Below, one piece after another: positions 1-64,000 of a DNA stretch of 64,000 bases (position 1 is its first letter; every line of letters begins with the position of its first letter). This DNA comes from Parapedobacter luteus (GTDB taxonomy: Bacteria > Bacteroidota > Bacteroidia > Sphingobacteriales > Sphingobacteriaceae): assembly GCF_900168055.1 (NCBI RefSeq), contig NZ_FUYS01000002.1, forward strand, positions 372,888 to 436,887, written 5' to 3'. Made by a program: the position numbers and the translations under genes. The notes below the pieces were generated by a model. The model saw nothing but the letters and a program-made list of their open reading frames with translations, was not told where the DNA came from and made no database searches.

Positions 1-665
1 GTGCCGGCCAGGGAAGCAAAGCCTTGATCGCCGAACTGCTTGGCGGCGAAATCGCGCGGGCCTTGGGATTCCGGGTGCCGGAGATTGTGTTTGCTCAACT
101 TGACGAAGCTTTCGGCCGGACAGAGCCCGACGAAGAGATACAGGACTTGCTGCAGGCCAGCACAGGACTTAACTTAGCCCTGCATTATCTTTCCGGGGCC
201 ATAACCTTTGACCCCGTAGTGACCACGTTGGACCCGGCGCTGGCTTCCCGCATCGTCTGGTTGGATTGCTTGTTGACTAATGTGGATCGGACCGCCAAAA
301 ATACGAATATGTTGATGTGGCATAAGGAGCTGTGGCTAATAGACCATGGGGCGTCGCTCTATTTCCACCATACCTGGGATAACTCGCACGAGCAGGCTGT
401 GAGGTCTTTTACACAGGTGAATAATCATGTATTGCTTCCCTGGGCATCACAACTGAGGGAGGCTGACGCTGAATTGAGACCCAAACTCACGGCCTCTGTC
501 ATTCAGCGTATTGTTCAATTGGTGCCTGATGAATGGTTGGCAAACCACGATGTGCAATCACCGGAAGAAGCCCGGGAAGTATACCGGCGGTTTATAACGA
601 TGCGGGCGGCGGCGTCTGAAAATTTTGTAAACGAAGCACAAGATGCAAGAAAACGGGTTATTTGA
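1..665 (+). CDS. HipA-like kinase domain protein (HipA_2 type), 5' truncated
   Basis: The reading frame is already open at base 3 and runs to TGA at 663-665, so the N-terminus lies outside the window. About 220 residues are visible. They contain a kinase-like catalytic loop (LTNVDRTAKNTN) followed by an IDHG motif resembling a metal-binding DFG, as in the HipA_2 family of small HipA-related proteins. The first visible residues (AGQGSKALIAELL) fit the conserved Lys/Ala stretch of that family. HipA kinases phosphorylate proteins such as GltX, but substrates of the HipA_2 group are not known to me. The next gene, DUF3037, begins 23 bp before this stop, so the two are probably translationally coupled. 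No antitoxin-like HTH gene is visible beside it. Confidence 0.8.
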   Translation, partial: AGQGSKALIAELLGGEIARALGFRVPEIVFAQLDEAFGRTEPDEEIQDLLQASTGLNLALHYLSGAITFDPVVTTLDPALASRIVWLDCLLTNVDRTAKNTNMLMWHKELWLIDHGASLYFHHTWDNSHEQAVRSFTQVNNHVLLPWASQLREADAELRPKLTASVIQRIVQLVPDEWLANHDVQSPEEAREVYRRFITMRAAASENFVNEAQDARKRVI

Positions 666-1026
666 GTATGCAGTAATCCGCTTGGTGCCTAAAGTGGAAC
701 GCGAGGAATTTTTCAACGTAGGAGTGGTGCTGTATTGCCGGGGGCAGCGCTTTTTGGATATGCGGTATTCCTTGGACGAAAACAAGCTGCAAGCCTTTTG
801 CCCATCTTGCGATGCCGACGAATTGGAAGCTTACCTACTGGCATTCCAGCGAACGTGTCACGGATCGCATGACGGCGGGCCGATTGCCAAGTTGCCAGCA
901 GCCGAACGTTTCCGGTGGCTTACCGCAAAACGGAGCACGGTCATTCAGACATCGCCCGTACATCCCGGGCTATGTACGGACGCACAAACAACACTCGAAC
1001 GGTTGTACCGCGAACTGGTCTTGTAG
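643..1026 (+). CDS. DUF3037 domain-containing protein
   Basis: A 127-aa soluble protein that matches the DUF3037 family from end to end; the opening (FEYAVIRLVPKVEREEF, then NVGVVLYC) is characteristic. No biochemical role is established. It starts inside the 3' end of the HipA-like kinase gene (23-bp overlap), and this HipA_2/DUF3037 pairing is recurrent in bacteria, which suggests a shared function. There are no membrane segments and no signal peptide. Convergent with the cytochrome gene, whose stop lies 7 bp away. Confidence 0.85.
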   Translation: MQENGLFEYAVIRLVPKVEREEFFNVGVVLYCRGQRFLDMRYSLDENKLQAFCPSCDADELEAYLLAFQRTCHGSHDGGPIAKLPAAERFRWLTAKRSTVIQTSPVHPGLCTDAQTTLERLYRELVL

Positions 1027-1033
1027 GCTCCCG

Positions 1034-1459
1034 CTATTTGCATGCTTTCAATGCTTGATTGATCTCTTCAAGGGTGAAGATCCCCATTTTATTGCCAAAT
1101 GAATTGCCCACATAGGTAAGCACGTAGGCGATTTCAATAGGGGCAAGTTGCGGGTTAGGCGGCATTTCACCATCAAACAGTTGTCCGTGGACGGTGATCG
1201 TGTCTTTAAGCCCATTTTTAATTATGCATGCCAGTTGCTCCCGATGGTTGAGCAAAAATGCACTGTCCGTCAATGCCGGATACAAATTTCCCAGTCCTTC
1301 GCCCTTGGCACCATGGCAATTTTGGCACTGGGCGGCATATAGCTTTTGGCCATTTACAGCATACTGCGCGGTTCGGATGGCGTCTTCACTCTGACAGGAA
1401 TGGAACAGTACATACACGGATAGCAATGCGGCACAGCCATAGATATAGGTGTTCCGCAT
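1034..1459 (-). CDS. c-type cytochrome lipoprotein
   Basis: A 141-aa monohaem class I cytochrome c. The N-terminal hydrophobic segment ends in a lipobox-like Cys22, so it is probably anchored on the periplasmic face of a membrane. The haem site is C45-x2-C48-H49 (CQNCHG), and Met99 in GEMPPNP is the likely axial ligand. The ATG at 1459 overlaps the TGA of the upstream SCO-family gene (TGATG), implying translational coupling; a GTG one codon earlier is an alternative. Pairing with a SCO protein points to electron transfer near a terminal oxidase or a related copper enzyme, but no oxidase gene is in the window. Confidence 0.88.
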   Translation of the reverse strand: MRNTYIYGCAALLSVYVLFHSCQSEDAIRTAQYAVNGQKLYAAQCQNCHGAKGEGLGNLYPALTDSAFLLNHREQLACIIKNGLKDTITVHGQLFDGEMPPNPQLAPIEIAYVLTYVGNSFGNKMGIFTLEEINQALKACK

Positions 1460-2100
1460 CACTCATATTCCTTTAAGAGGAGAGCCAATTCGTCGAGCAA
1501 GAGCTGTACCTGTGCGTCATTCGTGCCGTCGTAAGCTCCCCGAATGTGCTTGTCTTTATCCACCAAAAGGAAATAGCCCGAATGGTCATATCCGCCCGGC
1601 GCATCGCCGTCTTCTTTTGTATAGACCATATAGGCATCTGCCAGGCTGTATATTTCGGCTTTGCTGCCGGTGACAAACTGCCATTGGTCGTTGGTGACGC
1701 CCAGTTTATCGGCATAACGCTTGAGCACCGAAGGGGAGTCGTGGCGAAAATCGATGCTATGGGAGAGAAACCGCACGCGTTCATCACCTTTGTACCGCTC
1801 GTATACCTTCAGGAGATTGCGTTGCATGGTAGGGCAGATGCTTGGACAATGCGTGAAGAAGAAGTTGGCGATATACACCCCATTGTCAAATGTATGGTTG
1901 GTAATGAAAGTGCTGTCCTGATTAAGCAGCTTAAACTCGGGGATACTATGGTACAGCGTGTCTGTCAGTGTCTTGCCGTCCACCGCCTTCGTAATAGGCT
2001 CGCGGCTACCTAAGATTGGAAGCGTTTTGGTTTCCTGATTGCTGCATCCGGCTATGGCTCCGATAATCCAGCTACCGATAAGAAAAGAGACGATACGCAT
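1459..2100 (-). CDS. SCO1/SenC family protein
   Basis: A 213-aa thioredoxin-fold copper chaperone or thiol reductase of the SCO1/SenC/PrrC family, which helps assemble the CuA site of cytochrome oxidases. A signal anchor ends in a lipobox (AIAGC, Cys19). The metal-binding motif C85-PSI-C89-P is intact and the distal histidine is His173 in YDHSGYF. It is the first of two overlapping genes, followed by a monohaem cytochrome, and lies 6 bp after the stop of the small lipoprotein gene, so all three are probably one operon. Confidence 0.93.
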   Translation of the reverse strand: MRIVSFLIGSWIIGAIAGCSNQETKTLPILGSREPITKAVDGKTLTDTLYHSIPEFKLLNQDSTFITNHTFDNGVYIANFFFTHCPSICPTMQRNLLKVYERYKGDERVRFLSHSIDFRHDSPSVLKRYADKLGVTNDQWQFVTGSKAEIYSLADAYMVYTKEDGDAPGGYDHSGYFLLVDKDKHIRGAYDGTNDAQVQLLLDELALLLKEYE

Positions 2101-2106
2101 GGGTGG

Positions 2107-2550
2107 CTAAAATTGAGCTAATTTATCTGTACTTTCTTTAGCGACTTCTTCAAAGAGCTGTCGAAGGTCTTTGACTTTCTCGACCTCTTCTTCGTAGTAG
2201 GCCTTGATCTCAGCGTTTGATTTGTCCTGAGGCGCTACGTCGAAGTTCGTCATCCACTCCATCATAGCATCGGTTGCCTGCTCCAGCCGGGTTTTAAGGG
2301 CCGTGAGTTCTGTACGTGTTTGTGTCGTGTCCAAGTCGGGGTAAGCTGCCTTGAGCTGGGGAAGGCTTGCCAATAAGGAGTCTATTCTTACCGTATTACG
2401 ATCAAAAGCACTGACTTCGGGCATGATTTCGTCGTGGACAGCAATTGCCTCGTTGCGTAATTGCTCAATTTCGGCTGCTTCCTGGCTACCGCCATTGCAT
2501 GCGAACATCAATGATGCGGCTGTACCAAGGTGTAACATTAATTTCTTCAT
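2107..2550 (-). CDS. Small alpha-helical lipoprotein of unknown function
   Basis: A 147-aa protein. I chose the ATG at 2550 (MKKLML...) because it gives a standard lipoprotein signal with lipobox Cys near residue 18 (MFACNGG); an ATG four codons upstream is possible. The mature part is Glu/Lys/Leu-rich and predicted helical with heptad-like spacing (a stretch like EIEQLRNEA). Relatives next to SCO genes in Bacteroidota are often labelled 'viral A-type inclusion protein', which is a low-complexity name and not a function. It leads the cytochrome/SCO cluster and has a good promoter just upstream. Confidence 0.75.
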   Translation of the reverse strand: MKKLMLHLGTAASLMFACNGGSQEAAEIEQLRNEAIAVHDEIMPEVSAFDRNTVRIDSLLASLPQLKAAYPDLDTTQTRTELTALKTRLEQATDAMMEWMTNFDVAPQDKSNAEIKAYYEEEVEKVKDLRQLFEEVAKESTDKLAQF

Positions 2551-2576
2551 GAGATTGCACATATTTGGTTAACGGA

Positions 2577-2608
2577 CAAAGATAGGGAAAAACTAATAGG
2601 TAGCTAAA
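2577..2608 (-). promoter_or_regulatory. Bacteroidota-type promoter for the lipoprotein/SCO/cytochrome cluster
   Basis: On the minus strand a perfect -7 element TATCTTTG (2577-2584) lies 26 bp before the ATG at 2550. A TTTA at 2605-2608 sits 20 nt upstream where a -33 TTG is expected. The -7 match is good and the -33 element weak. Confidence 0.55.
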
Positions 2609-3260
2609 CCGGGTTTTCGGTATAATACTCTTCGTGGTCCCCACTGTGCACCTGGAGAACGCCAGCGACAATCAGATTAACGAGGATCCGCTGTGTCTTG
2701 CGCCTAGAGAGCCGGAGATGTTTGCACAATTCGGGCAGTTGCGATTTGGTATGTGTATGGACATATTCCAGTAATTCCTTCTCTTTTTCCGTATAATTGA
2801 TGAATATTCCGTTTGGTTGGCTGCCCCGGCGCAATACATCGACCACCACCTTCCCGGCGAGGACGCTTTTGTCTTTTACACGGACATACACCCACCAGCG
2901 CTGGTCCTCGCTAAGGGCATAATGTGGTTTCGTGTCACTTTCTGCCACTTCGGCAAGTAGCACCAGCTTATCATCTACATATATTTCGTCAAAATGGAGA
3001 TCAATGGCCGGCCGGCAATAAAGATGGCCGGCCCGTTGGAGCATATACCTTTCCTCGTCTTCGTTTTTCACGCCTTTGATATAACCGTTGTCGGCGACAC
3101 CGACTAGCAACTTTCCGCCCTTATTGTTGGCAAAAGCAACCAATGTTTTGGCAATTTTTGCGCAGCTGCTAATCTTATTTTTGAAATCAAGCTGTTCGCC
3201 TTCTCCTTGCAGTATCAATGTCTTGATGGTCACGCCCTTGTATTGATTAACTGTTGCCAT
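2604..3260 (-). CDS. AlbA_2 (Schlafen-like) putative DNA/nucleotide-binding protein
   Basis: A 218-aa protein with an N-terminal AlbA_2 domain (formerly AAA_4 or divergent AAA; roughly residues 15-120). Hallmarks are E22-QLDFK and AFANNKGGKLLVGV (about 43-56). The C-terminus (about 160-215) looks like a winged helix for DNA binding. I chose ATG 3260 because homology starts right after it; the frame is open to 3344 without recognisable residues. Proteins of this type are usually called ATP-binding or transcriptional regulators, and no target is known. It stands alone, with its own terminator-less 3' end overlapping the next promoter region. Confidence 0.8.
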   Translation of the reverse strand: MATVNQYKGVTIKTLILQGEGEQLDFKNKISSCAKIAKTLVAFANNKGGKLLVGVADNGYIKGVKNEDEERYMLQRAGHLYCRPAIDLHFDEIYVDDKLVLLAEVAESDTKPHYALSEDQRWWVYVRVKDKSVLAGKVVVDVLRRGSQPNGIFINYTEKEKELLEYVHTHTKSQLPELCKHLRLSRRKTQRILVNLIVAGVLQVHSGDHEEYYTENPV

Positions 3261-3454
3261 TTGTTTTTGTCGTACACGCACCAATAGCCGTATGACCATT
3301 TCCGTGCATTCTCCGTAGCCGGATAGGACTACTAAGGTAGCCACAAATTTTGAAAGATGAAAAAATCGATAGCCATCGCCAGCTTTACCAGGGCGGTGGT
3401 ACTATCCAGCGGTCGAATACTTTCTTAGGATGCAACGTAAGCGCTGCCGTGCGA

Positions 3455-3871
3455 TTAGACGGGCTTCGCCGGGCTGCCAAGCAATTGCTCCAGCCGGTAT
3501 AGCAGGGATAGCTCGTCTTTGTTACGGCCATGGAACGCCAGAGCAATTCGGTGGGCAGAGCCCAAGGTCCGCTCTTTGATAGCCTCGACAAAGAAATCCG
3601 GATTTTCCTGGACAAAAGCCTCAAATTCGTCAAAAGCGTTGGCTGGGGCATAATCTGCATCATCCAACCAATCGAAGAGGCTTTCAATTTGAAACGCGGC
3701 GTCGCTACCAAAGGCATCGGCCGTGTCTTCCAAATCCAGCCAATTTGTCTGGACCTCTTCTTTGAGTGCGCTGCGTTCCGCGGGTACAATATGCCGGTCA
3801 ACCGCAGCGATGCTGTACAGCAGGAAACCAAGTTTACGATAAAACTCCAACCATTTGCGTCTCGGGTACAT
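3455..3871 (-). CDS. TerB-like helical protein, conserved hypothetical
   Basis: A 138-aa acidic, all-helical protein without signal peptide. The segment LLYSIAAVDRHIVPAER resembles the first helices and acidic metal-binding turn of TerB/TerB-like domains. TerB-like proteins are linked to tellurite or stress responses and membrane-associated complexes, but no other ter gene is nearby, so the role is unknown. A longer frame in another phase (3385-3960) is a shadow. The 157 bp between this start and the MFS gene are AT-rich and divergent, with no clear consensus promoter. Confidence 0.6.
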   Translation of the reverse strand: MYPRRKWLEFYRKLGFLLYSIAAVDRHIVPAERSALKEEVQTNWLDLEDTADAFGSDAAFQIESLFDWLDDADYAPANAFDEFEAFVQENPDFFVEAIKERTLGSAHRIALAFHGRNKDELSLLYRLEQLLGSPAKPV

Positions 3872-4028
3872 AACCTATTGCTTTTTAGATATAACGAAAA
3901 TCGGCTTATTAATGGTATATGGGCATGACGATAGTTAGTAAATAATATGATTGACCGCATGAAATTTTAAGAAGAAGATGCCAGCATTCGATTTAAATTT
4001 TATTTTAGCACGGTAATTCCTATTATAA

Positions 4029-5267
4029 ATGACCGAGGATAGAAGCCTAATAGTATCTCACACCAAAAACGTATGGATGTTGGTTATTGTAGCCGCTTTA
4101 GGCTATTTCGTCGACATTTACGATTTGGTTATTTTTTCCATTGTCCGTGTCCAGAGTTTTCACGATATCGGTATTCCTGAAGCCGATATGCGGGTAGACG
4201 GCGAGTATGTGCTCAATATGCAGATGGCCGGGCTCTTGGTTGGCGGGATACTTTGGGGGGTATTGGGTGACAAATTTGGTCGCATTAAGGTCTTGTTTGG
4301 GTCTATCTTACTGTATTCGGTAGCCAACATCGCAAACGGATTTGTATATGATATCCATTCATATGCAATCATTCGTTGCATCGCGGGCATCGGATTAGCG
4401 GGCGAATTAGGTGCCGGTATTACCCTGGTCAGCGAGAGTATGAGTAAAGAGAAGCGGGGATACGGTACCATGATCGTGGCGTCAGTGGGCGTATTGGGAG
4501 CTATAGCAGCCTACTATGTTTCGGCAATATTTGATTGGCGAAACGCCTATTTCGTAGGCGGAGGGATGGGGTTGCTGCTGCTTGTCCTTCGTGTTGGTAC
4601 ATTTGAATCGGGCATGTTTAAAGATGTGGCAGGCAAACCTGTGGAAAAAGGAAAGCTCAGTATGTTATTTACTGATCCGGATCGTTTCAAACGTTACCTG
4701 TATTGTTTGCTAATAGGGCTGCCAATATGGTTTGTGGTGGGCATTTTAATCACACAGGCTCCCGAATTTGGCAGCGCATTGAACGCGCCCGTCACATTAA
4801 GTGCAGGCAAGGGCATTCTGTTTGGCTATATCGGGATTTCGATCGGTGATATTTTCGCCGGATTATTGGCGCAGCTGACAAAATCAAGGCGACTGGTTGT
4901 TTTTCTCTTCCAGTTGTTTATCATCGGAACCGCCACTTGGTATTTAAGCAGTGATGGGCTTTCAGAACAACGCTTTCATTGGATAGCGTTTTGTATGGGC
5001 ACCGCAGTAGGATATTGGGCAACGTTTGTAACCATCGCCTCCGAACAATTCGGTACTAACCTGCGTGCCACGGTCACGACCACTGCTCCGAATTTTGTGC
5101 GGGGGGCGCTGATACCTTCCACGTTGCTGTTTGAGTTTTTTGTTGGGCGTTTCGGGATCATCATGGCCGCCTATATCATGATCTTTATACTCACGGCAAT
5201 CGCTATGTTTGCCCTAAGCAGGCTAAAGGAAAGTTTCAATAAGGATTTGGATTTCGTGGAAGATTAA
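4029..5267 (+). CDS. MFS transporter
   Basis: A 412-aa major facilitator superfamily permease with about 12 predicted membrane segments. The loop after TM2 carries GVLGDKFGR (the D-x-x-G-R/K signature of MFS) and TM1 has DIYD. The sequence around RCIAGIGLAGELGAGI is typical of the metabolite:H+ symporter group (sialate, benzoate, shikimate or sugar acids), but the substrate cannot be read from sequence. The stop codon overlaps by 3 bp the stop of the small convergent gene at 5264. Confidence 0.9.
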   Translation: MTEDRSLIVSHTKNVWMLVIVAALGYFVDIYDLVIFSIVRVQSFHDIGIPEADMRVDGEYVLNMQMAGLLVGGILWGVLGDKFGRIKVLFGSILLYSVANIANGFVYDIHSYAIIRCIAGIGLAGELGAGITLVSESMSKEKRGYGTMIVASVGVLGAIAAYYVSAIFDWRNAYFVGGGMGLLLLVLRVGTFESGMFKDVAGKPVEKGKLSMLFTDPDRFKRYLYCLLIGLPIWFVVGILITQAPEFGSALNAPVTLSAGKGILFGYIGISIGDIFAGLLAQLTKSRRLVVFLFQLFIIGTATWYLSSDGLSEQRFHWIAFCMGTAVGYWATFVTIASEQFGTNLRATVTTTAPNFVRGALIPSTLLFEFFVGRFGIIMAAYIMIFILTAIAMFALSRLKESFNKDLDFVED

Positions 5268-5443
5268 CCTTTAGGGCATTTTTTGCACCGCTTACCGCGC
5301 TTGTATTTTTTACAGCACTTTTTGAATTCACACCCACAGCCGGGGCCATACGGATTAAAGCCTTTATAGGTTTGCGGATCGGCCGCTCCGGGCAACCGGC
5401 ATTCCGCCGTGGTCAACACAATCAATGGGCGCTCATCATACAT
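5264..5443 (-). CDS. Small Cys/Lys-rich conserved protein
   Basis: A 59-aa protein (ATG at 5443; GTG one codon upstream is also possible). Its C-terminal half carries CGCEFKKCC and CKKCP clusters within a strongly basic stretch, a pattern suggesting a metal- or nucleic-acid-binding mini-domain. No named family is recognised. The gene is supported by a near-perfect promoter ending 7 nt before the ATG and by tail-to-tail packing with the MFS gene (3-bp overlap of stops). Confidence 0.65.
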   Translation of the reverse strand: MYDERPLIVLTTAECRLPGAADPQTYKGFNPYGPGCGCEFKKCCKKYKRGKRCKKCPKG

Positions 5444-5450
5444 CACGTTG

Positions 5451-5482
5451 CAAAGTTAAGGCTTTATTTAGAAAAATTCCAA
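5451..5482 (-). promoter_or_regulatory. Bacteroidota-type promoter, probably leaderless
   Basis: Minus strand: TTG (5480-5482), 21 nt, then a perfect TAACTTTG (5451-5458). Only seven nucleotides (5444-5450) separate the element from the ATG at 5443, so the predicted start of transcription falls on or next to the start codon. Confidence 0.6.
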
Positions 5483-5519
5483 TTAACACGGGAAATTTTT
5501 GACGGGCTGATGTGGAGAC

Positions 5520-5550
5520 TTGGATGATTGTCATAAGTTTTGTAACTTGT
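5520..5550 (+). promoter_or_regulatory. Putative promoter of the CoA-transferase operon
   Basis: TTG (5520-5522), 20 nt, then TAACTTGT (5543-5550), a variant of TAnnTTTG. The spacing is ideal while the -7 box deviates in its last two bases. It lies 49 bp before the chosen ATG at 5600. Confidence 0.4.
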
Positions 5551-5599
5551 GGACATTCCCGGTAGGGAAGTACCCAATATATACCAATGTATAAACGTC

Positions 5600-6337
5600 A
5601 TGATTAATAAGGTTGTAAATGACGCGCGCGAAGCCATCGTAGGTATCACTGACGGTATGACGCTCATGTTGGGCGGTTTCGGTCTGTGCGGTATACCCGA
5701 AAATTGTATCAATGAAATCGTCAGGCAGGGCATTTCGGGGCTTACCTGCATTTCAAACAATGCAGGAGTGGATGATTTCGGCATCGGCATGATGCTCCAG
5801 AAACGCCAGGTAAAAAAAATGATAGCCTCTTACGTGGGAGAAAATGCAGAATTTGAACGGCAGTTGCTCAGCGGCGAGCTTGAAGTGGAATTGATCCCAC
5901 AGGGCACCTTGGCTACTCGCTGCCTTGCGGCGGGCTATGGCATGCCCGCGATCTTCACGCCTGCCGGCGTAGGCACTGAGGTGGCCGAGGGAAAGGAAAT
6001 ACGGAGTTTCAGAGGCAAAGACTATGTGATGGAAATGGCCTTTGAAGCTGATTTTGCGCTTGTAAAAGCATGGAAGGGAGATACCGCTGGCAACTTAATC
6101 TACCGGAGAACGGCCCGTAACTTCAACCCTGTGATGGCCATGGCCGGCAGGATTACGATTGCGGAAGTGGAAGAGCTCGTAAACGCAGGTGAATTGGATC
6201 CCGATCATATTCATACCCCTGGTATTTATGTGCATCGGATTTTCCAGGGGCAGGGCTATGAAAAGCGGATTGAACAACGCACGGTGAGGAAACGTGAGGG
6301 AATCAATTTAACGAAAGCGGTAGATTATGCTGGATAA
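5600..6337 (+). CDS. scoA: 3-oxoacid CoA-transferase subunit A
   Basis: The alpha subunit (245 aa) of a succinyl-CoA:3-ketoacid CoA-transferase, which moves CoA from succinyl-CoA to acetoacetate in ketone body or branched-chain degradation. It has the family's N-terminal loop GGFGLCGIPEN (25-35) and the GTEVAEGKE region. ATG 5600 is chosen because the family begins with MINK-like sequence; the frame is open upstream to 5549. It overlaps the beta subunit gene by 11 bp, and the two form one operon. Acceptor specificity (acetoacetate, butyrate or other) is not proven. Confidence 0.93.
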   Translation: MINKVVNDAREAIVGITDGMTLMLGGFGLCGIPENCINEIVRQGISGLTCISNNAGVDDFGIGMMLQKRQVKKMIASYVGENAEFERQLLSGELEVELIPQGTLATRCLAAGYGMPAIFTPAGVGTEVAEGKEIRSFRGKDYVMEMAFEADFALVKAWKGDTAGNLIYRRTARNFNPVMAMAGRITIAEVEELVNAGELDPDHIHTPGIYVHRIFQGQGYEKRIEQRTVRKREGINLTKAVDYAG

Positions 6338-6986
6338 AAACGGGATAGCCAAGCGTATCGCTCAGGAGATAAAAGACGGTTATTATGTGAACCTGGGCAT
6401 CGGTATACCGACGTTAGTGGCGAATTTTATACCTGACGGTATGCAAGTGGTATTGCAGTCTGAAAATGGGTTGCTGGGTATGGGGCCATTCCCCTACGAA
6501 GGAGAGGAAGACGCCGATCTCATCAATGCCGGAAAGCAGACCGTTACCATGTCGCCTGGCGCTTCGGTGTTCGACTCGGCGATGAGCTTTGGAATGATTA
6601 GGGCGCAAAAGGTCGACCTAACTATCCTCGGCGCGATGGAAGTGTCGGAATACGGAGACATCGCCAACTGGAAAATACCGGGAAAGCTTGTCAAAGGCAT
6701 GGGCGGGGCCATGGATCTCGTAGCGTCGGCCAAAAACATTATCGTAGCCATGCAGCAGGTTAGTAAGGCCGGGGAGAGCAAGCTACTTTCCCGGTGCACG
6801 CTGCCGCTTACAGGAGTGCGCTGCATCCGGAAAGTGATAACCGAAATGGCGGTTTTCGAGGTCGATATCGAAAACGGTGGTTTCCACTTGCTGGAACGCG
6901 CTCCCGGAGTCAGTGTTGATGAAATACGCAATGCCACGGCAGGCAGATTCAAGGCGTCAGGAATGATTCCTGAGATGCAGCTTTAG
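6327..6986 (+). CDS. scoB: 3-oxoacid CoA-transferase subunit B
   Basis: The beta subunit (219 aa) of the CoA-transferase. It carries the catalytic glutamate in S-E46-NGLLGMGP, which forms the glutamyl-CoA thioester, and GIGIPTLVANFIPDGM near the N-terminus. The start overlaps the end of scoA, so translation is coupled. Its stop meets the convergent uridine kinase stop (4-bp overlap), and no separate terminator is visible between them. Confidence 0.95.
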   Translation: MLDKNGIAKRIAQEIKDGYYVNLGIGIPTLVANFIPDGMQVVLQSENGLLGMGPFPYEGEEDADLINAGKQTVTMSPGASVFDSAMSFGMIRAQKVDLTILGAMEVSEYGDIANWKIPGKLVKGMGGAMDLVASAKNIIVAMQQVSKAGESKLLSRCTLPLTGVRCIRKVITEMAVFEVDIENGGFHLLERAPGVSVDEIRNATAGRFKASGMIPEMQL

Positions 6987-7621
6987 AAGACTTTTGTGCG
7001 CAGCTCGGTGGAAATTTCGTCTATGATTGCCACAAGGGGGGCCGGATCATCCGTATTATTAATGATAATGCGGTCGCACAGGTCGCGATAGGGCAGAAGA
7101 TATTGCCGATAGGCGGGCATGACATGATTTACCCATTTATATCGCACGTCTTCATCGTTGTAGCCGCGCTCAACCAAGTCTCTTTTCAGGCGTCTTTGCA
7201 AAGCGATTTCTTCTTCCGCATGCAAGAATATGCGATGATTGAGCAAGGCGTTTACTTCCTCGTAGTAAAAAATAAATAATCCTTCAATAATTAAAATAGG
7301 GGCAGCCCGGGTCTCCAGCAATTTCGGTTTCAACGCCGGATTGTTGAAGGTGTATTCTTTCCGGAAAATGGTCCGGCCATCGACAAGCGTTTCAATATCC
7401 CGGAAAAATGCGGCACGGTCAATAGCCGTGGGCAGATCAAAGTTATATAATTTGTTCTCTTCCCGTGTCTTGGTATTCGCAGGGATATAATAATCGTCTT
7501 GCGAGATCAGCGCCACCTCGTGCGGGGCGAAGTGGTTGAGGAAACTATTCAGAAAAAATGTTTTTCCAGAGCCACTGCTTCCCGCGATGCCAACGACGTA
7601 CGGTGCGTTAGTTTGAGTCAT
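6983..7621 (-). CDS. udk: Uridine kinase family protein
   Basis: A 212-aa P-loop kinase of the uridine kinase/phosphoribulokinase fold, predicted to phosphorylate uridine or cytidine for pyrimidine salvage. Walker A is GSSGSGKT (14-21). QDDYY follows at about 41-45, and IIEGLFIFY holds the Walker B-like strand. The length fits bacterial Udk. The gene overlaps the upstream LysM gene by 14 bp, suggesting co-transcription with LysM and DUF4905. The specific nucleoside is inferred. Confidence 0.88.
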   Translation of the reverse strand: MTQTNAPYVVGIAGSSGSGKTFFLNSFLNHFAPHEVALISQDDYYIPANTKTREENKLYNFDLPTAIDRAAFFRDIETLVDGRTIFRKEYTFNNPALKPKLLETRAAPILIIEGLFIFYYEEVNALLNHRIFLHAEEEIALQRRLKRDLVERGYNDEDVRYKWVNHVMPAYRQYLLPYRDLCDRIIINNTDDPAPLVAIIDEISTELRTKVF

Positions 7622-8522
7622 TTGGGGTGCCGTAGGAGATTTCCACCTGGAAGCGTCTATCGAGTACGCCGATTAAAGACGCTGCTGATTTTGAGACAAC
7701 AATAATGGCATCCTTCGTTTCTGCAGTCTCTGCAAATTTGCCCACCACTTTAATCAGCGCGGTGCGGTTCGTCATTGGGTTAGTGATTTTGATCACGGTA
7801 CCGATGGGAGCGGTTTTATGCAACGCAAGCATGCTGCCTTCCCCTTGGTTGAGGTCATCTATCCACACGCCGACTCCTTTTTCGGTCATTTCACGGATGC
7901 CATATCGGTTTTCGGGGATGACCAGAGGGTCCGCTTCACTGGCCGCAGAATCTTCCGTGACAATAAGCTGGCTCGCTTTGGGAGGCGCGGGCGGAAGTTC
8001 CTTGTTTGGAATTTTCAGGATGGTGCCCGCTTTCAGTGCTTCGTCGGTGAGACCGTTTGCGCGTTTGATGCTTTCAACGGATATGACAAACCGTTTGGAA
8101 ATATTGAAGAGGGTTTCGCCGTTGCCAACCTTGTATGCGGTGTATTCGTCTTGCGATAATGCCGGGGGAGCGGCTACATCCGCGGCAGCGAGGGCTGTCG
8201 ATCCGGTATCGTTTGTCGTGCTATTACCGGCGTTGGCATTTGAATCTGCTGCAGGGATGCGCACGGTATCGCCAACTTTTAGTGATTTATTGCCATTGGC
8301 AGCTATGATTTGCTTGACGGGTACCCCGTATTGCCTGCTCAACCCGTAGTACGTTTCTCGCGCCTCCAATTGGTGGATAACTATTTTTTTGCCATTTTCA
8401 TAACTCACACCTATGGAATCCAGTACAGATGAAGCCTTTGACGAAAAGCTGCAACAACCGATTAGCAGCGCCATAAAAAAAGAGGTACGGTATAAATAGG
8501 TGGTTTTATATGTAATGCTCAT
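7608..8522 (-). CDS. Secreted protein with two LysM domains and an RlpA-like C-terminus
   Basis: A 304-aa exported protein with an N-terminal hydrophobic segment (about 10-30). Two LysM modules (about 46-90 and 128-172) should bind peptidoglycan; each ends in a VGDTVRIP- or AGTILKIP-type motif, and they are joined by an Ala/Ser/Thr-rich linker. The C-terminal part (about 215-300) resembles a double-psi beta-barrel as in RlpA, with TAPIGTVIKITNPMTNR. ATG 8522 gives a proper signal sequence; the ATG at 8540 is less likely. It is the middle gene of DUF4905-LysM-udk. A role in cell-wall remodelling is inferred. Confidence 0.87.
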   Translation of the reverse strand: MSITYKTTYLYRTSFFMALLIGCCSFSSKASSVLDSIGVSYENGKKIVIHQLEARETYYGLSRQYGVPVKQIIAANGNKSLKVGDTVRIPAADSNANAGNSTTNDTGSTALAAADVAAPPALSQDEYTAYKVGNGETLFNISKRFVISVESIKRANGLTDEALKAGTILKIPNKELPPAPPKASQLIVTEDSAASEADPLVIPENRYGIREMTEKGVGVWIDDLNQGEGSMLALHKTAPIGTVIKITNPMTNRTALIKVVGKFAETAETKDAIIVVSKSAASLIGVLDRRFQVEISYGTPNDSN

Positions 8523-8540
8523 GTTAAAAATTCGTTGCAA

Positions 8541-9296
8541 TTATACTAAATACGAAACAATTTCCTGTTTATTATCGCTGATGATGAAAAGCAACTGATC
8601 AATCATAAAAAAAACTTCCGGTGTCATTTTAACCAGGTTTGCTAACACAACCACATCCGCCAATATGGCTCGTCCGCTGGATACAACCAGTCTGACACGG
8701 AATGCCTGTCCATCTTTTTCATGGAAAGCCCAGATATGTTTTGAACCCACCTGGCAATAAAAAATATCGCCATAAACCGCATAATTTTTCAGAAACGTAG
8801 GAACGTCTGCCGTATACGTCCGGGGTAAGACTACGGCAGAGCCAATAGGTTTATCGATTGAAATGTTAAATTGTGTTAAATTTCCGTCGGATGGCGCGAG
8901 GTATTGTTCGTAGCCGGCGGCAAAACTGCGATGCCTGACAATGAGTTGCCGGTTGGCGATACCCAGCAACGTATAGTTAAACTGTTCCCACAGGAGGTTA
9001 CCGGTAAAGGCATCAAGGCAGGCGATGCCAGGATGGTCGGGACTGTCCGTGCCAAACGCCCGAACAATCAATTTACCCTCAATAATCCCGGCTAAGGTCC
9101 AATGGCGGTCGCCATAGGGTATTTCATGGATCAACGAAACGCCCGTTGTGTAGTCTACTACCGAGAATGAAGGGGTTCCTTGATCCCGGTTGCGGGTTTC
9201 GATGGCAAGCACACCATTTGCCGTATCGGCTTCAATGCGCCAAATGAGTCCCAAAAAACTTTTTTGGAATACCGTTTTTAATGTATATTTATCCAT
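8541..9296 (-). CDS. DUF4905 domain-containing protein
   Basis: A 251-aa protein belonging to DUF4905, a family found mainly in Sphingobacteriaceae and relatives, of unknown function. No signal peptide is visible. Repeating beta-strand patterns with conserved W and G residues suggest a partial propeller-like fold. It is upstream of, and probably co-transcribed with, the LysM gene (18 bp gap). Its start is head-to-head with the NfeD gene, with 38 bp between start codons. Confidence 0.85.
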   Translation of the reverse strand: MDKYTLKTVFQKSFLGLIWRIEADTANGVLAIETRNRDQGTPSFSVVDYTTGVSLIHEIPYGDRHWTLAGIIEGKLIVRAFGTDSPDHPGIACLDAFTGNLLWEQFNYTLLGIANRQLIVRHRSFAAGYEQYLAPSDGNLTQFNISIDKPIGSAVVLPRTYTADVPTFLKNYAVYGDIFYCQVGSKHIWAFHEKDGQAFRVRLVVSSGRAILADVVVLANLVKMTPEVFFMIDQLLFIISDNKQEIVSYLV

Positions 9297-9334
9297 TAAT
9301 TAATAGCCCTCAAAATTATAAGGTTTTGAACGAT

Positions 9335-10693
9335 ATGTGCAAAAAAAAGCAGACAAAGAAACTGTTCGGGCTGGCGTCATTCTTCTTTGGACTGTTACTC
9401 GTGAGTTTTTCCGTACAGGCGCAACAGGTTTACCGGTTTGATCTAAAGGAAGATATCGGTCCCAATGCCTGGCGAACGGTAAAAAATGCGTTCGCCCAAG
9501 CGGAACAGGCCAAAGTGGATTTGGTACTTATCGAGATGAATACATTTGGCGGGATGGTCAATTTTGCGGACTCCATCCGTGTTCGGATATTGGATTCGTC
9601 GGTTAAGACGGTGGTTTTCATCAACCACAATGCTGCCTCGGCAGGCGCGCTGATAGCGTTGGCTACCGACCGGATTTACATGAGCAAGGGGTCCAGCATT
9701 GGTGCCGCGAGTGTCGTTGATCAATCAGGGCAGGTGCTCCCCGAAAAGCACCAATCCTATATGCGGGGCCTGATGCGGGCAACAGCCGAAGCCAAGGGCC
9801 GTGATCCGAAGATCGCCGAAGCGTTTGTAGATCCAGATGTGGATCTACCCCACATCAAACCTGCCGGTAAAGTGCTTACACTGACGTCGTCGGAAGCTGT
9901 TGACGTCCGGCTGGCGGAAGCGGAAGTTGCGTCGGCAGACGCAGTGCTCGCCGCAGAGGGGATACGTGATCCGCAGATCACGGTGCATCGCATTACAGCC
10001 ATTGACCGGATTATCGCCTTTCTTATCAATCCAGCGGTTAGCGGTATACTGATGCTGCTCATTATCGGTGGGATTTATTTTGAGCTGCAGACCCCGGGTA
10101 TTGGCTTTGCATTGGTTGTTGCCATTATCGCAGCCGTACTTTTCTTTGCACCGCTATACCTTCAAGGGCTGGCCGACAATTGGGAGATTGCGTTGTTTAT
10201 AGCTGGCTTGGTGCTCATATTACTGGAGTTATTTGTAATCCCTGGCTTCGGTGTTGCGGGTATATTGGGTATTATCTGCCTGGTATGTGGGTTGGCATTC
10301 AGTATGGTTGTTAACGATTATTTTGATTTTTCAATTGGTGAGCCCGGTATGCTGTTCAATTCGTTTTTATTGGTCATCGCCTCTATGGTGGTGGCGACCA
10401 TCGTGATGGTTATTTTTGGCAAAAATCTGTTGAGAAGCCGTGCTTTCCAACGTCTGGTATTGCAGGACGAACAACGTTCGCAGGAAGGATACACCTCTTC
10501 GCAGAAAAATAGCGCATTAGTCGACAAGGAGGGCAAAGCCAAGACCGTACTCCGCCCATCCGGCAAGGTCGAGATAGAAGGCAAGTGGTACGATGCAGTG
10601 GCGTTGGACGGTTTCATTGATATCGGCGAAGATATTTATGTGGAGAAGCATGAAAACTATAATCTTTTTGTCAGAAAGAAACGCACCCCATGA
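9335..10693 (+). CDS. NfeD family membrane-bound serine protease (ClpP class)
   Basis: A 452-aa long-form NfeD. It has a signal sequence (about 8-30), then a ClpP-like crotonase-fold protease domain (about 35-230) with the catalytic serine in NAASAGALIAL and a candidate lysine in the following VLPEKHQSY segment. Four or so membrane helices follow (about 235-390), then a C-terminal OB-fold NfeD domain (about 400-450). Family members act with SPFH/stomatin proteins in membrane quality control, but no stomatin gene follows here. The ATG at 9335 is chosen because it begins a normal signal peptide; the frame is open from 9281. Confidence 0.92.
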   Translation: MCKKKQTKKLFGLASFFFGLLLVSFSVQAQQVYRFDLKEDIGPNAWRTVKNAFAQAEQAKVDLVLIEMNTFGGMVNFADSIRVRILDSSVKTVVFINHNAASAGALIALATDRIYMSKGSSIGAASVVDQSGQVLPEKHQSYMRGLMRATAEAKGRDPKIAEAFVDPDVDLPHIKPAGKVLTLTSSEAVDVRLAEAEVASADAVLAAEGIRDPQITVHRITAIDRIIAFLINPAVSGILMLLIIGGIYFELQTPGIGFALVVAIIAAVLFFAPLYLQGLADNWEIALFIAGLVLILLELFVIPGFGVAGILGIICLVCGLAFSMVVNDYFDFSIGEPGMLFNSFLLVIASMVVATIVMVIFGKNLLRSRAFQRLVLQDEQRSQEGYTSSQKNSALVDKEGKAKTVLRPSGKVEIEGKWYDAVALDGFIDIGEDIYVEKHENYNLFVRKKRTP

Positions 10694-10752
10694 TGACATG
10701 GGAAACTTTTTGTAGCTTCCGCTGTTTTACAGACAAATAAACTTATAACATC

Positions 10753-11232
10753 ATGAACCCAAAAGTAATTAGTCTAGAAGAGAAAAAACTAAGGCCGGTT
10801 GTTGATCACCTGAATGATTTATTAGCCAACTATCATATTCATTACCAGAAATTGCGCGGATGCCATTGGAATGTCCGCGGGAACCATTTCTTTACGTTGC
10901 ATGCGAAGTTCGAAGAATTGTATACCAATGCACTGACAACCATTGACGAGTTGGCGGAGCGCATTCTTACACTGGGTAAATCCCCCTTCAGCACATTCAA
11001 GGATTATGTAGAGAACGCTGAACTCAAGGAGGCAGATACCATCGGGATGAAAGATGTCGACATGGTCAAGGCTATCATCGAGGATTTGGAAGCGCTAATC
11101 GCCATGCAGCGTGATTTGCTGGAAATTACTTCGGAAGCAGAAGATGAGGGGACTAATGACATGATCAATGCGTTTATGCAATTCAACGAAAAACAGAACT
11201 GGATGTTGCGCGCTTTTGTGAATAAAGCTTGA
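10753..11232 (+). CDS. dps: Dps family DNA-protecting ferritin-like protein
   Basis: A 159-aa four-helix mini-ferritin that oxidises and stores iron and shields DNA during oxidative or starvation stress. Ferroxidase-site residues are visible: H in RGCHWNVRG, H in FFTLHAKFEELY, and the E/D of IDELAERIL. The length is typical. It is followed by a strong hairpin terminator shared with the convergent FadL-type gene. No PerR/OxyR operator was identifiable by eye. Confidence 0.95.
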   Translation: MNPKVISLEEKKLRPVVDHLNDLLANYHIHYQKLRGCHWNVRGNHFFTLHAKFEELYTNALTTIDELAERILTLGKSPFSTFKDYVENAELKEADTIGMKDVDMVKAIIEDLEALIAMQRDLLEITSEAEDEGTNDMINAFMQFNEKQNWMLRAFVNKA

Positions 11233-11293
11233 TCTCTGGTTCTCCATATAGGTGATGCCGCCCAGTCTGCGGGTAACCGGGACACAAAATCGA

Positions 11294-11327
11294 AAAGGCC
11301 TGTCCAAAAAATTTCGGACAGGCCTTT
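11294..11327. terminator. Bidirectional intrinsic terminator between dps and the FadL-type gene
   Basis: A 12-bp perfect stem (AAAGGCCTGTCC with GGACAGGCCTTT) and a 10-nt loop. A-rich and T-rich flanks on both sides allow it to terminate both convergent transcripts. Confidence 0.85.
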
Positions 11328-11367
11328 CGCCGTTAGTATCGGACTGGCTTGGATGATTCCCTGTTTC

Positions 11368-12909
11368 CTAAAACTTTAAGCCCACGGATAACAGCACATT
11401 ATGCCGCTGGTTTTTTACTTCGGCAACCGGACTATACCAGCCAGCTGCGTCGTCTAACAGATAAGGGCTCATGTTGTAACTCCGTTGGAAATTTTGGTAA
11501 GTCAAATCTACGTAGACGTTGTTGATGCGATAGCCCAGGCCACCGGAAACCGTTTGACCACTATAATCAATGCCTTCATCTTTGTACGGGCTGCCAGCAT
11601 AGCCGTACCCAGCCCTGATCATCAATAGCGGAGCAATTAAGTACTCACCGCCTATTCTGAAATTGACGGCACTACCATAAGTAGCCGCAATCCCATCATT
11701 GAAATCGCGGTCATATACCGCATCGGACGAAGACATCGACATGCTAGCGTAATCGACGTAGTCAATGTCGGCGCTCAAAAGCCCTTCGCCAAAGATATAG
11801 GCTACGCCACCGCTTAGTTTGTAAGGGGTACGCAGGTTGTAATCATAATATACCGGATCACCGGGGTTTTCATCAAAATTATCCGAACCGTTTGTCAGGT
11901 AATTGGTAATACCGAAGTAGTCTTCATAATCGTTGGTGAGGCTATACCAAGTCGGTGTGGTGGCCGAAAGTCCGATCTGAACTTGCGGGACTGGTTTGAA
12001 AATTACACCAAGCTTAGCATTAAATCCGTTTCCGGTAGTGTTTGACCAGTATTCGTCGTCAAATTCATACGCCGATTCCAAGAGGGGGTTGTATATCCCG
12101 TAGTCACTGTGGTTCGGATTCACAAAACGGGAGCCGGGGTTTTGGCTATAAATATAACCATAATCCAGGATGGCACCATCTTCCATAAACAGCCGGTTCA
12201 TACGGTTGTTGATACGGGTGAAGCCCACACTTGCACCGATGTAGAATTGATTCGAATAGTTAGCACCGAAAGAAAGGTTGGTTTCGGATTGATGTCCTTG
12301 CTCACGGTAGTATGCGGTTTGTACATTGTCCACCGCGGTCATTGGAATCAACTGGCCATTGGCATTTTCGTCTACCATGCCAAACTGCCAACCGATATCA
12401 CCAAGGAGGAAACCATCTTCCAACGCCATAAAGTCACCGTAGCTGCTCTCATGGTTTACGCCGGTAAATCCCAGTGTAGAATGAAAGTTGTTTGTCCGGT
12501 GATAGCCGATACCGACATTGAAGTTGAGCCAGCCTGACGAAAGGTTGCTGCCGCGCACTTTCCTGGTGGGGATATGAAAGACCGCAGCTGCTTGGTTGAT
12601 GGCAAACTTATCGACATTGTTACTGCTATTAGTACCAAAGTATAAGGCGCTGTTGACATCGCTGCTGAAGTCAAAAGACAAGCCGATGTCCGATTGTCCG
12701 AAGAATCCGAGGCCGGCGGGATTTCCGGATACCGAACTGAGATCCCCACCGAGTGCCGTTTGGGCATTTCCAAGTGCCTTAAATCGCGCAGATGCGCCCT
12801 GTTCGGGTTGTGAAAACCGCAAAAACTCATCCAACGATTGCGCTTGGGCAGGGATAAATGCGCATCCCCATAACGACGCTAAGACTATTATGCTTTTTGG
12901 CTTTATCAT
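11368..12909 (-). CDS. OmpP1/FadL family outer-membrane protein
   Basis: A 513-aa outer-membrane beta-barrel with a signal peptide (about 1-23, ending AQAQ) and an N-terminal region (ARFKALGNAQTALGGD, then SGNPAGLGFF) typical of the OmpP1/FadL/TodX transporters of hydrophobic compounds. The C-terminus ends in an aromatic-rich beta-strand finishing GLKF. In Bacteroidota these are often called hemin receptor or long-chain fatty acid porin; the substrate here is unknown. Monocistronic, with terminator 11294-11327 downstream. Confidence 0.88.
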   Translation of the reverse strand: MIKPKSIIVLASLWGCAFIPAQAQSLDEFLRFSQPEQGASARFKALGNAQTALGGDLSSVSGNPAGLGFFGQSDIGLSFDFSSDVNSALYFGTNSSNNVDKFAINQAAAVFHIPTRKVRGSNLSSGWLNFNVGIGYHRTNNFHSTLGFTGVNHESSYGDFMALEDGFLLGDIGWQFGMVDENANGQLIPMTAVDNVQTAYYREQGHQSETNLSFGANYSNQFYIGASVGFTRINNRMNRLFMEDGAILDYGYIYSQNPGSRFVNPNHSDYGIYNPLLESAYEFDDEYWSNTTGNGFNAKLGVIFKPVPQVQIGLSATTPTWYSLTNDYEDYFGITNYLTNGSDNFDENPGDPVYYDYNLRTPYKLSGGVAYIFGEGLLSADIDYVDYASMSMSSSDAVYDRDFNDGIAATYGSAVNFRIGGEYLIAPLLMIRAGYGYAGSPYKDEGIDYSGQTVSGGLGYRINNVYVDLTYQNFQRSYNMSPYLLDDAAGWYSPVAEVKNQRHNVLLSVGLKF

Positions 12910-13018
12910 ATGTTTAGTACATTGAAACTTGTATAATGAAGGTCAGCCAATCCTTTGGTATAGATTGTAGCTGACCTGTCTTTTATAATATTGTTGTCGT
13001 GCTCTGATGGAATAACGA

Positions 13019-14176
13019 TTAACCTCTGCCTCTTCCGCCTCCACGGCTGCTGCTACCACTGCTACCACGGCTAACGCCACCGCCGGAACCTGAAGAACGG
13101 GATGGAGGTGATACGGAAGAACCTCTGCTGCCGCTTCCGGATGACCGGGGGGCTACGCTACTTGGACGTGTAGAGGAAGCCGGGCGGGCAGGCCGGGCAT
13201 TGCTCCCAGTTGGACGGGTAGTCGAAGCGGGGCGAGCACTTTGCCCCGCAGGCCTACGAGTGGTTGTCCCTACTGGCCGGGCAGTCTGACCGGCGGGACG
13301 GCCACTCCGTATACCTTCGGAGCTGCCGGTACTGCGTGTACTGCTTGGCCGAGTACCTCTAACGGTAGAGGTTGCACCTCCACGGGTGACCGAAGTGCGG
13401 GTCGCATCGCCTGCACTTCTCGTAGCTACCGTGCGAGTGGAAATGCGGCCATTTGCATCACGGCTAATCGCCGTTCTGGTCGCTGTCCGGGATGATCCAA
13501 CGGCATTACTTGAGCGGCCTGTCCGGACATCCATGCGCGAACGCGAGGCCGTGCGGGTGCCTCTCGTGCGGTTGTCAATAATAACGGCACCGGGATAATA
13601 GCCACCCCAGCCGCCCCATCCCCAGCGGCTGTACGCATAGGGACCCCCGAAGCCTCTGCCATAATAAGGTGAACCCCAGCCCCAATGACCGCCGAAATAA
13701 GGGTTATACCAGCTGCTGCCCCAACCGAGGCCCCAGCCACCCCAACCCCAGCCGAAACCGAGACTCCAGGCGCCACCCCAGCCCATGCCCCATCCGGGTC
13801 CGTACCAGGAATTGAATCCGAACCATGGATCAAACCAAGGGTCATAATAGCTCATTCCGGGGGAATTATAATAAAAACGGTTTATCCGATTGGCATATTC
13901 ACTGTCGCTGTACTCATCAGCATAATAATCATTGTAATAGCCATCATCCGCATACTCGTCTTCATAATATCCGTCCGCTGCTACCGCTTGTTGCTCATCC
14001 TGCTGAGCCCGTTCATCATAATAATAATCCGGGCTTTGATAACTTTCCTCCACTGCCCGGGCATTATTATTATAGACGTCGTCGCGGAATGCAACCTGCC
14101 TCGACGTGCTGCACGCACCCAAAAGCAGAATGCTTGCTAAGGTTATTACGCTGACTACTAATCTATTGGTCTTCAT
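13019..14176 (-). CDS. Low-complexity Gly/Trp/Tyr- and Ser/Arg-rich lipoprotein
   Basis: A 385-aa predicted lipoprotein (lipobox LLLGACS, Cys22). Three blocks follow: an acidic Tyr/Asp/Glu-rich part (about 45-100), a Gly/Trp/Tyr/Phe-rich part (about 105-200, repeats like GWGWGG), and a basic Ser/Arg/Thr/Pro-rich tail (about 205-385) ending in SSRGGGRGRG. Relatives beside proS have been mislabelled prolyl-tRNA synthetase; nothing here resembles a synthetase. Surface or extracellular localisation is inferred from the lipobox. It is divergent from proS. Confidence 0.75.
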   Translation of the reverse strand: MKTNRLVVSVITLASILLLGACSTSRQVAFRDDVYNNNARAVEESYQSPDYYYDERAQQDEQQAVAADGYYEDEYADDGYYNDYYADEYSDSEYANRINRFYYNSPGMSYYDPWFDPWFGFNSWYGPGWGMGWGGAWSLGFGWGWGGWGLGWGSSWYNPYFGGHWGWGSPYYGRGFGGPYAYSRWGWGGWGGYYPGAVIIDNRTRGTRTASRSRMDVRTGRSSNAVGSSRTATRTAISRDANGRISTRTVATRSAGDATRTSVTRGGATSTVRGTRPSSTRSTGSSEGIRSGRPAGQTARPVGTTTRRPAGQSARPASTTRPTGSNARPARPASSTRPSSVAPRSSGSGSRGSSVSPPSRSSGSGGGVSRGSSGSSSRGGGRGRG

Positions 14177-14291
14177 GTCAATTATCCTTTCGTTTGGTTA
14201 AAGCCCTCGCTTTTATGTGTATAGACGATATTTTGTATGATTGGTTTAATCCGCCGATCATTTTTTGTTCGGTAAATTTGCCAAAAGGGAC

Positions 14292-14299
14292 TACCTTTG
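14292..14299 (+). promoter_or_regulatory. -7 element for proS
   Basis: TACCTTTG is a perfect TAnnTTTG -7 box, 81 bp before the proS ATG. The nearest upstream TTTG (14264-14267) is 24 nt away, longer than usual, so the -33 element is uncertain. Confidence 0.45.
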
Positions 14300-14380
14300 C
14301 TTGGCAAAATTTAAACAGTACATTACGGTTAAACGTATTGCAATCTGCAAAAATTACACTAATTTTATAGAAAGTCAACT

Positions 14381-15853
14381 ATGAGCAAAGGAATTACAAG
14401 TCGCAAAACGGATTATTCCCAGTGGTACAATGAACTTGTCGTAAAGGCTGACCTGGCTGAGCACTCTGCGGTGCGGGGATGCATGGTGATAAAACCTTAC
14501 GGCTATGCCATTTGGGAAAAGATGCAAGCGGCGCTCGATAAGATGTTTAAAGATACAGGGCATAGCAATGCTTATTTTCCTTTGTTCATTCCAAAATCTT
14601 TTTTTTCCAAGGAAGCTTCGCATGTTGAAGGGTTCGCCACAGAGTGCGCCGTGGTGACCCATTACCGCTTAAAGAATGACGGTTCGGGCAACATCGTGGT
14701 CGATGAAGAAGCAAAGTTGGAAGAAGAGCTCATTGTGCGCCCCACTTCTGAAACCATCATCTGGAATACTTATAAGGGATGGATAGAGTCCTATCGCGAT
14801 TTGCCCATCTTGGTCAACCAATGGGCAAACGTTGTTCGCTGGGAAATGCGTACCCGGCTTTTCCTTCGTACGGCCGAATTTCTTTGGCAAGAGGGCCACA
14901 CCGCCCACGCCACACGTGAAGAAGCGATGGAAGAAACAGCGCGAATGCTGGGAGTTTATGCCGACTTTGCCGAAAATTGGATGGCCCTGCCCGTGGTACG
15001 AGGCCGCAAAACAGAAAACGAACGGTTTGCCGGAGCCTTGGACACACTGTGCATTGAGGCACTGATGCAGGATGGTAAAGCCCTGCAGGCGGGCACATCT
15101 CATTTTTTGGGGCAGAATTTTGCCAAGGCGTTTGACGTAAAATTTACAGCCAAAGACGGGAAGCTCGATTATGTTTGGGCTACGTCATGGGGAGTGTCTA
15201 CCCGGCTGATGGGGGCGTTGATTATGGCGCATTCCGATGACCAAGGATTGGTGCTGCCACCTAAGTTGGCACCCATACAGGTGGTCATCGTGCCGATATA
15301 CAAAAATGAGGAAGAGCGGCAAACGATAGGCGGATTGGCGGATACGCTGATTGCCGAATTGAAATCCAAAGGTATTTCCGTCAAGTATGACGACCGCGAT
15401 ACACACCGGCCCGGATTTAAATTTGCCGAGTGGGAACTCAAAGGTGTGCCTGTGCGTATCGCCGTAGGGACACGCGACATGGAAAATGGTACGGTGGAGA
15501 TAGCACGTCGTGACACCCAGACCAAGGAAACGGTATCCCAAGCGGGATTGGCCGACCGGATAGAACAGTTACTGGAAACTATCCAGCACACAATCTATGA
15601 AAAAGCATTGGGTTTCCGTGATGCGAATACCGTGGAGGTAGAGACCTATGACGAGTTTAAGCGGGTACTCGATGAGCAAGGCGGCTTTGTGTCTGCGCAT
15701 TGGGATGGCACTGTCGAAACCGAAAAGCTCATCAAGGAGGAAACCAAAGCGACGATCCGCTGTATTCCGTTGGCCAATAAAGAAGAAGCGGGTGTGTGTA
15801 TACGTACCGGGAAGCCTTCGACGCAGCGTGTGCTTTTTGCGAGGGCGTATTAG
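14381..15853 (+). CDS. proS: Proline--tRNA ligase
   Basis: A 490-aa class II aminoacyl-tRNA synthetase that charges tRNA-Pro. It is the shorter archaeal/eukaryotic-like type (type 3), lacking the editing insertion of E. coli-type ProRS. Motif 2 and 3 regions are visible ([58 protein letters not shown]). A C-terminal anticodon-binding domain (about 285-390) and the zinc-binding-like tail ending in AY complete it. The downstream epimerase-like gene begins within 10 bp, so co-transcription is likely. Confidence 0.97.
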
Positions 15854-15859
15854 GTGACT

Positions 15860-16657
15860 ATGTCCGCAAAGAAGGTTCTTATCATAGGATGTGGATGGGT
15901 GGGTACCTATGTAGCCACCCATTTGGTCAATGGGGGGCACCAAGTGTGGGCCACCTGCACATCCGAAGACAAAGCCGCGCGGTTGGTACAGCTGGGGTTA
16001 AAGGCACACGTCGCCAATTTCGACATCGAAAATAAGGTTGCAGGCATTCGTGAGGCGGTGTTTGACGTGGTTATCATCAGCGTCCCTATCACACATAAGG
16101 ACACTATGGAGGTGGTCGAACGCCGGTTTTTCCGCCTCCGTGTTTTCCTGGAGACCCATTCGTTCGGGCAATCCATGTTTTTCGGATCGGTGGGTATTTA
16201 TCCGAAGGTCGACGCTCGGATTGCTGAAGATACATTCGCAGCCGAAGAATTGGAACCCAAGTTGTTACTGGGCGAATCGATGCTACGTTTGGCTTTTCCC
16301 GATTTAAATATCCTGCGGTTGGGGGGGCTCTTTGGCCAGGAGCGCGTCATGGCGAAGTATTTTGTCGGCAAGGTCTGCGAGATAGGGTATCAAACGGCAA
16401 ATTTCGTGCATGTTGAAGATGTTTATGGCATCATCCGCGCCATGATGGCAGCGCGTTCGCAAGGAAAGACATACAATGTAGTCTGCCCCGAACATCCGCT
16501 AAAGAAAGACGTCATTGACGTTTCCGCAACAAAATACGGTTATGGGTTACCGGCAGCTTTTTCGGAAGCCGACAAGACCGCAAAGATGGTGTTGCCTGAC
16601 CGGTTGGTAGCCGATCTCGGTTACCGGTTTGTCTATCGTTCGCCGCTCCAATTCTGA
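15860..16657 (+). CDS. NAD(P)-binding epimerase-like protein (YeeZ type)
   Basis: A 265-aa Rossmann-fold protein with the dinucleotide motif VLIIGCGWVGTYVA at the N-terminus and an ILRLGGLFG segment at mid-length, as in atypical SDR/NAD-dependent epimerases of the YeeZ group. The substrate is unknown. The ATG at 15860 is chosen over the GTG at 15854 because the family starts right at the beta-alpha-beta motif. It lies 6 bp after proS and is probably read through from it. Confidence 0.85.
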   Translation: MSAKKVLIIGCGWVGTYVATHLVNGGHQVWATCTSEDKAARLVQLGLKAHVANFDIENKVAGIREAVFDVVIISVPITHKDTMEVVERRFFRLRVFLETHSFGQSMFFGSVGIYPKVDARIAEDTFAAEELEPKLLLGESMLRLAFPDLNILRLGGLFGQERVMAKYFVGKVCEIGYQTANFVHVEDVYGIIRAMMAARSQGKTYNVVCPEHPLKKDVIDVSATKYGYGLPAAFSEADKTAKMVLPDRLVADLGYRFVYRSPLQF

Positions 16658-16744
16658 TCACGATGTTGGCCGTCATCCGATTCGTTTCTTCGGTGAATGT
16701 TTGATAACTTTACCCCACTATTGTTCATCGATTCATTGATTATC

Positions 16745-17890
16745 ATGGGATATAAATTTGCAACAAAGGCCATTCACGCAGGGCAGCATGCTGATCCGAC
16801 AACCGGTGCAGTAATGACACCCATCTATCAGACGTCGACGTATCGGCAGGCGGCGCCAGGCGACCATAAAGGTTATGAGTATTCAAGGGGCACTAACCCG
16901 ACACGTAAGGCATTGGAAGACTGTCTTGCGGCATTGGAAAATGGACGTCATGGATTGGCATTTTCCAGTGGGATGGCAGCGACAGAGGCCGTACTGAAGC
17001 TGCTGGCGCCAGGGGATGAAGTGATTACGGGAGATGACCTTTATGGAGGCTCTTACCGGATGTTCACAAAAGTATATGAGCGTTATGGCGTCAAATTTCA
17101 TTTCGTGGATACCTCCGATCCTTTACAAATCCAAGAGAAAATCACGGCTCAAACCCGTTTGATATGGATTGAAACACCGACCAACCCAACGTTGAAATTG
17201 GCGGATATCGCGGCCATAGGACAACTGGCAAAAGCAGCCGGCGTATTGTTCGCTGTCGATAATACCTTTGCCTCGCCATATCTGCAAAACCCGTTGGATC
17301 TGGGGGCAGATATTGTGATGCATTCCGTGACGAAGTACATCGGGGGGCACTCGGACGTAGTGATGGGTGCCTTGGTGGTGAATGATAAGGTGCTGTACGA
17401 CAAGTTGTTCTTTTATTACAATGCCTGTGGCGGTACACCAGGCCCCCAGGACAGCTTCTTGGTACTGCGGGGGATTAAGACGCTGCACTTGCGCATGCAG
17501 TCACATTGCGAAAACGGTCGTCAGGTAGCCAAATACCTCCGTACACATCCCCGGATAGCGAAAATCTATTGGCCAGGGTTTGAAGACCATCCAGGCCATG
17601 CTGTTGCAAAGCGGCAAATGCGCGATTTCGGCGGCATGGTATCCATTGTGCTGAAAGATGCATCGCTTGCCGATACGTTTGCCGTAGCGTCATCCTTTAA
17701 AGTGTTTACCTTAGCCGAGTCGCTGGGCGGTGTGGAATCGCTCATCAACCATCCCGCGACAATGACACATGGCTCCATACCAAAGGAAGTCCGAGAGCGG
17801 GTGGGGGTAGTAGACAACCTGATCCGCATCAGTGTGGGAATTGAGGATATTGACGATTTGTTGGCCGATTTAGAAGGGGCACTTAAGTAA
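16745..17890 (+). CDS. Trans-sulfuration family PLP enzyme (cystathionine gamma-synthase/lyase)
   Basis: A 381-aa fold-type I PLP enzyme of the Cys/Met metabolism family. The PLP lysine is K197 in HSVTKYIGGHSD; other landmarks are YEYSRGTNPTR (45-55), SSGMAAT (74-80) and VDNTFASPYLQNP. Cystathionine synthase and lyase cannot be separated reliably by eye, and annotation as cystathionine gamma-synthase (metB) is common for such sequences. ATG 16745 (MGYKFATKAIHAG) is the family start; the frame is open from 16697. The TIGR02757 gene begins on its last base. Confidence 0.9.
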   Translation: MGYKFATKAIHAGQHADPTTGAVMTPIYQTSTYRQAAPGDHKGYEYSRGTNPTRKALEDCLAALENGRHGLAFSSGMAATEAVLKLLAPGDEVITGDDLYGGSYRMFTKVYERYGVKFHFVDTSDPLQIQEKITAQTRLIWIETPTNPTLKLADIAAIGQLAKAAGVLFAVDNTFASPYLQNPLDLGADIVMHSVTKYIGGHSDVVMGALVVNDKVLYDKLFFYYNACGGTPGPQDSFLVLRGIKTLHLRMQSHCENGRQVAKYLRTHPRIAKIYWPGFEDHPGHAVAKRQMRDFGGMVSIVLKDASLADTFAVASSFKVFTLAESLGGVESLINHPATMTHGSIPKEVRERVGVVDNLIRISVGIEDIDDLLADLEGALK

Positions 17891-18759
17891 TGGCGTTTGA
17901 TGTTAAGGGCTTTCTTGACGGCAAGGTGGACGAATACAACCGGCCGGCATTTATTGCCGATGACCCGATATGTATTCCGCATCGGTTTACCCGGAAGCAG
18001 GATATCGAAATCATGGGGTTTTTCGCGGCGGTCCTGGCTTGGGGGCAGCGCAAGACCATTATCAATAAGTGTACGGAGCTGATTACCCGTATGGATGGCG
18101 TACCATTTGATTTCGTGCGGCTCCATCAAGAAAGCGATCTGAAGCAATTGGTCGGTTTTAAACACCGTACATTCAACGATACCGATTTGCTATATTTCAT
18201 CAGCTTTTTTCGGGCGCACTATGCGATGCATGATTCATTGGAAAACGCATTTCTGCCTCCCAACGCGGCCGATACGGAATTTCGTGCCGAATACTTGGAA
18301 CCTCAAACAGTGGCGCATGAAAGTCCGGCGCTTGCTTCATCCGTTTGCTATCTCGGCACGCTGCAAACCCATCATTTTGGAGTGGAGGAGGCTTTGAATC
18401 ATTTTCGTGCCTATTTCTTCAGCTTGCCTGATTATCCGCTGCGCACGCGGAAACACGTCAGCTCGCCGTTGCAGCAATCCGCCTGTAAGCGGCTGAATAT
18501 GTTTTTGCGCTGGATGGTGCGGCATGACGACCGAGGGGTAGATTTCGGCTTGTGGCGGCGGATCATGCCTTCCCAATTGATTTGTCCCTGTGATGTGCAT
18601 GTCGAGCGGGTCGCGCGTAAACTAGGGCTTATCCAACGGCGCCAATCCGATTGGAAGACAGCGATGGAGCTGACCAACAACTTACGATTGCTGGACCCCG
18701 AAGACCCCGTAAAATATGACTTTGCCTTATTTGGCCTTGGGGTTGAAGGGGCGTTATAA
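17890..18759 (+). CDS. TIGR02757 family protein (DUF2400)
   Basis: A 289-aa protein of the DUF2400/TIGR02757 family, conserved in Bacteroidota and some other phyla with unknown function. Typical stretches are MGFFAAVLAWGQRKTI and NMFLRWMVRHDDRGVDFG, and the SQLICPCDVHVERVARKLG segment recalls helix-hairpin-helix DNA glycosylases such as the endonuclease III/AlkA fold. That likeness suggests a DNA-related role but is inference. It overlaps the trans-sulfuration gene by 1 bp (TAATG) and is followed 22 bp later by the TlpA-like gene. Confidence 0.9.
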   Translation: MAFDVKGFLDGKVDEYNRPAFIADDPICIPHRFTRKQDIEIMGFFAAVLAWGQRKTIINKCTELITRMDGVPFDFVRLHQESDLKQLVGFKHRTFNDTDLLYFISFFRAHYAMHDSLENAFLPPNAADTEFRAEYLEPQTVAHESPALASSVCYLGTLQTHHFGVEEALNHFRAYFFSLPDYPLRTRKHVSSPLQQSACKRLNMFLRWMVRHDDRGVDFGLWRRIMPSQLICPCDVHVERVARKLGLIQRRQSDWKTAMELTNNLRLLDPEDPVKYDFALFGLGVEGAL

Positions 18760-18781
18760 GAAAAACGAATAACGAATTCAA

Positions 18782-19378
18782 ATGAAAAAGATTAGCACAT
18801 CCACCGTCATCACGCTTACGCTGTGTTTATTTATGGTTGTATTGTTGTTGAACCCAGATGCAAAGGCGTGGGTAAGTCGGGGCTTGATGGCAATCGGCTT
18901 ATACAAGCCGGATTTGGCCAATAGTACGGACACGGTGGCACAGCCAACGCCGTCGACGGCAGCAGGGCGGCCACCGGTTTTTTTTAAGGATGGCGAAGGT
19001 ACCCGCATCGACGTAGCCAACCAATCGGGTAAGGTGGTGTTCATTAATTTTTGGGCCACTTGGTGTCCCCCCTGTATCGCCGAGCTGCCATCTATTGACA
19101 AGCTTTACCAGCAATTTAAGGATCATGAGCATGTCGTCTTTGTCATGGTCGATGTGGATAATCAATACGAGCAATCCAAGCAATTCATGGTCGATAGAAA
19201 ATTGAGCTTACCTGTGCACATTCCTTCGGGTAATATCCCGGCTGATTGGCTTGGCAATGCCATTCCAACCACCATTATCCTTGATAAGCAGGGGCAAGTC
19301 GCGGCGCGCCATGAAGGGATGGCTGATTACAGCCGCCCTGAGGTCGTCGAGTTCATCCAGAAACTGGCTGCCGAATAA
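18782..19378 (+). CDS. TlpA-like thioredoxin-fold membrane-anchored protein
   Basis: A 198-aa thiol-disulfide oxidoreductase with an N-terminal membrane anchor (about 7-24) and a periplasmic thioredoxin fold. The active site is W94-C95-PP-C98 within INFWATWCPPC, and the cis-proline region is NAIPTTIILD. This is the TlpA/ResA type that reduces disulfides in the periplasm, for example for cytochrome c maturation. Last gene of the forward run; its stop is 25 bp from the convergent dehydrogenase stop. Confidence 0.92.
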   Translation: MKKISTSTVITLTLCLFMVVLLLNPDAKAWVSRGLMAIGLYKPDLANSTDTVAQPTPSTAAGRPPVFFKDGEGTRIDVANQSGKVVFINFWATWCPPCIAELPSIDKLYQQFKDHEHVVFVMVDVDNQYEQSKQFMVDRKLSLPVHIPSGNIPADWLGNAIPTTIILDKQGQVAARHEGMADYSRPEVVEFIQKLAAE

Positions 19379-19403
19379 CCATGGGCCATGCCATGAAGCG
19401 TAG

Positions 19404-20381
19404 CTAGTGGTTATAGACCTCCGGATTGACACAGTAGGGGAGTTTGTCGCCGCGGAGACCTGCGAGTACATTTTCTACCGTAAGCTGCATCATTTTCATC
19501 CGGGTTTCAACGGTTGCCGAGCCTATATGCGGTAAAATGGCCACATTGGGCATATTCAGGAGTGGATTATCGGGTGCCATCGGCTCCGGGTTCGTGACAT
19601 CGAGGCCCGCACCCCAAATCACTCCATTTTCCAGGGCGGTCCGGAGGTCTTCTTCATTATGCATGGAACCCCTCGCGGTATTAATAAAAATCGCTGATGC
19701 CTTCATTCTGGAAAACGCATCACGGTTGAAGATCCCTTGAGTCTGGTCACTGAGGTTGGCATGTACACTGAGGACATCACTTTGCTCGAGCAGTTCTTCA
19801 AATGATACCCTACGTGCATCCAAATCCTGCTCGGCCTCTTCATTATGCCCTCTGTTGTGGTAAATGACGGGCATATTGAAGGCATAGCGGCAGCTCTTAG
19901 CCATCTCGTAGCCGATGCGCCCCAGCCCGTATATTCCCAATGTTTTGCCTTGTAAATCAATGCCGAGGTCCACCATTGGATCAAAAAATTCCCAATTGCC
20001 ACGCAGAATTTCCTTGTGTTTGTGAATCGCCTTGCGGGCGACATTTTGCATCAGTAAAAAGGCCGTGTCGGCCGTCGCTTTACTCAGCACGCCCGGTGTA
20101 TTCCCGATTGGGATGCCCAAACGGGTGGCGGTGGCCACGTCTACATGGTCATAGCCTACGCTACACAGTGCAATGACGCGGAGGTGGTCGCACGCCGCCA
20201 ATACATGGCTGTCGATGGCATGCCCGCCTACGCTAAATAAGGCATCGCTGTCTTTTGCATACTGGATGAGCTCATCGGGAGTCAGATCGCGCTTTTCCGT
20301 CCATTCAAAAAGCCTATGGCCCTGATCGGTCAATGATTGTTTGATGATTGCCGGGACTTCTCGGGTTATGAAGATGTTCAT
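19404..20381 (-). CDS. D-2-hydroxyacid dehydrogenase (glyoxylate/hydroxypyruvate reductase-like)
   Basis: A 325-aa NAD(P)-dependent D-isomer 2-hydroxyacid dehydrogenase. The nucleotide-binding loop is GIYGLGRIGYEMA; the catalytic Arg lies in INTARGSM, the Glu in the GLDVTNPEP region and the His in LPHIGSAT. The length and the GDKLPYCVNPEV C-terminus fit the D-glycerate dehydrogenase/glyoxylate reductase branch. The start (MNIFITREV) is set at ATG 20381, with an adjacent ATG at 20384; the frame's upstream extension to 20648 overlaps pyrF and is spurious. Divergent from pyrF. Confidence 0.92.
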   Translation of the reverse strand: MNIFITREVPAIIKQSLTDQGHRLFEWTEKRDLTPDELIQYAKDSDALFSVGGHAIDSHVLAACDHLRVIALCSVGYDHVDVATATRLGIPIGNTPGVLSKATADTAFLLMQNVARKAIHKHKEILRGNWEFFDPMVDLGIDLQGKTLGIYGLGRIGYEMAKSCRYAFNMPVIYHNRGHNEEAEQDLDARRVSFEELLEQSDVLSVHANLSDQTQGIFNRDAFSRMKASAIFINTARGSMHNEEDLRTALENGVIWGAGLDVTNPEPMAPDNPLLNMPNVAILPHIGSATVETRMKMMQLTVENVLAGLRGDKLPYCVNPEVYNH

Positions 20382-20438
20382 CATGAGATATCTGACGATA
20401 AATATAAGGTTTTTATTTTTTAGCAGCGATTTTTCTTT

Positions 20439-20446
20439 TAGGTTTG
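20439..20446 (+). promoter_or_regulatory. -7 element for pyrF
   Basis: TAGGTTTG, a perfect TAnnTTTG box, 23 bp before the ATG at 20470. At the expected -33 position only TTT is present. Confidence 0.45.
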
Positions 20447-20469
20447 CGCAATTAAAAAAACCGTATAGC

Positions 20470-21303
20470 ATGACCCGCCACGAACTTATCCGACAAATCA
20501 AGACTAAGCGATCCTTTCTTTGCATAGGCCTCGATACCGATATCGATTTGATTCCGCCGCACTTGCTGGACAGTGAAGATCCGGTTTTTGAATTCAATCG
20601 GCAGATCATTGCCGCGACGGCGGATTTATGCGTGGCATACAAGCCCAATATAGCGTTTTATGAGAGGAGGGGAGTAGCTGGCTGGAAAAGCCTGCAAAAA
20701 ACGTGGGAAGCATTGCCTAAAGATTGCCTTCGCATCGCTGATGCTAAGCGTGGGGACATCGGCAATACGGCCAAGCGTTATGCGCAGGCATTTTTTGATC
20801 AGGGGACATCGGGGCTTGGCTTTGATGCCATTACCATTGCGCCGTATATGGGGCACGATTCGGTGCAGCCTTTTCTCGGGTTTGAAGGCAAATGGGGAAT
20901 CGTTCTGGCGCTTACCTCCAATGCAGGGGGGCTGGATTTCCAAACGATTGCGGACGAGCAGGGGGTGCAGCTTTTCGAGCGGGTCATTCAAAAAACCAAT
21001 ACCTGGGGCGATACCGGCAACCTCATGTATGTTGTCGGGGCTACGCGAGGCGAAGCCTTTGCAACCATCCGCAAACATGCACCAGACCATTTCCTGCTGG
21101 TGCCCGGCGTGGGGGCGCAGGGCGGTAGCCTGCGCGATGTGTGCAAATATGGCATGAATGCCGACTGCGGGTTGCTGGTGAATGCCACACGTTCTATCAT
21201 CTATGCGTCCAACGGCCTTGACTTTGCCGAGCAGGCAAGACGGGAGGCACTGGCCTTGCAGCAAGAAATGGAACGTGAGTTGCTGGCAAGCGGTGTGCTG
21301 TAA
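20470..21303 (+). CDS. pyrF: Orotidine-5'-phosphate decarboxylase (group II)
   Basis: A 277-aa OMP decarboxylase, the last step of UMP synthesis. The catalytic Asp-Lys array is in RIADAKRGDIGNTAKRYA, and CIGLDTD near the N-terminus binds substrate. The length and the LVPGVGAQGG phosphate loop mark the long group II type (TIGR02127). ATG 20470 is chosen because homology starts there (MTRHELI); a longer frame from 20341 runs into the divergent dehydrogenase. No other pyr gene is adjacent. Confidence 0.95.
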   Translation: MTRHELIRQIKTKRSFLCIGLDTDIDLIPPHLLDSEDPVFEFNRQIIAATADLCVAYKPNIAFYERRGVAGWKSLQKTWEALPKDCLRIADAKRGDIGNTAKRYAQAFFDQGTSGLGFDAITIAPYMGHDSVQPFLGFEGKWGIVLALTSNAGGLDFQTIADEQGVQLFERVIQKTNTWGDTGNLMYVVGATRGEAFATIRKHAPDHFLLVPGVGAQGGSLRDVCKYGMNADCGLLVNATRSIIYASNGLDFAEQARREALALQQEMERELLASGVL

Positions 21304-21317
21304 CCATTTGCCGTAGC

Positions 21318-21869
21318 TCAACCCTTGATGGTAGCCACCCAATCGGCGAAAGCACGCATGAAGTCACGTAGAAACTCTATGGTAGCGGCGTTCGTAAGGC
21401 TTCCATCCTCGTCAAAAAGTTCGTTTGCATGGCCGACATACGCTTCGGGTTGCGCCATGGCAGGTACATTAAGGTACGCCAATGCCTGTCTCAGGTGATG
21501 ATTTGCGCCGAAGGCACCGATAGCACTGGGGGAGACACTGACCACGGCGGCCGGTTTGCCATCCCAAGAGCTTTCGCCGTACGGACGAGAACCAACGTCT
21601 AGCGCATTTTTCAACACACCGGGTATCGTCCGATTATATTCAGGTGTAACAAACAGGATACCGTCGCAATCTTTGAGCTGCTTACGAAACAGGACCCATT
21701 CTTCCGGCGGTGATTCATCAAGATCTTCGTTATACATCGGCAACTTGCTGATGTCCATGATTTCCAATTGGAGTGACTCGGGGGCGAGCGCTATCAGCGC
21801 TTTCGCCATTTTCCGACTAAATGAAGCCTTTCTGAGGCTTCCTACATAAACTGCAATATTATAAGCCAT
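21318..21869 (-). CDS. NADPH-dependent FMN reductase family protein
   Basis: A 183-aa flavodoxin-like NAD(P)H-dependent oxidoreductase (NADPH-dependent FMN reductase, ChrR/azoreductase-like). VGSLRKASFSRKMA at the N-terminus is the FMN phosphate loop, and FVTPEYNRTIPGVLKNALD is the family signature. The physiological substrate is unknown; chromate, quinones or flavin are options. Two adjacent ATGs (21872, 21869). Convergent with pyrF, 14 bp apart. Confidence 0.93.
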   Translation of the reverse strand: MAYNIAVYVGSLRKASFSRKMAKALIALAPESLQLEIMDISKLPMYNEDLDESPPEEWVLFRKQLKDCDGILFVTPEYNRTIPGVLKNALDVGSRPYGESSWDGKPAAVVSVSPSAIGAFGANHHLRQALAYLNVPAMAQPEAYVGHANELFDEDGSLTNAATIEFLRDFMRAFADWVATIKG

Positions 21870-21920
21870 CATAATAGCTATAAGCGTTTATGTGCCGAAA
21901 ATGTTTGCGGTTTTCGTTAT

Positions 21921-23207
21921 TTATAGCGAGGTTACCAATACTTTGTCAATGCGGTTGCCATCCATATCTATGACTTCAAACTCATAATTTTTCCACTGCA
22001 TCCGTTCACCTGTGATAGGCATACGCCCAAGTTTAAGCAAGACGAGTCCGGCTATGGTATTGATATTGCCAAGCCCATTGTCTTCGTCATCTGTTGTAAT
22101 GTTCAACAAGGTAAACAGGTTGTCCAGTTGGTACTGTCCATCAATAAGCATGCTACCGTCCTCACGTCTGACGATTTCGGGCCTTTCAGCGGTATCGCTG
22201 TTGGATATATCGCCGACCAGGCTGCTTAGGATATCATTAATGGTCACGATACCTTGCAGCGACCCATATTCATCAAGCACGACGGCTTGGTGGATCTTGG
22301 ATGCTTTAAATTTATTGAGGATGCTATAAGCTGAACTGTTTTCGTGGACATAATTGACGGGTTGCGTCAGCTGCATGAGGTTAATGGGTTGATCAATAAG
22401 GTATTGTTTTAGCAAAAATTTGATGTGCACGACACCGATAATGTTGTCCAGGCTGTCTTTACATACCGGATAAACAGTATGGCCACTCTCCAGAATGGTT
22501 CGTTTATGTTCCTCGTATTCGTCGTCGATATCCAGCCACACAATATTGCTTCGGTGTGTCATCAAGTTGACGGCGCGCTTATCTCCCAGACTAAATACGC
22601 GGTCCACAATTTCGTGTTCAATGTGTTCAATGGCACCGATGTCGGCACCTTCATCCACCAGTGCTTTTATTTCTTCTTCCGTTACCGCATTTTGGGATGT
22701 CTTGATGTTGAGCAACTTGACAATCCCGTCGGTGGTTGCGCTAAGCAGCCACACAAACGGTGCTACCACCTTGCTGAGAATGTCCATGGGAAAGGCCATT
22801 ATCATGGCATACTTTTCCGGGATGGCAAGACCAACGCGTTTGGGCACCAACTCACCAAGCACCAATGTGAGAAACGTGATGATGACGACTACTATCAACA
22901 CGGATAGTTGAGCGCTGTATCCACTGAGCCAGGAAATTTCCGAAAGGTAAACGTCGAGACGCTGGGCTATGGTCGCTCCGCCGAAAATACCGGTGAGGAT
23001 TCCAATGAGCGTGATGCCGATTTGCACGGTAGAAAGAAATCGGTTTGGCGAGTCCTTAAGCTTAAGCACTTGTTTAGCCGCCGCACTTTTTTTATCAGCC
23101 AGTACCTGTAAACGAGCCTTACGGCTTGATACAATAGCTATTTCGGAAGCCGAAAACACACCGTTTAATAGAATCAACGCCAAGATAATCAGCGACTCTG
23201 TAAGCAT
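21921..23207 (-). CDS. Hemolysin-family membrane protein (CNNM/DUF21, CBS pair, CorC_HlyC)
   Basis: A 428-aa integral membrane protein. It has a CNNM/DUF21 transmembrane domain with three to four helices (about 1-190), two CBS domains (about 205-330) and a CorC_HlyC C-terminal domain (about 345-425). The family (TlyC/YhdP/CorC-like) is connected to magnesium or cobalt homeostasis; the hemolysin name is historical. The order and length are complete. It is downstream of lon on the same strand, with a 51-bp gap. Confidence 0.93.
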   Translation of the reverse strand: MLTESLIILALILLNGVFSASEIAIVSSRKARLQVLADKKSAAAKQVLKLKDSPNRFLSTVQIGITLIGILTGIFGGATIAQRLDVYLSEISWLSGYSAQLSVLIVVVIITFLTLVLGELVPKRVGLAIPEKYAMIMAFPMDILSKVVAPFVWLLSATTDGIVKLLNIKTSQNAVTEEEIKALVDEGADIGAIEHIEHEIVDRVFSLGDKRAVNLMTHRSNIVWLDIDDEYEEHKRTILESGHTVYPVCKDSLDNIIGVVHIKFLLKQYLIDQPINLMQLTQPVNYVHENSSAYSILNKFKASKIHQAVVLDEYGSLQGIVTINDILSSLVGDISNSDTAERPEIVRREDGSMLIDGQYQLDNLFTLLNITTDDEDNGLGNINTIAGLVLLKLGRMPITGERMQWKNYEFEVIDMDGNRIDKVLVTSL

Positions 23208-23258
23208 GAAGCTAAGATAACAATTAATTTACATAAACAAAAGTCAAGGAATACAGCG

Positions 23259-25718
23259 CTACGCTTCATCCAAGACCAGTTTCTTTGGTTTTTTTACTTG
23301 TTGCTTCAGCAGCGCCAGGTTAACCACTTCATGCATTTCGGTAACATAGTGAAACGTCAGATCCTTGATATAATCTTCCTTAATTTCAAGCACGTCCTTT
23401 TTATTGGCTTTCGAGAGTATCACCTCTTTGATATCGGCCCGTTTGGCAGCCAATATTTTTTCTTTTATGCCGCCTACCGGAAGCACTTTTCCACGAAGTG
23501 TGATTTCACCAGTCATGGCCAGCTTCTCTTTCACCTTGCGTTGCGTAAAGCTGGAGGCCAACGCTGTAAGCATCGTGATGCCGGCTGACGGTCCATCTTT
23601 CGGCGTGGCGCCGGCAGGTACGTGTATGTGTACATCCCACTTATCGAACACGCCATAGTCGATGCCAAATTCGTCGGCATTTGCACGAAGATAGGCCATG
23701 GCAATGCTGGCTGATTCCTTCATTACATCGCCCAGGTTGCCGGTCAAGGTCAATTTCCCTTTTCCAGGACTTAAGCTTGACTCGATGTACAGGATGTCAC
23801 CCCCAACTTGGGTCCACGCGAGTCCGGTCACGACTCCAGCCACTTCATTACTTTCATAAAACTCCTTGTCGAATATGGGGGCGCCAAGGATCTGCTCTAC
23901 GGTCGCGGCATCGATTTGCTTCGGTAGCGGGTCCTCCATCACCACGTGGGTAGCGATTCCACGTACGATCGATCCGATTTTCTTTTCCAATCCCCGCACA
24001 CCAGACTCGCGGGTATACTCGTCGATGATTTTTTCGATGACCTTGGGTCGGATGGCCACATCCTTGGGTTGCAGCCCATGCAGTTCCCGTTGCTTCGGTA
24101 TTAAGTGCTTTTTGGCGATTTCGATCTTTTCTTCAATCGTATAGCCATTGACCTCAATGATTTCCATCCGGTCAAGAAGTGCCGGTTGTATGTTGGTCAA
24201 TGAGTTGGCCGTAGCGATAAACATCACGTTTGACAAATCATAGTCCAACTCCACATAATGGTCATAAAAAGCGTTGTTCTGCTCTGGATCGAGCACTTCC
24301 AGCAATGCAGAAGAAGGATCGCCGCGGAAGTCGCTGCCTACTTTGTCAATCTCGTCCAGTACAAATACGGGGTTGGAAGCCCCTGCCTTTTTGAGTGACT
24401 GGATGATCCTTCCCGGCATGGCACCGATATAGGTTTTTCGATGCCCCCTGATTTCGGCCTCATCACGGATGCCGCCGAGCGCCATACGGGTATATTTACG
24501 TCCCAATGCCTTAGCGATGGATTTGCCCAAGGATGTTTTTCCCACCCCCGGAGGGCCCACGAGGCAGAGGATTGGAGCCTTCATGTTTCGTTTGAGTTTC
24601 AGCACCGCCAAGTACTCGATAATCCGTTGTTTGACTTTATCTAAGCCGTAATGATCCCGGTCCAGAACGCGTCGGGCCCGGTGCAAGTCAAAATTATCTT
24701 TGGTGAAGTCATTCCACGGTAGCTCAAGGAGGAGTTCGAGGTAATTGACCTGTACGGAATAATCCGCGGCAGCCGGATTGATGCGGGCCAGTTTGTCCAG
24801 TTCCTTATTAAAGTGCTCATCGACTTCCTTAGACCACTTTTTCGACTTTGCGCGTTTCCGCAGGTCTTCCATCTCCAAATCAGGCGTGTTACCCCCTAAT
24901 TCTTCCTGGATGGTCTTCAGCTGTTGATTGAGGAAATAATCGCGTTGCTGCTTATCTAAATCGCCTCTTACTTTGTTCTGTATCTGTGTTTTAAGTTCCA
25001 GTAATTGAAGCTCAACATTGAGCTGTTCCAGCACCTTTGAAGCACGCTTTTCCAAATCAGCCATTTCCAGCAATTGCTGTTTGAAAGACAGGTCTGCGTT
25101 GAGGTTGGAGGAAATAAAATTAATCAAGAACGCTGGGCTTTCAATGTTTTTTATAGCGATACCCGCCTCGCTGGGAATATGCGGCGACAGCTGGATAATT
25201 TGCAGCGCCATCTCCTTGATGGAAGAGAGCAGGGCATTGAACTCCCTGGTCGCTTTGTGTTTTTTTTCTTCAAAGCGTTCAATAAAGGCTTTGATATACG
25301 GATCGCTTTGAATCTGATCGCTTAGTCTGAAACGCTGCTTTCCCTGGATGATTACCGTTGTGTTGCCATCAGGCATCTGCAATATTTTGATGATCATGGC
25401 CACTGTGCCTACCTTGTTTAGCTGGTCAAACGTTGGGTCCTCGATCGCCATGTTTTGTTGCGACACAACGCCGATGATGCGATCGCCTTTATAAGCGTCC
25501 TTTACCAACTTTATGGACTTGTCCCTGCCCACTGTAATGGGAATAACCACACCGGGGAATAATACCGTATTGCGCAGAGGCAGGATTGAAAGCGATTCAG
25601 GAAGATCGGCGTTGCTCATCTCATCTTCATCTTGCTGGCTTAACAATGGGAAGAATTCGGTGTCTTCATTTATGATAGGTATTGCCTGATTAAAGTCAAA
25701 TGGATCGAAATTACTCAT
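23259..25718 (-). CDS. lon: ATP-dependent protease Lon (LonA)
   Basis: An 819-aa LonA protease that degrades misfolded and regulatory proteins in the cytoplasm. The N-terminal LON substrate domain lies at about 43-240. The AAA+ module has Walker A GPPGVGKT (388-395) and Walker B VFVLDEID (about 451-458). The C-terminal peptidase domain has catalytic Ser711 in DGPSAGIT and Lys754 in GGIKEK. The C-terminus is Lys-rich. It has an unusually long 434-bp upstream region shared with the divergent TPR gene, but I could not identify a heat-shock operator there. Confidence 0.98.
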
Positions 25719-26152
25719 GAATATTTTTTGTTCTTTTTATATAGGCGCCACATTGGCAGTCCCTATCTATTGTGCTTGTTTAATCTATCTTTATCTCGTG
25801 ATGTATATGTATGTGCAATGGTTATGCCAATAGCAAACTTTTCTGATAATTCCATGTTAAGTTGTATCATCAAGACACGTTTACTGAAAAAAAGTCAGCT
25901 GTAGGAACAGGATAGCTTAGTTGTATGCTACGCACCACATTTGCTAATATATAAAAACTATTTTTGATAAATAATAAAATGGACCTTTTAGAGTTTTATG
26001 TTTTAAATTTCATTTGGGAAGTTGTGTGACGCAAATTGTATTTGAGTATAATAATAATTATGTTTGTAGCATGGAAATTGTACCATTAGATGGCGGAAAG
26101 CCGCTTTAGGAGGATATCGTAGAAAGGCAGAAAGGATTTTTGTAATTTAAAT
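25719..26152. other. AT-rich divergent intergenic region between lon and the TPR gene
   Basis: This 434-bp stretch holds no ORF that I can support. It contains the TPR promoter (26036-26066) and a purine-rich TAGGAGG (26107-26113) that is not placed before any start codon. No tRNA-like or riboswitch-like fold was recognised, and no clear lon promoter could be assigned. Confidence 0.5.
26036..26066 (+). promoter_or_regulatory. Promoter of the TPR-protein gene
   Basis: TTG (26036-26038), 20 nt, then a perfect TATGTTTG (26059-26066). This gives a leader of about 85 nt before the ATG at 26156. Confidence 0.6.
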
Positions 26153-26155
26153 GTG

Positions 26156-26830
26156 ATGAAAAGAAACAAATTAAACAATTTTTTTAGCGGGCTTAACCGT
26201 GTTGTTTCGGGTGCAGCATTATGTTTTGCAGTGCTGGTAGCGCAGGCTCAGACTACCGAAACGGCGCCCAGCAATCCTAATGTTCGTTTAGGACAGAAAG
26301 CCCTGATTGACGGGGATTTCAAAGCGGCTGCCAGCCATTTGCAAAAGGCAATGCCGGCCGAGTCGGGAGATCCGGATGTCATGTATATGTTGGGATATTC
26401 GCAGTACCAAATCGGAGACTATAGGAAGGCGTTGGAATCTTTTGGTAAAGTGGTGCAGTTGCGCCCCGATCACGAGTCGGCATACTATTATCGTGGTAAA
26501 GCTAACAACATTTTGGCTGTGCAGATCGACACAAAAATCAGCTCCAGCAATCGGGAAAAAATGTTGAACGCCGCTATCGCGGATTACACCAAAGCCATCG
26601 AATTGAATGCCGCTGATGCCAAGTATTACCAAAACAGGGGGATTGCTTATCGTGATTTGGGCATCCTGCGGGGTACCTCAGGCATGGCCAATTACGATAA
26701 GGACAAGGCGATTGACGCCTATGACAAGAGCATCGCTGATTTCGAACAGGTTTTGAGCATGACGCCGGGTAAGAAGGATATCCAAACGGAGATCAAGAAA
26801 GCAAAAGTTTACCGGGATAACCTGAAGTAA
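26156..26830 (+). CDS. Exported TPR-repeat protein
   Basis: A 224-aa protein with a signal peptide (about 15-32, ending AQAQ) and about four tetratricopeptide repeats, for example DYRKALESFGKVVQLRPD and AAIADYTKAIELNAAD. It is probably a periplasmic scaffold; no partner is evident. The ATG at 26156 directly follows an in-frame GTG at 26153. An independent transcript is likely, since it has its own promoter and a palindromic terminator. Confidence 0.85.
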   Translation: MKRNKLNNFFSGLNRVVSGAALCFAVLVAQAQTTETAPSNPNVRLGQKALIDGDFKAAASHLQKAMPAESGDPDVMYMLGYSQYQIGDYRKALESFGKVVQLRPDHESAYYYRGKANNILAVQIDTKISSSNREKMLNAAIADYTKAIELNAADAKYYQNRGIAYRDLGILRGTSGMANYDKDKAIDAYDKSIADFEQVLSMTPGKKDIQTEIKKAKVYRDNLK

Positions 26831-26858
26831 AAAGATTGGCTGTCGAAACAAAACGTAG

Positions 26859-26888
26859 AAAAGGCTTTGCGGTACCGCAAAGCCTTTT
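26859..26888. terminator. Perfect palindromic terminator between the TPR gene and the lipoprotein gene
   Basis: A 30-bp perfect palindrome (AAAAGGCTTTGCGG meeting its complement around GTAC) with T-runs on both strands. It suits both convergent transcripts. Confidence 0.85.
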
Positions 26889-26907
26889 TAGTTGGAATCC
26901 TGTCCCT

Positions 26908-27462
26908 TTAGCGGATAAAGGCACTCACGGCGTAATTGCTTTCACCAATGATCTGTACCCGTTGTTTTCTGATGATTCGATATAGCGAATCAGGATAATA
27001 GTCAAGTTGCTCGCCAGTCTGGTAAAGCATATTTTGTACCTTATTGACAATCCGGATACGTTTGATGTGGCCATTCGTATCTTTTTCCACCGTAATCTGT
27101 TCAGTGCGCAAGTCCGGGTCGATGGCGGTATAAGTCAGCAAAGACGCTGTACTGTCCACTTGATAGCTATGCTGCCAAGCCGGCTTGTTGATGTCAGACT
27201 CGATAAACAATGCCAGTTCATTTTGCCAATTACCAATCCGGACATCATGAGTTTCTGTTTCGCCGTTTTTCGATACGGTTTTTGTAACCGTCGGTGCACG
27301 TTCCTGCAGCCGCGTTGCCTCGCTGTTGAAATACGCTTCCAGGCCGAAATAAGGGCTTGTTTGGCTGTCGGACTGGACGTCGGCAGACCCAGTACAGGAT
27401 ATTACCCACACCGAAAATGCGCAAAGGAGGCTTGCGCTGAATATCCGATTACGTTGAACCAT
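26908..27462 (-). CDS. Lipoprotein of unknown function
   Basis: A 184-aa predicted lipoprotein: hydrophobic N-terminus, then a lipobox-like SCTGS (Cys23). The mature part is beta-rich, with repeated short strands, and no named family is recognised. It starts 6 bp after the gpmI stop and is probably co-transcribed with it, and it ends at the shared palindromic terminator. Function cannot be inferred from gpmI, a glycolytic enzyme. Confidence 0.75.
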   Translation of the reverse strand: MVQRNRIFSASLLCAFSVWVISCTGSADVQSDSQTSPYFGLEAYFNSEATRLQERAPTVTKTVSKNGETETHDVRIGNWQNELALFIESDINKPAWQHSYQVDSTASLLTYTAIDPDLRTEQITVEKDTNGHIKRIRIVNKVQNMLYQTGEQLDYYPDSLYRIIRKQRVQIIGESNYAVSAFIR

Positions 27463-27468
27463 GCGCCA

Positions 27469-28998
27469 CTAAACCAATATCGTTCCCGTCATTTCCGCAG
27501 GAATAGGCAGCCCCATCATCGTTAGTATCGTAGGTGCGATATCGCCGAGCTTGCCGTCAGACACGGACTTGTAGTCGTTGTCAATCAATATACAGGGGAC
27601 AAGGTTTGTCGTGTGCGCCGTATTGACCGAACCGTCATCGTTGATCATAAATTCAGCATTGCCATGGTCAGCAATGATAATGAATGAGTAACCAGCTTTA
27701 AGCCCGCATTCCACAACCTGCCTGGCGCAGCCATCCACGGTTTCCACCGCTTTGACTACCGCGTTGAATACGCCGGTGTGCCCCACCATATCGGGGTTGG
27801 CAAAGTTGAGGCAGATAAAATCCGGTTTGTGTGTGACGATATCATCACATATCGCATCGGCGACGCCTTGTGCGCTCATCTCGGGCTGCAGGTCATACGT
27901 CGCAACCTTGGGCGAAGGGATGAGTATGCGGTTTTCACCGTTGAACACCTGCTCGCGGCCACCGGAGAAAAAGAAAGTGACGTGCGGATATTTCTCGGTT
28001 TCGGCGATGCGCGTTTGAGTTTTATTGTTCGCTTCGAGCACTTCGCCCAGGGTATTGACGAGGTTATCTTTGAGAAAGAGCACCTGAACATTCTTAAATG
28101 TCTCGTCATAAGTAGTCATGGTGAGGTAGCGCAATTGAAGCGGATGCATACCCTGTTCCGGAAAGGCCCGTTGCGTAAGTGCCATCGTGATCTCACGCCC
28201 CCGGTCCGTACGGAAATTGAAACATACCACGATGTCGCCATTTTTGATCGTCGTAAGCGGAGTGCCATAGGCGTCGGTCTTGACGATTGGCTTAACGAAT
28301 TCATCGGTGACACCCGCTTCATAGGATTGCTGTACGGCCTTCGCCAAGTCCTGCGTAGATGTCCCAATGCCATGCACCAACAAGTCATATGCCTGTTTTA
28401 CACGTTCCCAGCGGTTGTCGCGGTCCATCGCATAGTATCGGCCAATCGCCGAAGCCAGCTGCCCTGTACTCGACGAAAGAAACTGTTCCATGTTAGTCAG
28501 GTAGCCAACACCGGAATGCGGGTCGGTATCCCGTCCATCCAAAAAGGCGTGGATAAATACCTGGTCATTGCCAAGTCCCGCATGTTTTGCAGCATCACAC
28601 AAGCCTTTCAGGTGTAAGGTGTGCGCATGCACACCACCATCAGACAGTAAACCGATGAAGTGCACATGCTTGCCATTGTTTTTGGCGTATGCAAAAGCCT
28701 CCTGAAGGAGCTGGTTTCGTTCAAACTCCCCCTCTCTGACGGCCTTATGTATCCTTCCAAGCTCTTGGTAGACGATTCTTCCGGCCCCCAAATTCATGTG
28801 GCCAACTTCCGAATTTCCCATTTGGCCTTCAGGAAGGCCAACCGCTTCGCCGGAAGCCTCTAATTTAGCATGCGGATAGCGGGATAATAGTTCATCCAAA
28901 AAAGGTGTATTTGCCGCTAACACAGCATTTGACTGATCCTCTTTGCCATAACCTAAACCATCTAAGATTATGAGCGCTACTTTTTTATTCGTATTCAC
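27469..28998 (-). CDS. gpmI: 2,3-bisphosphoglycerate-independent phosphoglycerate mutase
   Basis: A 509-aa cofactor-independent mutase that interconverts 3- and 2-phosphoglycerate in glycolysis. Metal ligands include D13 in ILDGLGYG and the phospho-Ser63 in GQMGNSEVGHMN; GRDTDPHSG and ADHGNAE are also present. The start is set at GTG 28998 (MNTNKKVALI), which matches the family N-terminus; the frame continues to a TTG at 29034 that lies inside the promoter. The -7 box ends 5 nt before the GTG, so the mRNA may be leaderless. Confidence 0.95.
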   Translation of the reverse strand: MNTNKKVALIILDGLGYGKEDQSNAVLAANTPFLDELLSRYPHAKLEASGEAVGLPEGQMGNSEVGHMNLGAGRIVYQELGRIHKAVREGEFERNQLLQEAFAYAKNNGKHVHFIGLLSDGGVHAHTLHLKGLCDAAKHAGLGNDQVFIHAFLDGRDTDPHSGVGYLTNMEQFLSSSTGQLASAIGRYYAMDRDNRWERVKQAYDLLVHGIGTSTQDLAKAVQQSYEAGVTDEFVKPIVKTDAYGTPLTTIKNGDIVVCFNFRTDRGREITMALTQRAFPEQGMHPLQLRYLTMTTYDETFKNVQVLFLKDNLVNTLGEVLEANNKTQTRIAETEKYPHVTFFFSGGREQVFNGENRILIPSPKVATYDLQPEMSAQGVADAICDDIVTHKPDFICLNFANPDMVGHTGVFNAVVKAVETVDGCARQVVECGLKAGYSFIIIADHGNAEFMINDDGSVNTAHTTNLVPCILIDNDYKSVSDGKLGDIAPTILTMMGLPIPAEMTGTILV

Positions 28999-29003
28999 AG
29001 CAA

Positions 29004-29034
29004 CAAACTTAGACAAAGTTGCTTTTATATGCAA
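29004..29034 (-). promoter_or_regulatory. Promoter of gpmI, predicted leaderless
   Basis: Minus strand: TTG (29032-29034), exactly 20 nt, then a perfect TAAGTTTG (29004-29011). Five nucleotides separate it from the GTG start at 28998. Confidence 0.65.
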
Positions 29035-29059
29035 TTATAATCGCGTTCATAAAAGCAAT

Positions 29060-29263
29060 ATGACCGATAGCGCCCTGCCGCCGAGAAAACTTTTATCGGG
29101 AAAATATAATCCCATTGCTGTGAAAAAATGGGGCGAAAGCCGCGTAGCCGCAAATGACTTTCCGGAAAAAATGGCATGTTTTTGGCTAATGATACCCCAG
29201 AAAGAGCATTGGTGGTTTAAAATGCCTTTTGTAGAAAAAATGCTACACTTTCTTATACATTAA
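29060..29263 (+). CDS. Possible small protein in the gpmI-DUF4783 gap
   Basis: A 67-residue frame from ATG 29060 to TAA 29263, with a basic start and a Trp/Phe/His-rich end. No family is recognised, no promoter is clear and no membrane segment is visible. Codon use looks like that of the neighbours, which is the only argument for it. The rest of the 315-bp gap between gpmI and the DUF4783 gene shows only the gpmI promoter. Confidence 0.25.
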   Translation: MTDSALPPRKLLSGKYNPIAVKKWGESRVAANDFPEKMACFWLMIPQKEHWWFKMPFVEKMLHFLIH

Positions 29264-29313
29264 AGTTTTAATATTGCCAATTAGCAAACAACACGCTTGA
29301 ATAAACAATTACG

Positions 29314-29730
29314 GTGGAAGTAAAGGGAAACAGATTAATAAGAAGGGCAACGATTACGGGGATAACGTGCTTATTTATGGTGTCGAGCCTCGCCCATGTC
29401 AGCGATGTAATCGATGATATTGCCTCATGTATCCGAAGCGCCAATACGAAGGAACTCTCCAAATATTTTTCTTCCACGGTAAGTATGACCCTGCTGAATG
29501 ACGAGGGCATTTATTCGCGGGTTCAGGCCGAGATTATCCTGCGCGATTTTTTTGGCAGAAATACACCTACGGGGGTGAAAATGGCCCATAGGCTGGATTC
29601 CAACCCCAGCTTCAGGTATGTTGTGCTCAACCTGGAAACCTCCAAGGATACCTACCGGGTTTCGTATAAGTTGACAAACAATGAAAATACCTTTCAGGTA
29701 ACGGAGTTCCGTGTTGAATCCGTTTACTAA
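29314..29730 (+). CDS. DUF4783 domain-containing exported protein
   Basis: A 138-aa protein with an N-terminal signal or anchor segment (about 10-27) and a small NTF2-like alpha+beta domain typical of DUF4783, which is common in Bacteroidota; landmarks are ASCIRSANTKELSKYFSS and the YSRVQAEIILRDFF segment. Molecular function unknown. In Sphingobacteriaceae it is usually next to nadC and plsY, as here, 142 bp upstream of the nadC start. Confidence 0.85.
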   Translation: MEVKGNRLIRRATITGITCLFMVSSLAHVSDVIDDIASCIRSANTKELSKYFSSTVSMTLLNDEGIYSRVQAEIILRDFFGRNTPTGVKMAHRLDSNPSFRYVVLNLETSKDTYRVSYKLTNNENTFQVTEFRVESVY

Positions 29731-29872
29731 CCATTGCCTAATTTTACTTTTATTCGCATTATTTTATTTTTAATAGCCATCTTAGCAGCGTTTTTAACCA
29801 AATGCTTGAATGTTTGTATACCTGGATAGCCATCGCTTATGACAGGTATAAATGGTTTTGATGCTATATCGA

Positions 29873-30733
29873 ATGACTCAAGAAGAAAAGGACAGGCTGC
29901 GCCGATTCATCGAGGCTGCACTTGCTGAAGATGTCGGGGAGGGCGACCATACAACGCTATCAATTATCCCCCCGGGGAAAATCGGAGAGGCGCAATTAAT
30001 TATCAAGGAGCGGGGCGTGTTGGCGGGCGTAGAGGAAGCGCTTGCGGTGTTCGACCAAGTGGATCAGGGGTTGCACGTATCGGTCTTTCTTGAAGACGGG
30101 CACGAGGTGCAAGTCGGCGATGTTGTCTTGCAGGTACAGGGCAGCATTCACAGTATTCTGATGGCAGAAAGGCTGGTATTAAATATCATGCAGCGCATGA
30201 GTGGTATTGCTACGGCTACCCATCGGATTGCGGTGGCCCTGGCTGGCACGCCAACCAAGGTATTGGACACCCGCAAGACAACGCCCTTGATGCGATTTTT
30301 AGAGAAAAAGGCGGTATCCTTAGGCGGCGGGGTCAACCATCGATTCGGTCTCTATGATATGATTCTGATTAAAGACAACCATGTAGACTATGCAGGCGGC
30401 ATCAAGCAAGCCATCGAGCATGCAAACCAATACCGGAAAACCCTGGACAAGCCCACTGCCATTGAAGTCGAAGTCCGGAATCTTGACGAAGTAGCCGAAG
30501 CGCTGAATGTCGGGGGTGTTGATCGGATTATGCTGGATAATTTCAGCCCCGACCAGGTACGGGAAGCGGTGACACGCATTGACGGCCGGTTTGTGACCGA
30601 GGCCTCGGGGGGTATTACAGAAGAAACGGTCCGTCAGTATGCAGATGCCGGTGTGGATTACATTTCCATAGGTGCACTTACCCATTCGGTCAAAAGCTTG
30701 GACATGAGTTTAAAAGCCAAACTTATCGAGTAA
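29873..30733 (+). CDS. nadC: Quinolinate phosphoribosyltransferase (decarboxylating)
   Basis: A 286-aa enzyme converting quinolinate and PRPP to nicotinate mononucleotide in de novo NAD synthesis. Conserved segments are DTRKTTPLMRFLEK, VSLGGGVNHRFGLYDMILIKDNH, IEVEVRNLDE and DRIMLDNFSP. The ATG at 29873 (MTQEEKDRLRRF) is chosen over 29852 because homology begins there. nadA and nadB are not nearby. It runs toward plsY with a 45-bp gap. Confidence 0.97.
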   Translation: MTQEEKDRLRRFIEAALAEDVGEGDHTTLSIIPPGKIGEAQLIIKERGVLAGVEEALAVFDQVDQGLHVSVFLEDGHEVQVGDVVLQVQGSIHSILMAERLVLNIMQRMSGIATATHRIAVALAGTPTKVLDTRKTTPLMRFLEKKAVSLGGGVNHRFGLYDMILIKDNHVDYAGGIKQAIEHANQYRKTLDKPTAIEVEVRNLDEVAEALNVGGVDRIMLDNFSPDQVREAVTRIDGRFVTEASGGITEETVRQYADAGVDYISIGALTHSVKSLDMSLKAKLIE

Positions 30734-30778
30734 TAGGTAGATGTTGTTTTTTGCGTCTTTTTCGTTAACTTGCGGTTC

Positions 30779-31426
30779 ATGATATCGATTTATTTAGTCG
30801 GGGCAGTCGTGTTAGCCTATCTATTCGGTTCTATTCCCACAGCCGTATGGTTAGGCCAGTCGTTTTACGGCGTAGATGTACGGGAATATGGAAGTGGCAA
30901 TGCAGGAGCAACCAACACGTTCCGGGTATTAGGCACCAAGGCCGGTGCAGCCGTTATGTTTATCGATATCCTAAAGGGCTGGACGGCCACCAATCTCGCT
31001 TATTTTATCGGGCCATCCGTCACCGGTCCACAAGCGGCAGCCCAATTTGTCAACTATCAGCTGGCGTTGGGTGTCATAGCGGTACTGGGGCACCTTTTTC
31101 CTGTTTTTGCGGGCTTCAGGGGCGGCAAGGGAGTCGCTACATTATTTGGGATGATATTAGCAGTCCATTTTCAGGCGGCGCTGGTCTGTGTGTCCGTTTT
31201 CATCATTATGCTGCTTCTTACGCATTATGTATCATTAAGCTCTATCACGGCGGGATTTGCCTTTCCGTTTAGTATCGTCTTTTTGTTCCATACGTCGGTC
31301 AAGTCGGTTTTGCTATATGGGATGTGCATCTGCGTGTTGATTTTAATTACCCATCAGAAAAATATCGAACGGTTGCTGAAAGGCAAGGAATCAAAAGTTT
31401 ATTTGTTCCGAAAACGCAGTACATAG
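30779..31426 (+). CDS. plsY: Glycerol-3-phosphate acyltransferase PlsY
   Basis: A 215-aa inner-membrane enzyme acylating glycerol-3-phosphate with acyl-phosphate, the first committed step of phospholipid synthesis. It has about five to six membrane helices. The three conserved loops are visible: YLFGSIPTAVWLG with SGNAGATN, GHLFPVFAGFRGGKGVAT, and the C-terminal HQKNIERLLKGKE. ATG 30779 is preferred to the TTG at 30770. A TAACTTGC box ends 5 nt before it, hinting at a short or absent leader. Confidence 0.96.
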   Translation: MISIYLVGAVVLAYLFGSIPTAVWLGQSFYGVDVREYGSGNAGATNTFRVLGTKAGAAVMFIDILKGWTATNLAYFIGPSVTGPQAAAQFVNYQLALGVIAVLGHLFPVFAGFRGGKGVATLFGMILAVHFQAALVCVSVFIIMLLLTHYVSLSSITAGFAFPFSIVFLFHTSVKSVLLYGMCICVLILITHQKNIERLLKGKESKVYLFRKRST

Positions 31427-31505
31427 TCTGTGCGGCAATTCGGCATGTATATTGCTGTTTGGCATAACAAGGATCGTCAATCGAACAGTGTTAAATTTGA
31501 ACGTC

Positions 31506-32318
31506 ATGAAACCATTTATTAAAGGCACTTTTTTATTACTGATTTTTGCAACAATCGTTTCCTGTGCAACCGTGCCGCTGACCGGGCGGAGGCAATTGAG
31601 TTTAGTCAATGAAGCAGAGATCCAGCAGCAGGCGGCGCTGGCCTATCGCGACTTTCTGGGCGATTCGAAAACCAAAATAATCAAAGGGACATCGCAGGCG
31701 CAACAGGTACAACGCGTAGGACAGAACATTGCCGCTGCGGTGACCCGCTTCCTGCAAGAAAACGGGTATGGTAATCAATACAATTTCGAATGGGAATTTA
31801 ACCTCATTCAGGAAGATCAGATCAATGCTTGGTGTATGCCTGGCGGTAAGGTAGCTATCTATACCGGTATTCTGCCTGTTACGAAAAATGAGGCCGGCCT
31901 GGCTACGGTAATGGGGCATGAGATCGCACATGCTATTGCGAAACATTCTGCCGAGCGCATGTCGCAGACCATTATTGCACAGGCCGGGGGAGTAGCAGTG
32001 GATGTCGCCACCGCCGAGCGGTCCAATACCACCCGTGCAGTGCTTAATACCGCATACGGATTGGGTGGGCAGCTTGCACTGTTGAGTTATTCGCGAAATC
32101 AGGAGAGCGAAGCGGACCGGCTGGGGCTTGTTTTCATGGCGATGGCCGGCTACAACCCCAATGAGGCTGTCGGATTCTGGGAACGCATGGCACAGGCAAA
32201 GCAAACCCAGGGCGGAGGTGCTCCACCGGAGTTTTTAAGTACCCACCCCAGTGATGCGCGGCGTATCAACAACATCCAGCGCTTGATACCCGAAGCCATG
32301 GCGTATTACAAGAAGTAG
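31506..32318 (+). CDS. M48 family zinc metalloprotease lipoprotein (LoiP/BepA-like)
   Basis: A 270-aa periplasmic, membrane-anchored protease (lipobox IVSCAT, Cys20). The active site is H138-E-I-A-H142 with a third ligand in E200-SEAD, which defines M48. The sequence GRRQLSLVNEAEI and the length fit the YcaL/LoiP branch, involved in outer-membrane protein quality control. ATG 31506 gives a proper lipoprotein signal; the open frame extends to 31452. Confidence 0.94.
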   Translation: MKPFIKGTFLLLIFATIVSCATVPLTGRRQLSLVNEAEIQQQAALAYRDFLGDSKTKIIKGTSQAQQVQRVGQNIAAAVTRFLQENGYGNQYNFEWEFNLIQEDQINAWCMPGGKVAIYTGILPVTKNEAGLATVMGHEIAHAIAKHSAERMSQTIIAQAGGVAVDVATAERSNTTRAVLNTAYGLGGQLALLSYSRNQESEADRLGLVFMAMAGYNPNEAVGFWERMAQAKQTQGGGAPPEFLSTHPSDARRINNIQRLIPEAMAYYKK

Positions 32319-32339
32319 CGGTTTTCGCGCGGTTTTTCG

Positions 32340-32347
32340 TATGTTTG
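32340..32347 (+). promoter_or_regulatory. -7 element for pdxH
   Basis: TATGTTTG, a perfect -7 box, 22 bp before the pdxH ATG. There is no TTG at the -33 position. Confidence 0.4.
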
Positions 32348-32369
32348 TGCAATAAACAACACATGCGAA

Positions 32370-33020
32370 ATGACGAAGCAAACGGATATAGGAGCCATCC
32401 GAGCAGAATACGAAATGGGACAGCTCGATGAGGGCGATGTCCTGCCCGATGCCGTTGCCCAATTTCAGAAGTGGTTTGACGAGGCACTCGATCGGCAGGT
32501 CATGGAACCCAATGCCATGGCCTTGTCCACGGTCTCCGCAACGGGTCGGCCATCTTCTCGGATCGTGCTACTCAAACAACTGGATGAATCAGGTTTTGGT
32601 TTCTTTACCAATTACGAAAGTCAGAAGGGCACCGAGCTGGCAGGCAATCCATACGCTGCCCTGCTGTTTTTTTGGCCGGAATTGCAGCGCCAGGTGCGTG
32701 TCAGCGGCCGGGTGGAGAAGATGATTGACGAGCTCTCGGATCGCTATTTTCAGTCCCGTCCCAAAGGCAGTAAGCTGGGTGCTCTCGCGTCGCCCCAAAG
32801 CCGGCAGATTACAGGGCGGAGTGTGCTGGACAACCGATTGGCTGAACTCGAAGAGCAGTATCAAAACGTAGCATATATCCCAAGGCCACCGCACTGGGGT
32901 GGGTACCGGTTAGTGCCGGACTTGGTGGAATTCTGGCAGGGAAGGGGCAGCCGGTTGCATGACCGGCTGGTTTACGAAAAGCAGGACGGGCAATGGACGA
33001 TCAAGCGGTTGGCACCTTAA
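32370..33020 (+). CDS. pdxH: Pyridoxamine 5'-phosphate oxidase
   Basis: A 216-aa FMN enzyme that makes pyridoxal 5'-phosphate from PNP or PMP. Family landmarks are NAMALSTVSATGRPSSRIVLLK (about 48-69), FFTNYESQKGTELA and the C-terminal EFWQGRGSRLHDR motif that binds the substrate phosphate. It is complete in length. nuoC begins 15 bp after its stop (or overlaps it if the earlier ATG at 32993 is used), so the two may share a transcript although their functions differ. Confidence 0.97.
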   Translation: MTKQTDIGAIRAEYEMGQLDEGDVLPDAVAQFQKWFDEALDRQVMEPNAMALSTVSATGRPSSRIVLLKQLDESGFGFFTNYESQKGTELAGNPYAALLFFWPELQRQVRVSGRVEKMIDELSDRYFQSRPKGSKLGALASPQSRQITGRSVLDNRLAELEEQYQNVAYIPRPPHWGGYRLVPDLVEFWQGRGSRLHDRLVYEKQDGQWTIKRLAP

Positions 33021-33034
33021 GCAGGGCGTTTAAT

Positions 33035-33535
33035 ATGGATGTTTTTTTACGCGTTAAATCCTTGCTTGCCGCGCAGTTCGGCGAAGCGGTTGTCGTAGGC
33101 GAGGAGGTGGCCGGATTGCAGCCGGCGCTAATTATATCGGGCGAGTGGCTGCCGCAGGTGTGTTTGTTTTTGCGGGATCATGAAGCAACTTATTTCGATT
33201 TTCTATCGTGCATCAGTGCTGTCGATAATGGGCCAGCTGCCGAAACATTTACCGTGGTGTACCACCTGGCCTCCATTCCGCACCAACATCAGCTTACGCT
33301 CAAAGTCATGATACAAAACGATCGGCGGTTGGATAATTTGCCTGTCGTGCCCAGTGTAAGTTCGGTATGGCGTACTGCCGACTGGCATGAACGGGAAGCG
33401 TTTGATCTCATGGGCATCTATTTTGAAGGCCATCCCGATCTAAGGCGGATATTATTGCCCGACGATTGGCACGGGTATCCTTTGCGTAAGGATTATGAAG
33501 AAGCTGAAACTTATCACGGTATCCCCATTAAGTAA
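33035..33535 (+). CDS. nuoC: NADH-quinone oxidoreductase subunit C
   Basis: A 166-aa 30-kDa subunit of complex I, part of the peripheral arm that connects to the quinone site. The family signature near ERE/D is present as [20 protein letters not shown], and the C-terminus has DYPLRKDYE-like [12 protein letters not shown]. The start is set at ATG 33035; an ATG at 32993 would overlap pdxH by 28 bp. The nuoD gene follows 26 bp later, and no other nuo subunit is in the window. Confidence 0.93.
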
Positions 33536-33561
33536 GGCAAGATGTCAGAGCTACAATCAGT

Positions 33562-34758
33562 ATGAGCGAAACACCTTATCAAGAAGCCCAGCGCGCTTAT
33601 GAAGCCCGGATAGCGGCCATTGGCGCCGAAGAGATGGTCATCAATATGGGGCCGCAACACCCGTCGACACACGGCGTATTGCGTCTGCAACTGATTACAG
33701 ACGGTGAGCTTGTGAAAGAAGTCATCCCGCATGTTGGTTATTTGCACCGTTGTTTTGAGAAGCACGCCGAATCCATGAATTACGGAAAGACCATCCCGTT
33801 CACGGACCGGATGGATTATTTGGCCTCCATGAATAACAGCCATGCGTTTGTAATGGGGGTAGAGCGCATGCTGGGCATCGAAAAGCAATTGCCCAAGCGG
33901 GTTGAATACATCCGCGTTTTGGTATGTGAGCTCAACCGTATTGCTTCCCACCTGATTGCAATCGGTACCTATGGTATCGATATCGGCGCATTTACGCCGT
34001 TTATGTGGTGTTTTCGTGACAGGGAGCATATCATGAATATGTTGGAGTGGGCTTCCGGCTCAAGAATGTTGTACAACTACATTTGGGTAGGCGGATTGTT
34101 TTACGACTTGCCAGTGGGGTTTGAAGCCCGTTGCGCTGAATTTGTGCAGTATTTTAAGCCCAAGTTGGCCGAGCTGGACGAGCTGTTGACCAATAACCGG
34201 ATTTTCGTGTCACGTACTGCCAATATTGGCGTGTTGCCTGCTGACGTGGCTATCAACTACGGCTGTTCGGGTCCAATGCTGCGGGCCTCCGGTGTAAAAT
34301 GGGACCTACGAAGGGTAGACGATTATTCCGTTTATCCAGAGCTTGAGTTCGATATTCCAATAGGGGAGGGAGAAATGGGTCACGTAGGAGACTGTTGGGA
34401 TCGCTTCAAAGTACGCGTGGAGGAAATCAAGGAGTCGGTGCGGATTATCGAACAATGTCTGGATCGCCTGACCAAGGCATTAAAACGAACGGCAGATTTC
34501 GATCCGAGGGCCTTGGTACCCAAGAAGGTCAACTTGAAGGCGCAGGATTACTACGTGCGTGCTGAAAACCCAAAGGGCGAGCTGGGATTTTATTTTGTTA
34601 CACAGGAAAAGACAGACATCCCCAAGCGGGTGAAGGCCCGTGGCCCAAGTTTTCACAACCTGTCGGTGCTACCGGAGCTGGCGAAGGGTGTACTTATCGC
34701 TGATTTAATAGCCATATTGGGTTCAATTGATATTGTTTTGGGAGAAGTTGATCGATAA
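33562..34758 (+). CDS. nuoD: NADH-quinone oxidoreductase subunit D
   Basis: A 398-aa 49-kDa complex I subunit forming most of the quinone-binding cavity. It contains [15 protein letters not shown] (quinone-headgroup His region), [16 protein letters not shown], and ends in a typical ...[12 protein letters not shown] tail. It is a separate polypeptide from NuoC, unlike the fused NuoCD of Bacteroides and enterics. No nuoE follows; the next element is a promoter-terminator unit and then a gene on the other strand. Confidence 0.97.
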
Positions 34759-34840
34759 TTCCGCATTTATGGCGATATTCAGCGTTGTCCGGGTTAATGG
34801 ACCGCGTTTTTGGCAGATATAAAAAAATAATTTAAAATAA

Positions 34841-34871
34841 TTTTGAAAGTGTGAAATAAACACTATCTTTG
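34841..34871 (+). promoter_or_regulatory. Strong promoter of a candidate small RNA
   Basis: TTTTG (34841-34845), 18 nt, then a perfect TATCTTTG (34864-34871). The predicted start of transcription is near 34877. No coding sequence follows on this strand before the next terminator. Confidence 0.6.
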
Positions 34872-34876
34872 CACTA

Positions 34877-34946
34877 TCATAATTTAGGTTTATAATTGGT
34901 TAGTAAAGGTTTCCATTCTCCCCGTTTGGAAACCTTTCGTTTTTTA
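34877..34946 (+). ncRNA. Candidate small RNA of about 70 nt
   Basis: The short interval between a good promoter and an intrinsic terminator downstream of nuoD. The transcript would have about 28 unpaired A/U-rich nucleotides, then a terminator stem of AAAGGTTTCC with GGAAACCTTT (34905-34914 / 34928-34937) and a U-rich tail. It contains no ORF. No known RNA family was recognised. It could also be a leader remnant. Confidence rests only on promoter and terminator quality. Confidence 0.45.
34905..34946 (+). terminator. Intrinsic terminator of the candidate small RNA
   Basis: A 10-bp perfect stem, a 13-nt loop (34915-34927), then CG followed by six T. Also the first terminator downstream of nuoD. 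Confidence 0.75.
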
Positions 34947-34995
34947 CTGAGGTGTTTATTTTCGGTGCTTGCCTGCCGGTTCAGCGGGGGGCATA

Positions 34996-35028
34996 AAAAA
35001 ACCACTTGGAGTAACCCAAGTGGTTTTT
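34996..35028. terminator. Bidirectional terminator downstream of the beta-barrel gene
   Basis: A 13-bp stem (AAAAACCACTTGG with CCAAGTGGTTTTT) and a 6-nt loop, located just 3' of the minus-strand OMP stop (35050). Confidence 0.85.
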
Positions 35029-35049
35029 AGCAGGAGTAGTCTTTACTGC

Positions 35050-35646
35050 TTAGAAGTAAAACTGTACACCAAGCCGTGGAGCCAAAGAGTTAGCATTCAA
35101 CCCAAAAGAGTTGGTGGTTACGTTGCTTCCTTCTTCCGGCTTAATGCTGGAGTTCTGATAGTACAAACCTCTTACTGAAAGTTCAATGCCGATTTTGCTC
35201 GTTGGGAAATATGCGAATCCCGGAGCCAGCTCAACACCGTAGCTTTCAATGTTGCCCAGTTTGGTGTCGTCAGCCTTTGCTGTACCCCAGGCCATGGGTA
35301 CTGAAAGTTGGCCAAAGAACTTGAAATTGCTGTCGCCTTTGTATAACCGGGCAAACGGCGCCACGCTGAACGCGTGTACGGTATTGCTGCTTGAGAAAAC
35401 GTCTGCGCCTGCAGTGTTTTTCTCGTACGCATAGCCAATGCCGGTACCCACGGCAAAATTGTCACTGACAAAGTAGCCCACGGAAGGGATGATGCCCAGT
35501 GAATGGCTGTCGATGTCAGCGTCCTTGACGCTTGTATAGTCATACGACACGTTTCCGCCCAAAATGAATTTTCCTTTTTCAGTTTGTGCATTAGCTACGA
35601 AAGTTACTGCAATTGCAGCGGATAAGGTTAAAAATAGTTTTTTCAT
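35050..35646 (-). CDS. Outer-membrane beta-barrel protein (OmpA/OprF-type small porin fold)
   Basis: A 198-aa protein with a signal peptide (about 1-20, ending ANAQ), then about eight amphipathic strands and a C-terminal aromatic (VQFYF), as in small 'porin family'/OMP_b-brl proteins. No OmpA peptidoglycan-binding domain is present. Ligand or function unknown. It is a single-gene unit with its own terminator. Its upstream region carries an exact sigma-54 consensus and not the usual TAnnTTTG promoter, pointing to conditional expression. Confidence 0.85.
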   Translation of the reverse strand: MKKLFLTLSAAIAVTFVANAQTEKGKFILGGNVSYDYTSVKDADIDSHSLGIIPSVGYFVSDNFAVGTGIGYAYEKNTAGADVFSSSNTVHAFSVAPFARLYKGDSNFKFFGQLSVPMAWGTAKADDTKLGNIESYGVELAPGFAYFPTSKIGIELSVRGLYYQNSSIKPEEGSNVTTNSFGLNANSLAPRLGVQFYF

Positions 35647-35713
35647 GATGTTAAAAAATTTAGTTAAAATTTTGCCATTTTGCTGTTAAACAATTTGACT
35701 TTTTAAGTCAATA

Positions 35714-35730
35714 TGCAATTGCAGTGCCAA
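35714..35730 (-). promoter_or_regulatory. Sigma-54 (RpoN) promoter consensus
   Basis: Minus strand TTGGCACTGCAATTGCA matches the -24/-12 consensus TTGGCAC-N5-TTGCA at every fixed position, with correct GG-GC spacing. The predicted start is about 55 nt before the OMP ATG at 35646. No enhancer-binding protein gene or clear activator repeats are seen nearby. Confidence 0.55.
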
Positions 35731-35929
35731 AATTCATGAGTTGGATATGAAATATGTCATCCTTAGGTCTCTTTTTTTGGCAAAGTGATTTAGATAAAAT
35801 TATTGTCTATTGTATGTCAAAAAGCGTTTTTTTACCAGAGTCAGATTTTGGTATTGAATTGATGGCCGGCCTTTTTTTGGGATGTGTAGTGTGCTGACTT
35901 TTTGATATTTATAGTCAGTGCTAAATAAC

Positions 35930-35961
35930 AAGGGCCAAAACGGAATTCCGTTTTGGCCCTT
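35930..35961. terminator. 32-bp perfect palindrome, terminator of dnaJ
   Basis: AAGGGCCAAAACGG and its complement meet around AATT. It lies 31 bp beyond the dnaJ stop. The rest of the 346-bp gap (35647-35992) holds the sigma-54-like site and AT-rich sequence with no supported gene. Confidence 0.85.
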
Positions 35962-35992
35962 TCCTTTATAAGAAATTTAGTGAAATGTGCCT

Positions 35993-37138
35993 TTATTCGA
36001 AGTACTCCTTTATGCGTTCGAAAAAGGTTTTTTCGTTCTTTCCCGGCTGGGGCCTGAAATTTGGCGAATTGCGCAAGCGTTCGAGGAGCTCCTTTTCTTC
36101 AGCGGATACGATTTTCGGGGTCCACACGTTGACGTAAACCAACTGGTCGCCCTTATGGTAGGAATTAACTTCAGGTACACCCTTCCCTTTAAGCCTTAAT
36201 ATCTTACCTCCCTGGGTGCCGGCTTCAATTTTAATTTTTGCCTTGCCGTCAATAGTGGGGATTTCGGCGCTCGTACCCAGTGTTGCGTCGACGAAGTTAA
36301 TGTACAAATCGTAAATTACGTTGGTGCCGTCGCGTTTAAGGGTTTCGTGCGGTATCTCTTCAATGAGGATGATCAGGTCGCCTGGCACACCGCCACGTGG
36401 GGCGGCATTGCCTTTGCCGCTCATGGACAACTGCATGCCTTCGCTTACGCCAGCCGGTATATTGATGCTGATAGTTTCCTCGCCGCGTGTCAATCCGTCA
36501 CCATGGCAGACGGGGCACTTTGCCGAAATTTCTACGCCTTCCCCATTACAGGTAGGGCAGGTGCTGGTGGTTTGCATCTGGCCAAGAATGGTATTGGTGA
36601 CCCGGCGCACCGTGCCAGTACCGCCGCAGGTACGGCATGTATGAAAGGATGCTTTGTCCTTTGCGCCGCTTCCGTCGCACGTGGTGCAGATGACCTGTTT
36701 GTTTACTTTTATTTTCTTTTCGGCTCCTTTGGCGATCTCCTGTAGGTTGAGTTTTACTTTTATCCGTAGGTTGGTGCCCTTGGCTACCCGGCGGCCACCA
36801 CGCTGGCCACCGCCGAAGAAACTCTCAAATGGGCTGCCGCCACCACCGAAGATATCCCCGAACTGGCTGAAGATATCCTCCATATTCATATTGCCGCCAC
36901 TGAAGCCGCCGGAAGCACCGCCTGAGTGTCCAAAACGGTCATACCGTTGCCGCTTTTCGGGATTGCTGAGTACTTCGTATGCCTCCGCCGCTTCCTTGAA
37001 TTTTTCTTCAGCTTCCTTATTGTCCGGATTTTTATCCGGGTGATACTTGATGGCCAGTTTTCGGTAAGCTGACTTTATTTCCGCTTGATCTGCGTTTCGC
37101 GAAACGCCCAATACATCATAATAATCTCGTTTTGCCAT
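35993..37138 (-). CDS. dnaJ: Chaperone protein DnaJ
   Basis: A 381-aa type A Hsp40 co-chaperone of DnaK. It has a J-domain (4-66) with the HPD motif at 33-35, a Gly/Phe-rich linker (about 74-110, [15 protein letters not shown]), and four CxxCxGxG zinc repeats (about 150-220; [32 protein letters not shown]). C-terminal substrate domains follow. It is transcribed after grpE with 12 bp between them. dnaK is not adjacent, as is common in Bacteroidota. Confidence 0.98.
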
Positions 37139-37150
37139 GCTTACTTACTA

Positions 37151-37741
37151 TTAACTGCCAACAACAACTTTGGCATGCCGCAATATCTTGTCATGCAAAA
37201 AGTAACCTTTTTCGATCTCATCGATTACTTTGCCCTTCAGGTCTTCACTCGGCGCAGGCACGTTGGTAATCGCTTCCTGCAATTCGGCGTCGAAGGGTTT
37301 TCCAATTGATTCCATTTCTTTCACTCCTTGGTGGACCAAGACATTTTTTAGTTTATGCCCCACCAGCGATACGCCTTCTTTCAGGGGAGCAACTTCGGTA
37401 GCCGTCTCAAATGCTTTCAGCGCCCGCTCGAAATCGTCGATTACGGGTAGTAAACTGGCAATAATCTCTTTGCCGGCAGTCTGCATAAGTTCGATGCGTT
37501 CTTTGGCTACTCGCCGTTTGTAGTTGTCAAACTCGGCATATAAACGCAGGTACTTGTCGTTAGCGGCCGCTAATTCAGCAGTTAACCGCTCTTCGGCTGT
37601 CGGTTCTTCCTTCATCGGTTCTTCGGTCGTCGTACCTGCTTCGTTTGCGCTTTGCACATCGGTTGGCTGCATTTCTTCCGCAGCAGATTCTTTTTCTACC
37701 ATTATTTCGTTATCCTGATTCTTTTTTTTGTTTTTCGCCAT
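37151..37741 (-). CDS. grpE: Nucleotide exchange factor GrpE
   Basis: A 196-aa GrpE with an acidic, disordered N-terminal tail (about 1-50, rich in E/T), a long coiled-coil helix (about 55-110, LYAEFDNYKRRVAKER) and the C-terminal beta domain with VLVHQGVKEM and GYFLHDKILRHAKVVVG. It releases ADP from DnaK. First gene of grpE-dnaJ. No CIRCE or other heat-shock operator was found in the 143 bp upstream. Confidence 0.97.
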   Translation of the reverse strand: MAKNKKKNQDNEIMVEKESAAEEMQPTDVQSANEAGTTTEEPMKEEPTAEERLTAELAAANDKYLRLYAEFDNYKRRVAKERIELMQTAGKEIIASLLPVIDDFERALKAFETATEVAPLKEGVSLVGHKLKNVLVHQGVKEMESIGKPFDAELQEAITNVPAPSEDLKGKVIDEIEKGYFLHDKILRHAKVVVGS

Positions 37742-37884
37742 AGTTAGTTGTCGTTACTGTTGTCAACTAGTTAATCCGGGTCTCAATTTTATTGCCAATA
37801 GCGAAATATCGGTCACCCTGTCAGTTCCGTGCGGCGACGGGCCCGCAAAATGGCGGGCTGAGGGAGGCACGATAGCCGCGGCGG

Positions 37885-38565
37885 CTATATCGCCACATTA
37901 TCGAGCAAAGCGCCATTGGCCGTCTTAATGATACGCGATGGCATATTGCGGATGATCTGGTAATCGTGCGTTGCCATAAGGATAGCTGTTCCGCCTCGGC
38001 TGATTTCCTTCAGCAACAAAACAATCTCTTCGGAGGTTTCGGGGTCGAGGTTGCCGGTGGGCTCATCTGCCAGGATAATTTCCGGATTATTCAGCAGTGC
38101 ACGCGCGATGACCACCCGTTGTTGTTCACCGCCGGACAGTTCATGAGGCATCTTTTTCAATTTGGAACGAAGCCCCACTTTTTCCAGCACATCCAGCATT
38201 CGAGCATTGATAAGGGCTTTATCTTTCCAGCCTGTGGCCCTAAGTGCAAACTCCAGGTTTTTTTCCACGGTGCGATCGGTAAGCAGGTGGAAATCCTGAA
38301 AGACGATTCCCAGCTTCCTGCGTAGAAAAGGTACTTCGCGTGCGCTAAGTTTCTTCAGATCGAAGCCCGCCACCATTCCCTCTCCGCTGGCGATATGCAA
38401 GTCGCCGTAAATGATTTTCAGCAGGCTGCTTTTTCCGCTCCCCGTCTGGCCGATAAGGAAAACAAATTCGCCTTTATTGATTTTCAGATTTACGTTGGCA
38501 AGCACCAAGTGTTTGGGTTGGTAGATATCAACGCCTTTGAGTGTAATTACCGTATCGCCTATCAT
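37885..38565 (-). CDS. ftsE: FtsE-like ABC transporter ATP-binding protein
   Basis: A 226-aa ABC ATPase close to FtsE, which with FtsX controls septal peptidoglycan hydrolases. Walker A is GQTGSGKS (39-46), the signature [15 protein letters not shown], and Walker B/D-loop [14 protein letters not shown]. The FtsE-like N-terminus ([20 protein letters not shown]) supports the assignment. No ftsX lies next to it. It begins 4 bp after the stop of the 67-aa gene, so both are in one transcript. Confidence 0.88.
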
Positions 38566-38569
38566 AAGC

Positions 38570-38773
38570 TTACAATTCTAGTTTCTTGATTTGTCCAAAA
38601 GGCATCTTTTGCACAATTTCCATGATATACTCCGCTTTATCGGCCAGCCCAAGTTTTTCCAATGATTTATCCGGGCGGTCTACCCTGAAGTAGGCAAGCA
38701 ATGTAAATGCATCATCACGCAACTGGACATAATCCGGTATTTTAGCTACGCCCTTGACCTTAATGACATACAT
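38570..38773 (-). CDS. Small conserved hypothetical protein upstream of ftsE
   Basis: A 67-aa protein with mixed strand-helix pattern, a hydrophobic YVQLRDDAFTLLAYFRV segment and a Lys/Leu-rich end. It has no signal and no known family. A perfect -7 promoter box 7 nt from the ATG and a 4-bp gap to ftsE support a real, co-transcribed gene. A link with FtsE or cell division is only guilt by neighbourhood. Confidence 0.65.
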   Translation of the reverse strand: MYVIKVKGVAKIPDYVQLRDDAFTLLAYFRVDRPDKSLEKLGLADKAEYIMEIVQKMPFGQIKKLEL

Positions 38774-38780
38774 GGTGTGG

Positions 38781-38788
38781 CAAAGTTA
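38781..38788 (-). promoter_or_regulatory. -7 promoter box for the 67-aa gene and ftsE, probably leaderless
   Basis: Minus-strand TAACTTTG (perfect), followed by 7 nt and the ATG at 38773. A -33 TTG is absent at the expected distance. Confidence 0.45.
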
Positions 38789-38815
38789 ACATTAATTAGG
38801 TGAAAGATGAAGGCT

Positions 38816-39832
38816 TTATCGATGTTCAGCCAAAAAGTCCAACGTATTTACGCCATCCGCATAATCGTCGAGTGCCGGCCACTGGCTTTGGCCAAACCGG
38901 ACAGTAGGTACAGCGGTTTCCAGCGGCTCAAGGCTGACCGCGCATTGCAATTGGGCCGCTGATTCGGCAAGCTTGGCAACGAGCGCATCCCGGTTGTCAT
39001 ATTCCTCCATGTACACCGTGGCCAATGGCGAGGCTATCCGTTCATCAGGTTTTACCAAGAGGAAGCCGTTGTCATAGTGCACATCGCCATTGATGAGATA
39101 AATTGATTTGTTATAGTCGTAGTTGTTGGCGTATTTATGGTGGTTAATGATGTCAGAAAAAGGCGTTATACCTTCAAAAAATGCCGACAGCGCGTACCCT
39201 TTCGGTACAAAAAGCTTTGCGACGCTTCGACAGCCCAAACCAAAGTAATCAAAGATGTCATTGCCCAACAGCCGGAGCGCTTCAGACGTCTCTTTTCCGG
39301 TCAGGACGGCTACGCTGTTGCGGTTTTTCCGTATAATGTGGGGTTTTTTGCCGAAATAGTAGTCAAAATAACGCGCCGTATTATCGCTGCCTGTAGCGAT
39401 GACCAAATCGAAATTTCCCAAGCGTTCGGCGACGGCAATCTTGCGGGCGAAGGCGGGTTCGATCTCCTGCAGTTTGGTTATCACGTGCGTAATCAGCAGT
39501 TGGTCGGCAGTGGCGGGTTTTATTTGGACGTTGAAGCCCGCACAGAGCGCGCACAAGATGTCATGGAAGCCTACCAAGGGGATGTTTCCGGCCAATACCA
39601 ATCCAACCGTTTGGTCCGTTTCTCCGTCAAATGGGTATGGCTCAAGCCATGCACCAAGTTGCTCTTTGGATAAGTTTAATGCTATGTTTTTCAGTGCTTT
39701 ATCGATGTTAGGCTGGGTAAACCAAGCGTTGTGATATCCGGCGGCTTCTACAACACGCCGTAATTCCGGACTGTCTGCGCGTAGGTAATCTCCCAATAAA
39801 GCAAATGCATCGATACGTTGTTTCTTTGTCAA
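38816..39832 (-). CDS. Acyl-CoA reductase (LuxC-like)
   Basis: A 338-aa protein of the Bacteroidota acyl-CoA reductase/LuxC family (PF05893), which reduces acyl-CoA or acyl chains to aldehydes with NADPH. Landmarks are VGLVLAGNIPLVGFHDILCALCAG (about 75-98) and the catalytic Cys region FDYFGLGCRSVAKLFVP. There is no in-frame ATG at the N-terminus: the candidates are TTG at 39832 (giving a family-like MTKKQRIDAF) or TTG at 39862. Divergent from ferredoxin, as is usual in this phylum. Physiological substrate unknown. Confidence 0.87.
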   Translation of the reverse strand: MTKKQRIDAFALLGDYLRADSPELRRVVEAAGYHNAWFTQPNIDKALKNIALNLSKEQLGAWLEPYPFDGETDQTVGLVLAGNIPLVGFHDILCALCAGFNVQIKPATADQLLITHVITKLQEIEPAFARKIAVAERLGNFDLVIATGSDNTARYFDYYFGKKPHIIRKNRNSVAVLTGKETSEALRLLGNDIFDYFGLGCRSVAKLFVPKGYALSAFFEGITPFSDIINHHKYANNYDYNKSIYLINGDVHYDNGFLLVKPDERIASPLATVYMEEYDNRDALVAKLAESAAQLQCAVSLEPLETAVPTVRFGQSQWPALDDYADGVNTLDFLAEHR

Positions 39833-39871
39833 AATGTTAATCTTTAACCCCGGTTTGCACAATATTTGTAT

Positions 39872-39879
39872 TATCTTTG
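39872..39879 (+). promoter_or_regulatory. -7 element for ferredoxin
   Basis: TATCTTTG, a perfect -7 box, gives a leader of about 115 nt before the ferredoxin ATG. The upstream -33 element is unclear. Confidence 0.45.
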
Positions 39880-40000
39880 CAGAAAATCAGCATCGTTTAA
39901 AGACGACTGATTAGGTCGTGAACGTTTAGCCCGGTACATCGGCGCGTTCAAAACGGATACAAAAATAAGTTTTTTATTTTATCATAATTGTAAGCGTTAA

Positions 40001-40351
40001 ATGGCAATCAAGATAACAGACGAATGCATCAATTGCGGGGCGTGCGAACCGGAATGCCCAAATAATGCGATATACGATGCAGGGGTGAGTTGGCGGTTTT
40101 CGGAAGGTACTGGACTCAATGGGATTATCGATTTCGGTGATGGCACCATGTTAGATGCAGATGAAGAGCAACCCGCGATATCGGATGAGGTCTATTATAT
40201 CGTTTCGGACAAATGCACTGAATGTGTAGGTTTCCATGACGAGCCGCAGTGTGCAGCAGTATGTCCAGTTGATTGCTGTGTAGACGACGAGGACGTCCGG
40301 GAGACGGAAGAAGAGCTATTGGCCAAAAAGGCGTGGCTGCACGGCGAGTAA
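40001..40351 (+). CDS. fdx: 2[4Fe-4S] ferredoxin (Allochromatium vinosum type)
   Basis: A 116-aa low-potential electron carrier. Cluster I ligands are C9, C12, C15 and the C19-P pair (CINCGACEPECP). Cluster II uses C72-x2-C75-x8-C84-x3-C88-P, the long loop of the Alvin-type ferredoxins. Between them lies a 50-residue insertion (about 22-70) rich in D/E/G that is characteristic of the Bacteroidota form. The partner enzyme is not known; divergence from the acyl-CoA reductase gene is a recurring arrangement. Confidence 0.94.
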   Translation: MAIKITDECINCGACEPECPNNAIYDAGVSWRFSEGTGLNGIIDFGDGTMLDADEEQPAISDEVYYIVSDKCTECVGFHDEPQCAAVCPVDCCVDDEDVRETEEELLAKKAWLHGE

Positions 40352-40381
40352 TGGCGGAATTACGTCGGATACGACAAACAG

Positions 40382-40413
40382 AAAAAGCCTCCGCCAAGAA
40401 ACGGGGGCTTTTT
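40382..40413. terminator. Bidirectional terminator between ferredoxin and the universal stress protein
   Basis: A 12-bp stem with one G-T pair (AAAAAGCCTCCG with CGGGGGCTTTTT) and T/A runs on both sides. It sits 30 bp after fdx and directly beside the stop of the minus-strand usp gene. Confidence 0.8.
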
Positions 40414-40415
40414 CG

Positions 40416-40886
40416 TTAGCACTTACCGGGTATTACCAATACCGGGCAGGGGGCTCGTCTAATTACGCTTTCAGATACGCTGCCGGATATAAAGTGGTCA
40501 AATCCTGTGCGCCCATGCGTACCCATAATAATGAGATCGGCTGCCCATTCACTGGCCACGGTCAGTATCTCTTGTTTCGGGGATCCGATTCGGCTAAATG
40601 TAAACACCTCCTTTACATCGTGGAATTGCTTGCTGATTTCCTCCAGTAGGATTCTCGAATTTTCCTCCTGTATTTCCGTGGTTTCGGGGATGACGATCGG
40701 CTGCTGTCCCATTAACGGATCAGCACCGTAGTTTGTCGGTGCCGCCGGCTCGATGACATGTACCAAGGCCACGGATGATTCCATCATTTCAGCAAGGCTG
40801 TGGCCATGCTGCAGCGCTTTCTTTGAACATTCGCTGTCATCCGTTGCGATGAGTATGCGGCTGTATTTTGCGGGTTTTGCGTCCAT
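40416..40886 (-). CDS. Universal stress protein (UspA family)
   Basis: A 156-aa single-domain Usp. The ATP-binding motif G-x2-G-x9-G-S/T is present as MGTHGRTGFDHFISGSVS, and the N-terminal strand is RILIATDDSE. This suggests an ATP-binding Usp involved in general stress. ATG 40886 (MDAKPAKYSR) is chosen; the extension to 40928 has no homology. A near-consensus TATCTTTA lies upstream. Confidence 0.93.
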   Translation of the reverse strand: MDAKPAKYSRILIATDDSECSKKALQHGHSLAEMMESSVALVHVIEPAAPTNYGADPLMGQQPIVIPETTEIQEENSRILLEEISKQFHDVKEVFTFSRIGSPKQEILTVASEWAADLIIMGTHGRTGFDHFISGSVSESVIRRAPCPVLVIPGKC

Positions 40887-40993
40887 AACTACGAGGCTGA
40901 TAGGGTTAAACTTTTGTAAAGATAACAACTATTGGTTTAATTTAGTTTTTTCGGCGCGCGAAATATGCAGCGATTGATTAACAAAGTTTGGCG

Positions 40994-41641
40994 CTACGAC
41001 AGCTCTTGCATCAGTTTATCAAATTCGGCACGTAGTGCAGCCAACTCGGCTTCAACTTTGGATAGCCGCGCTGCAAGTTCGGCGGACGAGCCTGTGTCAC
41101 CGGTTTCCAGCTCACTGTCGTCCGGAAGCTCGTCGCCGCCCAACAGGTGCATATAGCGGGCTTCTTTCTGTCCCGGCCGTTTAGGGAGTTGCCTCACATA
41201 AGGCGGCTCGGATCCGGCAAGGTTATCCAGCAGCGCTTGGACCTCGTCGAGCGATTCAAATTCGTGCATCCTGCCCGAATTGGTGTTAATCTCTCCCGGT
41301 GTCAGCGGGCCGCGCAGCAACAAGAGGCATATGATGGTCACCTCGGCGGGAATAATGGGGTAGACGACCGCAAAATTGTGTTTGTATTTGGTTACCCGGC
41401 TCGAGCCCCCGGTGACCGTCGATACCAATCCCTTTTTTCGCAACGAATCCAGCGTGGCAATCACCGTACTGTCGTCGTAATTGACCACCGGTTTCCGCGA
41501 TGTTTTCTGATTGCATGCCGCAACCAGCGCATTCAGTGTAAGGGGATAGTATTCAGGCGTCACTTTCGATTTTTCCATCAGTGCCCCCAATACGCGTTGT
41601 TCTTCAGCAGACAGGACCGGAAGGGTGGGTGTTGTATCCAT
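40994..41641 (-). CDS. YceH family protein (DUF480)
   Basis: A 215-aa DUF480/YceH protein with two winged-helix domains. The conserved opening VLSAEEQRVLGALMEKSKVTPEYYPLT and NALVAACNQKTSRKPV are diagnostic. The C-terminus (about 155-215) forms a predicted coiled coil (AELAARLSKVEAELAALRAEF). DNA binding or regulation is suspected but not shown. ATG 41641 is chosen; an upstream in-frame start at 41674 is possible. Confidence 0.92.
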   Translation of the reverse strand: MDTTPTLPVLSAEEQRVLGALMEKSKVTPEYYPLTLNALVAACNQKTSRKPVVNYDDSTVIATLDSLRKKGLVSTVTGGSSRVTKYKHNFAVVYPIIPAEVTIICLLLLRGPLTPGEINTNSGRMHEFESLDEVQALLDNLAGSEPPYVRQLPKRPGQKEARYMHLLGGDELPDDSELETGDTGSSAELAARLSKVEAELAALRAEFDKLMQELS

Positions 41642-41751
41642 GGTGTGGTTTACTATCATTTTGTTAGCCATCAAAAATCATGTTTTTATCGCAAATAAAC
41701 AACTTTGTATTCAATATGGTTGCTTCATTTGCTATCTTCGCCGTCTAATAG

Positions 41752-42666
41752 ATGGCTGTTCCGTTGCTCAAGATCGCTTATCATCCCAGCTATGCCCACC
41801 CGTTGCCAGAGGGCCATCGGTTTCCCATGGCCAAGTACGAGTTGATTCCGGCGCAGTTGCTGCACAGTGGCACCGTCCAGCCCGATAATTTTTTTGAGCC
41901 GGGGTTGGCCGGCGTTGAAACCATCATGCAAGCACATGCAGCTGACTATTGCCGGCAGTTGCTTGACGTATCCCTCGCTCCGGCGATGGTGAGGCGCATC
42001 GGGTTTCCGTTGTCAGCGGCACTGGTTGCGCGCGAACTCCGGATCGTGCAGGGCACGATTGAGGGCTGCTTTTTTGCGATGGAATATGGCGTGGCGTTCA
42101 ATGTAGCGGGGGGGACCCACCATGCAGGATACGACTGGGGCGAAGGTTTCTGTCTGCTCAACGATCAGGCTGTCGCTGCAGCCCATTTGGTCAATAGCGG
42201 TATATGCCGCCAAGTATTGATTATTGATTTGGATGTACACCAAGGCAATGGCACGGCACAGATTTTTGAGGGCGACAGCCGTGTGTTTACGTTTTCGATG
42301 CATGGCGAGCACAATTTCCCGTTCCGCAAAGAGCGGTCAGATCGGGATGTCGGCCTGCCGGACGGCACAGGAGATGAAGTCTATCTGGCCTTACTCGCCC
42401 AGCACTTGGAGGCGCTTTTCCGCGAAGTGCGTCCCGATTTTGTGTTTTACCAAGCGGGCGTAGACGTACTTGATACCGACAAACTGGGCAAGCTTGCGCT
42501 GACCAAAGCCGGATGCCTCAGCCGTGACGAGATGGTGTTCAGCCGCTGCAAATCCGCCAATATACCTGTACAGGTAAGCATGGGCGGCGGCTATTCTCCC
42601 CATATTCGCGATATTGTGGACGCCCATTGCCGTACGTTCGCCGCAGCTATCCAATGTTACGATTGA
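41752..42666 (+). CDS. Histone deacetylase superfamily protein
   Basis: A 304-aa class II-like deacetylase/acetylpolyamine amidohydrolase. Zinc ligands are D161 and H163 in IIDLDVHQGNGT and the Asp in YQAGVDVLDTD; the general bases are the pair H123-H124 in GGTHHAGYDWGEGFC. Bacterial members deacetylate small acetylated amines or proteins; the substrate here is unknown. It ends 25 bp before the nucleoid-associated protein gene. Confidence 0.93.
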   Translation: MAVPLLKIAYHPSYAHPLPEGHRFPMAKYELIPAQLLHSGTVQPDNFFEPGLAGVETIMQAHAADYCRQLLDVSLAPAMVRRIGFPLSAALVARELRIVQGTIEGCFFAMEYGVAFNVAGGTHHAGYDWGEGFCLLNDQAVAAAHLVNSGICRQVLIIDLDVHQGNGTAQIFEGDSRVFTFSMHGEHNFPFRKERSDRDVGLPDGTGDEVYLALLAQHLEALFREVRPDFVFYQAGVDVLDTDKLGKLALTKAGCLSRDEMVFSRCKSANIPVQVSMGGGYSPHIRDIVDAHCRTFAAAIQCYD

Positions 42667-42691
42667 ATGCATTCACCATAAATCAAGTACC

Positions 42692-43747
42692 ATGTTTTAC
42701 CATACCGATGCTGTTATCGAACAGTTGGCCATCCACCGGGTGGGCAATAAGCTACAAGATGAATTTTATGTGCTCAGTGACCACCCCATTGCCTTGGAAG
42801 ACGAACTGCTGGGGCAACTGCTGATGCATTATTTCTTAAGCCCGTTTGCCAAGGTCAATGAAGTTTATCGGCTGTTTCACGCCAGTGGTACGCTCGCACT
42901 CAACGAGGTTTTCCATTTCTCGAAGGCTTTTTTCCAAGGGGAGCTGGGGTTCCACGAGTTGAGCCAGCAGCTATGTAAGCACCTGTTTGAAGCGTCCAAT
43001 CATCCGAATATCAAAGGCGGTGAGCTATACGTTGTGCGCCTGCGCGGTGTCCAGCTTGAAGGGGAGCTCCATGAGGCTGTTGGCATTTTCAAATCCGAGC
43101 ATAAAGAAACATACCTCAAGGTATCGCCTCGCCAAGGAGCGTTCGACGTCGATTATGAGCAGGAAGCCATCAACATCAATAAGCTGGATAAAGGCTGCTT
43201 GATCGTCAACACCGAACAGGAAGAGGGGTATAAGGTGCTGGTCGTCGATCAGACCAACCGCCAGCAGGAAGCCCTTTATTGGAAAGATGATTTCCTGGGC
43301 TTGCGTATACGCAACGATGCTTTTCACCAAACAGGCAATTTTCTGAAAGTATACAAAAAGTTCGTCGATGAAGGGCTGGACGAAGCGTTCGATCTGGAGC
43401 GTACAGACAAAATCGACTTACTCAACCGGTCGATGGATTACTTCAAAGACAAAGAAACATTCAAGCAGGAAGAGTTTGAAGAAGAGGTGCTGGGCAATCC
43501 GAAGGCCATCAGTCTATTCAACGATTACCGGCAACAGTTTGAGGAGGCATATGAATCGCCGTTCGGCGACCAGTTTGACATTTCCAACCAAGCGGTAAAA
43601 AAGGTTCAGGCCGCCTTCAAAAGTGTACTCAAGCTGGATAAGAACTTTCACATTTATGTGCACGGCAAGCGGGAATATATCGAGAAAGGCTACGACGAGG
43701 AGAAAGGAATGAATTTCTACAAGCTGTATTTTAAAGAAGAGCACTGA
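42692..43747 (+). CDS. Nucleoid-associated protein (NdpA/YejK family)
   Basis: A 351-aa protein of the 37-kDa nucleoid-associated family (PF04245), homologous to E. coli YejK. Typical segments are HPNIKGGELYVVRLRGVQL-like sequence and EAININKLDKGCLIVN. ATG 42692 (MFYHTDAVIEQLAIHRVG) matches the family start. Its role in the nucleoid is not well defined. It follows the deacetylase closely, and a link between the two cannot be shown. Confidence 0.9.
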   Translation: MFYHTDAVIEQLAIHRVGNKLQDEFYVLSDHPIALEDELLGQLLMHYFLSPFAKVNEVYRLFHASGTLALNEVFHFSKAFFQGELGFHELSQQLCKHLFEASNHPNIKGGELYVVRLRGVQLEGELHEAVGIFKSEHKETYLKVSPRQGAFDVDYEQEAININKLDKGCLIVNTEQEEGYKVLVVDQTNRQQEALYWKDDFLGLRIRNDAFHQTGNFLKVYKKFVDEGLDEAFDLERTDKIDLLNRSMDYFKDKETFKQEEFEEEVLGNPKAISLFNDYRQQFEEAYESPFGDQFDISNQAVKKVQAAFKSVLKLDKNFHIYVHGKREYIEKGYDEEKGMNFYKLYFKEEH

Positions 43748-43819
43748 TTTTTCCAGTTTTTTTCCAGATTCGACGGCTACTTTGGTCGCCATCAATCCTT
43801 ATAAGCTGGAAAAAACTTT

Positions 43820-44554
43820 ATGAGCAGTACTAAAGACAGTGTATTCAGTGAGGTGATCAAAAAGCCTTCAGACTTTAAATTCGGCGCTACGGTGGCTAAC
43901 GCATTCGACGATATGGTGGAGCGCTCGGTACCCTTTTACAACGAGATCCAGCGGATGATTATTGAACAAGCCAGTGATTTCGCCGTACCGGGCACCAACG
44001 TCTACGATTTGGGCTGCTCCACGGGTACGACTTTCCTCAACCTGGACCCCTACGTGGATAGTACCGTCCGTTTCATCGGGGTGGATGACTCGACAGACAT
44101 GCTCGCAAAGTGCGCCGAAAAACTTGAGCAAGCAAACCTTACGCGGGACTATGCGTTGAAGCATGCCGACCTTCATCAAGACTTCCACATCGAAAATGCT
44201 TCGGTCGTCATACTTTGTCTTACCTTGCAGTTTGTACGGCCGATATACCGAGAAAAGTTGATCCGTAAGATTTACGAAGGCCTTACTTCGGGGGGCGTGC
44301 TGCTGATAGCCGAAAAGATATTGGCGGAAGACAGCCTGTTCAACCGCAATTTTATCACCTATTATTATGACTATAAGCGCCGCAATCAGTATAGCGAGCT
44401 TGAAATTGCCCAGAAAAGGGAAGCGTTAGAAAATGTGTTGATTCCATACAAGCTCAGCGAAAACATGAAAATGCTGATGGAGGCCGGTTTCGGCCACACC
44501 GAAGTGTTTTTCAAGTGGTATAACTTTTCGGGATTCATCGCCATTAAAAACTAG
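43820..44554 (+). CDS. cmoA: Carboxy-S-adenosyl-L-methionine synthase
   Basis: A 244-aa SAM-dependent enzyme making carboxy-SAM from SAM and prephenate for the cmo5U34 tRNA modification. The SAM loop is YDLGCSTGTTFL. The CmoA-type C-terminus is conserved, including YKRRNQYSELEIAQKREALENV, which holds the arginine that contacts the carboxylate. CmoB is not adjacent. A membrane methyltransferase-like gene follows 6 bp later, so the two are co-transcribed. Confidence 0.92.
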   Translation: MSSTKDSVFSEVIKKPSDFKFGATVANAFDDMVERSVPFYNEIQRMIIEQASDFAVPGTNVYDLGCSTGTTFLNLDPYVDSTVRFIGVDDSTDMLAKCAEKLEQANLTRDYALKHADLHQDFHIENASVVILCLTLQFVRPIYREKLIRKIYEGLTSGGVLLIAEKILAEDSLFNRNFITYYYDYKRRNQYSELEIAQKREALENVLIPYKLSENMKMLMEAGFGHTEVFFKWYNFSGFIAIKN

Positions 44555-44560
44555 CTATTT

Positions 44561-45286
44561 ATGGTGCGCATTGGCAATTTTTTCTTTAGGTACCGCAATT
44601 ACCTGTTCATCTTCCTTTACCTCGCCCTGTTTATCCCGTCGCCACCGCTATTCAGCGAGCGGGATTTCGGCCCCGATTTTTACTGGTACCCCTTGATCAT
44701 CGGGCTGGCGATTACCGTTATCGGACAGCTCATCCGGGGCATGACGATTTCGCTGGCATATATCGTACGTGGGGGCAAAGACAAAAAAGTGTATGCCGAC
44801 CGGTTGGTAACCAATGGCATCTTTGCTCATTGCCGCAATCCGCTGTACGTGGGCAACATCCTGATGTTGCTTGGTGTGGGCATTCTTGTCAATTCACTGT
44901 TGTACCTTTTGTTTTTTATTCCGCTTTTTTTATTTATCTATCAAGCCATTGTGCTGGCAGAAGAAAAGTTTTTGCGGCGTAAATTCGGCGTTGAGTTCGA
45001 GGCCTATGCCCAAAACGTGCATCGCTGGCTGATCAATCCGGTAGGGCTTGCCAAAACCATCTCCGGCATGCATTTTTTATGGCGGAGATGGCTCATCAAG
45101 GAATACAATACGCAGGTGGTCTGGCTCGTAGGCATAGCGCTGATCCTTTTTTTCAAGTACACCCACTGGCGTTGGGATGCCGCCACGCGCAATGGGTGGT
45201 TCATTGTAGTGCTGCTGACGCTGGCGGTCTACTACCTGACCGTGCGCTACCTGAAAAAATCCGGCAAGTGGGCGGTTGCTGCTTAG
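44561..45286 (+). CDS. ICMT/PEMT-like integral membrane methyltransferase
   Basis: A 241-aa protein with about six membrane helices. The central part contains GIFAHCRNPLYVGNILMLLG and AEEKFLRRKFGVEFEAYAQNVHRWL, the SAM-binding pattern of isoprenylcysteine carboxylmethyltransferase and phospholipid methyltransferases. An additional C-terminal pair of helices (about 185-230) is longer than the usual family. Substrate unknown; bacteria generally have no prenylated protein targets, so a lipid is more likely. It is co-transcribed with cmoA. Its stop overlaps the convergent Gfo/Idh stop by 4 bp. Confidence 0.85.
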   Translation: MVRIGNFFFRYRNYLFIFLYLALFIPSPPLFSERDFGPDFYWYPLIIGLAITVIGQLIRGMTISLAYIVRGGKDKKVYADRLVTNGIFAHCRNPLYVGNILMLLGVGILVNSLLYLLFFIPLFLFIYQAIVLAEEKFLRRKFGVEFEAYAQNVHRWLINPVGLAKTISGMHFLWRRWLIKEYNTQVVWLVGIALILFFKYTHWRWDAATRNGWFIVVLLTLAVYYLTVRYLKKSGKWAVAA

Positions 45287-46401
45287 CCCCTTAGTTCCTG
45301 CCGTTGGCCGGTTGCACACGCGGCATAGATGGCGTCCATGATTTTCAGGTCTTTCAAACCTTCCTCGCCATCCACCGGCACGACCGGTTTGTTGTTATCG
45401 AGGATAATGCCCGCCATCTCGTCCATTTGCAAGGTCTGGTGCGTCACATGAGGTTGGGTAAGCTCGCCCTTGTTTGTGCGGCCCTTAATGGGGCCGTATC
45501 CGGTTGAGGGCTGCAGCTCGGCAAAGCCCTTTTCGCCGTTGAGGAAAAAGCGGTCGAGGTAATTCATGTTGTATGTAGACAAGCATGACGCCACTGCGCC
45601 GCTGGGGAAGCCCAGCTGGAACTGGATGGTTTCGTCCACCCCCTCCTTGAATTTGGCGGTATCGGTTTTGGTTTCCTGTGCGGTGACCCACACCGGCTCT
45701 TCGCCCACCATGTAGCGGGCACCGTTTACGGCGTAAATACCGATGTCCATCAGCGAACCACCTCCAGCCAATGCTTTGTCGAGCCTCCATTGGTTCGGGT
45801 CGCCGATGCGAAAACCGCACTGGCCCTGAAAGAACATGATTTTCCCCAATTCGCCCGCCTGCCGCATCCGGACCACCTCGAGTGTTTTCGGTTCGAAATG
45901 CATGCGGTAGCCTACCAGGAGTTTGACGCCGGCGTTAGCACAGGCATCCACCATTTCCTGGCCTTCTTTAGCGTTTAGCGCCATAGGCTTTTCACAGATG
46001 GCATGTTTCCCCGCTTTCGCCACGCGGATGACCTGGTCATGGTGCAGTGCGTTGGGCGTGATTACATACACCGCGTCGATGTCGGGGTTGTCCTTGATGT
46101 TATCAAAATTTTCATAGTTATAACGGCTTTTTTCCGGTACCTGGTACTTAGCGCCCCACTCCTGGAGCTTACCAGGCGTGCCGCTTATCAAGCCGGTTAT
46201 TTTTGCCCGTTTGCAGGATTGCATGGCCTCTGCCACACGAGAAGCGTATCCCCCGAGGCCCATCAGTGCCACCCGCAGTACGGGGCCTTGGCTGACGGGT
46301 AGGCGAAAGTCGGCATGGCCGAATGCATCGTATGACGACAAGAAAGGCATAGCTAAGGCTGAAGCAGCCAATTTTTGCAGGAAATCACGGCGTGAATTCA
46401 T
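45283..46401 (-). CDS. Gfo/Idh/MocA family oxidoreductase with Tat signal
   Basis: A 372-aa NAD(P)-binding sugar oxidoreductase-like protein. A twin-arginine signal (NSRRDFLQKLAASALA) suggests export already folded with cofactor. The Rossmann loop is ALMGLGGYASRVAEA, and the signature CEKPMALN and active site YRMHFEP are visible. This is a common type in Bacteroidota carbohydrate metabolism. The substrate is unknown. Two adjacent ATG codons (46404, 46401). Confidence 0.91.
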   Translation of the reverse strand: MNSRRDFLQKLAASALAMPFLSSYDAFGHADFRLPVSQGPVLRVALMGLGGYASRVAEAMQSCKRAKITGLISGTPGKLQEWGAKYQVPEKSRYNYENFDNIKDNPDIDAVYVITPNALHHDQVIRVAKAGKHAICEKPMALNAKEGQEMVDACANAGVKLLVGYRMHFEPKTLEVVRMRQAGELGKIMFFQGQCGFRIGDPNQWRLDKALAGGGSLMDIGIYAVNGARYMVGEEPVWVTAQETKTDTAKFKEGVDETIQFQLGFPSGAVASCLSTYNMNYLDRFFLNGEKGFAELQPSTGYGPIKGRTNKGELTQPHVTHQTLQMDEMAGIILDNNKPVVPVDGEEGLKDLKIMDAIYAACATGQRQELRG

Positions 46402-46548
46402 CATCGTATTTGTTTTATGGTTTTGTAATTTGATAAGGTAACAATACCGTAATCAGTTAGTTTGTCTTTAAGTTACATAGCAAACTTAATTAAATTGCCG
46501 CTAATATCCAAAGCGGCAAAATGACCCGCAGGGTCCCTGCGATTATCG

Positions 46549-46579
46549 TTGCATATCAAAGCAACTTTACCTAAGTTTG
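46549..46579 (+). promoter_or_regulatory. Promoter of the tandem SRPBCC gene
   Basis: TTG (46549-46551), exactly 20 nt, then a perfect TAAGTTTG (46572-46579). The leader is about 35-45 nt. Confidence 0.65.
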
Positions 46580-46623
46580 TAATACGTCGAGTTGGTTTCC
46601 CGGAACAACATTAACTTTTCATC

Positions 46624-47502
46624 ATGATGAACCCAAAACAACTGGTATTCGAGCAGACCTATGAAGCCCCCATTGAGCGGGTATGGCGGGCACTGACTGA
46701 TAAGGAGCAACTGAGCGCATGGTATTTCGATATAGCCGGTTTCAAGGCCGAGCTGGGATTTGCATTTACCTTCATCGGGAGCAAAGGGCATGAACAGTAT
46801 GTCCACCAGTGCCGGATTATCGAGGTAGATCCACCAAACAAACTATCTTACACCTGGGCCTATGAAGGGTATCCAGGCGAATCCATTGTCACCTTCGAGC
46901 TCGAATCCCCGGCGGAGGGACACACCAAGCTGGTATTGACGCATCACGGTATCGACACCTTCCCGGCAGAAGATGATGCCTTTTCGCCAGCAAACTTTAG
47001 TGAAGGCTGGACGTTTATTTTAAGCGAATCGCTCCGCAATTTTGTACAGGCCACGCCTTTTTCATTAGGTGCAATGATTCAGGCAGATAGAGCAACTGTA
47101 TGGCAGCTGATCCAACACCCCAACCGGCAATGGGGCGATGCTTTCGGCGGCGGGGCATTAGTGAATGACACTGACTGGCAGGTCGGTTCGCCCGTGATCT
47201 GGACAGACCTGGAAGGCCGCATCGGTGCCCGGGGGGTTGTCACCGCCCGGCAGGAGCAAGACACGCTGGAAGTAACGTTTTACGATGATATCGACCCCGT
47301 TCCCGGCGCGCCGTTGGGCGACTACATCGAGCGCTTCAGGCTTTCAGCAAACAGCGATGGTCAAACTGGGCTTACCGTTGAGATAGCTGGACTGCCCAAT
47401 ACCTATATTCCCTCGCACAAAGAAATGTGGGAAAAAGCGTTGCAGCTAATCAAAACAACAGCAGAGCGAAAATCGGCCGACGGGCCGGCACAAACGAAGT
47501 AA
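46624..47502 (+). CDS. Tandem SRPBCC (AHSA1-like) protein
   Basis: A 292-aa protein made of two START-like/SRPBCC domains. The first (about 5-145) has the AHSA1/Activator of Hsp90 pattern (EQTYEAPIERVWRALTDKEQLSAWY; SEGWTFILSESLRNF); the second (about 150-285) repeats the pattern with ADRATVWQLIQHPNRQWGDAF. Most AHSA1 proteins have one such domain. The pockets bind hydrophobic ligands; no ligand can be predicted. Start ATG 46624 (a second one follows at 46627). Confidence 0.85.
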   Translation: MMNPKQLVFEQTYEAPIERVWRALTDKEQLSAWYFDIAGFKAELGFAFTFIGSKGHEQYVHQCRIIEVDPPNKLSYTWAYEGYPGESIVTFELESPAEGHTKLVLTHHGIDTFPAEDDAFSPANFSEGWTFILSESLRNFVQATPFSLGAMIQADRATVWQLIQHPNRQWGDAFGGGALVNDTDWQVGSPVIWTDLEGRIGARGVVTARQEQDTLEVTFYDDIDPVPGAPLGDYIERFRLSANSDGQTGLTVEIAGLPNTYIPSHKEMWEKALQLIKTTAERKSADGPAQTK

Positions 47503-47532
47503 ACGGGCCGTCAGCAATCAAACCACAGCAGC

Positions 47533-48072
47533 ATGAATGCAATAATCGATGCGGTCTTAGCATTCGCAACGAACGCCCACGAAGGGCAAACGCGTAAGTA
47601 CACCCCAGAACCCTACATTTCACATCCCATCCGTGTGATGGAGCGCTGCAAACTTCATACAGACCGTGCCGCTATCCATGCCGCGGCTTTGTTGCACGAT
47701 GTGTTGGAAGATACCGCGGTGGATGCAGCGCAGCTCTCCAAGTTTCTCCATGGCCTTATGCCCGAAAGCATGGCCCGGGAGACGATGACCTATGTCGTGG
47801 AGCTGACTGATGTTTATATCAAAAAGGACTACCCGCAATTCAACCGCAAAACGCGTAAACAGCTGGAGCTTGATCGGCTGGCCAATATTTCGCCAAATGC
47901 ACAGACGATCAAATACGCCGACATCATTGACAACGCATCCGAAATCGCCGTGCACGATCCGGATTTCGCCCGCGTGTTGCTTTCGGAGTATCGCCAGGTA
48001 CTCAAGCGCCTGGTCGAGGGCGATAGCGCGTTGTACCGGCAGGCGGTAAAGGCAGCATCGTCTTTATCGTAA
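47533..48072 (+). CDS. HD-domain hydrolase related to RelA/SpoT hydrolases (MESH1-like)
   Basis: A 179-aa single HD domain. It carries the family motifs HEGQTRKYTPEPYISHP (about 15-31), the metal HD in ALLHDVLEDT, and KYADIIDNASEI, equivalent to KLADRLHN in (p)ppGpp hydrolases. No synthetase or TGS domain is present, so it could hydrolyse (p)ppGpp or another nucleotide. It follows the SRPBCC gene by 30 bp. Its stop overlaps the convergent haemoglobin gene by 9 bp. Confidence 0.85.
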   Translation: MNAIIDAVLAFATNAHEGQTRKYTPEPYISHPIRVMERCKLHTDRAAIHAAALLHDVLEDTAVDAAQLSKFLHGLMPESMARETMTYVVELTDVYIKKDYPQFNRKTRKQLELDRLANISPNAQTIKYADIIDNASEIAVHDPDFARVLLSEYRQVLKRLVEGDSALYRQAVKAASSLS

Positions 48073-48459
48073 AGGTTTTGATGGATGGTGGCGGTAATAA
48101 GTTATTTTAGATAAAAACATCGCAGCCATCTTTTCCGCGCGCCATTTAACCTCTTCCGCTTTTTCACCCTCAAAAAGGCTATCCACCGTATCGCGCCACA
48201 GTCCCAGCCAGGTGTTGAAGTGTGCTTCTTCAATAGGTAGAGGAGCATGCGGCGGAAACGGGCTGCCACCATACGTATGTTCACCCAGTAGAACGGTTTG
48301 CCAGAAACGGTACATCTTGTCCAAATGTTCCGGCCAGCGGTCCTGGATGGCGTTGTTGAAGACCGGGCCGATAAGTGCATTGTGCCTTACCATTCCGTAA
48401 AACGTATCGACAAGCAGCCGAATGTCTGCGATTGTTTCAATATCTTTCCTATTGCCCAT
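48064..48459 (-). CDS. Group III truncated haemoglobin
   Basis: A 131-aa 2/2 haemoglobin of the trHb group III. The proximal histidine is in IEEAHFNTWLGLW and the distal region LVDTFYGMVRHNALIGPVF is characteristic. It may deal with NO or sulfide or help in microaerobic metabolism; the role is not established for group III. Followed on the same strand by nothing in an operon; convergent with the HD gene. Confidence 0.9.
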   Translation of the reverse strand: MGNRKDIETIADIRLLVDTFYGMVRHNALIGPVFNNAIQDRWPEHLDKMYRFWQTVLLGEHTYGGSPFPPHAPLPIEEAHFNTWLGLWRDTVDSLFEGEKAEEVKWRAEKMAAMFLSKITYYRHHPSKPLR

Positions 48460-48528
48460 TTGCCAGGTAAATATAACACATTTTACGGAGATTTCCTTAT
48501 GCGGGCGTTCGTTGTTTCATCGGTGGCG

Positions 48529-50961
48529 CTATTGGACATCCAAATTCAATTCGACCGGCTTTAACCACGGACTGGAAAGCCTTACGGTCACCGTGCCCGG
48601 TTCGCGGGTGGTTTCGATATATGCCAGCAACCGGCCATGGTAAGCGTTGTGGACATTATCGGTATAATCACTCATGTCGGAGTTGTTGCTGCCTTCCAGC
48701 CCCAGCAGTCTTGCGGGGCCTTCTATTTCCACGGTGATTTTGTCGTCCGAAATCATCACCGGTATTCCGTTTTCGTCGGTTACGCCGATGGTTATGTGTG
48801 CGACATCCCGATCCGCGCTTAACACCGAGCGATCGGCACTTGCCGTAAGCTGGTATGGGCGGTTTGACGTATGGATGGCATAGCGAGCAGCTTCGGCGCC
48901 TTCATTTAAGCCTATGGCTTCCAGCTTGCCGGCGCGGTAGGGGATGTCCCAATAATATACGCCGGTTTCCTCATCAAAGCTGGGCGGCGTACCCAGCTGC
49001 GTACCGTTTAGCACCAGCTGCACATCAGCACAGTTGGTGTAGCTGACCACCCTTACTGTATCGCCTTCGGCATAGTTCCATATCGGCCATGCATCTATTG
49101 ACGTCTGCTGCCGTCCGCGGTGGCGGAGTGGGTAGGTGCCGATATACACCATGGGGTCTTCGGCCCATAGCGACTGCCGGTAGTAGCCCCTCGGCTTGAT
49201 AAACCCGCCAAAGTCGAGCAATCCGGAATAAAATCCCCGAGACGGCCATCTTCCTGACTCGCCGAGGTAGTCAATACCGGTCCACAGAAACTGGCCGAAT
49301 ATATAGTCGTTGTCACGCACAGCTTTCCACGCATTTAAATCATGCCTGTTTTCGCTGCCGTAAATGATGCGTTCGGGGTACGTGCGGTGGTCCTCTTCAT
49401 AGCGGTTTTCTGTATAATTATAGCCCGCCACATCCAACGCATCCGGGTAACCGGTATAATTTGACATCACCACGCCTGCCAGGGCAGCAGTGACGGGCCG
49501 TGACGTGTCGTGCTCCTTGACCACCGTTACCAATCGCTTGGCAATATCGCCCAGTTCCATGGCATCGGGCCGGTCCGGCTGATAGCCGCCATAAACCTTC
49601 TGTCCGATAGTAGCGCCGTCAAGTACAGGGTGCGAATACGGGTCGTTGGGGTAATCGACCTCATTGCCGATACTCCACAGGATGATGGAAGGGTGGTTTT
49701 TGTCACGCAGCACCATGTCGCGCAGGTCGGTTTCTCCCCATTCTTCGAAATTCGGCGCATACCCATCGAAGCCGGGCGTACCGACGTTCCAGCCCTCAAT
49801 CCATTTCCGCTTTGGATGCCTCCATTCATCAAATGCTTCGTCCATGACCAGTAATCCGAGCTCATCACAGAGGTCATATACATCCGGCGCTTGTGGGTTG
49901 TGGCTCATCCGGACGGCGTTGCAGCCAAGCATTTTGAGGTTTTTCAGCCGCCGTTGCCACACTTGCCGGGGGACGGCCGCACCAAGAACGCCAGCATCGT
50001 GGTGTATGCAGACCCCCTTTAACTTCATCCACTCGCCGTTGAGTGCAAACCCCTTGTTGGCGTCAAACGTCAAGGTACGGATACCGACCGTGGTGGCCAT
50101 TTCGTCGATCGTATTTCCCTGTCGGACAATGGTGGTTTGCAGGGTATACAGGTTGGGGTTATCCACAGACCATAGGCTTGGAGACGGCACGCGCATTTCC
50201 TGTGCAATAGCTGCTACACTTTTTGCGGCGACCTGCTGCCGTTTTTGCACCTTTGCCACCGGCTTGCTGCTGCCTCGTTGGAATAATTCCTGTACGACGG
50301 TCACTTCCGCCGGCGCGTCGGTTGTGTTTTTCACCTTAGCTTCTACATCCAGCAAAGCCATATCCGTTTTGACATCTTTCGCAGCATAGCTTATCCCCCA
50401 AAGGTCGATATGCACTGGATTGGCATACGTCACGTATACATTCCGATAAATCCCCGAGCCGGTATACCAGCGCGAATCGGCATACCGGCTATGATCGACC
50501 TTCACCGCAATCGTGTTTTCCGTTCCAAAGTCGACATACGGCGTAAGGTCATATTGGAAAGACACATATCCATTGGGCCGTTTGCCCACAAGGTGTCCGT
50601 TTACAAAGACTTCACTGTTGTTGTATACCCCTTCGAAATAAATATACACCTGCTTACCTTCTTTATCAGCGGGTATATGGAGCTGTTTCATGTACCAGCC
50701 GATACCTCCGGGCAGGTACCCGGTAGCGCTGGCCAGCGTGGGGCTCAGCGGAGCTTCCACGCTCCAATCGTGCGGCAGATTTACCGGTCGCCAATTGTCA
50801 TCATCCCATTTGGCTGCAGCACCGCTATCGAGGTCGCCTTGGTGGAATTTCCAATCGTCATTCAAGCGTACCGATTGGTTTGACAGCTGCGCGCAAAGAG
50901 CGGCAGGCAGAAGCAGCGAAAGCGCAAGTGTGCTGAGCGAAAAAAGGTGTTTTATTTGCAT
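48529..50961 (-). CDS. Glycoside hydrolase family 2 (beta-galactosidase-like), secreted
   Basis: An 810-aa enzyme with signal peptide (1-24). The domains are: sugar-binding (about 28-185), Ig-like (about 190-298), TIM barrel (about 300-600) and a DUF4982 domain (about 625-695), followed by a C-terminal beta-sandwich (about 700-810). The acid/base is Glu434 in SIGNEVDY and the nucleophile Glu537 in IYGSENRH. GH2-DUF4982 architecture is usually beta-galactosidase, but specificity cannot be fixed. It is last in the PUL, 61 bp after susD. Confidence 0.92.
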   Translation of the reverse strand: MQIKHLFSLSTLALSLLLPAALCAQLSNQSVRLNDDWKFHQGDLDSGAAAKWDDDNWRPVNLPHDWSVEAPLSPTLASATGYLPGGIGWYMKQLHIPADKEGKQVYIYFEGVYNNSEVFVNGHLVGKRPNGYVSFQYDLTPYVDFGTENTIAVKVDHSRYADSRWYTGSGIYRNVYVTYANPVHIDLWGISYAAKDVKTDMALLDVEAKVKNTTDAPAEVTVVQELFQRGSSKPVAKVQKRQQVAAKSVAAIAQEMRVPSPSLWSVDNPNLYTLQTTIVRQGNTIDEMATTVGIRTLTFDANKGFALNGEWMKLKGVCIHHDAGVLGAAVPRQVWQRRLKNLKMLGCNAVRMSHNPQAPDVYDLCDELGLLVMDEAFDEWRHPKRKWIEGWNVGTPGFDGYAPNFEEWGETDLRDMVLRDKNHPSIILWSIGNEVDYPNDPYSHPVLDGATIGQKVYGGYQPDRPDAMELGDIAKRLVTVVKEHDTSRPVTAALAGVVMSNYTGYPDALDVAGYNYTENRYEEDHRTYPERIIYGSENRHDLNAWKAVRDNDYIFGQFLWTGIDYLGESGRWPSRGFYSGLLDFGGFIKPRGYYRQSLWAEDPMVYIGTYPLRHRGRQQTSIDAWPIWNYAEGDTVRVVSYTNCADVQLVLNGTQLGTPPSFDEETGVYYWDIPYRAGKLEAIGLNEGAEAARYAIHTSNRPYQLTASADRSVLSADRDVAHITIGVTDENGIPVMISDDKITVEIEGPARLLGLEGSNNSDMSDYTDNVHNAYHGRLLAYIETTREPGTVTVRLSSPWLKPVELNLDVQ

Positions 50962-51022
50962 GATTGAGTATTGTAAGTACTAAGAAGATGTTGCTTGTTT
51001 TTAATAGCCGTTTTTGTGTGAT

Positions 51023-52720
51023 TTAGTAATCCGGATTTTGTTCCAGTAGGTTATTTGAAGCCAATATTTCCTCCCTTGGTATAGGCAGCCAATAGTGCTT
51101 TTTCATAAAGCTCCTGCCATCCAGGGCAATCTTACGCTGATAGCTGAAGGTATCGCCGTTCCGCGTTATCTCTATACCGTATGCCGGTTCATTTTCCGTC
51201 TGCTCGGCAATCAGCCACCGTCTAACGTCATAAAACCGGTGTTCCTCGAAGGCCAGCTCAACCTGCCGCTCATTGCGTACCAAGGCACGGAATTGATCCG
51301 GACCCAACCCGGTAGGCACGTCCGGCATTGCCACGCCGGCGCGCGAGCGGATAAGGTTTACGGCCTCCCTGGCCGATAGCGTTGCTCCAGCAGGGACGGC
51401 ATCGGGCCCCACCAATTCGTTTGCCGCTTCGGCAAAGTTTAGCAGGATTTCGGCATACCTGAAGTAAATCCAAGGTTGAAGTCCCGCAATATTCCAGGGG
51501 TTATTGATGGGCATATCTTCATCCGTAAATTTCATCAGGTAATAGCCCGTCCGGCTGGTATTCCAGTTGGAGGGGCCATCGCGGCTATCGCGGCCGCCGG
51601 GCACAAAAGTTTCCACATTGCGGCCACGGTAAGGAGCACCGTTGTAGAGAATGGTTTGATAGAAGCGCGGATCGCGATTGAGGTAAGGCTGCTGTGGGTC
51701 ATACCCAGACCCGGCCTCGTCAATCGCCATGCCGTTAGCCATGCGGTAAGCATCCACCAAATTCTGCAAGGGTACATTCCCGCCCCAGCCATCGTAGCCG
51801 TTTGGTCCATTGGCGATTTCCATGGGCACATGGCGCGCACCGACGGTATAGTAGCGGGCAAAGATGATTTCATTGTCCGTAGAAGCCTTTTTGAACAGCT
51901 CCCGGTAGCCACCCTGAGAAATGCTGTACTTATTCAATGCCATGACCGCGGCGGCAGCATCCACGGCCTGGTCCCAGGTGCCCGTTTGGTAAAGCGGGCT
52001 GGCGGCATAGAGCGCCAGTCTCGATTTCAGCGCCAGTGCAGCACCCTTCGTAGCCCGGCCCAGCAGCCAGGCTGAACTGTTATCCTCCGGCAAGCCAGCC
52101 GCAGCCTCATCCAACTGCCCCAGCACGTACGACATACAGGAGGCAATGTCCTCCCGTCTAAAAAGCGCCGGATCCGTAAAATCGTCGTTCAATTGGTAGA
52201 CCTTATCACCGATTAGCGGTACTCCGCCATAGTTCCTGATGAGATCATGGTAGCGGAATGCCCGGATAAATTTAAGCTCAGCCACGAGGAGGTTTTTGCG
52301 CGCGGCGCTCATGGGTACCTGCTCGATGTTGGCCAGTGCAAAGTTGCATTCGCGGATACTTCGGTAACTTCGTTTCCAGAGTGTCCCGGCGATGCCTGTA
52401 TTTTCCGGCGAGAGCTGCCCACGTTGGATCAGCCAGGTATTGTCATCATTATTGTAGACCGATTCATCCGTCAGGGAAGACCACAGGGCATATTCAAATC
52501 CCCGGCCAAATCCCGGGGGAGTGCCTTCAGCCTCCTTGTCCGTAAGCCGCACCCCCATATACCGATTGATGACAAATGATTCAAATAGCACTGAGTCTGA
52601 TAATATCGCAGCATCTGAAACGCGGTCTGTCGGAACCACATCCAAAAAGCCCTTGTTGCAACCGGCGAGCATAGCCAATCCCAGCAGCAGTATGTTATGG
52701 AGTTTTTTAAACGTTTTCAT
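51023..52720 (-). CDS. RagB/SusD family nutrient uptake lipoprotein
   Basis: A 565-aa surface lipoprotein (lipobox LAGCNKG, Cys21) that captures glycans and caps the SusC barrel. The family N-terminus FLDVVPTDRVSDAAIL and TPR-like helical repeats, then the SusD C-terminal region (VRRWLIAE; FMKKHYWLPIPREEILASNNLLEQNPDY-type ending, seen near residues 535-565) are present. It lies 24 bp after the SusC gene stop, in the usual order. Confidence 0.95.
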   Translation of the reverse strand: MKTFKKLHNILLLGLAMLAGCNKGFLDVVPTDRVSDAAILSDSVLFESFVINRYMGVRLTDKEAEGTPPGFGRGFEYALWSSLTDESVYNNDDNTWLIQRGQLSPENTGIAGTLWKRSYRSIRECNFALANIEQVPMSAARKNLLVAELKFIRAFRYHDLIRNYGGVPLIGDKVYQLNDDFTDPALFRREDIASCMSYVLGQLDEAAAGLPEDNSSAWLLGRATKGAALALKSRLALYAASPLYQTGTWDQAVDAAAAVMALNKYSISQGGYRELFKKASTDNEIIFARYYTVGARHVPMEIANGPNGYDGWGGNVPLQNLVDAYRMANGMAIDEAGSGYDPQQPYLNRDPRFYQTILYNGAPYRGRNVETFVPGGRDSRDGPSNWNTSRTGYYLMKFTDEDMPINNPWNIAGLQPWIYFRYAEILLNFAEAANELVGPDAVPAGATLSAREAVNLIRSRAGVAMPDVPTGLGPDQFRALVRNERQVELAFEEHRFYDVRRWLIAEQTENEPAYGIEITRNGDTFSYQRKIALDGRSFMKKHYWLPIPREEILASNNLLEQNPDY

Positions 52721-52744
52721 AATAATGGTGTATAAGTATTAGAT

Positions 52745-55700
52745 TCAGAAGCCAACATTTACGCCCAGGTTAATGATGCGTTGCTGTGGATAAAACTGTC
52801 CGCTTTCGCTGGAGCCTTCCGGATCGAAATCTTTCAGCCCGGTGATCGTAAAGACATTAAACCCATTGGCAAAGACGCGCAGGCGGCCAATGCCAATCCG
52901 CTGGACGAGGCTTTGGGGTATCGTATAGCCCAGTTCAATGTTTTTAAGCCTTACAAAAGCGGTGTTGAAGAGCCAAAAGTCATTTCTATACAGCCCCCCG
53001 CTGATGGAAGAAGAAGCCCTTTCACTCACCCGGGGATACGTACCCGCCGTATTTGAAGGGCTCCACCGGTTTTCTGCCCAAGTATCGAAATAATTCCCTA
53101 TCGTGCCCGCCTCAGACAAGATGTACTGTCTGGACTTGCCCTGGCCCGCGAATACCGCTGAAAAGTCGAAGTTCTTATAGCTGGCATTGAGGGTGAGGCC
53201 AAACGTAAGTTGGGGGATATTACCCAAATCGGTACGCACCATGTCGTCGGCTGTGATTTGACCGTCGTTATTATAATCCTCAAAAATCAGATCGCCCAGT
53301 CCAGCGCCAGGGACGTGGGGGTAGGCGTCCAGATCAGCTTGTGTTCTAAAAATTCCCAGGGTGCGATAGAGTAAGTACGTGTTTAGCGGGCGGCCGGTTT
53401 GCCGTTGATATTCGGGGATGCCCGGAGCCTCGTCCATAAACACCACGTTGCTGCGCACCAACGTGGTGTTTGCGGCAATGCCGAAGGTGATATTCCCCTG
53501 GCGTTGGTACCCCAAGGTGGCTTCGAAGCCACGATTGTCCACGCGGCCGATGTTTTCAGAAGGAACCAGCGGATTGTTTGTGTCGAAAGGGTTGACAATA
53601 CCCGTGGTACCTGGGATGGAAGCATTGCGAGGCAGCAGTATATCCGAGCGTTTTTCGTTGAAATAGATAACTTCCAAATCAAAACGATTGAAGAGCCGAG
53701 CATTGAAGCCGATGTCGGTTTTCTTGGATACCTCCCAGGTAATCTCCGGGTTGGCCAGCTTCGCGAGGTCCACACCCGCGTAGATGCCACTACCCAGTGT
53801 GTAGCTGTTGTTGAAGATGTAGTTATTTATAAACTGATTTGCGCCGACATTATCACCGCCCAGTTCGCCATAGGAAGCACGCAATTTCAATTCATCAATG
53901 AACGATACGCTTTGCTTGAACCAATTTTCGTCTGAAATCCGCCATCCGGCAGAAATTCCGGGGAAGTAGCCAAATCGACTGTTTTTCGGAAAGATGGACG
54001 ACCCATCTACCCGCAGCTGCACTTCAAGCAGATAACGTGTTTTATAATCGTAGTTCGCCCGGCCAATGAAGCTGGTGCGGCTTTCGCGCCAGCTAAGCCC
54101 GGCATTGGTGCGATCTTCCAGCGCAGTGCCCCCTTGGGAGAGCTCCGGGGTGAGCGGCGAAGGGAAGTTACGCCGTCCGGCTTCCATGCGGGCAAGTTCA
54201 CGTTCACTTTGTTCGTAGGCAGCAAACGCCTTGATGTTATGGTCGCCAAATGCCTGTTCATAATTCAGCTTGATATGTGCGGTTGTGAGTGTGGTATTTT
54301 CCTGGAACTGTTGAAGCTGAGCGCGGGCTTCGCCCACGGTCCTGGGGTCATACTGGCCTGTGGAAGCATCGTAGCTGTACACGAGGTAAGGGGTTATGAA
54401 ATTTTTGCCCGATTCCTGGGATTTATCAACCGAAAGGAAGCCATCCACCATCAATCCGTCCAGAAAAGGCAGCTGGTAAGAGGCGCGCAGGATGCCGTTA
54501 AATACCAGCTTCGGATTGTCGTTGGTGCCGCCCGCATCGGTGACCATCATCACGGGGTTGTTATTTTCGATTCCGGTGCTGGGCAGTCCATTCGAATAGC
54601 GGGCCAGCACCGTTGGATAAGCCCGATAGATGTTGCGAAAGATATCGCCGGCGCCCACCGTCGGAAACCGGCGTTTCTCTTCGCGCCCAGCGACAGACAA
54701 CCCTGCTTTGAACCGGTCGGTCACATCCATATCAATATTCGAGCGAAAATTATGTTGATTGTATTTTGTGACACCTTCTCTAAAAAGGCCATCCTGCATC
54801 AACGTTCCGGCAGAGACGAAATAACGGGTGGTTTCCGTGCCACCGGAGACGGACAGGTTATGCTGGTTTTGGAGTGCCGTAGCGGCGAGCACTTCTTTTT
54901 GCCAGTCGGTATTGGGGAAACGGTCCGGATCAGATCCATCCCTGAACTTGCGGATATCCTCCTCGCTATAAAACTGGTTCATTCCGCCACTTGGATTGTT
55001 GTAGTAGTCGATTTCATTTCGGATTGTTGCATACGTGGCTGCATCGGCCATGGCAGGTAGCCGTGTTGGCGAGGAGAATCCCTGGTTGAATGAATATGAC
55101 ACGGTTGGTTTGCCCAGGTTTCCCTTTTTGGTAGTCACCAAGATAACGCCGTTAGCGGCGCGGCTGCCGTATACCGCTGCGGCCGCATCCTTCAATACGC
55201 TGATGCTTTCGATATCATTGGGATCCAATCGTTCCAGGCCACCTACTTGTCCAGGCACACCATCAACGACGACCAGCACATCCGTATTTCCCGTGGTGGA
55301 AATCCCCCGAATCCGGATTTGCGAACCATCGTATCCCGGTTCGCCACCCCGGTTGGTTGCCACCAAACCAGAAAACCTGCCCGCCAGCGAGTTGGAGAGG
55401 TTTGGCTGCGGGCTTTTTACCAAGTCGCCGCCCTTTACTTCCGATACCGAGCCTGTGATGGTTGCCTTGCGCTGCGTACCGTATCCCACCACCACGACTT
55501 CTTCCAACGCCTGTGGGTCTGCCACCAAGATGATATCCAACGACGTCTGGTCTGGCGTCGTATCGGCACGCGCTTCCTGCGTGATATAGCCGATAAAACT
55601 GAATGTCAGCACCGCCTCGCCGGCTGGGAGGACGAGTTGGTAGCGGCCCTCTTCGTTCGTTACCGTGTTGATTCCCGATTGTTTCGCGCTCACGGTCACG

Positions 55701-55915
55701 CCAGCCATCGGGTTTCCGGCCTCATCCCGTACGGTGCCCGACACCGTGGTTTGCAAACGTTGCGATGCAGAAGGCCGCGAGCCATCCGTTGGCAAAGGCG
55801 TTGCGCCAAAGGCCACAAACACATGGAGGATGCATATCCATCCCGTCAGGAGCAAGCACATCGGTCGGTTAAGACTCCCATGGCAGTGCATTGCACATTG
55901 TACATCTTTAGTCAT
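52745..55915 (-). CDS. SusC/RagA family TonB-dependent outer-membrane receptor
   Basis: A 1056-aa TonB-linked importer. An N-terminal signal is followed by a carboxypeptidase D-like regulatory domain (about 55-135, starting TVSGTVRDEAGNPMAG), then the SusC-specific TonB box VVVVGYGTQRK (about 140-150), plug (about 155-270) and a 22-strand barrel ending in INLGVNVGF. It transports the oligosaccharide handled by SusD. It is directly downstream of the HTCS gene, so it is likely activated by it. Confidence 0.96.
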   Translation of the reverse strand: MTKDVQCAMHCHGSLNRPMCLLLTGWICILHVFVAFGATPLPTDGSRPSASQRLQTTVSGTVRDEAGNPMAGVTVSAKQSGINTVTNEEGRYQLVLPAGEAVLTFSFIGYITQEARADTTPDQTSLDIILVADPQALEEVVVVGYGTQRKATITGSVSEVKGGDLVKSPQPNLSNSLAGRFSGLVATNRGGEPGYDGSQIRIRGISTTGNTDVLVVVDGVPGQVGGLERLDPNDIESISVLKDAAAAVYGSRAANGVILVTTKKGNLGKPTVSYSFNQGFSSPTRLPAMADAATYATIRNEIDYYNNPSGGMNQFYSEEDIRKFRDGSDPDRFPNTDWQKEVLAATALQNQHNLSVSGGTETTRYFVSAGTLMQDGLFREGVTKYNQHNFRSNIDMDVTDRFKAGLSVAGREEKRRFPTVGAGDIFRNIYRAYPTVLARYSNGLPSTGIENNNPVMMVTDAGGTNDNPKLVFNGILRASYQLPFLDGLMVDGFLSVDKSQESGKNFITPYLVYSYDASTGQYDPRTVGEARAQLQQFQENTTLTTAHIKLNYEQAFGDHNIKAFAAYEQSERELARMEAGRRNFPSPLTPELSQGGTALEDRTNAGLSWRESRTSFIGRANYDYKTRYLLEVQLRVDGSSIFPKNSRFGYFPGISAGWRISDENWFKQSVSFIDELKLRASYGELGGDNVGANQFINNYIFNNSYTLGSGIYAGVDLAKLANPEITWEVSKKTDIGFNARLFNRFDLEVIYFNEKRSDILLPRNASIPGTTGIVNPFDTNNPLVPSENIGRVDNRGFEATLGYQRQGNITFGIAANTTLVRSNVVFMDEAPGIPEYQRQTGRPLNTYLLYRTLGIFRTQADLDAYPHVPGAGLGDLIFEDYNNDGQITADDMVRTDLGNIPQLTFGLTLNASYKNFDFSAVFAGQGKSRQYILSEAGTIGNYFDTWAENRWSPSNTAGTYPRVSERASSSISGGLYRNDFWLFNTAFVRLKNIELGYTIPQSLVQRIGIGRLRVFANGFNVFTITGLKDFDPEGSSESGQFYPQQRIINLGVNVGF

Positions 55916-56017
55916 AGTTTTACGATTGGTTTATAACTTGATGACAAATGTCAGGCATACACCCATTCAGGAGTGAGGGGTAAAAACAAAAATCGTAGGG
56001 GGTAAATTAGATGGATA

Positions 56018-59000
56018 TCAGTTTGCGCGGTGGATTTCGTGGAACGGCTTGCGGTACTTCCTTACAAATTCAGACGGGTTCAGCTTATACAGTTTGACAA
56101 ACTGTTCCCTAAAATACTTGACGTCTTTCATTCCCACCTTGTAGGCCACTTCATACACGGCATTATCGGTGGTAAGCAGCAGCTGTGCGGCACGATGTAG
56201 CCGTACGGTGCGGATTAGGCTGTTGAGTGTCTGCCGGTTAATCTCCTTGATGCGGTTGGAGAGCGTCGCGTAGGTCATTCCGCACCGGTCCGCCAATACA
56301 TGGACGTTAAAGTCATCATCTTCAAGATGAGCTTCAATAATTGACACACATTTGTCGAGCAGCGTTTTATCTTCGCCAGATAATTTCTGGTGCCCTACGG
56401 TATCGGTCAGGCTGTTGAAGAAATACTCCCGTAGGTTTGCTGCCCGTTTGAGGAGGGCCCTCACTTTAGCCAGCAACACATCCTTATCAAACGGCTTAGC
56501 TAAAAAATCATCCGCACCATTTTCCATTCCTTCGAGCTGTATCTGTGCACCTTTGGTTGCCGTGATCAGCAAAATCGGGATGTGTTTCCAAGAAACCGTC
56601 TGCTTCACCATACGGCAGAAATCGATACCATTGCCATCGGTCAGCATGATATCGCATACGATGATATCCGGCAATTCCGCACCCACGATTTCCAATGCAT
56701 CGGCTTCATTGTCTGTGAGCCTTACCCCGTAGTCCGCCTCGAACAGCACTTTGAGATAACCCGCAAGCTCGATGTCATCCTCCACAATCAAGATTTTGGT
56801 TGGCTTTGGCATCTCCAATATTTTCCGGGCCATATCGTTTCCCGAAACGTTGTTTTCAGGCGGTTTGTCAGCTGCCGGAGGGATGGGGAGGTCCTGAGGC
56901 AGCAAGATGGTGAATGTTGTCCCTTGCCCTCGCTCGCTGCGGTAATTGATCTTGCCGCCATGTAGTTCTACGAGCGATTTCACCATCCAAAGTCCAATGC
57001 CAAACCCCTTGGGTATGTGACCATCCGATGCCGTTCCCTGGTAGAACTGTTCGAAGAGGCGGGGCCCCACCGAATCCGGAATGCCACACCCCGTATCCGC
57101 TACGGCAATTTCCAGCAGCTTATTGTGTATCCGTTTGATGCTCATGCAGACCTCGCCTTGGTCGGTAAACTTGACCGCATTAAACAACAGGTTGAAAACC
57201 ACGATTTCCAATTTCTCCCTATCAGCTCGGATTAGGAAGTGTTCTTCATCGGCGAGCAGCGTCATGCTAATCTTTTTCCGGTTAGTTTGGTTAGTAAAAC
57301 AAGCCATGACGTCGTTAGCCAGTTGGACCACATCCAACTCTTCCCACATGACTTTCTCGGTTATCAGATCATCCTTCCGGATGTTCAAGGCTTGGTCGGC
57401 CAGGCGCAACAGGCGGGAAGTATTGGCATGCAACGTGTTTACATACGGTTCAAGCTGCGGTGGCGGGCCGCTATTCAGCAGGTCTTTCACCGGATTGAGG
57501 ATGAGCGTGAGCGAAGAACGAAATTCATGGGAGAGCCGGGTATAGAAATTCATTTTCAGTTCATTCCATTCCTTTTCCTTTTCGCGTTCGATGCGCGAGA
57601 TAGCCAGTTCGTATTTCAGCCGTTCCTGTTGCCGGCGGTAGCGCAAGTAATAGTAGATCACGGTGCAAGCAGCCAGCAGGTAGCCGAGGTAGGCCCATCC
57701 ATTTTTATACCAGGGCGGCAGCACGATGACTTTTAAGGTTTTGACACTGCCCTCCAATACGTCGCTTCCACTTTTGATCCCCACGCTGAAGGTATAATGG
57801 CCGGGTGGCAGGTAGCGGTAGGTGGCGGGCTGCTGCCCTTTGACGAAATTCCAGTCGGCATCAAGCCCGTCCAGCTTATACGCATAATCAACTTCGTCGG
57901 CATAGCCATATTCCAGCGAAGAATAATGAATGGTAAACGTCGATTGGAAGGGCTTTAAGGTCAAGGTAGATGTTTCGTTTAGCGCTTGGGGCAGGATCGG
58001 CTGGCCGCAGGGGTCGCCGGCGTCGATCCGTTCGCCGAAGATTTCCAGGGCGGTCAGCATTACCGGTTTTGGGGGCATGCCTGATGTGAGCTTCCGGGGG
58101 TTGAAGTAGGTGAGGCCGGCCGTGCCGCCAAAGAAAAGGAGTCCGCGACGAAGACTGAAATGGGCCGATCCCGGATTGAAGATACCCGCTTGGATGCCCG
58201 AAGAAGACGAATAATTGGTGATCGCACCCGTACGCTGATCAATCTTCGATAGCCCATTATTGGTACTCACCCAGCATGACGAGTCCAAGTCAAACTTGAT
58301 GCTGAAGACGGTATTGCTGGCCAGGCCGTTGCGTTCGTTATAATGTTTGATGATCCGATGCGTATGCAGGTCATAGACCAATAACCCCAAACTTTCAGTA
58401 GCAATCCAAAGTTTGCCCCCTGTGGCAACATGCAGTGCATAGATTACTTCGTTGGCCAATCCGCCGTCAGCAGGATTGGCCGTAAACGGAATAAATTGCT
58501 CCCTTTCCGGATTAAAGTAGGTCATGCCGGCACCATAGGTGCCAATGATGAGGTTGCCTTGAAGATCTTCCGCAATGGCGCGGATATCATTGGATGGGAT
58601 ATCAGAGTTGGTATGGAGGTAGCGGCTGAATTTCCCGGTAGCTTCGTGGAGTCTGTTCAACCCGCCACCGTTGCTGCCGATCCACAGCCGTCGCCTGCTG
58701 TCTTCGAAAATGACACGGACATCATCCCCACCCAGTGAGCCCTCTTCATCCGGGCTGAACCGGTACGACTGGAAGTCGCCCGTTGCCTTGCGGTACATTG
58801 ACAGCCCACCGTTGTATGAGCCAAACCACATCCGATCCCGGTTATCCCGGTAAGCGTAAAGGATAGCGTTATCCATTATGCTTCCGGGCCGGTCATCTGC
58901 CAGGTAATGGCCGACAAGCCGATTTGACCCGTCGAGCACGAAAATGCCGTGGCCGTCGGTGCCGACAAACAAGTTGCCTTCTGCATCTTCCGAAAGGCCA

Positions 59001-60139
59001 TAGTAGCGAATGCTGTTTCGCTCGGCGGCCGGTAAGGGACCAACGTGCCGAAGATTCTCAAAGTTGTATTTTGGTCTCGGCAGGAGGAAAACACCGTCGC
59101 CTGTCGTCCCAATCCAGAGGTTGCCATCGCGGTCAAAAAAAAGGGACGATACCGAGCGGTTCGTGAGTGCCGCCGGTTGGTTTGGATCCGACACAGCCGG
59201 CATACGGCTGAGAACGGTTAGTCCCTGTTTTTGCACGATGCTGAACCGGTATACACCACCATCTTCCAACCCGATATAGATTTCGTGCATATTTCTTGAG
59301 ACGATAGCCCGAAACCGATTGCTGGGCAGTCCCAGCTCATCAGCGGTAAACCAATGCCGATAGCCCGTTTTCGGGTCTACCAGAAGCAACCCATTATTGG
59401 TTGCCACCCATATCCTTTTACCTGCATCCTCATAGATATGGTGTACCCGTGCATAGCTGTTTTCATGCTGTAATTTTTTGAGCGGTTCGTACAGTGAAAG
59501 TTCGCCATTGGTCATGTCGAACACTTGCAATCCGGCATCTTGAGTCCCTATCCACACCAGCCCACGGCTATCCTGCAAAATGCGGGTCACCATATTGGAC
59601 CTCAGGCCAGGAAGGCTTTCCGAGGTATAGCGCTTGAAATCACCACTGAGCGTATTGAATCGGAATAAGCCGAGTCCGTTGGCCGAAATCCACAACTCAT
59701 TATCTTCCCGCGAGCGGCTTATCGAGCTGACATCGGTTTTATACCGCCCTTTGGATGTGGCCAATAATTGATGGTGTACAAATGATTCGGACGAATTATC
59801 GTATTTACTGATTCCATTCCGCGAGGTGACCCACATGTTTCCCTGCCCGTCGGTATGCATTTGCGTTATGTAATTGCCCGCCAACCCATTGATGCGTTGC
59901 GTATCGTACTTTATATTGCGGAATGTTTTTCCATCAAACCTGCTCAACCCGTCTTCAGTCGCTATCCAGATGAATCCCGCTTTGTCCTGGGCAAAGCTGT
60001 TTACCTTGTCAAAGACCATCCCTTGCTGCGTCGTATAGTGGTGGGGCCTGGATAGCGATAGCTTGGGCACTTCGGCATAAACTCCGAAGCACGAAAACAG
60101 CAATAAGCCAGTTATTAAGCCTTTCAAGGTTAGCCGCAT
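56018..60139 (-). CDS. Hybrid two-component system sensor/regulator (HTCS)
   Basis: A 1373-aa single polypeptide. It has a signal peptide (1-22), periplasmic two-bladed-propeller region with many Reg_prop repeats (about 35-685), Y_Y_Y domain (about 740-805), TM helix (about 813-832), HisKA with phosphoacceptor His871 in LSHEFRSSLTLI, HATPase (about 970-1080, N-box N987), receiver (about 1113-1230, Asp1163 in VCDIML) and an AraC-type DNA-binding domain (about 1265-1365). The H-box has Ser-Ser where Thr/Asn-Pro is usual. It is the likely regulator of the downstream SusC-SusD-GH2 genes. Confidence 0.95.
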   Translation of the reverse strand: MRLTLKGLITGLLLFSCFGVYAEVPKLSLSRPHHYTTQQGMVFDKVNSFAQDKAGFIWIATEDGLSRFDGKTFRNIKYDTQRINGLAGNYITQMHTDGQGNMWVTSRNGISKYDNSSESFVHHQLLATSKGRYKTDVSSISRSREDNELWISANGLGLFRFNTLSGDFKRYTSESLPGLRSNMVTRILQDSRGLVWIGTQDAGLQVFDMTNGELSLYEPLKKLQHENSYARVHHIYEDAGKRIWVATNNGLLLVDPKTGYRHWFTADELGLPSNRFRAIVSRNMHEIYIGLEDGGVYRFSIVQKQGLTVLSRMPAVSDPNQPAALTNRSVSSLFFDRDGNLWIGTTGDGVFLLPRPKYNFENLRHVGPLPAAERNSIRYYGLSEDAEGNLFVGTDGHGIFVLDGSNRLVGHYLADDRPGSIMDNAILYAYRDNRDRMWFGSYNGGLSMYRKATGDFQSYRFSPDEEGSLGGDDVRVIFEDSRRRLWIGSNGGGLNRLHEATGKFSRYLHTNSDIPSNDIRAIAEDLQGNLIIGTYGAGMTYFNPEREQFIPFTANPADGGLANEVIYALHVATGGKLWIATESLGLLVYDLHTHRIIKHYNERNGLASNTVFSIKFDLDSSCWVSTNNGLSKIDQRTGAITNYSSSSGIQAGIFNPGSAHFSLRRGLLFFGGTAGLTYFNPRKLTSGMPPKPVMLTALEIFGERIDAGDPCGQPILPQALNETSTLTLKPFQSTFTIHYSSLEYGYADEVDYAYKLDGLDADWNFVKGQQPATYRYLPPGHYTFSVGIKSGSDVLEGSVKTLKVIVLPPWYKNGWAYLGYLLAACTVIYYYLRYRRQQERLKYELAISRIEREKEKEWNELKMNFYTRLSHEFRSSLTLILNPVKDLLNSGPPPQLEPYVNTLHANTSRLLRLADQALNIRKDDLITEKVMWEELDVVQLANDVMACFTNQTNRKKISMTLLADEEHFLIRADREKLEIVVFNLLFNAVKFTDQGEVCMSIKRIHNKLLEIAVADTGCGIPDSVGPRLFEQFYQGTASDGHIPKGFGIGLWMVKSLVELHGGKINYRSERGQGTTFTILLPQDLPIPPAADKPPENNVSGNDMARKILEMPKPTKILIVEDDIELAGYLKVLFEADYGVRLTDNEADALEIVGAELPDIIVCDIMLTDGNGIDFCRMVKQTVSWKHIPILLITATKGAQIQLEGMENGADDFLAKPFDKDVLLAKVRALLKRAANLREYFFNSLTDTVGHQKLSGEDKTLLDKCVSIIEAHLEDDDFNVHVLADRCGMTYATLSNRIKEINRQTLNSLIRTVRLHRAAQLLLTTDNAVYEVAYKVGMKDVKYFREQFVKLYKLNPSEFVRKYRKPFHEIHRAN

Positions 60140-60275
60140 ACTGGATAAAGATAGGTAAAAATTTTACACGGAAAGACCGGTTGTGAGGATGAAGAACAAA
60201 TCGTTTTTGCTCGGTTATGATTTTAATTTCGGTTGCTGCCTTTATGTCTCAAAAGGCCGATGAAAGGCCAAAAAG

Positions 60276-60307
60276 TTTGTTTTCGCTTAGAAACTTTTCT
60301 AAGTTTG
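60276..60307 (+). promoter_or_regulatory. Promoter for the second ICMT-like gene
   Basis: TTTG (60276-60279), exactly 20 nt, then a perfect TAAGTTTG (60300-60307). The leader would be about 150 nt long. The rest of the 322-bp gap between the HTCS start and this gene holds no supported gene. Confidence 0.6.
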
Positions 60308-60461
60308 AAAGGCAAATTGCCTTGGTGCGGCCTCAATGCGTCGCCCAGAATCTGATTTGATCAATTTAATTCCATAAGCATGCATGAAAAGTTAGTCCGT
60401 ACGTCCAGGCGCCTTCATTGTCCGTTGGATTGGAATTGTAACAAGTAAAGTAAAACTGCAT

Positions 60462-60920
60462 ATGCGAGCAAAAATTCCACCCGATATCGTCCTCATAGGC
60501 TGTGGCGTACTGATGTGGTTGTCGGCAAGATGCCTGCCTCGGTCCGGTTTGGCTATACCGTATCATACCGTGTTATCGGGGCTGATAGCGCTGTTTGGGC
60601 TGGTCATCATAGTTTCGGCCAAAGCCGCTTTGCGCAAGCACCGTACAACGGCGCAGCCTGGGTGGCGCTCGTTGCCCACGGCATCCGTATTGGTGACCAC
60701 CGGTGTTTATAACCTTTCGAGAAATCCCATTTACCTGGGGATGGCGCTACTGCTCGTTGGATGGGGGGTGGCGCTCGCAAACTTGGCCAGTGCGATAGGC
60801 GTGCTTATTTTCGTCGGGTTTATGACCAAGTGCCAGATCATGCCCGAAGAAAAGGTGCTGGGGCAGCGCTTCGGTGACGAATACCGGCAGTATAGCAGCC
60901 GTGTGCGGCGCTGGATTTGA
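60462..60920 (+). CDS. ICMT/PEMT-like small membrane methyltransferase
   Basis: A 152-aa protein with about four membrane helices. The core GVYNLSRNPIYLGMALLLVGWG, and PEEKVLGQRFGDEYRQYSSRVRRWI at the C-terminus, are the SAM-binding pattern of the isoprenylcysteine carboxylmethyltransferase/phospholipid methyltransferase superfamily. It is shorter than the paralogue at 44561, and the two do not look like close duplicates. Substrate unknown, probably a lipid or a hydrophobic small molecule. Confidence 0.88.
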   Translation: MRAKIPPDIVLIGCGVLMWLSARCLPRSGLAIPYHTVLSGLIALFGLVIIVSAKAALRKHRTTAQPGWRSLPTASVLVTTGVYNLSRNPIYLGMALLLVGWGVALANLASAIGVLIFVGFMTKCQIMPEEKVLGQRFGDEYRQYSSRVRRWI

Positions 60921-60976
60921 ATGGCACGACCGCCTAAATCATAGGCGGGCATGCCGATGTTTGCTTACCGGAAGTG

Positions 60977-61756
60977 TCAAAGGTCAGCAAGCTGCGCCAG
61001 GCCATACTTGTACAATAAGCTGATCAATAAGGCCAATCCGAAACTTAGCAGCGTGCCGATCAGTACATACTCGGTCAGCTTTCTGTCTTTAGCCGTTGAC
61101 AAGTCGCTGAACCTGAAAATAGACTTTGCTGCAATCATAAACCCTATTGCCTGCCATTGGTTCATTAAAATAAAGCAGAAAAGAAAAAGCCGCTCCAGAT
61201 ATCCGATGTATTTGCCTGCGTTGGTGAGTGAATCTTTCTCGGACGGTCCTTTATATTGCAGGATTCCTGCTTGTTTTGATTTTTCCGGCGGGGTTTGCTG
61301 GGCTTCGAGCCCCCAGCTTGACAGCGACTGTTTGATAATTATTGAAGATACAAACGTGACGCATATAATTGCCAATGCAAAAAGCAGCGTTTCGTCGGTA
61401 AACAGCCCTTGAATAGAAAAGGTAAACGGCTCATAGAGATAGACGGCCAATAATATGAAGATGCCATGTGCCAATTGGTCGAGCCAGAACAATGTCGGTT
61501 TGTTTATGCTGCCATCCAGGTGAGTCTTAATCACATCAATAATGAAGTGGCTCGGCAGAACCAATAAAAAGGCTTTCCAATAAAAAAAATCAAATCTCAG
61601 CAAAACCAGCATCGTTATGGCATGTACCATGATATGGAGATACAGGTGCCATGATTTGTGCTTTCTTTCCGACTTGCTTTTTGCCCATTTATCGGTTTGT
61701 AAGACAAAATCGCCCAAGACATGGGCAAGAAATAATTTTAGGGCCAACGTGATCAT
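60977..61756 (-). CDS. DUF3307 integral membrane protein
   Basis: A 259-aa membrane protein. The N-terminus has the DUF3307 pattern (LFLAHVLGDFVLQTDKWA, HLYLHIMVHAI, PSHFIIDVIKTH), rich in conserved His/Asp that could bind a metal. About seven helices are predicted, with a hydrophilic loop near 150-175. Function unknown. Its ATG overlaps the satD stop (ATGA, 4-nt overlap), so translation is coupled, and the pair recurs in many bacteria. Confidence 0.87.
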   Translation of the reverse strand: MITLALKLFLAHVLGDFVLQTDKWAKSKSERKHKSWHLYLHIMVHAITMLVLLRFDFFYWKAFLLVLPSHFIIDVIKTHLDGSINKPTLFWLDQLAHGIFILLAVYLYEPFTFSIQGLFTDETLLFALAIICVTFVSSIIIKQSLSSWGLEAQQTPPEKSKQAGILQYKGPSEKDSLTNAGKYIGYLERLFLFCFILMNQWQAIGFMIAAKSIFRFSDLSTAKDRKLTEYVLIGTLLSFGLALLISLLYKYGLAQLADL

Positions 61757-62358
61757 ACGCTACCAATTTGTTTTCTGTAAAAATGCTCCATACGCATCAC
61801 GGCATCAAATCCTCCTCTTTTGAGTGCTTCGCTGATACTGCTTTGTGATTTTCCCATTTTGCTTGCAATGCCTTCCTGATTCATTGCGGGGTGTTCGATG
61901 GCCATTTTGACGACCTCGGCCACTGTGGGGCTCCAATTGTCTATGGTCAGCGCGGCAAGTGAGAGCATGAGGTTAAGCACTTCGTCCAGCTTTTTGCTGC
62001 CGGTAGCAATCCCCATGGTTTGTTTCTTGAGTGCGTCGAAGCATTCACCGGAAAGGATAAACGCACTGCCGGTAGATGATGTGATTTTATTTGCGGTGTG
62101 TTCCCCCGAGCCTACGCCCACGGCTATTCTTACGTCAAGGGGAGGCACCTGTTTCATCCCTGCTTTTATGTGGATTGCCACGTTGAGCGCATGCTCCGGA
62201 GCAACGCGGATTTGGAAACTATCTCCCCGGAATATTTCCCAGTCAGTCGGTTCCTTGCCATATTGGTTCAAGATACGCGTCAGTACGGGCTGCCATTCGT
62301 TGGCAAGTTTTGATCGGGAGCTTACGATGTCTCCTGTTAATACAGCTATCGTTTTCAT
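61753..62358 (-). CDS. satD: SatD family protein with C-terminal HTH
   Basis: A 201-aa protein of the SatD family, named from the streptococcal sat locus. The N-terminal part has TGDIVSSR (8-15), RGDSFQIRV (44-52) and RIAVGVGSG (77-85), an arrangement like the palm fold of nucleotide cyclases and GGDEF domains. Residues about 158-182 (NQEGIASKMGKSQSSISEAL) form a helix-turn-helix. Two near-identical palindromes lie at the promoter just upstream, so it is likely an autorepressor. It overlaps the DUF3307 gene by 4 nt. The cyclase resemblance is my reading, and enzyme activity is unproven. Confidence 0.85.
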   Translation of the reverse strand: MKTIAVLTGDIVSSRSKLANEWQPVLTRILNQYGKEPTDWEIFRGDSFQIRVAPEHALNVAIHIKAGMKQVPPLDVRIAVGVGSGEHTANKITSSTGSAFILSGECFDALKKQTMGIATGSKKLDEVLNLMLSLAALTIDNWSPTVAEVVKMAIEHPAMNQEGIASKMGKSQSSISEALKRGGFDAVMRMEHFYRKQIGSV

Positions 62359-62375
62359 ATTCCGTCTGCTTTAGT

Positions 62376-62407
62376 CAAATATCGGTTTTATATCCGATAA
62401 TTGCAAA
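62376..62407 (-). promoter_or_regulatory. satD promoter
   Basis: Minus strand: TTTG (62404-62407), exactly 20 nt, then GATATTTG (62376-62383), one base from TAnnTTTG. The predicted start is near 62370, about 12 nt before the ATG. Operator 1 fills the spacer and the -7 box. Confidence 0.55.
62380..62399. promoter_or_regulatory. Operator 1 of the satD-DUF3307 operon
   Basis: A 20-bp inverted repeat, half-sites TATCGG and CCGATA around an 8-bp AT-rich centre (TTTTATAT). It covers the promoter spacer and overlaps the -7 box, so a bound protein should block transcription. Confidence 0.6.
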
Positions 62408-62427
62408 TATCGGCTTTATGTCCGATA
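62408..62427. promoter_or_regulatory. Operator 2 of the satD-DUF3307 operon
   Basis: The second copy of the 20-bp inverted repeat, differing from operator 1 at only two central bases. Centre-to-centre spacing is 28 bp, between two and three helical turns. It lies immediately upstream of the -33 TTTG. Confidence 0.6.
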
Positions 62428-62565
62428 AATCAACTTATCGCCCCGATGGCCAATATTGACTTGCGGCTACCATCAATGCATCGTGTTATCAATGCAAATA
62501 TAATACTAAAATTATTAGTTTTATGGGTTGGGTGGAAAAAAATTTGATAGCGGTGGAGCAGACAC

Positions 62566-63480
62566 TCAATTAAATCCCGCCCTGAATTCCAGCGGGCTTT
62601 GGTTGGTCTTCGCTTTAAATAAGCGGCTAAACGACTGCGGCTGTTCAAAGCCAAGTTCGTAGGCGATCTCCGACACCGTCAGTTGGGTGGTCGACAACCT
62701 TTCTTTGGCTTTTTCAATCAACTTTTCATGGATGTGCTGCTGGGTAGTCTGTCCCGTCAGCGTCTTGAGCAAGCTTCCCAGGTAGTTGGGCGATACATGC
62801 AGTTTTTCCGCAATGTACTGAGCCGTAGGCAGCCCCTTGCCGGTAAGGCCATTGGTGAAATAATCGTGTAATACGTTTTCCAGGCGTTCCAGCAATTGGT
62901 GCCCGCTCTTTTTGCGGGTCAAAAACTGCCTTTGGTAAAAGCGCTCACTGTAATTAAACAACAGCGCTATTTGCGTAATGATAATATTCTGGCTGAATGC
63001 ATCGATATTGGCATGATATTCACGTTCGATATTTTTCAGGATACCGATAATGATCTGCTCTTCCTTTTCAGAAAGAAATAAGGCTTCATTGACCGCATAA
63101 CCAAAAAAATCATATGCTTTTATCTTTTTGGCCAGAAACGTATTCCATATAAAATCTGGATGAACCAGCAGTAACCACCCACTCGGCCTTATTTCCGGGT
63201 TTTCTGTTGAGATGCGTACCACCTGGCCGGGAGCAACGAACGATAAAAGCCCCTCGTCAAAATCGTATTGTTGCTGCCCGTAACGGAATTTTCCCTGTAT
63301 ATTCCGCTTAAGGCCCATCGAATAGAACTGCTGCACCCAGCTGATTTCCTTTTCTTTGGTTTGGTAAGTTACCAGCCCGTAGTCTACCAGGCTGACCAGT
63401 GGATGTTCCGGTTTGGGCAATCCACTCATTTGGTGAAATTCGCTCAGTGTTTTGAATGTATGGACGAATGTGTTGTTCAT
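62566..63480 (-). CDS. AraC family transcriptional regulator
   Basis: A 304-aa AraC/XylS regulator: N-terminal cupin-like sensing region (about 30-170) and C-terminal double HTH (about 200-300; STTQLTVSEIAYELGFEQPQSFSRLFK and a final TNQSPLEFRAGFN). Start ATG 63480 (MNNTFVHTFKTLSEFHQ) matches this subfamily, which in Bacteroidota is often next to an SDR oxidoreductase, as here. The SDR gene may be its target. The frame's extension to 63567 crosses the SDR terminator region. Confidence 0.9.
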   Translation of the reverse strand: MNNTFVHTFKTLSEFHQMSGLPKPEHPLVSLVDYGLVTYQTKEKEISWVQQFYSMGLKRNIQGKFRYGQQQYDFDEGLLSFVAPGQVVRISTENPEIRPSGWLLLVHPDFIWNTFLAKKIKAYDFFGYAVNEALFLSEKEEQIIIGILKNIEREYHANIDAFSQNIIITQIALLFNYSERFYQRQFLTRKKSGHQLLERLENVLHDYFTNGLTGKGLPTAQYIAEKLHVSPNYLGSLLKTLTGQTTQQHIHEKLIEKAKERLSTTQLTVSEIAYELGFEQPQSFSRLFKAKTNQSPLEFRAGFN

Positions 63481-63570
63481 TTGCTCAAATTTAGCTAAAG
63501 CTGCTTTGACCTGCAACAATATTGGTCTATCCCCGCTCATCAGCTGCACGTTTGTGACAGCGTTCAAAAA

Positions 63571-63604
63571 AAATGAGACGGGATACCGAAAACCCGTCTC
63601 ATTT
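63571..63604 (-). terminator. Intrinsic terminator of the SDR gene
   Basis: A 12-bp perfect stem (AAATGAGACGGG with CCCGTCTCATTT) and a 10-nt loop. On the minus strand it is followed by a run of eight T. It separates the SDR gene from the downstream AraC gene. Confidence 0.85.
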
Positions 63605-63616
63605 GTCTTTCCGTGC

Positions 63617-64000
63617 TTAAAAATCAGTAGATTTACTTAGCTCTTCGTTGTTGCTCAATTCGGCTTCCAGCAGTCCTATTTTGTTGCGGGCCATGCCCAA
63701 TGAATCGCTTCCCATGAAGAAGTGCAGAGGCGGTTGCTCACTTTCGGCCAATTGGATAAAAGCAAGCGCTGCCTTTTGCGGGTCGCCGGGCTGATTGCCG
63801 ACAATCTGTGTTTCATGCAAGGCTTCAAGGTCACGGGCTTCTTTATAAGCAGCCAGCGGGTTCGCTGCCAAGCGGAGGGAGCCTTTCAACAAAAAATTGG
63901 TCTTGAAATAGCCGGGATAGACAACGGTCGCCTTGATGCCCATGGATTGAGTTTCTGCCGAAAAAGCCTCGGTAAGCCCGGCCACGGCAAACTTAGTGGC
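63617..64000 (-). CDS. SDR family NAD(P)-dependent oxidoreductase, 5' truncated
   Basis: The frame is open to the window end (64000), so the N-terminal Rossmann part and the active-site Tyr are missing. The visible 127 residues begin with ATKFAVAGLTEAF, where the Lys is the catalytic lysine of the Y-x3-K motif, followed by ATVVYPGYFKTNF as in classical SDRs. The C-terminus (FFMGSDSLGMARNKI) fits the oxidoreductase group often regulated by an AraC neighbour. Substrate unknown. Confidence 0.9.
   Translation of the reverse strand, partial: ATKFAVAGLTEAFSAETQSMGIKATVVYPGYFKTNFLLKGSLRLAANPLAAYKEARDLEALHETQIVGNQPGDPQKAALAFIQLAESEQPPLHFFMGSDSLGMARNKIGLLEAELSNNEELSKSTDF

Follow-up and report, generated by a model that had tools for sequence, protein, structure and literature searches.

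Behind nuoD in Parapedobacter luteus a promoter is followed by a terminator with no gene between the two, which raises the question of what such a unit makes. The unit occupies positions 34841-34945 of the window, i.e. the whole stretch of 64,000 nt that was analysed (NCBI RefSeq assembly GCF_900168055.1, contig NZ_FUYS01000002.1, positions 372,888 to 436,887). The reading that we favour, with a probability of roughly 0.7, is that it is a free-standing gene for a trans-acting antisense small RNA (sRNA) of about 70 nt, one of 12 paralogues in the genome, which would lower SusC/SusD by pairing with start sites.

Anatomy of the unit behind nuoD

The unit opens with a -33 promoter element, TTTTG (34841-34845, + strand), and a -7 element, TATCTTTG (34864-34871, + strand); the earlier note had read this pair as a promoter, and both the letters and the exact 18-nt spacing match. 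A palindrome, AGTGT-N7-ACACT (34848-34864), sits in the promoter spacer and is a candidate operator. Judged from the position of the -7 element, the predicted RNA would start at 34876 and end with the terminator at 34945 on the + strand. It would begin with an invariant, mostly unpaired leader of 27 nt, CATAATTTAGGTTTATAATTGGTTAGT (34878-34904, + strand), which contains the strongest antisense seed, AATTGGTTA (34894-34902, + strand; complement TAACCAATT). The leader runs directly into an intrinsic-terminator hairpin (34905-34937, + strand), the arms of which, AAAGGTTTCC (34905-34914) and GGAAACCTTT (34928-34937), match in 10/10 pairs around a 13-nt loop, and which is followed by the T-run CGTTTTTT (34938-34945, + strand). 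Within the loop lies a C-rich motif, CUCCCC (34918-34923, + strand), a possible second seed.

The upstream neighbour, nuoD (33562-34758, + strand; Complex I 49-kDa subunit, Pfam PF00346), ends on the same strand 120 nt before the leader begins and plays no functional part in the unit. The next gene downstream encodes an outer-membrane beta-barrel protein on the opposite strand (35050-35646, - strand), so that the perfect 10-bp hairpin with its T-run, the lack of a gene in between and the reversed neighbour are all as described before. No conserved open reading frame was found in 34841-34945. The only listed + strand frame of at least 40 amino acids that starts within the unit is a mechanical TTG-start frame (34896-35030), which enters the non-conserved flank. 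Further along the window, at 35930-35961, a 14-pair symmetric hairpin is terminator-like on both strands and is probably a bidirectional terminator.

A strict scan for a promoter, a perfect hairpin of at least 9 pairs and a T-run, devised after the unit was known, returned a single match in 864 kb of the genome on both strands, the nuoD-site unit, and none in each of six block-shuffled copies of the genome. Given this single genomic match and the empty shuffles, the unit is not a chance arrangement. A generic scan reported sigma-70-like matches nearby (34810-34838, 34851-34880 and 34868-34896) and missed both the -33/-7 pair and the terminator of the unit, the latter because it accepts loops of at most 8 nt and this one has 13.

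Structure and conservation

The region 34872-34946 folds with a z score of -2.8 (3/200 shuffles fold equally well), and its lowest-energy fold places weak pairs within the leader. For the RNA 34876-34945, the predicted mean probability of being unpaired is 0.77 in the leader, 0.72 in the seed (34896-34902) and 0.02 in the hairpin arms. Across the 43 sequences of alignment A1 (43 of 49 non-redundant sequences) the corresponding means are 0.74 for the leader and 0.67 for the seed, the latter falling below 0.5 in 2 sequences. RNAalifold gave no pairs on this mixed alignment, the probable reason being that hairpins fail to align when they differ in loop and spacing. Pair counting was therefore moved to alignment A2, the 16 of these sequences with a CUCCCC loop, in which 96.2% of stem cells are paired and 7/10 pairs have changed on both sides. 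The covariation score of A2 was reached by 0/500 shuffles and the simpler count, 7 pairs changed on both sides, by 17/500; controls in which the stem was slid gave 0.11-0.27 vs 0.68. While the surrounding stem varies, the CUCCCC motif is invariant in all 16 sequences, which were picked for that loop class.

The earlier note had proposed a ~70-nt small RNA and had looked to related genomes to decide the matter. When the window is compared with seven orthologues at the nuoD site, identity is 100% over the leader (34878-34904) and 99.6% over the hairpin, against 26% in the upstream spacer and 31% in the stretch after the hairpin. This contrast supports the predicted gene. Within the promoter, 34831-34845 around the -33 element is 67% identical (26% in the upstream spacer) and 34864-34872 is 89% identical; the palindrome has decayed in some of the orthologues. 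Covariation and identity counts together tell us that selection is on the RNA: pairing in the stem persists while its letters change, and the letters are fixed in the leader and, within this loop class, in the loop.

In most of the genus the unit does follow nuoD. All nine Parapedobacter genomes have a nuoD orthologue and eight carry the element directly behind it. The position is not constant in the ninth genome, G008, the sole one without the element there: its nuoD locus (L323) has no exact leader, and the best model score there, 7.1 bits, is not convincing. Outside the genus, one genome (L066) has a diverged copy, scored at 47.5 bits, at a distance of 95 nt behind nuoD.

Complementarity to susC start regions

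The genome holds at least 56 SusC-type genes, and the start regions of such genes look similar to ACTAACCAATTATAAACCTAAATTATGA, the leader in reverse complement. We scored duplex energy at the translation-initiation regions (TIRs, -50 to +20) of 36 SusC genes, namely those of 30 loci and those in 800 kb of the genome, taking the first ATG as the start. The mean was -12.89 kcal/mol (n=36), compared with -9.23 kcal/mol inside the same SusC genes and -9.53 kcal/mol at 540 other TIRs, and the SusC TIR energy was reached by none of the shuffled leaders (0/60 mononucleotide, 0/100 dinucleotide). The 'other' genes are those of 550 called in 800 kb after ten were marked as SusC. A few unmarked SusC genes are expected among the 540, because 56 of 148 first-look candidates were scored, and this biases against our claim. 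The motif TAACCAA occurs in 10/36 SusC TIRs vs 9/540 other TIRs, and the seed complement in 5/36 vs 1/540. One predicted target lies in the window itself, at the start region of a SusC-type gene on the - strand (55911-55943, ATG at 55915; TIGR04056, TonB plug domain), with a duplex of -12.9 kcal/mol; at the SusC start region G000:C16:642596 the predicted duplex reaches -21.7 kcal/mol. Several of the top matches other than SusC look like PUL genes judging by their first residues (named by eye).

Composition is the obvious confounder. For a low-GC control we removed proteins of more than 900 amino acids, which left 518 genes, of which 255 were low in GC; their mean was -9.40 kcal/mol (n=255), and the difference from SusC TIRs has a p value of 8e-9. 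Duplexes of -14 kcal/mol or better were found at 17/36 SusC TIRs vs 9/255 low-GC other genes. Since the remaining 19/36 SusC TIRs pair more weakly than -14 kcal/mol, the predicted targets comprise some of the susC genes and not all. When a 70-nt frame was moved along 30 SusC genes, the energy was -13.1 at the start codon vs -8.8 to -10.3 elsewhere, the peak being restricted to -50 to +20 among ten frames (n=30); the same frame is also the lowest in GC (0.29 vs 0.41-0.54 in the remaining frames). The leader read backwards still scored -11.2 on the SusC TIRs of this genome.

Other genomes give a graded picture. The effect repeats in G023 (35 SusC genes; -12.62, 0/200 shuffles), is weaker in G021 (31 SusC genes; -11.25, 1/200 shuffles), and G242, a control genome without the leader, has a weak excess (35 SusC genes; -10.68, z -1.8, 3/200 shuffles). 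On the first 15 SusC genes of each, the shuffles reaching the energy were 0/300 in G023, 1/300 in G021 and 3/300 in G242 (z -2.7 in the last). A second control genome, G306, was set aside ahead of the counts for its small number of full-length SusC genes. In G023 TAACCAA occurs 7 times vs 0 in coding sequence and duplex energy is also enriched, while AACCAAT is unenriched (2/35 vs 2/35 in coding sequence); in G021 TAACCAA is present in 1/31 SusC genes only. The excess in G242, the score of the backwards leader and the AT-rich SusC TIRs indicate that part of the susC signal is composition. We read the remainder as real but partial targeting of SusC starts above the compositional background.

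An alternative is that the sRNA family is genuine and the leader serves mainly to bind a protein or as a sponge, or pairs with a different class of RNA, the susC complementarity being partly incidental. This would explain why a 24-nt stretch is identical across genera, longer than a seed usually needs to be. It would also accord with the conserved FopS motif described around the RbpB footprint in B. thetaiotaomicron (PMC11697453, as far as described there), and with the presence of a second conserved element, the C-rich loop. Nonetheless, we consider this reading unlikely, as the susC signal is specific to gene class and position and beats both shuffles and low-GC other genes. Moreover, of the two RNA-binding domains searched, RRM_1 (PF00076) had no match in this genome (control Bacteroides ihuae positive) and neither had Hfq (PF17209; 5/14 control genomes positive).

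Copies in the genome and spread of the family

The 24-mer CATAATTTAGGTTTATAATTGGTT has nine exact copies in the genome and one with three mismatches; these ten sites are flanked by different genes, and by eye each copy has a hairpin of its own behind it. A DNA search found additional copies both in this genome and in related ones. We built a covariance model, R1, on 16 sequences, the window copy among them, which it scores at 84.9 bits (34878-34939). R1 has 12 matches in the P. luteus genome, and the covariance search in other Sphingobacteriaceae that the earlier note had suggested found it in 62/81 genomes and 19/25 genera at E 0.01 or better, in a run with stricter filters that possibly missed weak copies. 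The seven Parapedobacter genomes of the sample carry 9-20 copies each, and the family maximum is 23. In genus g13 all five sampled genomes (G020, G190, G462, G471, G479) are without an R1 match; they still carry the tRNA-like body described below. In G014 and G448 (L431:1366-1434 and L432:1366-1434) the leader behind the tRNA-like body has diverged (CATACAGGTTTATTGATTGG...); the genome search with R1 did not return it, and with filters off its R1 score is 20.8 bits (E 0.007). Because of these diverged leaders, the family is probably wider than R1 shows.

Beyond the family the signal fades. A 24-nt core pattern (up to two mismatches) was found in 8/395 genomes across the phylum, all of them Sphingobacteriaceae (8/11 sampled there). 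R1 matched 11 of 247 genomes, five Sphingobacteriaceae and six others, the latter with one marginal match each (E 0.0027-0.0096). Among the matches listed, carriers of a 22-nt core are Parapedobacter, Sphingobacterium, Mucilaginibacter, Olivibacter, Arcticibacter, Pedobacter and Rhinopithecimicrobium, along with a few records named with less precision; the names rest on the titles of 80 of 120 stretches. Rfam had no match at the gathering threshold in the 64-kb window, and a permissive search gave a top score of 16.3 bits vs 60 for gathering, nothing convincing. Phage and plasmid collections contained no place covering 80% of the query and chance-level pieces only.

Many copies, some of them clustered (five in tandem at L184, and on contig C25 three in a span of 4.4 kb), might suggest a mobile or selfish repeat of the REP or MITE type that carries promoter and terminator by accident. 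We regard this as very improbable: similarity drops outside the gene at the nuoD site, the position behind nuoD is conserved, and stems differ between copies by paired changes. The weakest reading, a 3'-UTR feature of nuoD in the form of a terminator or of the attenuator-like relic considered earlier, can draw on the shared strand, the distance of 120 nt, the same arrangement in 8/9 congeners and a terminator that could stop read-through too, but against it stand the eleven other model matches elsewhere, the different neighbours of the copies inspected, the invariant leader ahead of the hairpin and the conserved promoter motif, and we give it hardly any credence. Since the unit is one of 12 paralogues in the genome, nuoD is just one address.

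Comparison with known systems and proposed function

Within open-licence PMC papers, a search for small RNAs of these genera or susC-targeting sRNAs led to FopS and GibS and, by title, to nothing on this family. FopS, reported in 2025 in gut Bacteroidaceae, is described as comprising 12-15 paralogous sRNA genes per genome in Bacteroides, 14 of them in B. thetaiotaomicron, with a conserved single-stranded seed that binds susC start regions and blocks translation, a block that RbpB relieves (PMC11697453). Compared by description and not by sequence letters, the two families share about a dozen paralogues per genome (here 12 R1 matches), a single-stranded conserved 5' seed with a Rho-independent terminator (here by prediction), and pairing with susC starts, which was determined by experiment there and by computation alone here. 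They differ, as far as FopS is described, in host (Bacteroidaceae there, Sphingobacteriaceae here, with marginal single R1 matches outside the family), in the several upstream types, the palindrome and the tRNA-like-linked copies of other genera, and in the partner, as this genome has no RRM_1 (RbpB-like) match. As to the FopS seed, R1/R1', and common descent, the window copy of the present family had no match in Rfam, which may or may not include FopS. By analogy, the present RNA is predicted to work like FopS; this is a likeness in mode of action and not an assignment to FopS, membership of which fails on the RRM partner. Given that neither RRM_1 nor Hfq is matched, the antagonism by RbpB is not transferable to this genome.

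Other systems are further away. GibS of B. thetaiotaomicron is likewise described as an sRNA from an intergenic region that has a terminator and a conserved, unstructured 5' seed and acts on translation-initiation regions; it differs in being 145 nt long, in its extra hairpins and second seed R2, and in its described targets, BT_0771 and BT_3893 (PMC7366714). LhrC (RF00616), described as having seven copies, LhrC1-7 (PMC11697453), is likewise multicopy with a CCCC loop in a hairpin; it was rejected as an identity on a chance-level match, 14 bits vs 110 for gathering. In our own set, no fixed link between copy and target is seen. This is a difference from the DonS-type cis-antisense RNAs of Bacteroides PULs, which also act on susC messages and of which DonS is encoded opposite its own PUL.

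Returning to the antisense sRNA, the unit would be transcribed from its own promoter into a short RNA composed of the unpaired invariant 5' leader and the terminator hairpin with its conserved C-rich loop. The leader may then pair with susC start regions and, by analogy with FopS in B. thetaiotaomicron, this pairing would block ribosome entry, leading to less of the SusC/SusD glycan transporter. Several copies with different promoters could bring different signals into one shared output. Transcription, pairing and repression are predictions, and under them the sRNA probably helps to decide which glycans the cell takes up. If a separate multicopy family is predicted to act on the same class of targets, antisense control of SusC starts would seem to be a general device that Bacteroidota have used repeatedly. 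With at least 56 SusC-type genes in this genome, the family also provides a testable explanation for the way in which many glycan systems might be ranked post-transcriptionally in a cell without a match to Hfq or RRM_1.

Upstream sequences and the tRNA-like form

Upstream sequences vary among the copies. Among the matches listed, 126 distinct exact copies, many of which share descent and are not independent, comprise 38 that follow a tRNA-type T-arm, 29 with a -7 element directly ahead, 43 with GTCTTYTC before CATAA and 16 others. In 41/126, again among the matches listed, GTGT-N7-ACAC occurs within 120 nt upstream, either between the -33 and -7 elements or, in Mucilaginibacter records, further upstream of the leader. 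This palindrome is a candidate operator of a regulator; a count of its 10-base version in 800 kb of the genome (0 vs about 0.8 expected by chance) is uninformative. By eye, four GTCTTTTC-type copies in this genome (L031, L033, L034, L039) have TTAACA-N4/5-TTAACA direct repeats upstream, which we take to be reminiscent of Pho boxes. Loops fall into classes as well (among the matches listed, CUCCCC in 51/126, GCCCAUC-like in 66/126, neither in 9/126), and the fact that these are kept while stems vary makes a second seed possible.

In other genera the leader often stands 23-26 nt after GGTTCGANNCC in the T-arm of a tRNA-like RNA of about 110 nt. All 74 distinct copies (74/74) have a 7-bp acceptor stem, a 5-bp T stem and GTC at the anticodon position, GUC being an Asp anticodon, and G73 is assigned because GC follows the acceptor in 74/74; these copies were picked by a T-arm pattern, mostly via the leader, and therefore carry no frequency information. 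A long variable region sets 38-46 nt between the anticodon stem and the T stem, as in class II. With a separate pattern search the tRNA-like body was found in 42/81 genomes of the family and in 0 of the 7 Parapedobacter genomes in that sample. ARAGORN called no gene at 14/15 tRNA-like loci and a tRNA-Cys at the fifteenth, and the Rfam gathering threshold misses the RNA (11 loci). Allo-tRNAs are described as having serine identity, diverse anticodons including GUC and 8/4 or 9/3 acceptor domains (PMC7609411); by that description they differ from the 7/5 domain found here.

The copies would seem to differ in their inputs: some have a promoter with the palindrome, some an upstream sequence of another type, and copies of other genera may draw on the 3' trailer of the GUC tRNA-like RNA. 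Food for speculation is a family-wide RNA hub, in which one invariant leader tunes dozens of susC-type transporters without RbpB or Hfq, fed by unrelated inputs that include the tRNA-like trailer, and to which FopS would be convergent or very diverged. We put this forward tentatively, as a possibility with the odds somewhat against it. If true, the trailer input would tie the uptake of glycans to the transcription or processing of tRNA, and FopS and the Sphingobacteriaceae family would be convergent or very diverged forms of one phylum-wide strategy.

The tRNA-like RNA was seen at loci including L022, L023, L025, L026, L027, L043, L049, L050 and L184, the last of which (L184:4107-5635) holds five tandem units of tRNA-like RNA and leader, about 370-400 nt apart. 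At L057:1402-1524, an ordinary tRNA-Cys gene precedes one leader copy by about 30 nt.
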